From a filamentous cyanobacterium CCP2 (GTDB taxonomy: Bacteria > Cyanobacteriota > Cyanobacteriia > Elainellales > Elainellaceae), in the NCBI GenBank assembly GCA_003003615.1, contig PVWD01000017.1, positions 1 through 43,855 on the forward strand: 43,855 nucleotides of DNA, given 5' to 3'. Below the pieces are notes generated by a model. That model made no database searches. It saw only the letters and a list, made by a program, of their open reading frames with translations, and was not told the DNA's origin. Shown piece after piece: positions 1-43,855 of the stretch (its first letter is position 1; each line of letters starts with the position of its first letter). Made by a program: the position numbers and the translations under genes.

Positions 1-543
1 AGGTAAGACCTGGGAGATTTGGATTCGTTTGCTGCCTTGATCAGCAATAGCGTAGGCCAGAATTTGAGTATTTTGAACGTCGATTACCCAGTATTCTGCA
101 ACCCCCAATTCTTCGTACAATGCTCGTTTTGTACCCACATCATCCAACAATGAAGTTTTTGCCACCTCAATCACTAAATCTGGTGCTGGAAATTGATCCA
201 AACTAATAATGCCTGTCCCGGACGGAATCGATTGGGCGCGATCGCGAATGTAATATGACACATCGGGTTGGCATTCCCCTACACCTGGCTTACGAAACGT
301 TGTTGCATCTAACCCTGCCACTGGAATCTCTTTCAGCGCAGCAAATAAATTTACTGCAAAGATAATTACCACATGGTCTTTGCCATGATCAAAGCCGACT
401 GGCGACATCTCAAGCCTCATGTGATCTTTGTAGTAATAGCCCTTCGCTTTCTCGTAAAGCGGGTCTTCTAGAAGACGGACGTATTCTTCCCAGGAGGCTG
501 CTACCCAGGTATCGGTTGGGACTTGCGTTCGGAGTTCATTCAT
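1..543 (-). CDS. Uma2 family endonuclease (DUF820), 3' end beyond window
   Basis: The minus strand is open from an ATG at 543 to the window edge, giving 181 residues without a stop. The reading contains the Uma2/DUF820 core of the PD-(D/E)XK nuclease fold: QPDVSYYI, then PDLVIEVAKTS with the E-x-K pair, then RALYEELGVAEYWVID. Family members are about 190 to 220 residues, so only the last few dozen residues are missing. Uma2 proteins are very abundant in cyanobacteria; most have no proven role. A second Uma2 gene lies at 23260. The neighbour at 613 is on the same strand, 69 bases upstream. The family call is firm; the biological role is unknown. Confidence 0.85.
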   Translation of the reverse strand, partial: MNELRTQVPTDTWVAASWEEYVRLLEDPLYEKAKGYYYKDHMRLEMSPVGFDHGKDHVVIIFAVNLFAALKEIPVAGLDATTFRKPGVGECQPDVSYYIRDRAQSIPSGTGIISLDQFPAPDLVIEVAKTSLLDDVGTKRALYEELGVAEYWVIDVQNTQILAYAIADQGSKRIQISQVLP

Positions 544-612
544 GGTTGCGCCCTCCCGCCAATCAAATCCTGCCTTGGTAAACGCTGCGATTGCTTCTAT
601 CCTGACTCATCT

Positions 613-2802
613 TTAGGGGATCTGCACTCTGGGCACAGATTGCTGCCAGGTTTGGATCTGCTGCTGGGCGGTGGGGTATGCTTCAGCGTAGGAGGGAATG
701 CTGCGAGCAATGTTGATGGCGGACATTGGGTCGAGGTTAAGTTGGGATTCGGCAATTTCCAGGATGCGCCAACTCCACTGGCTAATCATGCGATCGGCTT
801 CAGCACGGGTAGGATTGTCTTCGGGGACTTCGTTGGCCAGTTGGATGGCATTTAGCAGCATGGCAGGGGTGCCAACACTGGCAGACGTATAGGCTTGCTG
901 CATCCGGTCTTCCCCTTGAGATTGAGTTTGCCATAGCTGAATTTCACCCTGAGCCTCATCATACAAAGCCCGCCCAGAGGAAATTTGCTCTGCCACATTA
1001 ATCGCCTGCCCAACGTTGCCCTGACTCGCATAGCGTCTGGCTAAATCCAGTAAAGGCTGGTCTTGAATGCGTTGGAACTGCCCCGTCCACGCCTGAATTT
1101 CACCCTGAGCCTCATCATATAAAGCACGCCCAGAGGAAATTCGTTCCGCCACGCTAATCGCCTCGACCAAATTACCAGAGTTTGCCAATACCCTTGCTCG
1201 CTCAAGAATGGGGCCGTCCTGAATGCGCTGAATCTGGCTGCGCCAAGAGCCAATTTGCTCACGGGCTTCGGCATAGAGGGCCCGCCCCTGCCCCACATTG
1301 CTAGCCTCATCGATCGCCGCCTGCAAGGATGCAATATCCCCCCGTTGGGCAATTTGTTCTGCCCGTGTCAAGTAAGGACGGTCTTCCACCGTTTGGATGG
1401 TGGTTGTCCATTCATCGATCGCCTGTTGGGCTTCATCACCGCGTGGATTGGATGCAGGAATGAGTTGGGCCTCGGCAATCGCCGCTCGTAGATCAGAGGT
1501 GGTTCCGCCTTGGGCCACTTGACGAGCAATCGCCAGACGCTGTACATCCTGAATTTCAAGCCGCCAGCGACTAATCAACTGCTGCGCCCGACTGTAAAGG
1601 GGACGATCGCGTCCTATCTTTTGGGCCCGGGCGATCGCTCCTTGAATGTCATCGGGTGTACCATTCCAGGCTTGGGCTTGGGCCTCAGCCAGAATCTTGA
1701 AATCTTTAATCTTGTTTTGCAAACCGGGCTGGTCAGGAATTTGCTCCAAAATGTTGAGAGCGGCCATATAGTCGCGCTGATCTAGCGTTTCCTGGGCCAA
1801 ATCAATCATGCTTTGCCCAATTTCAGCAATTTGTTGTTGAGCCTTAGCATAGAGCGGGCTGTTTGGCTTCACCTCTTCCGCCAGCTTAACGGCTTGCAAG
1901 AGGTTAGAAAGTCCTCCCTGGCTAGCGATATCTTTGGCATTAGAAAGCTTATTAGAATCCTCGCGGGTCAGGGTGATCAGGTTATTTAGCTCCCTGTATT
2001 TGGTGGTGCGCCAATACTCGTTTTGCACATCCAGTAGGCGAGTTGCCGTCCGAAAGGCCTGGCGCAGGTCATGTTGGTAAAGGAAAGCTTCAGCTTCATC
2101 AAAAATTCCCTGAGCCTCAGTCCAAATGCCTTTCCAGGATTGGATCTGCTCCTCCACAAGCTGATGGGCTTCCGTGTTGTCAGGGATGCGCTCTGCGGTG
2201 GAAATTGCGCTTTTCAAATCTCCTTCATGGAAAGACTCTTCCGCCAAAACCAAAATATCTTTGGCCCACACTTCAATGTTGCGATCGATTTCAGGGCGCA
2301 AGGGATGGTCATCTGGTAGGGCATTCACCAGAGAGATCGCCTTGAGCAGATCATCTACCGTGCGGCGTTCAGCATTGAGTTGGGCACAGTAAATGCGGAG
2401 GGACGCAGAGGCGGTGGGCCAAAAAATCGCAGGACAGTTGGGCACAGAAGGTAGACGAAAAAGCGTCAGGGCTGAAAATACGCCTAACCCACTAAAAGCC
2501 ACGATCGAGGTAATGCCCCAAAACTGCCACCGTCGGAAAATGCGTTTCTGTGGACGAGGAGACTTTGGAGGGAGAGAGGATGCCGCATCTGCATGAACGG
2601 TAGGCGGATTCACGGTAGGGGTATTCACGGCTTGGGAAGCACTGGATGGGTGGCGGCCCGCAGAGGACGGAGAAACCTCAACCCGATGGGGCGGTGCTTC
2701 AGCCCGGAATGGCGGAATTCCAGAACGATGAAATTCCTTGGATACTGAGTTGGTTCCATCCATTTCCGGACGGTGATCAGGCATTTTACGATTTCCGGTC
2801 AT
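613..2802 (-). CDS. membrane-anchored helical tandem-repeat protein, function unknown
   Basis: This is a 729-residue protein. Residues 1 to 85 are Pro/Ser-rich, then a basic stretch (PRPQKRIFRRW) precedes one hydrophobic segment at about residues 92 to 115, so the bulk probably lies outside the cytoplasm or in the lumen. The rest is a run of alpha-helical units of about 45 to 52 residues, each with an A-x-x-A or A-I pattern and ending in a Trp before a gap (IQAW, IQLW, ISQW, IQTW). Two neighbouring units are near-identical over 52 residues (ISSGRALYDEAQGEIQ in both). The architecture resembles TPR-like solenoids, and cyanobacterial relatives often carry the misleading name chromosome segregation ATPase. 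No nucleotide-binding motif was seen. A second Met at residue 7 is an alternative start. Confidence 0.75.
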   Translation of the reverse strand: MTGNRKMPDHRPEMDGTNSVSKEFHRSGIPPFRAEAPPHRVEVSPSSAGRHPSSASQAVNTPTVNPPTVHADAASSLPPKSPRPQKRIFRRWQFWGITSIVAFSGLGVFSALTLFRLPSVPNCPAIFWPTASASLRIYCAQLNAERRTVDDLLKAISLVNALPDDHPLRPEIDRNIEVWAKDILVLAEESFHEGDLKSAISTAERIPDNTEAHQLVEEQIQSWKGIWTEAQGIFDEAEAFLYQHDLRQAFRTATRLLDVQNEYWRTTKYRELNNLITLTREDSNKLSNAKDIASQGGLSNLLQAVKLAEEVKPNSPLYAKAQQQIAEIGQSMIDLAQETLDQRDYMAALNILEQIPDQPGLQNKIKDFKILAEAQAQAWNGTPDDIQGAIARAQKIGRDRPLYSRAQQLISRWRLEIQDVQRLAIARQVAQGGTTSDLRAAIAEAQLIPASNPRGDEAQQAIDEWTTTIQTVEDRPYLTRAEQIAQRGDIASLQAAIDEASNVGQGRALYAEAREQIGSWRSQIQRIQDGPILERARVLANSGNLVEAISVAERISSGRALYDEAQGEIQAWTGQFQRIQDQPLLDLARRYASQGNVGQAINVAEQISSGRALYDEAQGEIQLWQTQSQGEDRMQQAYTSASVGTPAMLLNAIQLANEVPEDNPTRAEADRMISQWSWRILEIAESQLNLDPMSAINIARSIPSYAEAYPTAQQQIQTWQQSVPRVQIP
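945..1256 (-). repeat. 156-bp coding tandem repeats inside the helical-repeat gene
   Basis: The stretch beginning ATTTCACCCT at 941 recurs at 1097 with few changes, a period of 156 bp, which is exactly 52 codons. The following unit upstream in coding direction is more diverged. High DNA identity between adjacent units suggests a recent in-frame duplication or gene conversion. Confidence 0.7.
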
Positions 2803-2826
2803 ACCTCACCCCAGCACTTTGATGCC

Positions 2827-2871
2827 GTAACTCTAGCTAAACCTTAGCTCAGCCTTGTAACTCTAGCTAAA
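2827..2871. repeat. two direct 15-bp repeats 30 bp apart, upstream of the 729-residue gene
   Basis: GTAACTCTAGCTAAA occurs at 2827 and again at 2857. Both lie 25 to 70 bp upstream of the start of the minus-strand helical-repeat gene, where a regulator could bind, but they may equally be a small tandem duplication. No promoter was assigned. Confidence 0.4.
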
Positions 2872-3032
2872 TTTTGAACCAATGCACCCAACAGCGCACG
2901 CAACAGTTAAAAGTACAACAGAAAATCCTATCATTGTCACCTTTTTTCAGAATTTTCTAAAAACCCAGACTAGCAAAATACCTTAAACCTGGAGAATTGT
3001 GGCCCTAAAAGCCCTAAAAAAGGAGACAGAGC

Positions 3033-3419
3033 CTAGCTAATTGCAATTTCATTCACCTGAAGTTCAAACGGGATTCCAATTTCAGGCGGTGGAGTGATGC
3101 GAATTTTGGCATTGGGGGTAAACCGCGCCAGTTGATTGGCTACTGGAATGAGATTGTGCAAAACCCGCCAGTAAGCCGCTGCATTGGCACAGTCGATCGC
3201 CAACGTTAGGGCAACAGCTTGCGTGGTAACTTGCCATTTACATTGACAGAGCAGGGCTTGCGTCACACCTTCACAGGCTTCATAAAACTGTTTGGCGATC
3301 GAGGCTTCTAGTTGCCGACGCAGTTTCTCATCAAGAGCAGTGGGTGTGGAGGGCGGTCGGTCGTCTGGGGAAAGAAAAGATGAATTCATCGTTACTACTT
3401 GTGGGTTGCCGGTGGACAT
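3033..3419 (-). CDS. hypothetical protein, 128 residues
   Basis: I do not recognise this protein. Residues 1 to 28 are low complexity (Ser/Pro-rich), followed by a helix with EKLRRQLEASIAKQFYEACEGV, then a section with a CQCKW motif and short hydrophobic strands, ending PFELQVNEIAIS. No signal peptide or membrane segment is seen. An internal Met at residue 11 is an alternative start. It is flanked by about 230 bp of non-coding DNA on each side, so it is probably transcribed alone. Coding support is the uninterrupted frame, cyanobacterial-like composition and HIP1 sites; its role is unknown. Confidence 0.6.
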   Translation of the reverse strand: MSTGNPQVVTMNSSFLSPDDRPPSTPTALDEKLRRQLEASIAKQFYEACEGVTQALLCQCKWQVTTQAVALTLAIDCANAAAYWRVLHNLIPVANQLARFTPNAKIRITPPPEIGIPFELQVNEIAIS

Positions 3420-3660
3420 ACCGCCATTAAAATACTGATTTGCCCTTTAGACAGTACATCTTTATCTGTTTGTTAGGTTTGGGAGAAATTTTTAGCAAAA
3501 GTCAAGATTGCTGAATGAGGAAAGACAATCTCAGATTGCTGAAACCCAAAACGGAATCCTGAATTTTGAATCCCGAATCCTGTTACTCTTGCCTTTCAAC
3601 CCCGTTAACCCTTGATCGCCCTTCTCAGCATCCTAACCCTTCTCCCCAATTCCCTGGCAT

Positions 3661-5067
3661 CTACGCTCCCACCCGTCCAATCATTCTGGCGGCCGTGATG
3701 GCAGCTTGCCCCACCGAAAGCCCACTATCGTTTGTGGGAATTTGGTTGTGCGTCAGGACGGTAAGCCCCTTGGCAGAAAGTTTTTCGGTGACTTGCTGCG
3801 CCAAAATCTGATTGCGAAAACTGTGACCCGTGAGGGCAACTTGCGTAAAAGAATGCTGAGACTGGAGATAAGTCACCATTTGGACGATCGCATCGGCTAG
3901 CCCCAAATGAAAGCGGGCAGCCACTTGATGAATAGAAACACCTTGAAACAGGTCTTCCAGCAAAGAATGCCACATTGACCGGGATTCAACATAGGGAATT
4001 GACTGGGCCGCCCTCCGCAAAGGCAGAATTTCAAACGGATAGGGAGCTTGCCTTGCAGACTGCACTTGCTCAGCATTCACCAGTGCTTCTAGCTCGATCG
4101 CCCCTTGCCCATCATAGTGAGCCGTTTCACAGCAAACCCCAACCGCAGCCGCAACTGCATCAAACAGGCGATCGACGGATGTGGCCGCAGGGGCATTGGT
4201 GCTATTAAAAAGTAGCTGATTCAGCAACAAACGAGGCTGGCGATCAAGGAATTGCAACAGCTCAAGCTGTCCATACACTTTTTGCAAATCTTCCCAATCA
4301 AATGCCGAGATCAGATGAGCGTAGGTATTCCGCCAGGGTTGGTAAATGGCTTGTTCGCCCCCCAAGAGGGCAACCGGCTTAAACGTGCCGACTCGCTGTA
4401 GCTGACAGTAATCTGCTAATAGAAATTCTCCCCCCCACAGAGCCTTATCATCCCCATATCCCAAACCGCCCAGCGCAATCCCCAGGACGGGAGCCGTGTT
4501 CAGTGGAATGTTGTTATCAACCATACAGGCGGCTACATGGGCATGGTGATACTGAATATCATGAAGGGGTAAGCCACAGTCTGCCCAGCCGTTTAGCTGG
4601 TTGGCTAGCTCTTTGCCAAACTGGGCCGCCGGATACTCTGGATGTTGCTCAATGGCGATGGCGGCAGGTGAATGGGCCAGCAGACTCAGGTAAAGGCTTA
4701 GGGTTTGCTGATAGGTTTTGAGGGCGATCGAGCTTTTCAAGTCTCCCAATTGCTGAGACAAAACTGCACTTCCGGTTTGCAGCATGCAGAATGCACTTCT
4801 GACCCGGCTTCCCATCGCCAAAATGGGAGGGGCCTGCTCAAAGCCACTCGGCAACCGCAGCGTAATGGGCACATTTTCCTTTGCATGCAGAGCAACGGCT
4901 GCAACCTGCGGAAAGGGTAGATAGTTTAGTTGCGAATTATTCGCAGATTGGCGTAGTGGTTTTGTCATATTCATCGTAATCAAGTGATCTGCACCCCCCA
5001 GTTGCCGTTTTACCTTGCTCTGTAGAAGAAACATTGAACAGACTCGCTGGGAGCCTTCTGTCAACAA
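3661..5067 (-). CDS. HypF-type Kae1-like domain protein (stand-alone, divergent)
   Basis: The 468 residues match only the C-terminal, Kae1-like half of the hydrogenase maturation carbamoyltransferase HypF, which is normally about 750 residues with acylphosphatase, zinc-finger and YrdC domains first. Matching landmarks are PPILAMG (about residue 80), LSQQLGDL, QHPEYP (about 141), the metal-ligand type motif HHAH (174-177), GYGDD, WGGE (211-214) and NDSGLSVGQA near the end. Two places differ from the usual HypF pattern: AxDGTGYG reads ALGGLGYG (about 199-204), and SGGVFQN reads TGHSFRN. No N-terminal HypF domains are found upstream, and no hydrogenase or other hyp gene is in the window. It may be a paralogue with another task, or a degenerating copy. 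Starts at Met12 or Met32 are possible. Confidence 0.7.
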   Translation of the reverse strand: MLTEGSQRVCSMFLLQSKVKRQLGGADHLITMNMTKPLRQSANNSQLNYLPFPQVAAVALHAKENVPITLRLPSGFEQAPPILAMGSRVRSAFCMLQTGSAVLSQQLGDLKSSIALKTYQQTLSLYLSLLAHSPAAIAIEQHPEYPAAQFGKELANQLNGWADCGLPLHDIQYHHAHVAACMVDNNIPLNTAPVLGIALGGLGYGDDKALWGGEFLLADYCQLQRVGTFKPVALLGGEQAIYQPWRNTYAHLISAFDWEDLQKVYGQLELLQFLDRQPRLLLNQLLFNSTNAPAATSVDRLFDAVAAAVGVCCETAHYDGQGAIELEALVNAEQVQSARQAPYPFEILPLRRAAQSIPYVESRSMWHSLLEDLFQGVSIHQVAARFHLGLADAIVQMVTYLQSQHSFTQVALTGHSFRNQILAQQVTEKLSAKGLTVLTHNQIPTNDSGLSVGQAAITAARMIGRVGA

Positions 5068-5483
5068 GCAAAACTCAAACTGGGCTTTGATTAATGTTTG
5101 AAAGGAGAAACTAGGGGTTGCGTTTAGACTCTGCTAATCTTCTAATGCTGAGGAATTGTAAGGTTGTATTATCAGCGTCGTTTTAAAATTTGTCTATGCT
5201 TTTAGGGGGGATTCGTCCAGTTTAGTGGGTAACGTTGGCTGTCCAAATACGTTAGATGGTAGAGAATTGCAAGATTTAGATTGTGATTTTAGGAGAGTGT
5301 TCATAGGAGTTAATTTATTGCTTGGCAATTCAGAACACAATTTAACGTAAAGCTTAGTTTGCGGCTGAGCGCACTCTACTGTCAGTGTCGAAGATCACTT
5401 ATTGCAAAAATTATTAGTTACACACGAGATTTAAGTGATTAGCGATCGTAATTAAAGCAATTAGCAATTGTAATTAAACGGCA
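5068..5483. other. gene-free stretch of 416 bp
   Basis: Between the HypF-like gene and the FAD oxidase gene, both on the minus strand. It must contain the promoter of the HypF-like gene and the end of the phosphonate operon. Apart from a 22-bp tandem duplication at 5438-5481, I see no clear terminator, RNA gene or coding frame. Confidence 0.6.
5438..5481. repeat. 22-bp tandem duplication next to the FAD oxidase stop
   Basis: Two adjacent 22-bp units begin ATTAGCGATCGTAATTAAAG and ATTAGCAATTGTAATTAAAC. They differ mainly where the first has CGATCG and the second CAATTG. They lie directly after the stop codon of the oxidase gene in transcription direction. Confidence 0.65.
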
Positions 5484-6620
5484 TTAAACCCCGCTGATTT
5501 CTGTAGAAATTGTCTGTTCTGCTAGGCCAAAGGAGAGCGTCATTCCGGCTCCACCTAAAGCATTGACGATCGTCACTGGCTCCTCTGGATGCAAAATTAG
5601 CTCGGTTTGATTGAGCAGTTTGGCATAAATTCCGTGCCAGGTTTCGGCAATTTCCAGGGCAGGAACGCGGGCAAACCCTCTGAGGTAGTCCAAAACGTAT
5701 TGGTTAATTTCAGCTTTGTCAAAGGGGGAAGGGTTCAAACCATACTCATGGGAATCACCAATAATGAGTTCGCCTGAACCATTCTGAGACATCATGACAT
5801 GGATTCCCCACTTCGGAAAGTGTGGCGTTTCTGCGGCAATTCTTTCTTTTAGGGCGGAAAGTGTAGCGCAGTGGGCAAAAGCTCCGTAGTGTGTCAGCGT
5901 CAATCCGCCACAAAGGGCTGCCCCCATCCGCCAACGATCGGGCTGAGGCACCGTTCGCAGCATTTGCAGTTTCACTTTGGTAATACCGCTTTCGGCAAAG
6001 TGATGAGGATACAGCGTTTCAAAATCTGCTCCACTACAAACCAAAATCCGATCGCCCTGCCAGTGTTCTCCGGCTGCTGTGGTCAGTTTGTTCCCTGAAA
6101 TGTTTGTAACGGCTGTACCAAATTTAAAGGTGACACCGTATTTCTCTGAAAGATAGTCTGGTAACGTCCAGATTGCTTCTCGTGGATCAACGATCGCCTC
6201 GGTTGCGCTCCACAACGCGCCAATTAAGCCCTCTGTCACCACTGCCGGACTTTTTTCGATCGCCTCTGCCGGACTTAATAACCGAATTGCATCGTGATCG
6301 TTACGAGTCTCAAAAAATTCCTGGAGTACTGCCCATTCATCTGCCCGATACGCCAAATGTAATGAACCCGCTTCCTCCAGGTGAAACCCTGCCTCAGAGG
6401 CAACCTCACCCCAAATTTGCCGAGACAGCAACGCCCGATCGGTCAACGTTCCAAGGGGTTGCCCAATGGGCCAAACCATGCCAAAGTTGCGAATCGAAGC
6501 TCCAACGGCACGGGGCGATCGGTCAAACACAACAACCTTAAATCCACGCTTGGCAACTGCAAGGGCATGGGCCAAACCGACAATACCAGCACCGACAACG
6601 AGAAAATTGGCGTGAGACAT
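5484..6620 (-). CDS. FAD-dependent oxidoreductase, phosphonate-associated (amino-acid oxidase type)
   Basis: From the chosen start at 6620 the protein is 378 residues. It opens directly with the Rossmann FAD-binding motif VVGAGIVGLAHALAVAKRG (residues 8-26) and the ED-type strand VVVFDR, as in D-amino-acid-oxidase/glycine-oxidase (DAO, Pfam01266) proteins; IRNFGMVWPIGQ and the C-terminal GGAGMTLSFGLAE are further landmarks. It fits the subgroup repeatedly found beside phosphonatase-like hydrolases (TIGR03364 type). Expected role: oxidative deamination of 2-aminoethylphosphonate, its N-methyl or 1-hydroxy form, to a phosphono-aldehyde. The substrate is inferred from context. It is last in the five-gene minus-strand set, 78 bp after the hydrolase. 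An upstream in-frame ATG at 6671 would add 17 poorly conserved residues; neither start has a clear Shine-Dalgarno. Confidence 0.85.
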   Translation of the reverse strand: MSHANFLVVGAGIVGLAHALAVAKRGFKVVVFDRSPRAVGASIRNFGMVWPIGQPLGTLTDRALLSRQIWGEVASEAGFHLEEAGSLHLAYRADEWAVLQEFFETRNDHDAIRLLSPAEAIEKSPAVVTEGLIGALWSATEAIVDPREAIWTLPDYLSEKYGVTFKFGTAVTNISGNKLTTAAGEHWQGDRILVCSGADFETLYPHHFAESGITKVKLQMLRTVPQPDRWRMGAALCGGLTLTHYGAFAHCATLSALKERIAAETPHFPKWGIHVMMSQNGSGELIIGDSHEYGLNPSPFDKAEINQYVLDYLRGFARVPALEIAETWHGIYAKLLNQTELILHPEEPVTIVNALGGAGMTLSFGLAEQTISTEISGV

Positions 6621-6698
6621 GGAGGATGAGAGGGGGATAGAGATGCAATATCGCGTGTGCAAGACGGGCAAAATTTTGCCTTTATATTGAGATTTTTG

Positions 6699-7424
6699 CT
6701 ACAGGTGAGAGATCAGTGGTTTGAGTTCGGCGATCGAGGAGATCAAACCGTGATTGGGATAGGATTCTAGTTGCTCTTTGGTGTGTGTACCATTGGTGAC
6801 ACCCAGCGATCGAAAACAGTGGGCATTGATTCCCGCTTCCAGATCAGAAGGAGTATCGCCAATAACAATGACAGATTGAGGATCTTTAATGCCAAGCTTG
6901 TACATGGCTTTTTGGATCATGTAAGGAGCCGGACGACCTTCATTGTTATGAATCTCAGAGGGTGTCACAGAAACTTGAATGAGAGAATCCTCTGTGCCAA
7001 CGTAATCAGCATTTAATCCTTGATGCCATCCTAAACGCTGCAAAATAATGTTCGTCACTTCACGGTAAAATCCTGTATTTAAACCAATCTTAATCCGGTT
7101 CGATCGCAGCCATTCAAACAGTTCTAAACAGCCTTCTGTTGGATAAACGGGCTGAGTCTGATAGTGATTTTCCAAGACTTCCCGAAACGTTGTATAGGAG
7201 GTTTCTACCCGTTGGAAATAATCAGGATGATTGGCTCCCAGATTTTGCTGCCAAAGGGTTTCAAAAACTCGCTTTTTGGGCCATCCCATCATCGCTGTAA
7301 TCTGCGCCGGATTTGCCTGTAACCCAGTATGTTCTGCCGCCTTAAAAAAGCAGGCTTGCACTTCATTCTCATCCTTCACCGTTGTCCCAGCCATATCAAA
7401 CACAACCAACTGCACCTGAACCAT
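6699..7424 (-). CDS. phosphonatase-like HAD hydrolase (PhnX-like)
   Basis: The 241-residue protein belongs to the HAD superfamily. Motif I is DMAGTT with nucleophile Asp10: the AGT form is typical of phosphonatase (PhnX) and its sister family TIGR03351, not of ordinary HAD phosphatases. Motif II is NTGFYRE (Thr117), the GRPAPY segment with Arg164 replaces the usual motif III Lys, and motif IV is GDTPSDLEAG (189-198). The cap region has GWPKKRV with Lys50/Lys51, a candidate for the Schiff-base Lys that PhnX uses to cleave phosphonoacetaldehyde into acetaldehyde and phosphate. Upstream lies the transporter permease (78 bp), downstream the FAD oxidase, which is the usual partner of this family; PhnW is absent. 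The exact substrate (phosphonoacetaldehyde or its 1-hydroxy form) is not decidable from sequence. Confidence 0.88.
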   Translation of the reverse strand: MVQVQLVVFDMAGTTVKDENEVQACFFKAAEHTGLQANPAQITAMMGWPKKRVFETLWQQNLGANHPDYFQRVETSYTTFREVLENHYQTQPVYPTEGCLELFEWLRSNRIKIGLNTGFYREVTNIILQRLGWHQGLNADYVGTEDSLIQVSVTPSEIHNNEGRPAPYMIQKAMYKLGIKDPQSVIVIGDTPSDLEAGINAHCFRSLGVTNGTHTKEQLESYPNHGLISSIAELKPLISHL

Positions 7425-7502
7425 ATCGCCTCCTCAAAAATTCCAATGCTCTCTTACAGACACAAAGACAGGCACAAAATTCTACGTCTCCACCCTCATT
7501 CC

Positions 7503-9287
7503 CTAACGCTGTAACCATGCCTGACTTCGTTCCCGTACTCCGCGAGTGGCAATAGAATAAATAAACCGAATGCCCAGGCTAGTAAACACCACCAGAGTAG
7601 ACATGGCTGCTGCTGAAGCCGTATCCCCTGCATCGTCCATGTTGATGATGGCAACTGCTGCCAGGGGAAGATTGGCTGGATACAGAAAGATGATGGCCGA
7701 AATGGTGATCATGGCATTAACAAAGAAATAGATGCCAATTTCTAAAATCGCTGGTAGGGAAAGTGGAACCGTAACACGCCAAAAGGTTTTATAAAATGGA
7801 ACCCGCATGGAAGAGGATACAGATTCAAATTCAGAATCGATTTGCTTTAAGGCTGTGGTAGCAGTGAGAAAGCAGACCGTATAGAAATGAATAATATTAC
7901 AGAGAACCAGAATTGCCATTGTTCCATATAATCCTCGGAATGGATTATAGATAGCAATTTCGGTAAATGGTATCCACCAGATGGGGTTATTAAAGAAAAA
8001 GACATATGCTAACCCTAGTACCAATCCTGGTAAGGCAAGTGGAATCGTTGAAAGAAAATAGTTAATCGATCGCAGCCATTGTAAGCCTCTGCTTTTTTCA
8101 ATTAAATATGCCCCAGCAAAGACGGCGATCGTTCCAAAGATAGCCGTATAAGCAGACATCCGAATGCTATTCCAAAATGCAGCATATCCACCACCACCCA
8201 CATTGCGAAAATCATAGTTTCGCAGGCTCAGGGTAAAGTCATAGGGCCATATCCTGACCAAGGAAGCGAAAATCACTGATGCAAATACAATCACGGCAAA
8301 CAGAACGATCAGCAAACAAAAAATGAACATGCTCCAGTCTAAAACCAGATTCGACTTTGGCTGAAGGGGAACGGATTTTGCACTGACCAGGGCCGTCTGC
8401 CGACGCTGCACTAAACGATCGATCGCAAAGGCCAAAACACTCGGAGCCAGTAATAAAACGCTAATGGTTGCCCCCATTGCAAAGTTTTGCTGGCCAATCA
8501 CCTGTTTGTAAATGTCGGTTGCCAAGACGTTGTAATTGCCGCCCACCACCTTAGGCACACCGAAGTCAGTAAATGCCAGAATAAAGCAAACGAACACTGC
8601 ACTGACTAACCCATACTTAACGCTGGGCAATGTAACGGTAAAAAATGTGCGAATAGCAGAGGTTCCCAGCACTTCAGCAGCTTCGTAAAGTCGGGCATCC
8701 GTGAGACTGAGGGCCGTCATCAGGATAATGACCGCTTGAGGAAAGCAGTAAAGAAACTCACCTAAGATAATCCCGTTGGGGCCGTAGAGTTCAACATTGT
8801 GACCAGGAAGCAAACCGAAAAGGCCCGTTGTCACCATGCCTTGGTTGCCAAAGAGATACACCAGCCCGATCGCATTTGCCAGGGGGGGGATGTAGAGGGT
8901 TAGTAACCCAAATGCCCGGAAAAACGGCTTTGCAGGCATGGCAGTGCGGGTGAGAGCATAGGCATAGAGGAAACCCAACCCCACCGAGAACAGCGTTGTG
9001 GCAAGGGCGATGTAAAGGCTGTGGAAAAAAGAGGCTCCTAAAGCAGGGGTTGTGAAGTATCGAATATAGTTTCCCAACCCAATCCAAAGCCCCTCCCGAT
9101 CGCGAAAACTGCGGCTGATGATGGGAAAAAGCGGAAAAACCACTCCTACCAATAACCATACCGTTCCGAGGGTCAGCAGAATTCGCCGAATCCATTCTTC
9201 AGACGTGGCGATCGGTTGTGATTTTGGAAAAACTTTGCCAAGGGCAGATTGAATCATGGGGAATGTCACAAAATTGGGTGATGTCAC
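7503..9287 (-). CDS. phnU2: phosphonate (2-aminoethylphosphonate-type) ABC transporter, fused permease
   Basis: The 594 residues form a tandem fused permease of the iron/thiosulfate/AEP class. Each half has about six membrane segments and one EAA loop: [15 protein letters not shown] in the first half and [16 protein letters not shown] in the second, which dock with the ATPase. The hydrophobic segments begin at about residue 37 after a cytoplasmic N-terminus and are split by a polar linker ([19 protein letters not shown]). The gene follows the ATPase after 18 bp and precedes the PhnX-like gene by 78 bp, so the three are very likely co-transcribed. By itself this fold could be an iron(III) permease (FbpB type); the downstream phosphonate enzymes favour the PhnU2 (TIGR03262) reading. 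Confidence 0.85.
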
Positions 9288-9305
9288 AGGGCTGCGTAAA
9301 AAAAT

Positions 9306-10487
9306 TCAGGCAGGAAAGACACGAATCAACTCAGGCGGTAAGTGAATCGTTAAAGGGGCATTCACGCTGAGATCCAAATTTCGAGCTTCACCCGATGATA
9401 CCTCCACCGTCAACGGCTCACGGGCATTACCATCCGAGTTCAGCACCACTCGATAACCCGACCCCAAATACTCCATTTCATAAATTTCCGCCGCAATGAT
9501 ATTCGACAACGTTGAACTTGTCGCCCGATCGCCTGCCATCACCTGAATATCCTCTGGGCGAACCGCCACCAGCGCAGATTGGTTCACTTCTACATCATTG
9601 CTGGGCACGTTGAGCAAAATATTTCCACAGCGCACCTGCCCCGGAGCCACCACTTCACCCTTCAGGAAGTTCATCACCCCAATAAAATTAGCCACAAACG
9701 GCGTATTGGGATGTTGGTAAATTGCACTGGGCGTACCAATCTGAGCAATCACCCCTCGATCCATCACTACTACCCGATCGGCCATTGCCAATGCTTCGGC
9801 TTGGTCATGCGTCACCATAATCGTTGTGATGCCCAATCGCTTCTGCAACTGAGAAATTTCAGTCCGCAACTTGACCCGCACCTTCGCATCTAATGCAGAA
9901 AGGGGTTCATCTAGCAGCAGCAACCCCGGAGACAGAGCCAATGCCCTTGCCAAGGCCACCCGCTGCTGTTGTCCACCCGACATTTGCGCTGGATACTTGT
10001 TTTCCATGCCCTCCAAGCCAACCAGGTGCAACAATTCCCCCACTCTGGCTTGAATCGATCGCTTTGGCTGCTTTGTATTCTGCAACCCGTAGGCAATGTT
10101 TTGAGCGGCTGTCAGGTTGGGAAATAAGGCATAGGACTGAAACACAATGCCAAAGTCCCGTTTGGAGGCAGGCAACCGTGAAACATCCTGCCCAGCTTGA
10201 ATGATTCGCCCCTGGGTTTGCTGTTCCAGTCCAGCAATAATTCGCAGTAAGGTGGTTTTGCCGCACCCACTTGGCCCCAGCAAACAAACAAATTCACCTG
10301 GATAAACATTCAGATAAATCTCTCGCAGTGCCGCATCGGAGCCAAACATTTTATGCACATTTTCCACCTGCAAATACGGTTCGGTTTCCGTGGGGTGAAG
10401 GGGAGCCTGTGCCTGGGGTTGGGCTTGCGAAACGGGGGAATGAACGCTTTGGGAAGAAACGATCGTCGGTCGTTCAGGAGAATTCAT
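9306..10487 (-). CDS. phnT2: phosphonate-type ABC transporter ATP-binding protein
   Basis: A 393-residue ABC ATPase with all motifs intact: Walker A GPSGCGKTT (71-79), Q-loop VFQSYALFP, signature MSGGQQQRVALARAL (about 169-183), Walker B LLLLDEPLSALD (189-200) and switch His in VTHDQ. The C-terminal 120 residues form a TOBE-type regulatory domain (ALVAVRPEDIQVM and later), as in CUT1/iron/AEP importers. Residues 1 to 37 are a Pro/Gln-rich extension before the ATPase core, so a later start is possible, although no Met lies there before the core. It energises the fused permease gene 18 bp downstream. Specificity cannot be read from the ATPase; AEP/phosphonate is inferred from the cluster. Confidence 0.88.
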   Translation of the reverse strand: MNSPERPTIVSSQSVHSPVSQAQPQAQAPLHPTETEPYLQVENVHKMFGSDAALREIYLNVYPGEFVCLLGPSGCGKTTLLRIIAGLEQQTQGRIIQAGQDVSRLPASKRDFGIVFQSYALFPNLTAAQNIAYGLQNTKQPKRSIQARVGELLHLVGLEGMENKYPAQMSGGQQQRVALARALALSPGLLLLDEPLSALDAKVRVKLRTEISQLQKRLGITTIMVTHDQAEALAMADRVVVMDRGVIAQIGTPSAIYQHPNTPFVANFIGVMNFLKGEVVAPGQVRCGNILLNVPSNDVEVNQSALVAVRPEDIQVMAGDRATSSTLSNIIAAEIYEMEYLGSGYRVVLNSDGNAREPLTVEVSSGEARNLDLSVNAPLTIHLPPELIRVFPA

Positions 10488-10571
10488 AGGATTGGGGGAG
10501 GGGTTGAAGGGGGTAGCGTCATGAATGGAAGATGAACCACGCGGTGGATAGGTTGACTCAAACTTCTTGTG

Positions 10572-10592
10572 GGATGGGCATCTTGCCTGTTT
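10572..10592 (+). repeat. REP-like hairpin copy 1
   Basis: Arms GGATGGGCA and TGCCTGTTT flank a TCT loop; all nine positions pair if G-U pairs are allowed. It lies between the binding-protein and ATPase genes of the phosphonate operon and is the only copy that is antisense to its neighbours. Confidence 0.7.
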
Positions 10593-10622
10593 AGATACAG
10601 CAAGGCTCCACCCTCGAACGCT

Positions 10623-11762
10623 TTAGCTCTCCGGCTCAGACTTGGCATCGTACCGGCTTGTCCACTCTTCAAGGATTCGATCGCGGTTGGTGGCTGCCCA
10701 GTTTAGGTCATTGTCGATTAACTGGTTTTCTGGGTTGGCAGGAAAGCCATCGGGTGCCGGAACATTAGTCTTGACAGCAGTAATGGCAAAGTTTTCAGCG
10801 TATTTTTCTGAGACTTCGGTTGAAATTGCCCAATCTAAAAAGGTTTGTGCTGCCGGATTGATGTTTGCCTTCTTCACCAGCGCGTTGGCTTCCACATCCC
10901 AGCCAGATCCTTCAGTGGGAAACACCGGCTCGATCGGCTCACCATCGTTCTTTTGCTTCACGGCCCGGTAGTCAAAGGAAATGCCGATCGGATATTCACC
11001 TTGTCCAGCGACGCGGCAGGGCTTAGAGCCAGAGTGCATGTATTGAGCAATATTTTCGTGGAGAGCATCTAAATACTGCCAGCCTGCTTCCTCTCCCTTC
11101 AGTTGTAAGATGGCTGAAACCGACAGGAAACCCGTCCCAGAGGATGCCGGGTTCGACATCACAATTTGCCCTCTGTAGGCGGGATTTGTCAAATCGTCCC
11201 AAGATTTGGGAATGGGCAGCCCCAGCCGTTCGCTTTCCACCGTATTGACGCAAAATGCCGACGACCATACATCAATTCCAACCCAGTGAGGCGGGTTTGC
11301 AGCATCGCGGAATCGGGGGTTAACATTCTCTAACCCTTCTGGGGCATAGGGTTCCAGCAACCCCTGCTGATCGGCAACCAACAAGCTAGAGGCTGCCAAA
11401 CCCCACACCACATCTGCTTGAGGGTTGTCTTTTTCTGCTAAAAGTTTGGCTGTGACAATCCCAGTGGAGTCGCGCACAATGTTGACATCCATATCAGGAT
11501 TTTGCTCTCGCCAAGAGGCTAAATAGTCTTGAATCTGGTCATCTTCAAGAGCCGTATATACCGTAATGCTGGATGCTCCACCCGCAGGAGTTGTACTGCT
11601 GCTTTCCACAGCCGCCGGATCAGCAATGCAAGATGCCACACTGAGCGATAAAACGATCGCAGATAAAAATAAAACTAATAACTTAAGGGGTTTTCTACCC
11701 ATCCCTGGACGGGCGATCGACATGAGCCGCTTTGCCCAAGCCACCAATAAACGAACTACCAT
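10623..11762 (-). CDS. phnS2: phosphonate-type ABC transporter substrate-binding lipoprotein
   Basis: The 379-residue protein starts with a basic region and a hydrophobic signal ([20 protein letters not shown]) whose V-A-S-C at residues 42-45 is a lipobox, so it should be tethered in the periplasm by Cys45. The mature part is a family 1 extracellular solute-binding protein (SBP_bac type): [56 protein letters not shown]. This is the fold used both for iron(III) and for 2-aminoethylphosphonate (TIGR03261). The canonical iron-binding Tyr pair is not evident in the C-terminal part, which favours a non-iron ligand; this is an inference. It is the first gene of the five-gene operon. Met14 or Met21 are alternative starts that would give a more usual signal length. 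Confidence 0.85.
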
Positions 11763-12221
11763 ATCTTTTTGCCTAAACCTTAAAATTCACGCAGATTTTA
11801 CGAGGCAAGAGCTATGGGTAGAATAACGGGAGATTAAACCTGATTTAAGAGCCAAATGTTTGCCCAAACAAATGCTTCTAAATTCAGGAAAAGTAGAAAA
11901 ATAAGAGCTTCACTTAAACCCTACACCTGTTTTCCCAGAATGGTTTCCCTGTTTCTCATGAAACAAAAACAAATAAATTGTTAAATTTTCAAGCTATAAA
12001 TTGAATTTGTAAACGCAGCTTCGTATTAACTTTTATTAATTCGGTTTTGAACTGAGCCTTTTTGCTGGAAGATCTCAGATTTACGGTTAAAAGAGCGGTT
12101 AAAAGAGATGAATTCGGAGGCTGAAAAATCTTGCTAAATTGTAGCTTTGCAAATAAAAATTAGCTCACCAAGCAGTGCTTTTCTATCAAGCAACACCTTT
12201 CATCCAACAATATCTTTCCGC
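11763..12221. other. divergent intergenic region between the phosphonate operon and YdeI gene
   Basis: This 459-bp AT-rich stretch must hold the promoter of the phosphonate operon (minus strand) and of the YdeI-type gene (plus strand). Octamers partly like the cyanobacterial Pho-box half-site are present (ATTAAACC at 11833 and TTTAAGAG at 11844, 11 bp apart; CTTAAACC at 11913), but none is a convincing full box. No RNA gene or coding frame was seen. Confidence 0.4.
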
Positions 12222-12803
12222 ATGACCCAGTTACCTGCTAATTCCACTCATCCCAAAACTCGCGCAGAATGGCGCACTTGGTTAGAGCAAAATCACATGC
12301 AAACCCAGGGCGTATGGCTAATCCGCTACAAGAAAGGAACAGGGAAACCTTGGTTTGACGATAACGATGCGGTGGAAGAGGCTTTGTGCTTTGGCTGGAT
12401 TGATAGCAAGCCCAATAAGCTGGATGAGGAACGATCGATGGTGTGGTTTGCCCCCCGGAAGCCCCGCACAGGTTGGTCAAAATTAAACAAAGAGCGGGTT
12501 GAGCGGTTGCTTGCACAAGGACTGATGATGCCAGCCGGATTGGTAAAAATTGAAGCAGCCAAACAGGACGGTTCCTGGAATGCTCTGGATGCGATCGAGG
12601 CTCTGGAAATTCCACCTGATTTGGAAACTGCATTGAATGAATACGCAGCAGCAAAGCAAAACTTTGAGGCTTTTCCGCGATCGGTAAAGCGTGGCATCCT
12701 GGAGTGGATTGCTTCTGCCAAAAAGCCAGAAACACGGGCAAAGCGCATTCAGGAAACCGCACGATTAGCGGATCAAAATTTGCGGGCAAATCAGTGGCGT
12801 TAG
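12222..12803 (+). CDS. YdeI/OmdD-associated (OmdA) family protein
   Basis: From the ATG at 12222 the product is 193 residues. It shows the hallmarks of the YdeI/OmdA family: RAEWRTWLEQNH, GVWLIRYKKGTGKPW, DAVEEALCFGWIDSKPNKLDEERSMVWFAPRKPRTGWSKLNKERVERL, followed by the C-terminal PRSVKRGILEWIASAKKPETRAKRI segment. The family is linked to bacteriocin or stress protection in some bacteria, but its reaction is unknown. An upstream in-frame start at 12147 would add 25 residues with no family similarity that I recognise, so the later start is preferred. The next gene starts 24 bp downstream on the same strand. Confidence 0.85.
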   Translation: MTQLPANSTHPKTRAEWRTWLEQNHMQTQGVWLIRYKKGTGKPWFDDNDAVEEALCFGWIDSKPNKLDEERSMVWFAPRKPRTGWSKLNKERVERLLAQGLMMPAGLVKIEAAKQDGSWNALDAIEALEIPPDLETALNEYAAAKQNFEAFPRSVKRGILEWIASAKKPETRAKRIQETARLADQNLRANQWR

Positions 12804-12827
12804 CAAATCAGCGGTAATCGAATTGAT

Positions 12828-13661
12828 GTGAAAACAGACAGTATTTTTTATCGCCTATTTCAAACGGCACCAGGAATTTTGTTAGAACTGGCAGGACGAT
12901 CGGCAACTCACGCCGAAGCCTATCAGTTTCGCTCAGTTGAGATTAAGCAGACCGCTTTTCGGATTGATGGAATACTGCTGCCGATCGATCCCTCATTGCT
13001 GCAACCTGTCTACTTTTGCGAAGTTCAGTTTCAGAGGGATACCCAGCTTTACCATCGCTTCTTTGCTGAGATATTTCTGTACCTATCTCAGCATTCTGAT
13101 ACTCATGATTGGCAGGGGGTTGTGATTTATCCCGATCGTAGCCTGGAACCACAAGAATCAAAGCTGTTTCAGGAGTTATTAAATAGTGCCAAGGTGCAGC
13201 GAATTTATCTGAATGAACTGGGGGAAATGACTGGGTTGCCCCTGGGTATTGGGATTGTTCAACTGATTATTGCACCGGAAGCCACCGCCGCCGAACAAGC
13301 CAGACAACTCATTGCCCGATCGCAACAGGAGGGAGTTGCAGGTGTTTCCAGCCAAGACCTGATTGAGTTGATTGAAACTATCATTGTGTATAAGTTCACC
13401 CATCTGAGCCGAGAAGAGGTTGAAGCGATGTTAGGACTGAGTGATTTAAAGCAAACCAGACTTTACCAAGAGGCTCTTCAGGAGGGTCGCCAGGAGGCTC
13501 AGAGAGAGATGATTGAAAGTCTGCTAAGAGCAAGGTTTGGGGAACTAGATGAGGCGTTAACTGCAATCGTTGAACCTCTACTACAATTGCCTCCGGGTGA
13601 GTTGCCCCCTCTGCTGCTAAAACGATCGAGGGATGAACTGATTGCCCAATTCACCCCCTGA
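12828..13661 (+). CDS. Rpn/DUF2887-type nuclease-transposase family protein
   Basis: The 277-residue protein begins with GTG and opens with MKTDSIFYRLFQTAPGILLELAG, typical of the DUF2887 branch of the Rpn (YhgA-like) family. The nuclease core is visible as IDGILLP...VYFCEVQFQRD, where the E-V-Q replaces the E-x-K of PD-(D/E)XK enzymes, as usual in the group. The C-terminal part has SREEVEAMLGLSDLKQTRLYQEALQEGRQEAQ, a coiled-coil, and a proline-rich end. Rpn proteins promote RecA-independent recombination or act in phage defence in some bacteria; in cyanobacteria they are numerous and largely untested. It lies 24 bp after the YdeI gene and converges on gyrB. Confidence 0.85.
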   Translation: MKTDSIFYRLFQTAPGILLELAGRSATHAEAYQFRSVEIKQTAFRIDGILLPIDPSLLQPVYFCEVQFQRDTQLYHRFFAEIFLYLSQHSDTHDWQGVVIYPDRSLEPQESKLFQELLNSAKVQRIYLNELGEMTGLPLGIGIVQLIIAPEATAAEQARQLIARSQQEGVAGVSSQDLIELIETIIVYKFTHLSREEVEAMLGLSDLKQTRLYQEALQEGRQEAQREMIESLLRARFGELDEALTAIVEPLLQLPPGELPPLLLKRSRDELIAQFTP

Positions 13662-13698
13662 TACCAATTGCTTTTCTTCCGGGATAGATTAACTGTCC

Positions 13699-15639
<1,941 letters not shown>

Positions 15640-15840
15640 TTACGGAATACTCCTATATCTGTTTTGAAGCCGTCTCAAACTTCGGAATAGCAAATCATGT
15701 CAAAATTATAGCACAAAAGGGTTCAGGAGGGTTTTAAGGCAGTTTGAGACGAGATTCACAGCGGGGATGGATCAAGACGAAATGTTACCATTCTCTGATA
15801 TCAACAAGCTCTCATCAATCCAATAGACTCAATTTTTGAG

Positions 15841-16938
15841 GTGAATCAGAATAATACATTTGTACCAAATTCTACTGTTCCTATTCTAATTGTTATTTGT
15901 GGTGCAACGGCAACTGGAAAATCTGGTTTGGCGATCGTTCTTGCCCAAAAGCTCCAAAGCGTCATTCTCAGTGCCGATTCACGTCAGGTCTATCGCGAAT
16001 TTAATATTGGCACAGCTAAGCCAACATGGAGCGATCGACAACAAATTCCCCACTATTTAATTGACATTTGCGATCCAACCGAAACCCTCACCTTGGCTGA
16101 TTACCAGCAGCAAGCGCAGGAGTTGATTGAACAGATTATGGGGAGTCGGGAATGGGGAGTCGGGAGTCGGGCAGAACCGCAGAGAACAGGAGGCGTAGAT
16201 TGGACTGAAACTGCTCAATCTCCAGACTGGGCTATCTCCTACCCTTCCCCCATTCCTTGTACGGACGAGAAATTTCACGCCTCTACCCCACTCCCCCTCC
16301 TCGTCGGCGGCACCGGACTTTACATTAAATCGATCGTCCGAGGGTTACGCATCCCTAGAGTGGCTCCTCAGCCAGAACTGCGATCGCAATTGCAGGGAAT
16401 GGGACAGTCTTACTGTTATGCTCTGTTGCAGCAAGTTGATGCGGCGGCAGTTCAGAAAATTCATCCGAATGATCAGGTGCGAACGTTGCGGGCATTAGAG
16501 GTGTTTTACGTGACGGGTCGGCCCATTTCGCAGCAGCAGGGAGAATGTCCGCCGAAGTATCCAATTCTTCAGATTGGGCTAGATGGTTCACCTGATGCCC
16601 TAGCGCAACGAATCAAGAAACGAACCGCCCAAATGATTGCTGACGGTTTTGTGGAAGAGGTAGAGCAGCTTTGCCAGAAATATGGAGCAGATCTGCCGTT
16701 GCTGAATACGTTGGGCTATCAGGAAATCAAACACTTTTTGGCTGGGAAAGTTTCCCTTCCTGAAGCAGAAGCCTCGATCGTTTTGCACACGCGCCAGTTT
16801 GCTAAACAGCAGCGCACCTGGTTTCGGGCTGATCCAACGATCGAATGGTTTGATGCGGATGCCCCCGATTTGGTTGAGCAGGTCTGGAACCGTATTCAAG
16901 CGGTGGTAGAAGTAGAAAGGGCTAGAAACAGGGGATAG
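15841..16938 (+). CDS. miaA: tRNA dimethylallyltransferase with an internal insertion
   Basis: MiaA transfers a dimethylallyl group to A37 of tRNAs that read UNN codons. The start is GTG. The P-loop is GATATGKSGLA (21-31), followed by SADSRQVYREFNIGTAKPT and DICDP; LVGGTGLYIKSI (154-165) and NTLGYQEI near the end are also diagnostic. The protein is 365 residues, against about 300 for the family, because roughly residues 100 to 149, between the QELIEQI helix and the LPLLVGGTG strand, are extra. The extra part is encoded by a G-rich heptamer tract and a C-rich tract, i.e. repeat DNA (see the repeat entry at 16140). The frame is kept and catalytic motifs are intact, so the enzyme may still work. 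Confidence 0.93.
   Translation: MNQNNTFVPNSTVPILIVICGATATGKSGLAIVLAQKLQSVILSADSRQVYREFNIGTAKPTWSDRQQIPHYLIDICDPTETLTLADYQQQAQELIEQIMGSREWGVGSRAEPQRTGGVDWTETAQSPDWAISYPSPIPCTDEKFHASTPLPLLVGGTGLYIKSIVRGLRIPRVAPQPELRSQLQGMGQSYCYALLQQVDAAAVQKIHPNDQVRTLRALEVFYVTGRPISQQQGECPPKYPILQIGLDGSPDALAQRIKKRTAQMIADGFVEEVEQLCQKYGADLPLLNTLGYQEIKHFLAGKVSLPEAEASIVLHTRQFAKQQRTWFRADPTIEWFDADAPDLVEQVWNRIQAVVEVERARNRG
16140..16302. repeat. heptamer-flanked repeat insertion inside miaA
   Basis: From 16140, units of seven bases run GGGGAGT, CGGGAAT, GGGGAGT, CGGGAGT. At the other end (about 16247-16302) there are C-rich units such as CCCCATT and CCCCACT and an imperfect palindrome centred on GAAATTTC at 16269-16276. 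The same paired G-rich/C-rich heptamer layout occurs in the intergenic region at 32428-32684, which supports a repeat-derived insertion. Confidence 0.65.
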
Positions 16939-17053
16939 TGTTGCTTCGATGCATTGCTGTACCAATCGCTATACTCAAAACAACTGCTCTTGAAGCAATC
17001 TATGCTTAAAGACTCCCACCTTTAGAGACTCCCACCCACTTTCAATCTCATCT

Positions 17054-18286
17054 ATGGAACTGATTTGGTGGATTCAGACGTTCTTCCCGCCTGTTTTAGT
17101 TGCTGGGATTTGTCCGCTCATTATCACTGGCTGTTTGCTGCTGGCATTCGGCGAGTGGCTCTATCCCCAGTGGCGATCGGCTGGGATAATCTATCTGCTT
17201 TCTGTATTTTCGGTTCCTTGGATCAGTCAAGTGTCCAGGTTGGATTTGCGGGAGTCGGCGATCGTGGGTGGTATTTTGGTTCCGGCAGCCTGCGGTTTTT
17301 TGCTGGTGATGAATGGCAGTATGCGGACGTTGAATGCGCCCCGTCGTAACCCAAGCCCTTCCCAGCCAAGCAAATTACTCCACTTTTACCATCTGCATTC
17401 CCAGCATTCCCTGTTTGCTCGAATGATGAAGCCTGCTCAGGCGTTGGTTGGAGGAGCTGTCGGCGGCATTTTAGGAATGGTGTTCGGGTTGCTGTTTAGC
17501 CTGTTGGTTTTGGCCTTGCTTTCCTTGCTAGCCCTGTTGCCCATTCATTATTCAACCGGGAATATCAACGATCATTTCATTACGGCGGTACTGGATGCAG
17601 GCATTTACACCTTTGCCAGTTTGGGCTTTGTGTTGGGTGTGGCGATCGGGTTACGGCTCTTAAACTTACAGAGATTGCATCAGCGAGTGATGATTAGTGC
17701 AGTGATTTGTAGTGCGCTGATGATGCGAACCGTGCGGAACATTTTCCAGATTCCGTATTTGTCTCGACGGAGCATGTTTCAAGTCGCTGAACGCCATCAC
17801 ACATTAATGCTGCGTTGCCGAACGTATCGATCGTCGGATTGGGTATGGATGGGTTTTAATAGCTTATACGATGCCTTTGCGCTGTTGGTGTTGGGAATTG
17901 CCCTCGTGCGGGGAACGTGGACAACGTTAGGCTTGGGGGTTGGAGTCATTGTAGTGATTGGCATTCTGTGGACTTGGTATAGCCTGACGCGATTATTAAA
18001 CTACACAACGATCGCCCTGAGTTTGACGACGCTAAGCCGTTGGGATGCACCATTATTTTCCCCCAAATTTCCTATCCAATTACCACTGCAACAGATTGCA
18101 ACCATCACAGCTAATGTCGCTGTTCAGCCCAAGTTCAAAACTCCTTTTGGTTCGCCAGAATACCAGGTTTGTGTGGTGATGATGAATGGTAAACGTATTC
18201 CTTTACTGCGGCATTTGGAACAGTGGGAAGAGGCAATCTTTGTGGAAGAAACGATCGAAAAATTTTTGTCAAACTACATTCGGTAA
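17054..18286 (+). CDS. polytopic membrane protein, function unknown
   Basis: I do not recognise this 410-residue protein. It has about seven hydrophobic segments: near residues 10-35, 42-60, 68-85, a pair around 130-170 with GGAVGGILGMVFGLLFSLLVLALLSLLALLP, another at 180-205, and a pair at 270-315. A soluble C-terminal part of about 90 residues (PLQQIATITANVAVQPKFKTPFGSPEYQVCVVMMNGKRIPLL) looks like a small beta-rich, PH-like domain that follows a membrane region in some bacterial proteins. It stands alone 115 bp after miaA and converges with the mechanosensitive-channel gene. The coding call is firm because of the consistent membrane pattern; the role is unknown. Confidence 0.75.
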   Translation: MELIWWIQTFFPPVLVAGICPLIITGCLLLAFGEWLYPQWRSAGIIYLLSVFSVPWISQVSRLDLRESAIVGGILVPAACGFLLVMNGSMRTLNAPRRNPSPSQPSKLLHFYHLHSQHSLFARMMKPAQALVGGAVGGILGMVFGLLFSLLVLALLSLLALLPIHYSTGNINDHFITAVLDAGIYTFASLGFVLGVAIGLRLLNLQRLHQRVMISAVICSALMMRTVRNIFQIPYLSRRSMFQVAERHHTLMLRCRTYRSSDWVWMGFNSLYDAFALLVLGIALVRGTWTTLGLGVGVIVVIGILWTWYSLTRLLNYTTIALSLTTLSRWDAPLFSPKFPIQLPLQQIATITANVAVQPKFKTPFGSPEYQVCVVMMNGKRIPLLRHLEQWEEAIFVEETIEKFLSNYIR

Positions 18287-18571
18287 AAAGACTCACCTTA
18301 GCAGATAGATTTGTTCTGCCGTTGAATCTGCAAGGGATGAATCAGGGAAAGAAATGGGATAAGGGAGAACAGTAAGCAGAGTAACCTAGCTTTTACTGTA
18401 TGGATCACAAACACTGCGATCGACGATTGCAGTACAGGGCAAATTTACACGTTCAGTCCTTAAAATTGCAGCCTGAAAGAGATATCAGATTTTCTCCCTT
18501 ACCCGCACCATGCTCATCGGCATTGAATACCGAACGAAACCTTCACCAAGAATCACTTCACTCAATCAGAT

Positions 18572-20266
18572 CTAGCGTTCCCGCTTAAAGGAAGATAACC
18601 AGTCTCGGAGTTCTTCAGCAGCAATATCGCGTCCTCCCAAGCCAAACGCCAAAGCGATCGCCACTGCAATTGCTCCAACCAACAAGCCAAATGCCAAGTT
18701 GACAATATTGCTGGCAATTCCCATTTGTTGCAGGGCCATTGCGGCAACCAAAGCGATGATGGCAATCCGAGCAGTTTGTCCTAAAATTCGAGCCTGACGA
18801 TTTCCAGAATTTGCAATCAAGCTGTAGGCCAGGTTTGCTAGATATAAACCAATGCCAAACACAATCAAACCACTCAAAACTTGAGCGGATACTGCCAAAA
18901 TGCCATTCACGATCGCAGTAAGGACGGCAAATCCCAGGACTTCTGTTGCAGCAACAGCACCCAGCAAAATGATGCCAACCAGCACAATAATTCCAGCAAT
19001 TTCTGATGGAGTTCGTCGGGCGGGAGTGGGCGGTTGAACGACCGTTTGAGGGCCGCTAACAGGAGGAATATCGCTGGGAGTGGTGGGTGGTGGTGTCGTG
19101 GGTGGCGGTGCCGTGGGATAGGTCGTGGGTTGGGCAAAGCCTAGCCAATTGAAGATATTGTTAAACCCAACGCTGGTCAAAATGTTGGCAACTAAATCTG
19201 CCACAAATCGCCCAATGACGTAGAACAATACCAGAATGAGGGCGGCGGTAAAGATTCGAGGCAATGCCAGCAGGATGTCTTGCAACATCGAGGTGGCTGG
19301 GGCAGAAATCGCTTCAATTTGGAGTGCGTTTAATGCCGCGATCGCCGTTGGAATCAAAATCAGTACATAAACGATCGTGCCAATTAGGGCTGAAAGCGAC
19401 AGTCCGCCAGTTGCCTGGGTTAAACCAACCCGAACTCCAAGCTGATTCGTTCCCATTGCTGCCAGCAGATTGGTGACAATGCCTCGCACAATCCGTGCAA
19501 TTAACCAACCCACTGCCCCAATCACGATCGCATAAATGATGTTGGGCAAGAAAGTCAGGATGTCATTCAGCAGGTTTTGCACAGGCAGCAAAGGCCCACC
19601 CAGAGCTAACACATCCAAAATAATGGGTAGGAAAAACAGGAAAATGAACCAGTAGATTACATTTCCTAGGGCTTCACTCAGCAAAAACGGGCTGCGCTCT
19701 CCGGTTTGGGCGGCCAAACGATCGTCCAAGTTAAATCGGGAAAGCCCGCGAGTCAGGATGAGCTTAGCCACGGTTGCCAACGCCCAGGCCAATAGCAGCA
19801 ACAGTGCCGCCGCACCTAAACGAGGCAAATAGCTGAAAATTTGCTGCAAAAAGCTGTTCAGCGGAGCCGAAACCGTTTGTAGATTCAGCGCGTTTAAAAA
19901 CGCCACAATCACAAACGCCATGATGATCCAGAAGACAGTCGCTGAAATCCACTTTTCAACGGGCCAGCTTTGAGCCTCTTCCGGTTGACCCGTGACCCAA
20001 CCCGCCAAGCGGCGATCGACGTTCGTCTTATTCAACAACCCTCTGACAACAGATGCCACGATCGCAGCAATCAACCAACCAACAATCAAAACGGCAAGTG
20101 CCCCCAGCAAACTGGGAAGAAACGCACCGACTTGATCAAAATATGGAGCAATGCCCGTTGTTCCAGTATCTGTTTGCACAGGTTGGGGGCTAGCCTGAGC
20201 CAACCAATAGAAACCACCTATCCCTCCTGATTGCAGGACAGATGCAACACACCAAGTTTCATTCAT
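18572..20266 (-). CDS. mechanosensitive ion channel family protein (TM_helix repeats)
   Basis: The 564-residue membrane protein contains several copies of the conserved transmembrane unit Pfam05552 (TM_helix) seen in cyanobacterial MscS-related proteins: LLGALAVLIVGWLIAAIV, AAALLLLLAWALATVAKLIL, IIYAIVIGAVGWLIARIVRGI and IFTAALILVLFYVIGRFVADLV, each followed by an amphipathic helix with a Gly and a basic residue. A Pro/Thr-rich linker (about 385-415) separates these from a last membrane pair ending GLGGRDIAAEELRDWLSSF. No classical MscS beta-domain follows, so gating or ion conduction is not assured. It lies alone, convergent with the unknown membrane protein and divergent from glgB. Confidence 0.82.
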   Translation of the reverse strand: MNETWCVASVLQSGGIGGFYWLAQASPQPVQTDTGTTGIAPYFDQVGAFLPSLLGALAVLIVGWLIAAIVASVVRGLLNKTNVDRRLAGWVTGQPEEAQSWPVEKWISATVFWIIMAFVIVAFLNALNLQTVSAPLNSFLQQIFSYLPRLGAAALLLLLAWALATVAKLILTRGLSRFNLDDRLAAQTGERSPFLLSEALGNVIYWFIFLFFLPIILDVLALGGPLLPVQNLLNDILTFLPNIIYAIVIGAVGWLIARIVRGIVTNLLAAMGTNQLGVRVGLTQATGGLSLSALIGTIVYVLILIPTAIAALNALQIEAISAPATSMLQDILLALPRIFTAALILVLFYVIGRFVADLVANILTSVGFNNIFNWLGFAQPTTYPTAPPPTTPPPTTPSDIPPVSGPQTVVQPPTPARRTPSEIAGIIVLVGIILLGAVAATEVLGFAVLTAIVNGILAVSAQVLSGLIVFGIGLYLANLAYSLIANSGNRQARILGQTARIAIIALVAAMALQQMGIASNIVNLAFGLLVGAIAVAIALAFGLGGRDIAAEELRDWLSSFKRER

Positions 20267-20874
20267 GATTCAGTTTGAAGGTGAGTACGACAACTGGGCT
20301 GAAAACATCAACCACTAAAAAAATAGAACGTCTTTGACAAAAAGCACAGCTTGCTACGCTAAATTTGTGCCAAAAAACTGCAAATCAGCCAGATTTAGCA
20401 GAAACGATCGCGTTTTCCCTTAATCTGATGAGTGCAAACATGGGGCAAAGCCAACTGCTCTCTGCATCCCTGGTATGAAAATATAGTGTGAGCAGAAAGA
20501 CGACAATCTCTCTAACGATGGACTTTTTAGACTCCCAAAATCTTTCCCTGGCTCTTGAAAAATTCAAATTTGCTCTAATAGGATTTGAGTGTTGAGCCGC
20601 AATTTGCTACTCTTTGTTAAAGCTTGTTTCGTTTTCTTAACAAACCAAGGCTTTTGTTGGGCATATCGCACTTATTGGTGCTGTTCCCTTGATCAGCTTC
20701 ACGAGCGAGCCCCATCCGCCGTTGATAAAACCCAGGGCCAAAGTATTTTCAATTCTGCGTACACTCAATATAAAGTAATTCTGAATGGTGTAGGCTTGCC
20801 CCCTGAAAACCTACACTGATCCAGTAAATATGTCTCATCCTCTGTTAAATCAACTGATATAGGTAGGTGACTTC
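20267..20874. other. gene-free 608 bp between the channel gene and glgB
   Basis: A divergent intergenic region that should carry the promoters of the channel gene (minus) and glgB (plus). Its short open frames are TTG/GTG-initiated and show no protein-like character. I see no tRNA, riboswitch or strong hairpin. The glgB upstream end is AT-rich (ATATAAAGTAATT near 20768), a possible -10 region that I cannot confirm. Confidence 0.5.
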
Positions 20875-23187
20875 ATGCCGATGACCGTTGCTCCAGAACA
20901 GATTGACCGGATTGTTTGGAACCAGCACCACGACCCTTTTGAAGTCCTTGGCCCGCACCAGATCCAGCAAAACGGAAAATCCGTCTGGGCGGTAAGAGCC
21001 TACCTGCCTCATGCGAGCGAGGCGTGGGTGGTTTGCCCAGAAGAGCGAAAAGAATATCCGATGCAGGCAGTGCATCATCCCAACTTTTTTGAATGTGTTC
21101 TGGAACGGGAGCATCTGAAGAATTATCAGTTGCGGATTAAGGAAGGAGAACACGAGCGCGTTGTTTATGATCCGTATGCCTTTCGATCGCCCCTAATCAC
21201 AGACTTTGACATTTATTTGTTTGCAGAGGGTAATCATCACCGCATCTACGAAAAAATGGGGGCACACGTTGCTGAAGTCGATGGTGTGAAAGGGGTTTAC
21301 TTTGCAGTTTGGGCCCCTAACGCCCGCAACGTCTCTGTTTTAGGTGACTTTAACCGCTGGGATGGACGGCATCATCAAATGCGCGTCAGAAACAACGGTA
21401 TTTGGGAATTATTCATTCCTGATGTCCAGTACGGGGCAGCCTACAAGTACGAAATTAAGAACCATCACGGTCATATTTACGAAAAATCCGATCCCTACGG
21501 GTTCCAACAAGAGGTTCGCCCCAAAACGGCTTCGCTCGTTGCTGACCTGAATTCTTACCAATGGCAAGATGCTGACTGGATGGAGCATCGTCGCCATACA
21601 GAGCCGCTGACGCAGCCAATTTCTGTCTACGAAGTCCATCTTGGCTCTTGGATGCACGGTAATGCAGATGAGCCTGCGATCGATGCGGATGGCAATCCGG
21701 TTCCTCCAGTGATTGTAGCTGACCTGAAGCCAGGGGCCCGCTTCCTCACCTATCGGGAATTGGCAGATAAATTAATTCCCTACGTCAAGGAATTAGGCTA
21801 TACCCATTTGGAACTGCTGCCGATCGCCGAGCACCCCTTCGATGGGTCATGGGGCTATCAGGTGACAGGTTACTACGCCGCCACCTCAAGGTTTGGTACT
21901 CCGCAAGACCTGATGTATTTCATCGACAAGTGCCATCAGAACAACATCGGAGTCATTGTCGATTGGGTTCCAGGACACTTCCCGAAGGATGGACACGGGC
22001 TGGCTTTCTTTGATGGCACTCACCTATATGAGTATCCCGATCCCCGCAAGGGCGAACACAAGGAATGGGGAACGCTGGTTTTTGACTACGGACGCAACGA
22101 AGTTCGTAACTTCCTGGTGGCAAATGCCCTGTTCTGGTTTGATAAGTACCATATTGATGGCATTCGAGTGGATGCAGTGGCATCCATGCTCTATCTGGAT
22201 TACCTGCGCCCCGCCGGAGAATGGATTCCCAACCAGTACGGCGGCAGAGAGAACATTGAAGCGGCAGATTTTCTGCGTCAGATGAACCATGTTCTCTTTA
22301 GCTACTATCCTGGTGCCTTAAGCATTGCCGAGGAATCCACCACCTGGCCCATGGTGTCTTGGCCCACTTACGTTGGCGGGTTAGGCTTCAACCTGAAGTG
22401 GAACATGGGCTGGATGCACGACATGCTGGACTACTTCCACATGGATCCGTGGTTCCGCCAGTTCCACCAAAACAACGTCACCTTCAGCATCATGTATGCC
22501 TTCAGCGAAAACTTTATGCTGGCACTGTCCCACGATGAGGTAGTGCATGGCAAGAGTCCGATGATTGGCAAAATGCCGGGAGATGAATGGCAGAAGTTTG
22601 CCAACCTCCGCGCCCTCTACACCTACATGTTTACCCATCCGGGTAAGAAGACTTTGTTCATGAGCATGGAGTTTGGGCAGTGGAGCGAGTGGAACGTCTG
22701 GGGTGATCTGGAGTGGGAGCTGCTGAACTATGAACCCCATAAGCAGTTGAAGTACTTCATGAGCCGCCTGAATGACCTTTACAAGAGTCAGCCAGCCCTC
22801 TTCACTCAAGATTTCTCCTACGATGGCTTTGAGTGGATTGACTGTAATGACCAACGCCACAGCGTCGTCTCCTTTATCCGTAAAGCCAAGGATGATCCGG
22901 AGGAGTTTGTTGTGGTGGTTTGCAACTTTACACCACAACCCCATTCTCACTATCGCGTCGGTGTACCCACACAGGGCTTCTACACTGAGTTGTTTAACAG
23001 CGATTCCCGCGAGTATGGCGGCAGCAATATGGGGAATTTGGGTGGCAAATGGGCAGAGGAATGGTCATTCCACAACCGTCCCTACTCCCTCGACCTGTGC
23101 TTACCGCCGCTCGGTGTATTGGTGCTAAAGCCCGATCGCACAAAAAGCCTGCCTGGTAGTGAACTAGAGGAGAGCGAAGAGTCATAA
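20875..23187 (+). CDS. glgB: 1,4-alpha-glucan branching enzyme
   Basis: The 770-residue product is a full GH13 branching enzyme that makes alpha-1,6 branches in glycogen. It has an N-terminal CBM48-like pair ([11 protein letters not shown] near the start; [26 protein letters not shown] at about 140), then the TIM barrel with [23 protein letters not shown], the nucleophile Asp433 in [12 protein letters not shown], acid/base Glu486 in SIAEEST and the third carboxylate in [12 protein letters not shown]. The Asp-Glu spacing of 53 equals that of E. coli GlgB. A C-terminal beta domain ends with VLVLKP and an acidic tail. Two ATGs lie close together (20875, 20881). It is a single gene divergent from the channel gene. 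Confidence 0.97.
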
Positions 23188-23209
23188 ACTCCTGAAATAA
23201 ATTCCTGTG

Positions 23210-23230
23210 GGGTGGGTATCTTGCCCGCCC
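23210..23230 (+). terminator. REP-like hairpin copy 2, likely bidirectional terminator after glgB
   Basis: Arms GGGTGGGTA and TGCCCGCCC flank a TCT loop; all nine positions pair with two G-U pairs, and TTTGTCTT follows. It lies in the 72 bp between the convergent glgB and Uma2 genes, so it may end both transcripts. Termination is inferred. Confidence 0.5.
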
Positions 23231-23259
23231 TTTGTCTTATCTTCTAACCGCTCAAAAGC

Positions 23260-23901
23260 TTATTTCACCTTCGCTTCCAACTCCTCTAACGCCTGCACAC
23301 TCCCCACCTCCCAAGCCCGATCGATCGCCTGAGGAATCCATTCAGTCAGAGGCGTATTTGGAAAAGCGGGGCTAGTGTTGGACTGGATATAGTTCCCATC
23401 TTGAAGCAAATAAATCTTCAGCGTACGATTTGCATAAATCCACAGTTCTGGAACACCGATCGCTTCATAGGCATTTATCGTAGTTTTTGACGTAACATCA
23501 GCTTCGATCGCCAAATCAGGAGGTGGATCGGTCGGTTCCAGCCGCCGCCGTCCAATCATGCGCTGATAATTTTCAATATAGAAACAAGCATCGGGTTCGA
23601 CACCCGCCGTTCCTTCTCGTTTGAACGTAGTTGAACCAAAGGGTTGGTATCGTTTGCCTGTGGCTTTGAGGAGTAACTTAACAATGTCAGAGATTAAATC
23701 TCTAGGAAGCTCGTGTTCGGGGAGAGGAACCACAATCTCTAATGTGCTGTTGCTGTAAGCAATTCGTGCCGATCGCTTTTCGCCTAGTTCCTGCAAAATC
23801 TTTTCAAATTCCTGCCAGCTGACATCAGGAATCGTGACAAAGCTGCCGGGTGCAAAGCGCATTTGGCTGACGGGTTTAGTAATGAGGGTTTGAGTTGCCA
23901 T
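23260..23901 (-). CDS. Uma2 family endonuclease (DUF820)
   Basis: From the ATG at 23901 the product is 213 residues, preceded by GGAAGG six bases before the start, which decides this start over one 11 codons upstream (23934). It carries the Uma2 pattern: SWQEFEKILQELGEKRSARIAYSNSTLEIVVPLPEHE, GVEPDACFYIEN, PPDLAIEADVTSKT and IGVPELWIYANRTLKIYLL, with D and E of the PD-(D/E)XK fold. The usual Lys position reads SKT. The protein class is common in cyanobacteria and its role is not settled. It converges on glgB. Confidence 0.88.
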   Translation of the reverse strand: MATQTLITKPVSQMRFAPGSFVTIPDVSWQEFEKILQELGEKRSARIAYSNSTLEIVVPLPEHELPRDLISDIVKLLLKATGKRYQPFGSTTFKREGTAGVEPDACFYIENYQRMIGRRRLEPTDPPPDLAIEADVTSKTTINAYEAIGVPELWIYANRTLKIYLLQDGNYIQSNTSPAFPNTPLTEWIPQAIDRAWEVGSVQALEELEAKVK

Positions 23902-23960
23902 ACTGAGCCTTCCAATCGGTATTGATTCAGGCAAATAATTGATTCAGAGCAGGAATGAAT

Positions 23961-24851
23961 TTAGGCCAGGTATTTGTTCAGGAAGGGCAGAATCGCATTG
24001 GCCAGTTCATCCGGATACTCTTCATGCAGCCCCAGAGAACCGGGCATTCGGGAGACTTGTACCCCTGTAAAGTGGGCTAAAAATTCCATCTCTGCCAGCG
24101 ACTTGGGGGGTGTTTGTTCTCCAATGACCACCATTACCGGCATGGGCGGCATCGGCTGAAAAAAATCTACAAAATCACTCCGTTTGCGGACTGGATCAAG
24201 TGCCCCGGTGACAAAAGCGGCGGAAGTGTGTCTAGCTCCCCATTTCTGAGTCGTTTTCCACTTTTGTTTAATCAACGATCGCGTTACATTTTTGCGATCG
24301 GCAAACACATGGCGACGATACATGAAGCGCAGAAAGGAGGGCAACGTGTTCAGAAAGTAGAGAAACTGCCCAATCAGAGGCAATTTAATCAAGAAACGCA
24401 GAATGTTGTAAAACCAGCGGTGTTCGCCGATTGCAGTGGGAAGCGGGCCGCGCCAGGTCGGAGCCACCAACACCACCCATGACCATACCGGAGGCTGCCG
24501 ATCGGCAAGTTGCATCACGTACCCAGCCCCGTGTCCAACCGCAACCACCACCACAGGTTCTGCAAAGACGGTTTTGACAAAATCTCTGAGAAAAGCTTGG
24601 TAAATGGCAGGACGATAGTTAAACCAGGGACGGCTAGACTCCCCAAAGCCGAGCCAATCCAGCAGCACAACCTGGTAACGCTCAGAAAGATGTTTTGCCA
24701 ACCCTCGGAGTTCATCGCGGGTGGAAACGCTGCTCAAAGCAGGCAGCAGCAGGATCGGCTTCCCTTCCCCTATCACTTCGTAAACTGCGGTGACAGGTTT
24801 TTTCTTCCAACTCCAATGAAATTCGCGGGTGCGTCCACTAACGGGGTTCAT
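23961..24851 (-). CDS. alpha/beta-hydrolase fold protein lacking the Ser nucleophile
   Basis: The 296-residue protein has the alpha/beta hydrolase pattern: GEGKPILLLPALSSVSTRDE (oxyanion strand region), VVLLDWLGFGESSRP, a cap region rich in basic residues (about 150-215), PVMVVIGEQTPP and a C-terminal GSLGLHEEYPDELANAILPFL with the His. The nucleophile elbow, normally GxSxG, reads VGHGAG (about residues 104-109), with Gly where the Ser should be. Either it is non-catalytic or it uses another residue. Its start overlaps the stop of the upstream metal permease by four bases (24848-24851), so the two are translationally coupled. The relation in function to metal transport is unknown. Confidence 0.8.
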   Translation of the reverse strand: MNPVSGRTREFHWSWKKKPVTAVYEVIGEGKPILLLPALSSVSTRDELRGLAKHLSERYQVVLLDWLGFGESSRPWFNYRPAIYQAFLRDFVKTVFAEPVVVVAVGHGAGYVMQLADRQPPVWSWVVLVAPTWRGPLPTAIGEHRWFYNILRFLIKLPLIGQFLYFLNTLPSFLRFMYRRHVFADRKNVTRSLIKQKWKTTQKWGARHTSAAFVTGALDPVRKRSDFVDFFQPMPPMPVMVVIGEQTPPKSLAEMEFLAHFTGVQVSRMPGSLGLHEEYPDELANAILPFLNKYLA

Positions 24852-25720
24852 GGTTTCTCTAATCTTCTTGACAGGGTAGAGCGTTTGGGCAGGGGCGATC
24901 GGGTCAAAATGCCCTGAGTTGGGCTAAACAGCAAGGCTAGCAAGAATAAACCAAACACAACGAGAGCGATCGCCGGGCCAGATGGTAGATCTAGATAATA
25001 GCTGGAATACATGCCAGAAACACTGGATACAATCCCCAACCCAGCCCCGACGATCATCATCAAATGCAGTTCTTTGACCAGCAAGAAAGCGGTAATGGCA
25101 GGGCCCACCATTAGCGAAACCACCAGAATCACGCCGACAATTTGCATACCGACAATCAGCGTTAGGGTGATGCCGGCCATTAAGCCAAAATTCAGGAGGT
25201 TGACGGGCAAACCGGAGGCTTCAGCTCCCGTTTTATCAAAGGTGTAAAACAAAAGTTCTCGATAAAACAAGCCAATCAAAACCAGGACGATCGCTGCAAT
25301 CATGACCGCCCGCCAAACGTCCCCACTTGTTACACCCAGAATGTCGCCCAGCAATAATTCGTGCAAATCAACCCGCCGGTCTAACACTGTCAAAAGGGTG
25401 ACACCCAGGGCAAAAAAGCTGGCAAAAATTAACGCCATCACCGAATCAACTTTGACCCGCGACTGGGAGCGAATCCAGCCAATCATAAAGCTGCTGAACA
25501 TCCCGGAAACAAATGCCCCAATCAAGATATCAACGCCCAAAAAGTTCGCCACTGCCAATCCTGGCAAAATCGAATGGGCAATCACATCCCCCAGTAATGC
25601 CATGCGCTGTACGACTAAATACGCACCGACGATCGGACAGAGCAGCCCGATCACTGCACCTGCCAGAATGGCATTTCGCATGAATTCGTAGCTAAGCGGA
25701 TCGAGGAGAAAATCAAGCAT
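24848..25720 (-). CDS. Zn/Mn-type ABC transporter permease
   Basis: From the ATG at 25720 the product is 290 residues with about eight membrane segments and the ABC-3 (ZnuB/MntB/SitC) family signature: AILAGAVIGLLCPIVGAYLVVQRMALLGDVIAHSILPGLA near the start, then SDVMALIF-like RVKVDSVMALIFASFFALGV, and GVILVVSLMVGPAITAFLL. A further upstream in-frame start at 25789 is rejected because those 23 residues would come from a REP-like repeat. Importers of this class need an ATPase and a binding protein; neither gene is adjacent. The alpha/beta-hydrolase homologue overlaps its 3' end by four bases. Confidence 0.88.
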   Translation of the reverse strand: MLDFLLDPLSYEFMRNAILAGAVIGLLCPIVGAYLVVQRMALLGDVIAHSILPGLAVANFLGVDILIGAFVSGMFSSFMIGWIRSQSRVKVDSVMALIFASFFALGVTLLTVLDRRVDLHELLLGDILGVTSGDVWRAVMIAAIVLVLIGLFYRELLFYTFDKTGAEASGLPVNLLNFGLMAGITLTLIVGMQIVGVILVVSLMVGPAITAFLLVKELHLMMIVGAGLGIVSSVSGMYSSYYLDLPSGPAIALVVFGLFLLALLFSPTQGILTRSPLPKRSTLSRRLEKP

Positions 25721-25765
25721 GGGATTTTGAATTTTGGAGGGTTGATTGTTGGGGGAATTTTGGAC

Positions 25766-25786
25766 TGGCAGACAAGATACCCACCC
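25766..25786 (-). repeat. REP-like hairpin copy 3
   Basis: On the minus strand the arms are GGGTGGGTA and TGTCTGCCA around TCT; eight of nine positions pair. It lies between cofH and the metal permease gene, in sense orientation to both, and could attenuate read-through. Confidence 0.6.
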
Positions 25787-25835
25787 CACAAGAGTTTCGG
25801 TTGATTCAAGGTGAAGATGCTACTCAGCAGGAATT

Positions 25836-27068
25836 CTAGTTCATTGGATTCCCATTACTAGCACTGATCTTTCTGTCAATCTTTTCATCAATCTTTTCAT
25901 CAATCTTTCCATAAACAGTGTCTCGCTGTTGGGCGGGTCGGCCGATCGAATAAATCGCCTGCCGTAGGGTGTCTACTTCCATGCAGGTGCCGCCTTTTGC
26001 CCCAGCCATTGAGGTAATGTGTTCTTCCATTAGGGTGCCTCCAATGTCGTTGCAGCCCCAGGTGAGGGCAGTGGTTGCCCCGTTTAAGCCCAGCTTGACC
26101 CAACTCGGTTGATGGTTGACAATCCAGTTTCCCAGGAAAATGCGGGCAACGGCCATGAGCAGGAGGGCATCGGTTAAGACAGGCTGATCGCGTCCGACTC
26201 TGCGGCGAATGGGTTTGGGGGCTTCCTGTCCCACGAAGGGCAGCAAAATGAACTCAGTAATACCCCGATCGCCTCGTTTCACCGCCGCCTGTTGCAGCGA
26301 TCGGAGTGCCCCTAAATGCTGCATTTGCTGAACTGGCGTTTCAATATGTCCAGAGAGCATCGTGCTGGTCGTTGGCATTCCCAACCGATGGGCCGTCTCC
26401 ACCACTTCTAACCAGGTTGCTGTATTAATTTTTTCAGGACAAATCACACGCCGCACTTCATCGTTCAATACTTCGGCCGCCGTTCCGGGCATCGAACCAA
26501 CCCCCGCCGTTTGCAAAGCTGCGATCACCTCGGCATAGCTGAGTCCATCTTCCCTGGCAATAAACTGCACTTCCTGCGGCGAAAAGGCGTGCAGGTGCAG
26601 GTCTGGAAAAGCTTGTTTAATCAGCTTCACCAATTGCAAATAGTAGTTCAACATGGAACCGTCTATTTTGGCTTCAGGATTCAAGCCACCCTGCATACAG
26701 ATTTCCGTTGCCCCTCGGTTCACCGCATCAGCAGTTTTTTCCAGGATGGCGGCTTCATTAAGCCAATAAGCTCCTGCTTCCCCAGCATCCCGACGGAAGG
26801 CACAAAAACTACAGTGCTGTTCACAGATATTCGTGAAGTTAATATTGCGGTTCACCACATAGGTGACAACCTCGCCAACTTGCCGTTGCCGTAACCGATC
26901 GGCTGTCTCACGAATTGCTGCGATCGTCTCGGCTTCGGTTTGTTGGAGCAAAATCACTCCTTCGGCTTCGGTCAAATCCTGTCCGGCAAGGGCACGATCG
27001 AGAATTGCATCAACAGTATGGCTGGAATAAGCTTGGCTGGAATGGGCGGAAAGGGGATGAATAGTCAC
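25836..27068 (-). CDS. cofH: FO synthase subunit 2 (CofH), radical SAM
   Basis: CofH joins 4-hydroxybenzyl from tyrosine to 5-amino-6-ribitylaminouracil; CofG then closes the ring to form FO, the deazaflavin chromophore used in F420 and in some cyanobacterial photolyases. The 410-residue protein shows the radical SAM cluster motif C-x3-C-x2-C as [10 protein letters not shown] (Cys82, 86, 89), [10 protein letters not shown] before it, [32 protein letters not shown], and [31 protein letters not shown] near the C-terminus, which fits CofH rather than MqnC/MqnE. No cofG lies nearby. The last 20 residues include a micro-repeat [13 protein letters not shown] encoded by a 12-bp unit repeated three times. 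Confidence 0.9.
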
Positions 27069-27495
27069 GGCGATCGGCTGAATAGGGTGGATAGTAATCG
27101 ATTAATTTGGCAAAGCTTTAGTGAAAAATTGGCGCGATTGAATGCTCTAGACGGGCAAGATGTCATCTCACAAAATAGGCAAGATGCCCATCCCACAAGA
27201 AGTCTGAGAGCGTTACATTGCATGGCATCGTTGACTCAACTCAAGAATATCTGAATTAATCTGCGTCTGCTTGAAACCAGAGTTTTTCAAAAGCGTGGAC
27301 TTTTGCGTTAGGGCATGATGCAGAATGATTCGGACAAGTTCTATTTTTCTAAGCCTATCTGTTGTAGATTGCAGAGAATTTCATCATCCTAATTTTTTCA
27401 TCCGTTGCAATAATGACTAGGGTATCAGCGTTATCATAAATACCTTGGGAGAATCCCCTCAGCTCCCGTTTCGTCCCTAACATCGGAGTTGGCTC
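27069..27495. other. gene-free 427 bp between cofH and glyA
   Basis: A divergent region. It holds two adjacent REP-like copies (27149 and 27173) close to the cofH start, and the promoter area of glyA. I looked for a glycine riboswitch before glyA and did not find a tandem aptamer pattern. GGAG about 12 bases before the glyA GTG is a likely ribosome binding site. Confidence 0.5.
27149..27193 (-). repeat. REP-like hairpin copies 4 and 5 in tandem
   Basis: Two copies 24 bp apart on the minus strand, upstream of cofH. The one at 27173-27193 (arms GGATGGGCA and TGCCTATTT) pairs at all nine positions with G-U; the one at 27149-27169 (arms GAGATGACA and TGCCCGTCT) has decayed and pairs poorly. Confidence 0.65.
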
Positions 27496-28779
27496 GTGTC
27501 TCAAACAAACTTGGATTTCCTCGCAAAAACAGACCCGCTCATTGCAGAAATTATTCAAAAAGAGCTTCAGCGTCAGCGCGATCACCTGGAGCTAATTGCC
27601 AGTGAAAACTTTACTTCAGCGGCAGTATTAGCAGCCCAAGGCTCAGTATTGACCAACAAGTATGCAGAAGGTCTCCCCAAGAAGCGGTATTACGGGGGAT
27701 GTGAATTCGTTGATCAGGCAGAGCAGGTGGCGATCGATCGTGCCAAAGAACTCTTCGGTGCAGCCCATGCCAACGTACAACCCCACTCTGGAGCGCAGGC
27801 AAACTTCGCCGTATTTCTCACCCTGCTGGAACCGGGTGACACTTTCATGGGCATGGATTTGTCCCATGGTGGACATTTGACCCACGGCTCTCCGGTGAAC
27901 GTTTCGGGTAAGTGGTTCAAAGCTTGTCACTATGGCGTGAACAAAGACACCGAGCAGCTAGATTACGATGAAATCCGCGAGTTGGCGAAACAGCATCGTC
28001 CTAAGCTGATCATTTGCGGTTATTCAGCGTATCCTAGAACGATTCACTTTGATAAATTCCGCGAGATTGCCGATGAAGTGGGGGCATACCTGATGGCGGA
28101 TATTGCCCATATTGCCGGGCTGGTTGCTTCTGGTCATCATCCCAATCCCATTCCTTACTGTGATGTCGTCACAACTACCACCCACAAAACGCTACGGGGG
28201 CCGCGCGGTGGTTTGATCTTGACCCGTGATGCAGACTTAGGCAAAAAGTTTGACAAGTCTGTTTTCCCTGGCACTCAAGGTGGGCCGCTGGAACACGTCA
28301 TTGCAGCAAAAGCAGTTGCCTTCGGTGAAGCTCTGCAACCTGAATTTAAAGCCTACTCTGGGCAAGTGATTGCCAATGCTCAGGCAATGGCGACCCAACT
28401 GCAAAATCGCGGCTTAAAAATCGTCTCCAACGGTACTGAAAACCACCTGATGTTGGTCGATTTGCGATCGGTTAGCATGACCGGGAAGATTGCCGACCAA
28501 TTGGTGAGCGGGGTTAACATTACGGCAAACAAGAACACCGTTCCCTTTGACCCAGAATCGCCCTTTGTCACCAGCGGATTGCGGTTAGGTTCACCCGCCA
28601 TGACAACTCGCGGACTGGGAACAGAAGAGTTTACTGAAATTGCTAATATCCTCGCGGATCGTCTGCTCAACCCCGAAGACGAAGCCGTCACTCAAGCTTG
28701 CCGTCAGCGGGTGGCAAACCTCTGCTCACAGTTCCCACTCTATCCGCACCTGACCATCCCAGTTCCTGCACTGGTATAA
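27496..28779 (+). CDS. glyA: serine hydroxymethyltransferase
   Basis: GlyA interconverts serine and glycine with tetrahydrofolate, supplying one-carbon units. The GTG-initiated 427-residue protein is full length: [10 protein letters not shown] at 32-41, [44 protein letters not shown], and the PLP-lysine motif [17 protein letters not shown] with Lys231. The C-terminal [17 protein letters not shown] is standard. A REP-variant hairpin directly after the gene may end the transcript. The gene is upstream of a GNAT acetyltransferase on the same strand (53 bp gap). Confidence 0.97.
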
Positions 28780-28787
28780 CTTCTACA

Positions 28788-28806
28788 GGGTGGGCGTTGC
28801 CCACCC
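28788..28806 (+). terminator. perfect 8-bp hairpin after glyA (REP variant)
   Basis: GGGTGGGC and GCCCACCC form a perfect eight-pair stem with a GTT loop, eight bases after the glyA stop; TTAATGTTT follows, so the T run is weak. It resembles the REP-like element with a shorter loop. A terminator role is inferred. Confidence 0.5.
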
Positions 28807-28832
28807 TTAATGTTTAACGTGGCTCTTATTCG

Positions 28833-29174
28833 ATGATTCACTTTCAATCTGTCGATGCAGCAGGAATTCGCCTTTCCGTTGATGAAGACGGTAAGGAAGT
28901 TGGGCGAGCTTATCTTTACATCATGCAAAATGATTTGCACGACGAACCGTTTGGGCTGATGGAAAATGTTTGGGTTGATGAAACTTATCGTGGTCAGGGA
29001 ATTGGCTCAGATTTGGTGAATACAATCATTCAGCAGGCGAAGGAAAAGGGATGCTATAAGCTGATTGCCACCAGCCGATCGAGTCGATCGCAGGTGCATG
29101 AGTTATATAAACGGCTGGGGTTTGAAGCATACGGCATTGAATTTCGGATGAATTTCTCAAGCCTGAACCCTTAA
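28833..29174 (+). CDS. GNAT family N-acetyltransferase
   Basis: The 113-residue protein is a compact GNAT domain. The acetyl-CoA binding motif A is WVDETYRGQGIGSDLVNTIIQQAKEKGC, with the RGQGIG pyrophosphate loop, and motif B is SRSQVHELYKRLGFEAYGIEFRM. The beta-bulge strands YLYIMQN and FGLMENVWV precede it. Substrate is unknown; small GNATs of this size acetylate amino groups of metabolites or proteins. It follows glyA by 53 bp with a hairpin between them. Confidence 0.88.
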   Translation: MIHFQSVDAAGIRLSVDEDGKEVGRAYLYIMQNDLHDEPFGLMENVWVDETYRGQGIGSDLVNTIIQQAKEKGCYKLIATSRSSRSQVHELYKRLGFEAYGIEFRMNFSSLNP

Positions 29175-29204
29175 TGTAGCCTCAACAAAACCCCTCAAAC
29201 CCGT

Positions 29205-29387
29205 TGCTATGGTGGGTTTACCAATAGGAATAAGACCGGATTTCTCGATCGATTGCGCCCTGCATCCTCACCGATCGCTAATTCGATTGATGCTTCAGCA
29301 GGAAAAACCTACGCCAGCTTAGTACTCTCTCACCAAGGACAAGAACTCATCAAAGAGGCTGGATTCATTCCCCTACGGACGTTTTGA
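29205..29387 (+). pseudogene. 3' remnant of a PstS-like phosphate-binding protein gene
   Basis: One plus-strand frame ending with TGA at 29385-29387 reads ...GFLDRLRPASSP, then AGKTYASLVLSHQGQELIKE and AGFIPLRTF. The last part matches the C-terminal helix pattern of PstS-like solute-binding proteins (LLSxxGQxLIxxAGFxPLR). There is no start codon or N-terminal two thirds upstream; the preceding DNA is the end of the GNAT gene. It looks like the tail left by a deletion. The assignment rests on a short stretch. Confidence 0.45.
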
Positions 29388-29412
29388 ACGAACCCCGATC
29401 GCATGTTAATAT

Positions 29413-29432
29413 AACTTAACAGTTACTAAGTT
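29413..29432. promoter_or_regulatory. inverted repeat before the small basic protein gene
   Basis: AACTTA and TAAGTT are perfect complements separated by eight bases, 14 bp before the ATG at 29446. It lies in an AT-rich patch that could be a promoter or operator. No regulator is assigned. Confidence 0.35.
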
Positions 29433-29445
29433 GTTCTGTACTGCA

Positions 29446-29643
29446 ATGGGCAAACGCACCTCCCCAAGCGATCTCCGCAGTTGGGATGATGCTCCAGACT
29501 TAGATCACCTTGTGGTTGATAAGCGATCGGGCAAACGCGCCACCCCAGCCAAAGCCCGCCGTCGCAATCGCCGCTATGAAAAACGCCTACTAGACACCCA
29601 ACTGAGAGCACCAGAAGCCTTTGAAGAAAACGCTAATTTCTGA
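29446..29643 (+). CDS. small basic protein, 65 residues, function unknown
   Basis: The frame from ATG 29446 gives MGKRTSPSDLRSWDDAPDL..., with a highly basic middle (KRSGKRATPAKARRRNRRYEKRLL) and an acidic end. The composition suggests nucleic acid or ribosome contact, but no known domain is recognised. An upstream start at 29431 is possible. It lies after the PstS-like remnant and before the methyltransferase. The ordered charge pattern and good start favour a real gene; it is short, so confidence is moderate. Confidence 0.5.
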   Translation: MGKRTSPSDLRSWDDAPDLDHLVVDKRSGKRATPAKARRRNRRYEKRLLDTQLRAPEAFEENANF

Positions 29644-29809
29644 ACCAATCCCACCCGATCGGGTACACCCACCCGTTGCAAACGATCGATAAAATCACCC
29701 AACCCTTTCCCAAACCCTATCCGTTCATCGAACTCAACACCTTCAACCATCCCCACCCAACCATCCGTTGCCAAACTGCTACGATACGGGGGCAAGAACA
29801 GGAGACAGT

Positions 29810-30922
29810 ATGACGCAGGCGTATGTAACCACTGCATTCTTAAAAGCGCAGGGAACCCAAATCAAAACGGTGTTTGGCTGGAGCCAGCGTCCATCTCAGA
29901 CGATCGCTGCAAAATCATGGCTCGTTGCGTTGGAAATTTTTGTGCATGGGCATGATATTGCAACCGCCTATCAACGCTTTCAAGCCGTGCGATCGACTCC
30001 GATTTCAGAATCCCTCATCAGCAAACTCGAACCATATCAGCAGCTCAATGCTTCGCAAGAACTGCTCGTATTGCTGCAAAATCAAACCCTAACCATTTTG
30101 GGCAATGGATTTAAAAGCTACATTGACCAGGAAGGTTTGATCGATCTCAGTCCAGTTAGCCAGGAAACCCCCCAGGTTTTGCTGCAATTATTTGCCCATC
30201 AGCAGCTTGAGGATGATCTGGAAACAATTAATTCTTTTGAAGCCTTTCAACAACTCGTCAGTACTTTAGAACAAATCGGACTGTTTTCTCCAGCGATCGG
30301 CTCGATCAACTGGGGCGATTTCCGGCGGCTGGCTCCCCTCTGCCACATTACGGGCTTCACGCGGGGCAACCCGATCGATCGCTACTACTTACAGAAATTT
30401 GTCGATGAAATTCGAGAACAGGTGGTGGGCGATGTACTGGAGGTGGGCGGAGTCCCCAAAGACCGCGAGTTTTACCAATTCGATCGGGCAAAAACCTATC
30501 GCATCATGAATTTAGAAGCGGGAGCAGGAGTGGATTTAGTGGGGGATGTGCATGATCCTGATTTGGTTGAACCTGATTCCCTGGATAGCCTGGTGATTTT
30601 CAATGTTTTGGAACATTGCTACGCCCCTTGGATTGCAGTTGAAAATATTCATCGCTGGTTAAAGCCCGGTGGCAAATGTTTCTGCATGGTTCCCAATGCC
30701 CAACGGCTGCACGATCGCCCCGGTGATTTCTGGCGACCCCTGCCCGATGGAGTGAACTGGCTATTTCGATCGTTTTCCCAAAAGCAGCTTTACGTCTACG
30801 GCAACCCCCTAACAGTGCTAGCCAGCTTCCACGGCGTAGGCTACGAAGAACTCACTCCTGCTGAACTGGATGCCTTCCACCCTGATTACCCGGTCTCCAC
30901 CTGCATTGTTGCCACGAAGTAA
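29810..30922 (+). CDS. class I SAM-dependent methyltransferase with a novel N-terminal region
   Basis: The start at 29810 has AGGAG five bases upstream, which decides it over an in-frame start at 29768. The product is 370 residues. The C-terminal half is a Rossmann methyltransferase: EVGGVPKDREF (motif I region), YRIMNLEAGAGVDLVGDVHD, SLDSLVIFNVLEHCYAPWIAVENIHRWLKPGGKCFCMVPN, as in Methyltransf_11 type enzymes. The first glycine-rich loop is EVGG rather than ExGxGxG. The N-terminal 190 residues are helical and not recognised; they include KAQGTQIKTVFGWSQRPSQT and a stretch ending in GFTRGNPIDRYYLQKFVDEI, the latter common before this domain in glycan-associated methyltransferases. Substrate unknown. 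Confidence 0.82.
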   Translation: MTQAYVTTAFLKAQGTQIKTVFGWSQRPSQTIAAKSWLVALEIFVHGHDIATAYQRFQAVRSTPISESLISKLEPYQQLNASQELLVLLQNQTLTILGNGFKSYIDQEGLIDLSPVSQETPQVLLQLFAHQQLEDDLETINSFEAFQQLVSTLEQIGLFSPAIGSINWGDFRRLAPLCHITGFTRGNPIDRYYLQKFVDEIREQVVGDVLEVGGVPKDREFYQFDRAKTYRIMNLEAGAGVDLVGDVHDPDLVEPDSLDSLVIFNVLEHCYAPWIAVENIHRWLKPGGKCFCMVPNAQRLHDRPGDFWRPLPDGVNWLFRSFSQKQLYVYGNPLTVLASFHGVGYEELTPAELDAFHPDYPVSTCIVATK

Positions 30923-30985
30923 TCAGCACATCGGTTCTCGCAGGAACAACCTTCATTCTAGAAGCAACTCCTTTAAGCTCTTGTA

Positions 30986-31006
30986 GAGTGGGCATCTTGT
31001 CCGCCC
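30986..31006 (+). repeat. REP-like hairpin copy 6
   Basis: Arms GAGTGGGCA and TGTCCGCCC around TCT; eight of nine positions pair. It is downstream of the methyltransferase gene and upstream of the binding-protein gene, in sense orientation. Confidence 0.6.
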
Positions 31007-31088
31007 AGTCCAAAAAGTACATTTCTTCACCCATTTGAACAAAGCATCTCTTGATATGCTCTTGGGTAAATAACGTAAAAATAACGTA

Positions 31089-32405
31089 ATGAATCGGTGG
31101 GTTAGTTCAATGCAACGTTGGGCGATCGGCACTCTCTTCAGCATTCTTTGCAGCATTTTATTTTTCAGCAGTTTATTGCTATCCGGCTGCCAAACGCCTC
31201 CTGCCAACCAAGCTTCTTCTGCCAACCCTGATGTAATCCATCTCACCCTCTGGCACGGCATTAACCCTCCTTCTAACCGAGATGTTTTTGTCGAACTGGT
31301 AGACGAATTCAACCGCACCCACACGAACGTTCAAGTTGAACAACTGTACGTTGGGCAAGCCGATCAACAGCTTCCCAAAATCCTGACGGCAGTTGTGGGA
31401 AATGCCTCACCTGATATGCTTTGGTTTGATTCGTTGCTGACGGGGCAATTGGTCGAACTAGAAGCCATTCAACCGATCGAAGATTGGCTGAATCAGTCAC
31501 CCCTCAAAGCAGACATTGATCCGGCTCTGTTTGAAGGGATGGAGCTAGAAGGACATCTCTGGTCTGTGCCCTTTACCACCAGCAATTTGGGAATTTTTTA
31601 TCGTCCTAGCCTATTCCAGGCAGCGGGCATTACTGGACTTCCAGAAACCTGGGAGCAGTTCCGCGAAGTGGCGCAGCAGTTGACCCGTGATACCAATGGG
31701 GATGGCAGACTTGATCAGTTTGGCATGGTGCTGCCGTTGGGGAAAGGAGAATGGACGGTGTTTAGCTGGCTGCCCTTCCTGTTTAGTGCGGAGGGTGAAA
31801 TGATCCAAAACAATCAGCCCACCTTGGTGAATCCAGGAGCGATCGCAGCTTTGGACTTTTGGAGCAATTTACTGCAAGACGGTTCAGCCGTTCTTTCCCA
31901 GCCCGAACGCGGCTACGAACAGGATGATTTCATTCGAGGGCGGGTTGCCATGCAAATCACCGGCCCCTGGACTCTAGGATTTCTAGAGGAAACGGGGATC
32001 GATTTTGATGTCATGCCCATTCCCCAAGCCCAAATCGCAGCCACGATCGTCGGTGGAGCCAATTTATTTGTGATGAAGACCACTCCCGAACGGGAACAAG
32101 CCGCCCTAGAGTTTCTCGAATACGTGCTGAGCGAACCCTTCCAGGTGAAATGGGCGATCGATACAGGGGCACTCCCCATCAGCCTTCAAGCCAGAGAAAA
32201 CCCCGACTACCAGGCATACATCGCCAACCAACCCGTCCTAAATGTCTTCCTGGAACAAATGCCCTCCGCCCGGTCGCGCCCCAATATTCCTGGCTATGCC
32301 CGCCTATCTGAAAACCTCGGCAAGGCGATCGAAGAAACCCTCCTGACCCATTCCCCCGAAACTGCTCTTCAAAAAGCCCAAAGGCGACTGAATTTGATTT
32401 GGTGA
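31089..32405 (+). CDS. ABC transporter sugar-type substrate-binding lipoprotein (orphan)
   Basis: The 438-residue protein has a signal peptide with lipobox LLLSGC (Cys34) and a family 1 solute-binding fold of the MalE/UgpB type: IHLTLWHGINPPSNRDVFVELVDEFNRTHTNVQVEQL, SPDMLWFDSLLTGQL, WSVPFTTSNLGIFYRPSLFQAAGI, DGRLDQFGMVLPLGKGEWTVFSWLPFLFSAEGE, FIRGRVAMQITGPWTLGFLE, VGGANLFVMKT. Such proteins bind sugars, sugar alcohols or glycerol-3-phosphate for CUT1 importers. No permease or ATPase genes are adjacent, so partners must be encoded elsewhere. A second Met at residue 8 is an alternative start. Confidence 0.9.
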   Translation: MNRWVSSMQRWAIGTLFSILCSILFFSSLLLSGCQTPPANQASSANPDVIHLTLWHGINPPSNRDVFVELVDEFNRTHTNVQVEQLYVGQADQQLPKILTAVVGNASPDMLWFDSLLTGQLVELEAIQPIEDWLNQSPLKADIDPALFEGMELEGHLWSVPFTTSNLGIFYRPSLFQAAGITGLPETWEQFREVAQQLTRDTNGDGRLDQFGMVLPLGKGEWTVFSWLPFLFSAEGEMIQNNQPTLVNPGAIAALDFWSNLLQDGSAVLSQPERGYEQDDFIRGRVAMQITGPWTLGFLEETGIDFDVMPIPQAQIAATIVGGANLFVMKTTPEREQAALEFLEYVLSEPFQVKWAIDTGALPISLQARENPDYQAYIANQPVLNVFLEQMPSARSRPNIPGYARLSENLGKAIEETLLTHSPETALQKAQRRLNLIW

Positions 32406-32427
32406 AGAGAGAGGAGGGGGTAGAGAA

Positions 32428-32455
32428 GGGAGTAGGGAGTGGGGAGTAGGGAGTA
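32428..32455 (+). repeat. G-rich heptamer tract
   Basis: Four units of seven bases: GGGAGTA, GGGAGTG, GGGAGTA, GGGAGTA. It starts 23 bp after the binding-protein gene and is complementary in pattern to the C-rich heptamer tract at 32643. Confidence 0.75.
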
Positions 32456-32471
32456 GAGAAGGGAAACTCGG

Positions 32472-32560
32472 AGTGTGCCACAACTCTTGTAGGATGGGCA
32501 TCTTGTCTGTCCTGAAGTGTGCCACAACTCTTGTGGGATGGGCATCTTGCCCGTCCCGAT
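32472..32560 (+). repeat. 44-bp tandem duplication carrying REP-like copies 7 and 8
   Basis: The unit beginning AGTGTGCCAC at 32472 repeats at 32516. Each contains a REP-like core, at 32492-32512 (arms GGATGGGCA, TGTCTGTCC) and 32536-32556 (arms GGATGGGCA, TGCCCGTCC). Both pair at all nine positions when G-U is allowed. Confidence 0.8.
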
Positions 32561-32642
32561 CTGAAAGGCAAAATTCCATTCCGGCACTACAAACAAATCA
32601 GCAAATCAGCCTTCAATCTTCCAGTCACCGCTACATCAATTT

Positions 32643-32684
32643 CCCCATTCCCCATTCCCCACTCCCTACTCCCCACTCCCCATT
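32643..32684 (+). repeat. C-rich heptamer tract
   Basis: Six units: CCCCATT twice, CCCCACT, CCCTACT, CCCCACT, CCCCATT. The tract abuts the stop of the R3H ATPase gene at 32687. With the G-rich tract at 32428 it brackets about 190 bp that contain the REP-like pair. Confidence 0.75.
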
Positions 32685-32686
32685 CC

Positions 32687-34573
32687 TCACGCTGGATAAA
32701 TCCGAATGCGTCGATTCGGCTCTTCCCCAAAGCTGGCAGACTTTAGGCGATAATGCTCCACCAATTCATGCTGCATCTTGCGAACCTTCGCCGATCGCGG
32801 CAATAACTCAACGGGTTGTCCCTTTGGAATCACGATTTGCTCAACGGCTAACCGAGCCTCTTCAAGGGCTTCAATTTCATCCTCATCGGCATCGCGGTAA
32901 AACAGGGTAAGGTCGGCAGGTTCTCCGGCTCCGCCTGCATCCATTCGTAGCATTCGCTGGAGGGCACGGATCAGTTGAGGCAGGCTATTCGACTTAACAG
33001 GATGAATCGGTAGCTGTCGATTTTTTGCCAAGAGTCGCAGCTTAGAATGGTTTTTAATGTGCGATCGAAGGGCCAGCACCGCATCGGCACTATCAATATC
33101 CTTCGTCAGCACTACAGGCAAATTCATCGTTTGAATCACCTGCTCTAGCTGATGCCGACTGATGGCATAAGGGTAAACGTGAAGCGGTAAATCCTCACCG
33201 TTTGGTCCCGTCATTGGAGCTTCCCCCATATCCTCCATCGCATACGAGTCTGCCATTGAGTCATTCAGGAGTTGGTCAAACTGCTGCCGCTCAGACAAGG
33301 GTTCTGCCTTGGGTACAGGTTCCAACGATGCCGCTCCACCCAGATCTGTACGCTTGTAAGAGGGTAGAACAGGCAACTGCCCAGACGCTCTCCAACCGCC
33401 TCGTGACGCACTCCTTGAAAGCCCAGAGGGAGCCGTACCAAAGGGAAGCTGCCCGGTAGCAGGCTGGGTCTTGCTGGGTTCTTGTGTAATTACCACATCA
33501 CCCTTATCATTAACAGTTCGCACCTGCGGGTTGGGTTCGCGTCCCCGCAGCAGGGTATCAACCGTTTCAGACACATCCTGATGCACCACCCACTTTTGCC
33601 GTTCCAGCATTTCCACTGCAATATCAAAGGTGGGCGGAGCTTTGCGCTCTAGAACGCTTTTCTGGCTGCCCCGCCGACGGGCTTCTTCATCTCCCAGCGT
33701 CACCGACTGAATGCCGCCCACCAAATCAGAGAGCGTTGGGTTTTTAATCAGGTTTTCAATCCGATTACCGTGAGCCGTGCCAACAAGCTGCACACCCCGT
33801 TCTGCGATCGTCCGAGCCGCTAGAGCTTCCAGTTCCGTCCCAATTTCATCAATGACAATCACTTCTGGCATGTGGTTTTCCACTGCCTCAATCATCACCT
33901 GATGCTGAAGTTCAGGGCGTGCGACCTGCATTCGTCTTGCCCGACCGATCGCCGGATGGGGAATATCACCATCCCCTGCAATTTCATTGGAAGTGTCGAT
34001 GATCACAACCCGCTTGTCTAGCTCATTAGCCAGGACTCTGGCAATTTCTCTTAGGGCAGTGGTTTTGCCAACTCCTGGACGACCCAGCATGAGAATGGAG
34101 CGACCCGTTTCCACTAAATCCCGAATCATGTCGATCGTGCCAAAAATAGCGCGGCCCACACGACAGGTTAATCCAATCACTTCGCCAGAGCGGTTGCGGA
34201 GGGCACTAATTCGGTGTAAAGTGCGTTCGATGCCAGCACGGTTGTCTCCGCTAAAGATACCGACCCGTTCAACGCAGTGTTGCAAGTCTTCTTTGGAAAC
34301 TGGGGTCTCTGATAGATACTTGGAACCATCCGGAAAACGCGCTTCTGGAAAGCGTCCCAAGTCTAAAACCACTTCAATTAAACGATTGCGATCGGGATGA
34401 TGCTCTAGTATTTCGCGGATAGATTCCGGCAAAATTTTCAGTAGTTGATTGAGGTCATCAGTGCTTTGCACAGGCATAGGAGATAATGTTTCAGATGCGG
34501 TAGACCCAGATGGCTCAGGAAATTCAAACTGACTAGAAGAGGGATTGGAAGGAGTATTACGGTACGATGTCAT
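32687..34573 (-). CDS. ycf45: AAA ATPase with C-terminal R3H domain (Ycf45 family)
   Basis: The 628-residue protein combines a SpoIIIAA-like AAA ATPase with a nucleic-acid binding R3H domain. Walker A is GRPGVGKTT (164-172), Walker [12 protein letters not shown] (237-247) and sensor-like VGTAHGN follows. A Pro/Ser-rich linker of about 80 residues leads to a region with [42 protein letters not shown]. The C-terminal R3H pattern is [36 protein letters not shown]. The family is conserved in cyanobacteria and some algal plastids (Ycf45); its role is unknown, and a function in RNA or DNA handling is inferred from R3H. It lies 95 bp after ldpA on the same strand. Confidence 0.88.
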
Positions 34574-34668
34574 GGATGATGCAATGACTAAGAAGCAACC
34601 AAACCAGGGAAATCAGCTTTAAACACGGAACCGTTCAGTTGACCCTTCAAAAGGTTGGCATTGAAGAA

Positions 34669-35829
34669 TTAACCGATCGCGCCAAGTTTTGGAATCGTTT
34701 GTTTAAGTTTCATAGGTCGTTTCAGTTGCGATACAAGCGAATCGGCAAGATGCACAGCCTGCCAGAGCAAATCAGGAACCTCTTCAAGGTGAAGAGCCGG
34801 GTGAGGCATCAAGCGCAGTTCGTCGTCCGTTCTCGATCGTTGAGCCTCGCGTTCTAATACTTGTTCCCCCATTTGCTCTAGCTGCTCTAAAACAGGTGTT
34901 AACAGGGTGCGAGCGTAGCTGCCATAGGCGATCCCAGCAACATGGCGTGAAGACGCTTCTCTTTGACGTAAAAGCCCCAAAGATCGAAGTTTGCTAACCG
35001 TATGGCTATTTGTGCCACCTGCAAGCTGCACATACCCTGGAAGCCCAGCCGCCAATACCTTTTGTCCCAGCTTCACAGCCGCACGAGTTGTCCCGATGCC
35101 AATGTCTCCACTCATGGGGCGACCGTCAGTTTGCCAAATGAGAGGGCAAGGAAGGGGGCAAATTGTGTCGTACAATGCCCAAAGATAACCAATCAAATCG
35201 TCACCATCTGGGCAGCTAATGGCAATCAGTTTGAGGTTAGAAGCAAACGGGCGAATTGCTGTCCACAGTCGCTTGAAGTCTTCTAATCGACCAACCTGGG
35301 TATGAATTTCAACTGCATCAACCCCTGACAACACCAACGGAGCGATCGAGGCAGGAGTCGACACATAAGAGCGAGTTGAAATGTGCTGAACTGGGCAAAT
35401 TGGCAAACAACGCCCACACCCATAACAGCTAGTTTCAATAACGCCTGAATGTGACGGGTCAAAGCGAATTGCCTGAGCCGGACAAATGGCTTCACAGGGG
35501 CGAGGACAACCGGAAGGACATTCAGCCGGATCAAGTACCGCTTTGCGAAAATGCGGGTCTTCGCCATCGTTAAGGCTGACCATTAGCCAGGGAGCCGCGC
35601 AGGCATCAAAACCTTTGGAAAGGGCAGCGTCTCTCCAATTTGCCGCCACGTTCAAAGCATCACGGGCCGCGACAATTACCGCTGGATCTGCCGCAACATC
35701 AACACAGTCAGCACCAGCCAGAGTGTAGGCCAAAACTAGGTTCCGAATGGCAGGGAGGTGTTGAAAGCTGGCTCCACAAATTAGTTTGAACCAACTACCC
35801 TCCCTTAAGGCTCGTAAGGGATGGTACAA
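34669..35829 (-). CDS. ldpA: light-dependent period protein LdpA (two 4Fe-4S clusters)
   Basis: LdpA is an iron-sulfur protein that adjusts circadian period to light intensity by sensing cell redox state in Synechococcus. The 386-residue product has two ferredoxin-like cysteine sets: Cys104, 108, 112, 116 in CPSGCPRPCEAICP and Cys135, 138, 141, 145 in CYGCGRCLPICP. The N-terminus GSWFKLICGASFQHLPAIRNLVLAYTLAGADCVDVAADP is the conserved barrel-like start. The rest of the chain ends in RPMKLKQTIPK. A nested inverted repeat at 35869-35906 lies 40 bp upstream of the start and is a possible operator. Confidence 0.92.
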   Translation of the reverse strand: MYHPLRALREGSWFKLICGASFQHLPAIRNLVLAYTLAGADCVDVAADPAVIVAARDALNVAANWRDAALSKGFDACAAPWLMVSLNDGEDPHFRKAVLDPAECPSGCPRPCEAICPAQAIRFDPSHSGVIETSCYGCGRCLPICPVQHISTRSYVSTPASIAPLVLSGVDAVEIHTQVGRLEDFKRLWTAIRPFASNLKLIAISCPDGDDLIGYLWALYDTICPLPCPLIWQTDGRPMSGDIGIGTTRAAVKLGQKVLAAGLPGYVQLAGGTNSHTVSKLRSLGLLRQREASSRHVAGIAYGSYARTLLTPVLEQLEQMGEQVLEREAQRSRTDDELRLMPHPALHLEEVPDLLWQAVHLADSLVSQLKRPMKLKQTIPKLGAIG

Positions 35830-35868
35830 ATCAATCGCCCTTACACACTAAAGGGGTATACAGAAACA

Positions 35869-35906
35869 ACTATAGCGATAATAACCATAGTTACTATGGC
35901 TATAGT
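35869..35906. promoter_or_regulatory. nested inverted repeat upstream of ldpA (candidate operator)
   Basis: Inner arms CCATAG (35885-35890) and CTATGG (35894-35899) are separated by TTA. Outer arms ACTATAG (35869-35875) and CTATAGT (35900-35906) are perfect complements. The 38-bp set is 40 to 77 bp upstream of the ldpA start, a usual place for a regulator site. Binding is inferred. Confidence 0.5.
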
Positions 35907-36092
35907 CTACTACAAGGATAACGAACTTAAATGTATCGCGGATATCCCCAAAAACTGATCCCCACTGATCTCACGTCGCTGTTTGACCTGTTTTTGATAG
36001 GAAGTTGCTCGCTCATCGCCCAAAGTTAGGACAGTTTGGTTCTTACTTCCGTCAACAATTTATCCTAAAAATCAGCGAGATCAAGCAACGCA

Positions 36093-36122
36093 TTAAGCCG
36101 TGACAATTTAAGCCGCGACAAT
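36093..36122. repeat. 15-bp tandem duplication across the ndhN stop
   Basis: TTAAGCCGTGACAAT (36093) and TTAAGCCGCGACAAT (36108) are adjacent and differ at one base. The second codes for the last residues IVAA and stop of NdhN on the minus strand; the first would code for IVTA and stop and lies just beyond it. Confidence 0.8.
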
Positions 36123-36584
36123 AAAATCTCTCAAGGGCTTCCATTGAAAGACTCGTCCACCGCCCATTTCTAAAACGATTTTGATGCGCGGTTCGATGGT
36201 GGGCAACGTCGTCAAATATTGCAACTCTTGCTGAGACAAAACGGCTCCTTCCATCATCCAAATCACAAGGCCTTTGGCCTCTGGTGGAAGAGCCTCCAGG
36301 TGAGTTTTAGCGATCGGAGCCGCATAGTAAATGTATCCCACCGCACTGTCGCGCAGCGTTGTTTTCTTACCCAAATGGGGTGGACGAACCCCATGCACAT
36401 CCAGCAGGTAAGCCGACAAATCACCCAAACCCCTTGCACTGATACTCAATACCTCGTAGCCTGCGGCTCTCACACGACGCTGGTATCGCCCCTCATATCC
36501 TCCCTCCAAGGGAACATATAATCCCAACGCTCCAGCCGATTCCAACTCTTTGATGAACTTTTTTCCTGTCGTGATGAGTGCCAT
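36108..36584 (-). CDS. ndhN: NAD(P)H-quinone oxidoreductase (NDH-1) subunit N
   Basis: NdhN is a peripheral-arm subunit of the cyanobacterial/plastid photosynthetic complex I that takes electrons from ferredoxin. From ATG 36584 the product is 158 residues, the usual length; another ATG five codons upstream (36599) is less likely. Matching segments are MALITTGKKFIKELESAGALGLYVPLEGGYEGRYQRRVRAAGY, RGLGDLSAYLLDVHGVRPPHLGKK and VIWMMEGAVLSQQELQYL. There is no membrane segment. It is a single gene divergent from the ribosomal operon. Confidence 0.95.
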   Translation of the reverse strand: MALITTGKKFIKELESAGALGLYVPLEGGYEGRYQRRVRAAGYEVLSISARGLGDLSAYLLDVHGVRPPHLGKKTTLRDSAVGYIYYAAPIAKTHLEALPPEAKGLVIWMMEGAVLSQQELQYLTTLPTIEPRIKIVLEMGGGRVFQWKPLRDFIVAA

Positions 36585-36781
36585 AGGTTGTTGCCTCACG
36601 TTAAAGCCTTGCCAAAATCCAGTGTCGGATTGCGTCTCAAGAGACGATTATATAGTGAAGACCCGATCGCCCATCAACTGCCCAACGCTAAATTCCGACT
36701 TTCCTCATATTTTTAGCCAGTATTGCTTCCAACTCCTTTTCCTCCGATGAAGAGCCACCGACAAAAATATTAAACAAGATC

Positions 36782-36811
36782 TAGACAATTTCATAATATT
36801 TGTTTTATGAT
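36782..36811 (+). promoter_or_regulatory. predicted sigma-70 type promoter of the ribosomal operon
   Basis: TAGACA at 36782-36787 and TATGAT at 36806-36811 each match the -35 and -10 consensus at five of six places with an 18-bp spacer. It is the best candidate upstream of rplC, in AT-rich DNA, about 450 bp before the GTG. The start site is not confirmed. Confidence 0.45.
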
Positions 36812-36942
36812 AAGTAGCTGTTGCCTAAAGCGGTTAGTGAAGCTTTTCTTGTAAAGGGAAGAAATCAGCTTTGTTACTTGGCTCGATCGTCAGAACGCTA
36901 GGGATTCCGACGGTTGAGCAGTAAAGTTAATGAATTTCTCCC

Positions 36943-37198
36943 TGGGCTAAGTTAGCCAGCTTCGTTTAAGGGCTTAATCTCCAATCTGGTTAGGTGGAGA
37001 GTTTTAGCGAAGAGCCTAAAGGATACTGGGTAGTTCCTACTATCCAAGTCCTCGTTCTCGCTGATGTCGCTAGTATGCAAAGCGGCTTTTCATCCTTCAA
37101 GCCCTCTTGAAGATTAGTAGGGACAATACGCAAACGTGCAGCCTTATGGGTTGAACATGTTTGTAACGTTTCCTTACGGCAACTAGCTCTAAAGCTAG
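36943..37198 (+). ncRNA. structured 5' leader of the ribosomal protein operon (candidate)
   Basis: Five potential hairpins lie in order. 36943-36960: CTGG(G)CTA with TAGCCAG, one bulged G. 37003-37020: TTTAG with CTAAA. 37021-37045: GGATA/TATCC and GTAG/CTAC around TTC. 37095-37112: CTTCAAG with CTTGAAG, loop CCCT, perfect. 37183-37198: CTAGCT with AGCTAG, loop CTAA, perfect. None is followed by a T run, so they are not plain terminators. A translation or attenuation control element for the operon is possible, analogous to L4 control of S10 operons; this is inference. Confidence 0.45.
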
Positions 37199-37262
37199 CT
37201 GGACTAGTATTTCACGAGTCCTGCTGCTTTGTGGTGTATAGAACAAGGGAGAACCCCCTACT

Positions 37263-37910
37263 GTGTCTGTTGGTATTCTTGGCACAAAGCTCGGCATGAC
37301 CCAAATTTTTGACGAGGAGTCAGGAGTTGCGATTCCTGTCACCGTTGTTCAAGCAGGGCCATGCGTCATCACACAAATTAAAACCAAGGAGACGGACGGT
37401 TATGCGTCCATCCAGGTTGGCTATGGCGAAGTAGCAGCAAAAGCTTTAAATAAGCCAAAACTTGGTCATCTTGCAAAGGCGGGAGCACCTCCGCTTCGTC
37501 ATCTGGAGGAGTACCACACGAGTAGTTCAGATCAATTCGAGTTGGGACAGCAGATTAAGGTGGATGCCTTTGAAGCAGGACAACTCGTTGACGTGGTTGG
37601 AACTAGCATCGGTCGAGGCTTTGCAGGGTATCAGAAGCGACATAACTTTAAGCGTGGCCCAATGGCTCACGGATCTAAGAACCACCGTTTACCGGGTTCG
37701 ACGGGTGCAGGTACAACTCCTGGTCGCGTTTATCCTGGCAAACGAATGGCAGGTCGGATGGGCAATGTTCAAGTGACGATTCGCAAGTTGACCGTTGTGA
37801 AGGTTGATTCCGATCGAGACTTGATTTTAATTAAGGGTGCCGTACCGGGTAAACCGGGTGCCTTGTTGAACATTAAGCCCGCCAAAACAATAGGGAAGAA
37901 GAAGGGCTAA
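37263..37910 (+). CDS. rplC: 50S ribosomal protein L3
   Basis: The 215-residue L3 starts with GTG at 37263, with AAGGGAGA ten bases upstream as ribosome binding site. Diagnostic segments are [18 protein letters not shown] and the 23S-binding loop [32 protein letters not shown] followed by [14 protein letters not shown]. It is an early assembly protein near the peptidyl transferase centre. It is the first gene of the operon, as usual in cyanobacteria where rpsJ is located with tufA. Confidence 0.97.
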
Positions 37911-37976
37911 GGGTTGGGTTCATTTACTCCCAACCTTCAGCGATTTAGCAGTCGCTAGGGAATAGAGACGGAGCTT

Positions 37977-38612
37977 ATGGTTAACTGCGTAGTAAAAAAC
38001 TGGCAAGGAGAAGAAGTCGGGCAGGCTTCTCTAGACCTGAGAGTAGCCAAGGATGAGACGGCTTCTCATGTTGTTCATCGGGCACTTGTACGGCAAATGA
38101 ACAATTCCCGTCAAGGAACTGCTTCCACCAAAACTCGTGCTGAGGTGCGAGGAGGAGGACGGAAGCCTTGGCGACAGAAAGGAACAGGACGTGCCCGTGC
38201 AGGTTCAATTCGATCGCCCCTTTGGCGTGGTGGTGGTGTAATCTTCGGCCCCAAACCCAGAGATTATTCCGTCAAAATGAACCGCAAAGAGCGTCGCTTA
38301 GCATTGCGAACGGCCTTCCAAAGTCGCACAGATGACTTAGTTGTGGTTGAAGATTTTGCAGTTGAATTACCTCGTCCTAAGACAAAAGAGCTAGTTCAGG
38401 CAATGTCTCGTTGGGGTATTGATCCAGATTCCAAGGTGCTTTTCGTCGTCTCGGAGCGGAATGAGAATATTTATCTCTCTTCCCGCAACCTCAGTAAAGT
38501 GCGGATGATTTCTGCCAATAACCTGAATGTATTTGACATTTTGGCCGCCGATCGCATCGTGGCGACTCAGTCTGCCCTTGACATGATTCAGGAGGTTTAC
38601 GGCGATGACTAA
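37977..38612 (+). CDS. rplD: 50S ribosomal protein L4
   Basis: The 211-residue L4 has the long exit-tunnel loop [49 protein letters not shown]. It is an assembly protein and, in E. coli, the regulator of its own operon by leader binding; the long leader here makes the same idea worth testing. It follows rplC by 66 bp and overlaps rplW by eight bases. Confidence 0.97.
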
Positions 38613-38910
38613 AACATTGGATTTTCGCAAGCTTCCTGACCTAATTCGTCGTCCGATTGTGACGGAAAAGGCAACTCGCTTGCTAGAGGACAATAAGTAC
38701 ACCTTCGAGGTTGCGCCCAAAGCAACAAAGCCAGAAATTAAGGCAGCGATCGAGGATCTGTTTGACGTAACTGTTCTGCGGGTTAACACAATTACTCCCC
38801 CGCGCAAACAACGCCGAGTTGGACGGTTTGTTGGACACCGATCGCACTACAAGCGAGCCATTGTTACTTTGGCACCTGGGGATTCCATCACGCTTTTCCC
38901 TGAAGTTTAA
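38605..38910 (+). CDS. rplW: 50S ribosomal protein L23
   Basis: The 101-residue L23 carries the family pattern [50 protein letters not shown]. It sits at the tunnel exit, where trigger factor and SRP dock. Its start lies eight bases inside rplD, so translation is probably coupled. Confidence 0.97.
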
Positions 38911-38947
38911 CCCCGAAGTCTAGGAAACATTCCAACGAGATTGAGCT

Positions 38948-39811
38948 ATGGGCATTCGTTACTACCGACCCTATACCCCTGGAACCCGTGAGCGAGTTGT
39001 CTCTGACTTTGCCGAGGTGACTCGTAGCGAACCAGAAAAATCGCTGACCGTTTCAATTCACCGCCCCAAAGGTCGGAACAATCGGGGTGTGATTACCTGT
39101 CGCCATCGGGGGGGTGGGCACAAGCGGCTGTATCGCATCATTGATTTTCATCGGAATAAGCACAATATTCCCGCTAAGGTCGCATCAATTGAATACGATC
39201 CTAACCGCAACGCTCGGATTGCTCTCTTGCACTATCAAGATGGTGAGAAGCGGTATATTCTACACCCTGCGAACCTAGCAGTTGGTTCAACAGTTATTTC
39301 TGGGCCAGATGCCCCCTTTGAAGTGGGAAATGCTTTGCCCTTAGGCAACATGCCCCTGGGAACGACGGTTCACAATGTGGAGCTTGTTCCTGGTAAAGGT
39401 GGACAAATTGTTCGTGCCGCAGGAACTTCAGCGCAGTTGGTTGCTAAGGAAGGTAATTTTGTTACCTTGAGGCTGCCTTCTACTGAAGTGCGGATGGTTC
39501 GTCGCGAGTGCTATGCCACAATCGGGCAAGTCGGTAACGCTGATGTCCGTAATACCAGCTTAGGTAAGGCGGGACGCAAGCGATGGAAGGGGCGTAGACC
39601 TGAGGTTCGAGGCAGTGTCATGAACCCAGTGGATCATCCTCACGGTGGTGGTGAGGGTCGTGCGCCGATCGGTCGTCCTGGTCCGGTTACTCCCTGGGGT
39701 AAACCGACGTTAGGAGCTAAAACCCGTAAGAAGAAGAAGTTGAGCAGCGCACTCATTGTTCGTCGTCGTCGTCGCACTTCTAAGCGAGGAAGAGGCGGAC
39801 GTGAATCCTAA
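38948..39811 (+). CDS. rplB: 50S ribosomal protein L2
   Basis: The 287-residue L2 is complete. The C-terminal hallmark [32 protein letters not shown] is present with the conserved His in the HPHGGG loop close to the peptidyl transferase centre, then a basic tail. The following 117 bp, before rpsS, are unusually long for this operon and hold repeat DNA. Confidence 0.97.
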
Positions 39812-39928
39812 TTCAATTTTGGGTTTTAGATTCCTGATTCTGGGTTGATCGCTTGATGAAGCCATCCAAAATCCAAAGTCCAAAATCCAAAATCTAAAAT
39901 TCAATTGCTTTAGAGGTTAGTTAACGTC
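39812..39928 (+). repeat. heptamer tract and imperfect inverted repeat between rplB and rpsS
   Basis: Five seven-base units run from 39866 to 39900: CCAAAAT, CCAAAGT, CCAAAAT, CCAAAAT, CTAAAAT. The start of the spacer, from ATTCAATTTTGGG at 39811, is partly complementary to the tract and its ATTCAATTG end, so the spacer could fold into an imperfect hairpin within the operon mRNA. Confidence 0.75.
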
Positions 39929-40207
39929 ATGTCTCGATCGCTCAAAAAAGGCCCATTTGTTGCGGATCATCTGCTCAAGAAGGTGGAAAACCTGAATGCT
40001 AAGGGTGAAAAGCAAGTCATTAAAACCTGGTCTAGGGCATCCACCATTCTTCCCCAGATGATTGGTCATACGATCGCCGTTCACAACGGTCGTCAGCATG
40101 TTCCAGTCTACGTGACGGAGCAGATGGTGGGTCATAAACTCGGTGAATTTGCCCCAACTCGCACCTTCCGGGGTCACGCGAAGAGTGACAAGAAGGCTCG
40201 ACGCTAA
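39929..40207 (+). CDS. rpsS: 30S ribosomal protein S19
   Basis: The 92-residue S19 begins [20 protein letters not shown] and has [52 protein letters not shown], the standard pattern. It binds 16S rRNA in the head of the small subunit with S13. Its start is 117 bp after rplB, with repeat DNA between them. Confidence 0.97.
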
Positions 40208-40219
40208 AAGGAGAAAGTT

Positions 40220-40585
40220 ATGGCTATCGCTACTGGAGAAGTCAAAGCAGTTGCAAAGTATATCCGTATGTCACCTCATAAGGTGCGTCGAGTTTTAGAT
40301 CAAATTCGCGGACGCTCCTACCGGGAGGCACTAATTATTTTAGAATTCATGCCTTATCGTGCTTGTGAGCCTATTTTGAAGGTGCTGCGTTCAGCAGTGG
40401 CAAACGCAGAGCACAACGAAGGATATACTCCATCTGATCTTTTTGTCAGCCAGGCCTTTGCGGATCAAGGCCCTGTGCTGAGACGCTATCGTCCTCGCGC
40501 TCAAGGACGAGCCTACCAAATTCGTAAACCGACGTGCCACATTACGATCGCCGTTGCTCTAGGCGTAGAAGATGACGAAGAATAA
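40220..40585 (+). CDS. rplV: 50S ribosomal protein L22
   Basis: The 121-residue L22 shows [49 protein letters not shown] and the hairpin loop [27 protein letters not shown] that lines the exit tunnel and is a site of macrolide resistance in bacteria. AAGGAG seven bases before the ATG is a good ribosome binding site; the gap to rpsS is 12 bp. Confidence 0.97.
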
Positions 40586-40649
40586 AAAGATTTGGTTCAC
40601 TGAACATGCTGGTTCACTGAACGCACTATAGACAGATAGAGGACGTACC

Positions 40650-41399
40650 GTGGGACAAAAGATTCATCCAGTAGGCTTTCGCCTTGGCATTACACAGGAG
40701 CACAAATCGCGATGGTTTGCCGATTTCGATCGCTATCCTAAGCTCCTGCAAGAAGATCACACCATCCGAAATTTTCTTGAAAAGAACCCCATGCGGCTAA
40801 AAAGCTTAGAAAGCCCAGGGATTTCTCAAATTCGGATTGAGCGGAAAGCAGATCAAATTGACCTAGAGGTTCATACTGCACGACCTGGTGTTGTGGTTGG
40901 ACGGGGTGGACAGGGCATCGAAGAGCTGCGGACGGGTTTACAGCGAGCATTAGGCGACAGCAACCGTCAAATTCGCATCAACGTTGTTGAAGTGGCTCGC
41001 GTTGATGCCGATGCAGGATTAATTGCTGAGTACGTCGCCCAGCAGCTAGAACGCCGGGTTTCATTCCGTCGAGTGGTTCGTCAGGCTATTCAGCGTGCTC
41101 AACGTGCAGGGGTTGAAGGCATCAAAATCCAGGTGAGCGGTCGCTTGAATGGTGCTGAGATCGCGCGAACAGAATATACCCGTGAAGGAAAAGTCCCCCT
41201 TCACACCCTACGTGCAGACATTGATTACGCTTACCGCACTGCACAAACCATTTACGGCATCTTAGGCATCAAGGTTTGGATCTTCAAGGGTGAGATCATC
41301 CCTGGACAGGAGGAAGTGTCTCAACCTGCTAATACCCAACCTCGTCGCCGCCAGCAGCGTCGTCGCCAACAGTATGAAGATCGATCGAATGAAGGCTAA
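40650..41399 (+). CDS. rpsC: 30S ribosomal protein S3
   Basis: The GTG-initiated 249-residue S3 begins [25 protein letters not shown]. The KH domain loop is [14 protein letters not shown], with the GxxG motif. The C-terminal domain has [42 protein letters not shown] low-complexity Arg/Gln tail ([10 protein letters not shown]) ends the protein. Confidence 0.97.
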
Positions 41400-41488
41400 A
41401 GGGCAGCGGAGCAAGGATAAAAGCTGAACGAAATCTTCTTAGTCTTTAATCCAGTCCTCAACCTCTCATCCCCAGCAAGGTAAAAGCC

Positions 41489-41908
41489 ATGTTAAGTCCT
41501 AGAAGAACTAAATTCCGAAAACAGCAGCGCGGACGCATGAAAGGAATGGCGACCGTAGGCAATAAGATCAACTTCGGTGATTATGCACTGCAAGCTTTAG
41601 AGCCCTCCTGGATTACGTCTCGTCAAATTGAGGCAAGTCGGCGTGCAATGACCCGGTATATCCGACGGGGCGGCAAGATTTGGATTCGGATTTTCCCTGA
41701 TAAACCTGTAACAATGCGTCCTGCTGAAACCCGTATGGGTTCTGGTAAGGGAAGCCCGGAGTACTGGGTGGCAGTTGTCAAGCCAGGTCGTATTTTGTTT
41801 GAAGTGGCTGGTGTGCCAGAGCAAACAGCCCGCGAGGCAATGCGGCTTGCTCAATATAAATTGCCAATCAAAACGAAGTTCATCACGCGAGATGCGGAGG
41901 AGTCGTAA
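41489..41908 (+). CDS. rplP: 50S ribosomal protein L16
   Basis: The 139-residue L16 reads [30 protein letters not shown] and [43 protein letters not shown], the standard pattern. It helps position A-site tRNA. The gap to rpsC is 89 bp, the gap to rpmC only two bases. Confidence 0.97.
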
Positions 41909-41910
41909 TT

Positions 41911-42171
41911 ATGCCTCTGCCTAAGATTGAGGAAGTCAGAGACCTGAGTGATCAGGAATTGAATGAGCAAATTATTGCTACAAAGCGAGATCTGTTTCAA
42001 TTGAGGTTCCAGAAGGCAACTCGCCAATTGGAAAAACCTCACCAGTTTAAGCACTTGCGCCATCGCCTCGCTCAGTTGATGACGGTTGAACGGGAACGCC
42101 AGTTGACAGCCGTCAAAGCGACTCCAAGCGCAGAATCTAACCAACCAGAAGAGAGTGCAGCAGAGGAGTAA
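41911..42171 (+). CDS. rpmC: 50S ribosomal protein L29 with acidic tail
   Basis: L29 lies beside L23 at the tunnel exit. The core is MPLPKIEEVRDLSDQELNEQIIATKRDLFQLRFQKATRQLEKPHQFKHLRHRLAQLMTVERER. The 86-residue product is longer than the usual 60 to 75 because of a Ser/Glu-rich tail (SAESNQPEESAAEE). Confidence 0.95.
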   Translation: MPLPKIEEVRDLSDQELNEQIIATKRDLFQLRFQKATRQLEKPHQFKHLRHRLAQLMTVERERQLTAVKATPSAESNQPEESAAEE

Positions 42172-42177
42172 GGAGCT

Positions 42178-42534
42178 ATGGCAGTCAAAGAACGAGTTGG
42201 TCTAGTCGTTAGTGACAAAATGGACAAAACGGTGGTGGTGGCGGTAGAAAACCGTGCCCCTCACCCGAAGTATCGCAAGATTGTGGTGCAAACCAAACGA
42301 TACAAGGTGCATGATGAGGAAAATAAGTGTCAGGTTGGCGATCGAGTCCGCATTCGAGAAACCCGTCCACTTAGCCGCACTAAACGGTGGACTGTGATTG
42401 GCATCCTTGGAGAAACCGCTTCTGAGGAAGTCGAATCAGCGTCCGAGGTGCAACAACCCGCACCATCTGAGCAACCGAGTGCGGAACCAGTAAACCAGTC
42501 ATCAGAACCGGATGAGCAGGGAGAGGAACAGTGA
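42178..42534 (+). CDS. rpsQ: 30S ribosomal protein S17 with long acidic tail
   Basis: The first 80 residues are typical S17: [68 protein letters not shown]. About 38 further residues, rich in Glu, Ser, Pro and Gln, make 118 in total. The stop region overlaps the rplN start by four bases. The tail is probably disordered and on the ribosome surface (inference). Confidence 0.95.
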
Positions 42535-42896
42535 TTCAGCAAGAAACCTATCTCAATGTGGCAGATAATAGCGGTGCACGCAAGTTGATGTGTATTCGTG
42601 TTTTGGGTGGAAATCGTCGTTATGCCAACGTGGGCGATGTCATCATTGCTGTTGTCAAAGACGCGATCCCCAACATGGCTGTCAAGCGGTCAGATGTTGT
42701 TCGGGCGGTTGTCGTGCGGACAAAAAAGGGATTGCGGCGTGAAAGCGGCATGAGCATCCGCTTTGACGATAATGCTGCGGTGATTATCAATGCTGAGGGG
42801 AACCCCAGAGGGACACGAGTATTTGGGCCAGTTGCGCGTGAACTGCGAGATAAGAATTTCATGAAAATTGTTTCTCTCGCTCCGGAGGTGCTGTAA
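42531..42896 (+). CDS. rplN: 50S ribosomal protein L14
   Basis: The GTG-initiated 121-residue L14 reads [66 protein letters not shown] and ends [10 protein letters not shown], full length. It contacts 16S rRNA in an intersubunit bridge and is the docking site of RsfS. Four-base overlap with rpsQ and one-base overlap with rplX. Confidence 0.97.
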
Positions 42897-43231
42897 TGGC
42901 TCAAAAAACACGGCATAAGATGCATGTTAAGAAGGGCGATACTGTCCAAATCATTACTGGTTCAGAGAAAGGTAAAGTCGGTGAGATTCTACGGGTTTTG
43001 CCTGAAACCAGCAAGGTTGTTGTCCAGGGAGTGAACGTTCGCACCAAGCACGTTAAGCCCCAGCAAGAGGGTGAGTCGGGGCAAATCACCACCTTTGAAG
43101 CTCCAATTCATAGCTCCAACGTCATGCTCTATTCCACCAAGCAGAAAGTTGCTAGTCGAGTCTGCTACACGTTCAATTCTGAAGGACGTAAGGTGCGAAT
43201 GCTGAAAAAAACTGGCGAAGTAATTGACTAG
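42896..43231 (+). CDS. rplX: 50S ribosomal protein L24
   Basis: The 111-residue L24 has the KOW motif [22 protein letters not shown], followed by [15 protein letters not shown] and [24 protein letters not shown]. It starts 50S assembly by binding the 5' end of 23S rRNA. Its ATG shares one base with the rplN stop. Confidence 0.97.
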
Positions 43232-43366
43232 CAAGACTGACAAGTAATGCATTCAAGCTTTCATTTGTCTCCAGATGTTGTGGGTTTCGTGGAGTTTACT
43301 CCTACTTCATCGCTCAAAACTCAACACTGCCCCTGACCAAGACCAGGGAAGACTAAGGTAAACACT

Positions 43367-43855
43367 ATGGCACAGCGACTAAAAACACTCTACCAAGAGA
43401 CAATTGTTCCCAAACTAATGGAACAGTTTCAATACGCCAATATTCATCAGGTTCCTAAAATCGTCAAGGTGACAGTGAACCGAGGATTAGGCGAAGCGGC
43501 TCAGAATGCAAAGGCACTGGAATCGTCCCTGAGCGAAATTGCGTTGGTTACAGGCCAAAAACCTGTTGTCACAAGGGCGAAGAAGGCGATCGCAGGATTC
43601 AAGATCCGCAAAGGGATGCCCGTCGGAATCATGGTGACATTGCGCTCCGATCGCATGTATGCCTTTCTAGACCGCTTCATTAATTTATCTCTTCCCAGAA
43701 TTCGGGACTTTCGGGGGATCAGCCCTAAGAGCTTTGACGGTCGAGGCAATTACACTTTGGGCGTTCGGGAACAGCTAATCTTCCCAGAAGTGGACTACGA
43801 TTCCATCGACCAAATTCGCGGCATGGACATTTCAATCATTACCACTGCCAATACG
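43367..43855 (+). CDS. rplE: 50S ribosomal protein L5, 3' end beyond window
   Basis: From ATG 43367, with AAGGT seven bases upstream, 163 codons run open to the window edge. The reading [68 protein letters not shown] and [32 protein letters not shown] is standard L5, a 5S rRNA binding protein of about 180 residues, so only a few residues are missing. The 135-bp gap after rplX has no clear feature. Confidence 0.96.

Follow-up and report, generated by a model that had tools for sequence, protein, structure and literature searches.

How does a conserved tRNA-modifying enzyme come to hold a long run of residues whose DNA resembles the intergenic repeats of the same genome? The question arose from the initial annotation of miaA in a 43,855-nt stretch of contig PVWD01000017.1 from the filamentous cyanobacterium CCP2 (here called the window, meaning the whole stretch analyzed), which proposed that repeat DNA had been domesticated there as coding sequence. 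The features on which the answer turns are as follows, with the evidence for each in parentheses.

15841 to 16938, plus strand: miaA, tRNA (adenosine(37)-N6)-dimethylallyltransferase, 365 amino acids, GTG start (TIGR00174, PF01715, PDB 2qgn and 2zm5)
16135 to 16290, plus strand: extra in-frame segment, residues 99 to 150 (52 residues, where the median of 127 copies is 7; 2qgn alignment break)
16140 to 16171, plus strand: G-rich heptamer array GGGGAGT/CGGGAAT/GGGGAGT/CGGGAGT/CGGG (repeat scans, 14-mer genome counts)
16144 to 16287, plus strand: codons of residues 102 to 149, with pLDDT below 50 (AlphaFold2)
16239 to 16257, plus strand: C-rich tract, a partial complement of the G-rich part (9 nt exact, 16149 to 16157 with 16248 to 16256)
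16260 to 16285, plus strand: degenerate copy, with 3 mismatches, of a 26-bp palindrome searched as TAGAGACGNGAAATTTCNCGTCTCTA (genome search, local DNA matches)
16286 to 16303, plus strand: C-rich 3' end that continues into the native PLLV codons (arms 16147 to 16164 and 16286 to 16303, 78% complementary)
32411 to 32690, no strand assigned: intergenic element made up of G-rich heptamers, a 44-bp tandem repeat, and C-rich heptamers at 32639 to 32689 (repeat scans)

The protein is a member of the MiaA family, matching TIGR00174 in a profile search at 305.9 bits against a curated cutoff of 148.65 and carrying the PF01715 IPPT domain. Foldseek found its model closest to the MiaA structures 2zm5 and 3foz, with nothing noteworthy in the search for likeness outside MiaA. 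Residue 98 (LIEQI) and residue 151 (LPLLVGGTG) stand 156 nt, or 52 residues, apart, whereas the median loop across 127 copies is 21 nt, or seven residues, and 85 of the 127 have at most 30 nt (2 to 10 residues). About 45 residues are therefore extra, against the roughly 50 first described between the QELIEQI helix and LPLLVGGTG. The reading frame passes through the segment uninterrupted, and the flanks on both sides encode MiaA. The alignment with Bacillus MiaA (2qgn) breaks at query residues 99 to 145, and AlphaFold2 gives pLDDT below 50 to residues 102 to 149, between a helix (85 to 101) and a strand (153 to 156), although, with 22 sequences as input, the low values may partly reflect missing homologous rows. 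Residues 1 to 13 and 21 to 25 likewise fall below 50. The insert is apparently a harmless floppy loop.

Parts of the insert DNA are repeat DNA. G-rich heptamers come first, followed by unique sequence and C-rich tracts, with the palindrome near the end. The array amounts to about 4.5 imperfect units, and the 14-mer ATGGGGAGTCGGGA occurs twice in identical form, at 16138 and 16152, so that the description of the start as GGGGAGT/CGGGAGT heptamers holds. That of the end as C-rich heptamers holds in part: the tracts are C-rich, but array scans detected no heptamer array in the 3' part of the insert, and the last tract runs into native codons. Four G-runs with loops of 1 to 7 nt make up a putative G-quadruplex motif. 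An RNA hairpin reading was rejected, as the segment folds no better than shuffled sequence (z of +0.66; 156 of 200 shuffles at least equally good), and the sole Rfam hit within 15500 to 17200 lay on the other strand and scored 15.3 bits, where the gathering score is 45.

The same components are scattered over the genome. With at most one mismatch, the 14-mer GGGGAGTCGGGAGT is found 159 + 133 times, against 7 + 7 for the reversed control, and G-rich heptamers here thus occur both as tandem 7-nt units and in many dispersed copies. Within the window, GGGGAGTNGGGAGT has seven matches at up to one mismatch, two in the miaA insert and five in the element near 32.4 kb; shuffles give 0.00. The GAAATTTC palindrome reported in the insert is indeed there: at up to 3 mismatches the 26-bp sequence has 31 genome places and none in the control, the miaA copy being among them at the limit of 3. 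Ten of these 31 loci were examined. Directly upstream of the palindrome, G-rich heptamers stand in L223 and L230 and, judged by eye, in L226; directly downstream, L222 and L224 have C-rich tracts, again by eye. The best genome matches of the insert core, one of 29 nt at 90% identity and one of 24 nt at 96%, both fall in the palindrome; no full-length parent of the insert was found in its genome, the 125-nt core matching over just 21 to 43 nt. Intergenic-type repeat DNA is thus now coding sequence in a conserved tRNA-modifying enzyme, as had been proposed.

The proposed identity of architecture with the intergenic element at 32428 was borne out at the ends and not in the middle. The element has G-rich and C-rich heptamer ends with arms of 38 nt that are 82% complementary, but a 44-bp tandem repeat forms its core, which differs from that of the miaA insert, and the GAAATTTC palindrome was not seen within it. 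The 44-bp unit stands in two tandem copies at 32472 to 32559, flanked by heptamer arrays. Considered as possible terminal inverted repeats of a MITE-like mobile element, arms of opposite skew appear in a fixed order, G-rich first, in all five pairs at most 300 nt apart within 364 kb (of which 4.6 kb entered the count twice) and in all seven miaA inserts with both arms, four of these seven coming from one genus; many arrays stand alone, without a partner arm. A further array in the window, at 39863 to 39901, has the unit AAAATCC, and at four loci (L033, L035, L049, L053) GGGCATCTTGCCCG stretches similar to the 44-bp repeat adjoin heptamers by eye. Ten contigs of the window's draft genome (C2, C5, C13, C15, C54, C87, C110, C115, C121, and C129 of G000) have a heptamer array at their beginning or end, or a few bases away from it, and the draft thus tends to break at such repeats.

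To place the insert among relatives, we compared the loop across miaA loci, of which 142 were collected and 127 counted after 4 without the N-terminal half and 11 duplicates were dropped. These comprise 33 copies from the window's family (f1), 40 from f16, 30 from f13, 8 from other families, and 16 from named contigs. Coverage is nearly complete for f1, with 33 of its 36 genomes, and for f16, with 40 of 42, but the set is no random sample: for 24 of the 127 copies the source was a best-hit list, a hand-picked genome, or a named contig, a choice that favors long loops. The loop varies from 6 to 249 nt and reaches at least 54 nt in 35 copies; in f13, all 30 loci have 45 nt or less. Among the 35 long loops the frame is conserved, with a length that is a multiple of three in 33 and a stop in none, against one third expected without constraint, related copies not being independent. 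The two exceptions belong to different genera. In G303 (L105, three contigs) the MiaA halves lie in different frames across a 212-nt repeat, and in G010 (L024, a draft) across 103 nt, where the array has an 8-nt unit by eye; each may be a real inactivation or a sequence error.

Heptamer arrays recur at this site. They are present in 18 of the 35 long loops, against a shuffle mean of 0.57, and are found in 12 of 40 f16 copies, 4 of 33 f1 copies, one f25 copy, and one named metagenome-assembled genome (Rivularia sp. MS3, with a weak array), thus spanning 11 labeled genera of three families besides the latter. An early period-7 criterion scored 15 copies but not the insert of the window itself, and a criterion based on local arrays is used here in its place. 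The units, read by eye, vary (GGGAGTC, GGAGGCA, GGATGAA, AAAATCC, CACCCCA, and others), and no array was detected in the remaining 17 long loops, which probably represent decayed captures. The window's insert shares with the other 126 loops a longest common run of 17 nt, in the heptamers, or of 5 residues. Conservation of the same segment in distant MiaA proteins, which the initial annotation had named as evidence against its reading, is accordingly not what the comparison found. Parsimony requires at least 6 changes for the strict heptamer state (the window's copy left out) and 22 for the long-loop state, which gives only a rough count of independent captures, since the tree is poorly resolved, with 51 of its 124 inner branches open.

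Two comparisons bear on how such loops arise. G059 and G073, which carry the same genus label, are 95.4% identical over 500 nt of one flank and 90.3% over 702 nt of the other, yet their loops measure 18 and 216 nt, a difference of 198 nt. The longer one opens with GGATGAA-type units and closes with TTCATCC-type units. Alignment of the pair suggests a recent gain, with G059 retaining what appears to be the short-loop sister allele; no target-site duplication was seen by eye in this alignment, in which the repeat edges align ambiguously. With at most 40 candidates scored per genome, the miaA insert of G264, in genus g70, has at least 59 match places in its own genome and at least 44 to 54 in each of six congeners; over eight f16 genomes, its own among them, the counts are at least 44 to 59 apiece, and heptamers alone account for part of the matches. 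Elsewhere it has at least one match in G047 (f13) and at least 59 in the window's genome. Its best match away from miaA among the matches listed is 85% over 95 nt and lies outside the G-rich array, which indicates that this part of the insert, too, is a dispersed repeat. Array arms differ between species of g70. Six other searched members of the genus have loops of 81 to 249 nt. The remaining one, G165, yielded no MiaA protein match although it is 99% complete, through loss or a data gap; a search with a longer miaA stretch of G264 gave at least 56 matches there, those listed all falling in the insert part (40 of 314 candidates scored).

In-frame arrays are not confined to miaA. Among 30 exact 14-mer hits surveyed in the window's genome, arrays lie in frame in ORFs with family matches to ChlH, NadB, RadA, and RsmE, as well as in an SNF2-type helicase, a glycoside hydrolase 116, and two ABC proteins, one of which sits where a contig ends. 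The survey 14-mer is a stop-free variant, so that the intragenic share among its hits is biased upward. A periodicity survey free of that pattern, with 20 of its 41 sources chosen around 14-mer hits, added in-frame arrays in HtpG, a pyridoxal-dependent decarboxylase, and a further ABC protein. The excess over profile length is 53 positions in RadA, 19 in RsmE, and just 2 in NadB (against NF005636). RadA, the one orthologue loop compared outside miaA, varies from 45 to 198 nt across relatives, always in multiples of three (29 of 30 loci, one lacking the N-terminal half), with period-7 identity above 0.4 in five of the 29 (L231, L235, L238, L240, L254); L240 hardly exceeds other periods, and L254 has just 45 nt. 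The idea of miaA as a unique target was rejected on these grounds, the RadA loop being variable too and arrays being present in other genes. A ThiO-ThiG fusion linker includes C-rich heptamers, SPTPHSPLPTPD (L151:2425-4047, contig C73), and one glycoside hydrolase 116 protein has in-frame arrays at two separate sites (L155:8142-10469, contig C99). Of 62 ORF pairs beside arrays, ten were scanned for families on both sides and an eleventh (L040) on one side; no single gene cut by an array was found in the scanned pairs, three of the ten having one side without a family hit. At L158, glycosyltransferases stand on either side of the array, each with its own domain set.

A property of the heptamers themselves may help to explain this. 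Seven and three have no common factor, and a 7-nt unit therefore reads as one seven-residue peptide in all three frames, as all 12 units tried confirmed. The C-rich strand is open in all frames in 50 of 59 arrays of the window's genome, the G-rich strand, which is the sense strand in the window's miaA, in 21 of 59, with a stop in 3 of the 12 units. Such arrays would thus be well suited to capture, giving one peptide whatever the frame and, on the C-rich strand, mostly no stop.

Taken together, these data make it very probable that dispersed repeat DNA has been captured repeatedly by a permissive MiaA loop and retained when in frame. On this account the extra segment would be a decayed composite of dispersed repeats, a heptamer array and a 26-bp palindrome, that entered the loop between the helix and the strand preceding the LLVGGTG motif. 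A repeat may have been copied in, after which its heptamer arms slipped and substitutions eroded it. The segment would persist because its length keeps the frame, it contains no stop, and the loop tolerates it. The insert-bearing MiaA is probably made and active, and the insert is presumably neutral.

An unlikely alternative is that no element was inserted and that the loop grew as short G-rich and C-rich runs slipped in place. The short loop of G002 can, by eye, already house about two heptamer units, and the divergence of arms within g70 fits local growth as well. Slippage does not provide the dispersed palindrome of the window's insert, however, or the repeat outside the G-rich array in G264. 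In short-loop alleles, moreover, the switch from purine to pyrimidine at the site is weak (mean of 0.10, median rank of 0.29, 82 copies), and a native seed there was rejected for this reason.

That the insert is domesticated, with a role in RNA contact, regulation, or partner binding that is under selection, is where we depart from the initial annotation, and we consider it improbable. The kept frame and the recurrence of long loops in several genera would agree with a function. Against this, no other copy shares more of the insert sequence than short heptamer stretches, the loop is occupied elsewhere by different repeats or by unique sequence, most copies do with 2 to 10 residues, the segment is predicted with low confidence, and the same type of array sits in unrelated, conserved genes. 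Tolerated passenger DNA fits better than domestication.

Phase variation, in which changes in unit number would shift the frame and switch tRNA modification off and on, we hold to be highly improbable. In the heptamer contingency loci of pathogens the unit length is no multiple of three, as here, but 33 of the 35 long miaA loops are in frame, one genome per species having been compared. The two out-of-frame loops, both shifted in their repeat part, and the insert-rich genus member lacking a MiaA match (G165) speak for switching, yet sequence errors at repeats could account for the former, and the window's own array is short and imperfect. Rehm et al. deemed phase variation unlikely for such repeats generally (PMC4692102). 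A broader picture, in which the MiaA loop is a long-lived landing site whose clean arrays allow frame-switching by slippage, so that repeat turnover would set the level of i6A and sometimes lead to gene loss, also strikes us as improbable. Misassembly or misbinning of repeat DNA into miaA is very improbable: several draft contigs begin or end in heptamer arrays, but the frame is kept without a stop between two MiaA-encoding flanks, and inserts with heptamer arrays occupy the same site in the single-contig genomes G159 and G171.

Repeated capture has a parallel in another phylum. The Rickettsia palindromic elements (RPEs) are dispersed repeats that lie in intergenic DNA and also, in frame, within 19 reading frames of conserved genes; they measure 105 to 146 bp with a long stem-loop predicted, and an RPE-bearing guanylate kinase is translated and active, with changed substrate affinity (PMC2229807). 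The heptamer arrays of the window's genome likewise occur in frame inside conserved genes, and by analogy the miaA inserts would work as RPEs do. They lack two RPE-defining features, though: the inserts are heterogeneous, with no shared unit of about 100 to 150 bp found (matches of 21 to 43 nt), and the window's copy has no stable long stem-loop. We do not assign the inserts to the RPE family, since tests for a full-length unit common to the copies and for a stable stem-loop both came out negative.

Short tandemly repeated repetitive (STRR) sequences and small dispersed repeats of cyanobacteria, short heptamers among them, reportedly lie between genes and inside RNA genes, and the accounts given by Mazel in 1990, Vioque in 1997, and Elhai in 2008 reportedly deal with RNA genes and with DNA between genes, not with the loop of a protein. 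Closer in kind are the G-rich heptamers GGGGA(C/T)T of Nostoc PCC 7120, of which 68% of 89 are intergenic, with few paired inverted repeats, and the Xanthomonas G-rich heptamer repeat GGGAATC (PMC4692102); some of the Nostoc heptamers must then lie in or touch genes. The arrays here resemble both in their tandem G-rich 7-nt units dispersed over the genome, and their unit, GGGGAGT/CGGGAGT, has the same GGGGANT pattern as that of Nostoc and differs at the sixth base. The word "miaA" is absent from that paper, its accessible part contains no description of repeated capture at one site, and we found no report of this insert, or of repeated capture at one MiaA site, in the openly licensed literature.

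The finding is that, at a single site in a conserved enzyme, noncoding repeat DNA has in all probability become part of the protein again and again. With one seven-residue peptide in all frames, heptamer repeats would be a ready source of extra loops, and cyanobacteria may be viewed as natural experiments on what a conserved protein tolerates, with the short-loop sister allele of G059 available for comparison. The case also cautions against taking such loops as a matter of course for domains or for lineage markers.
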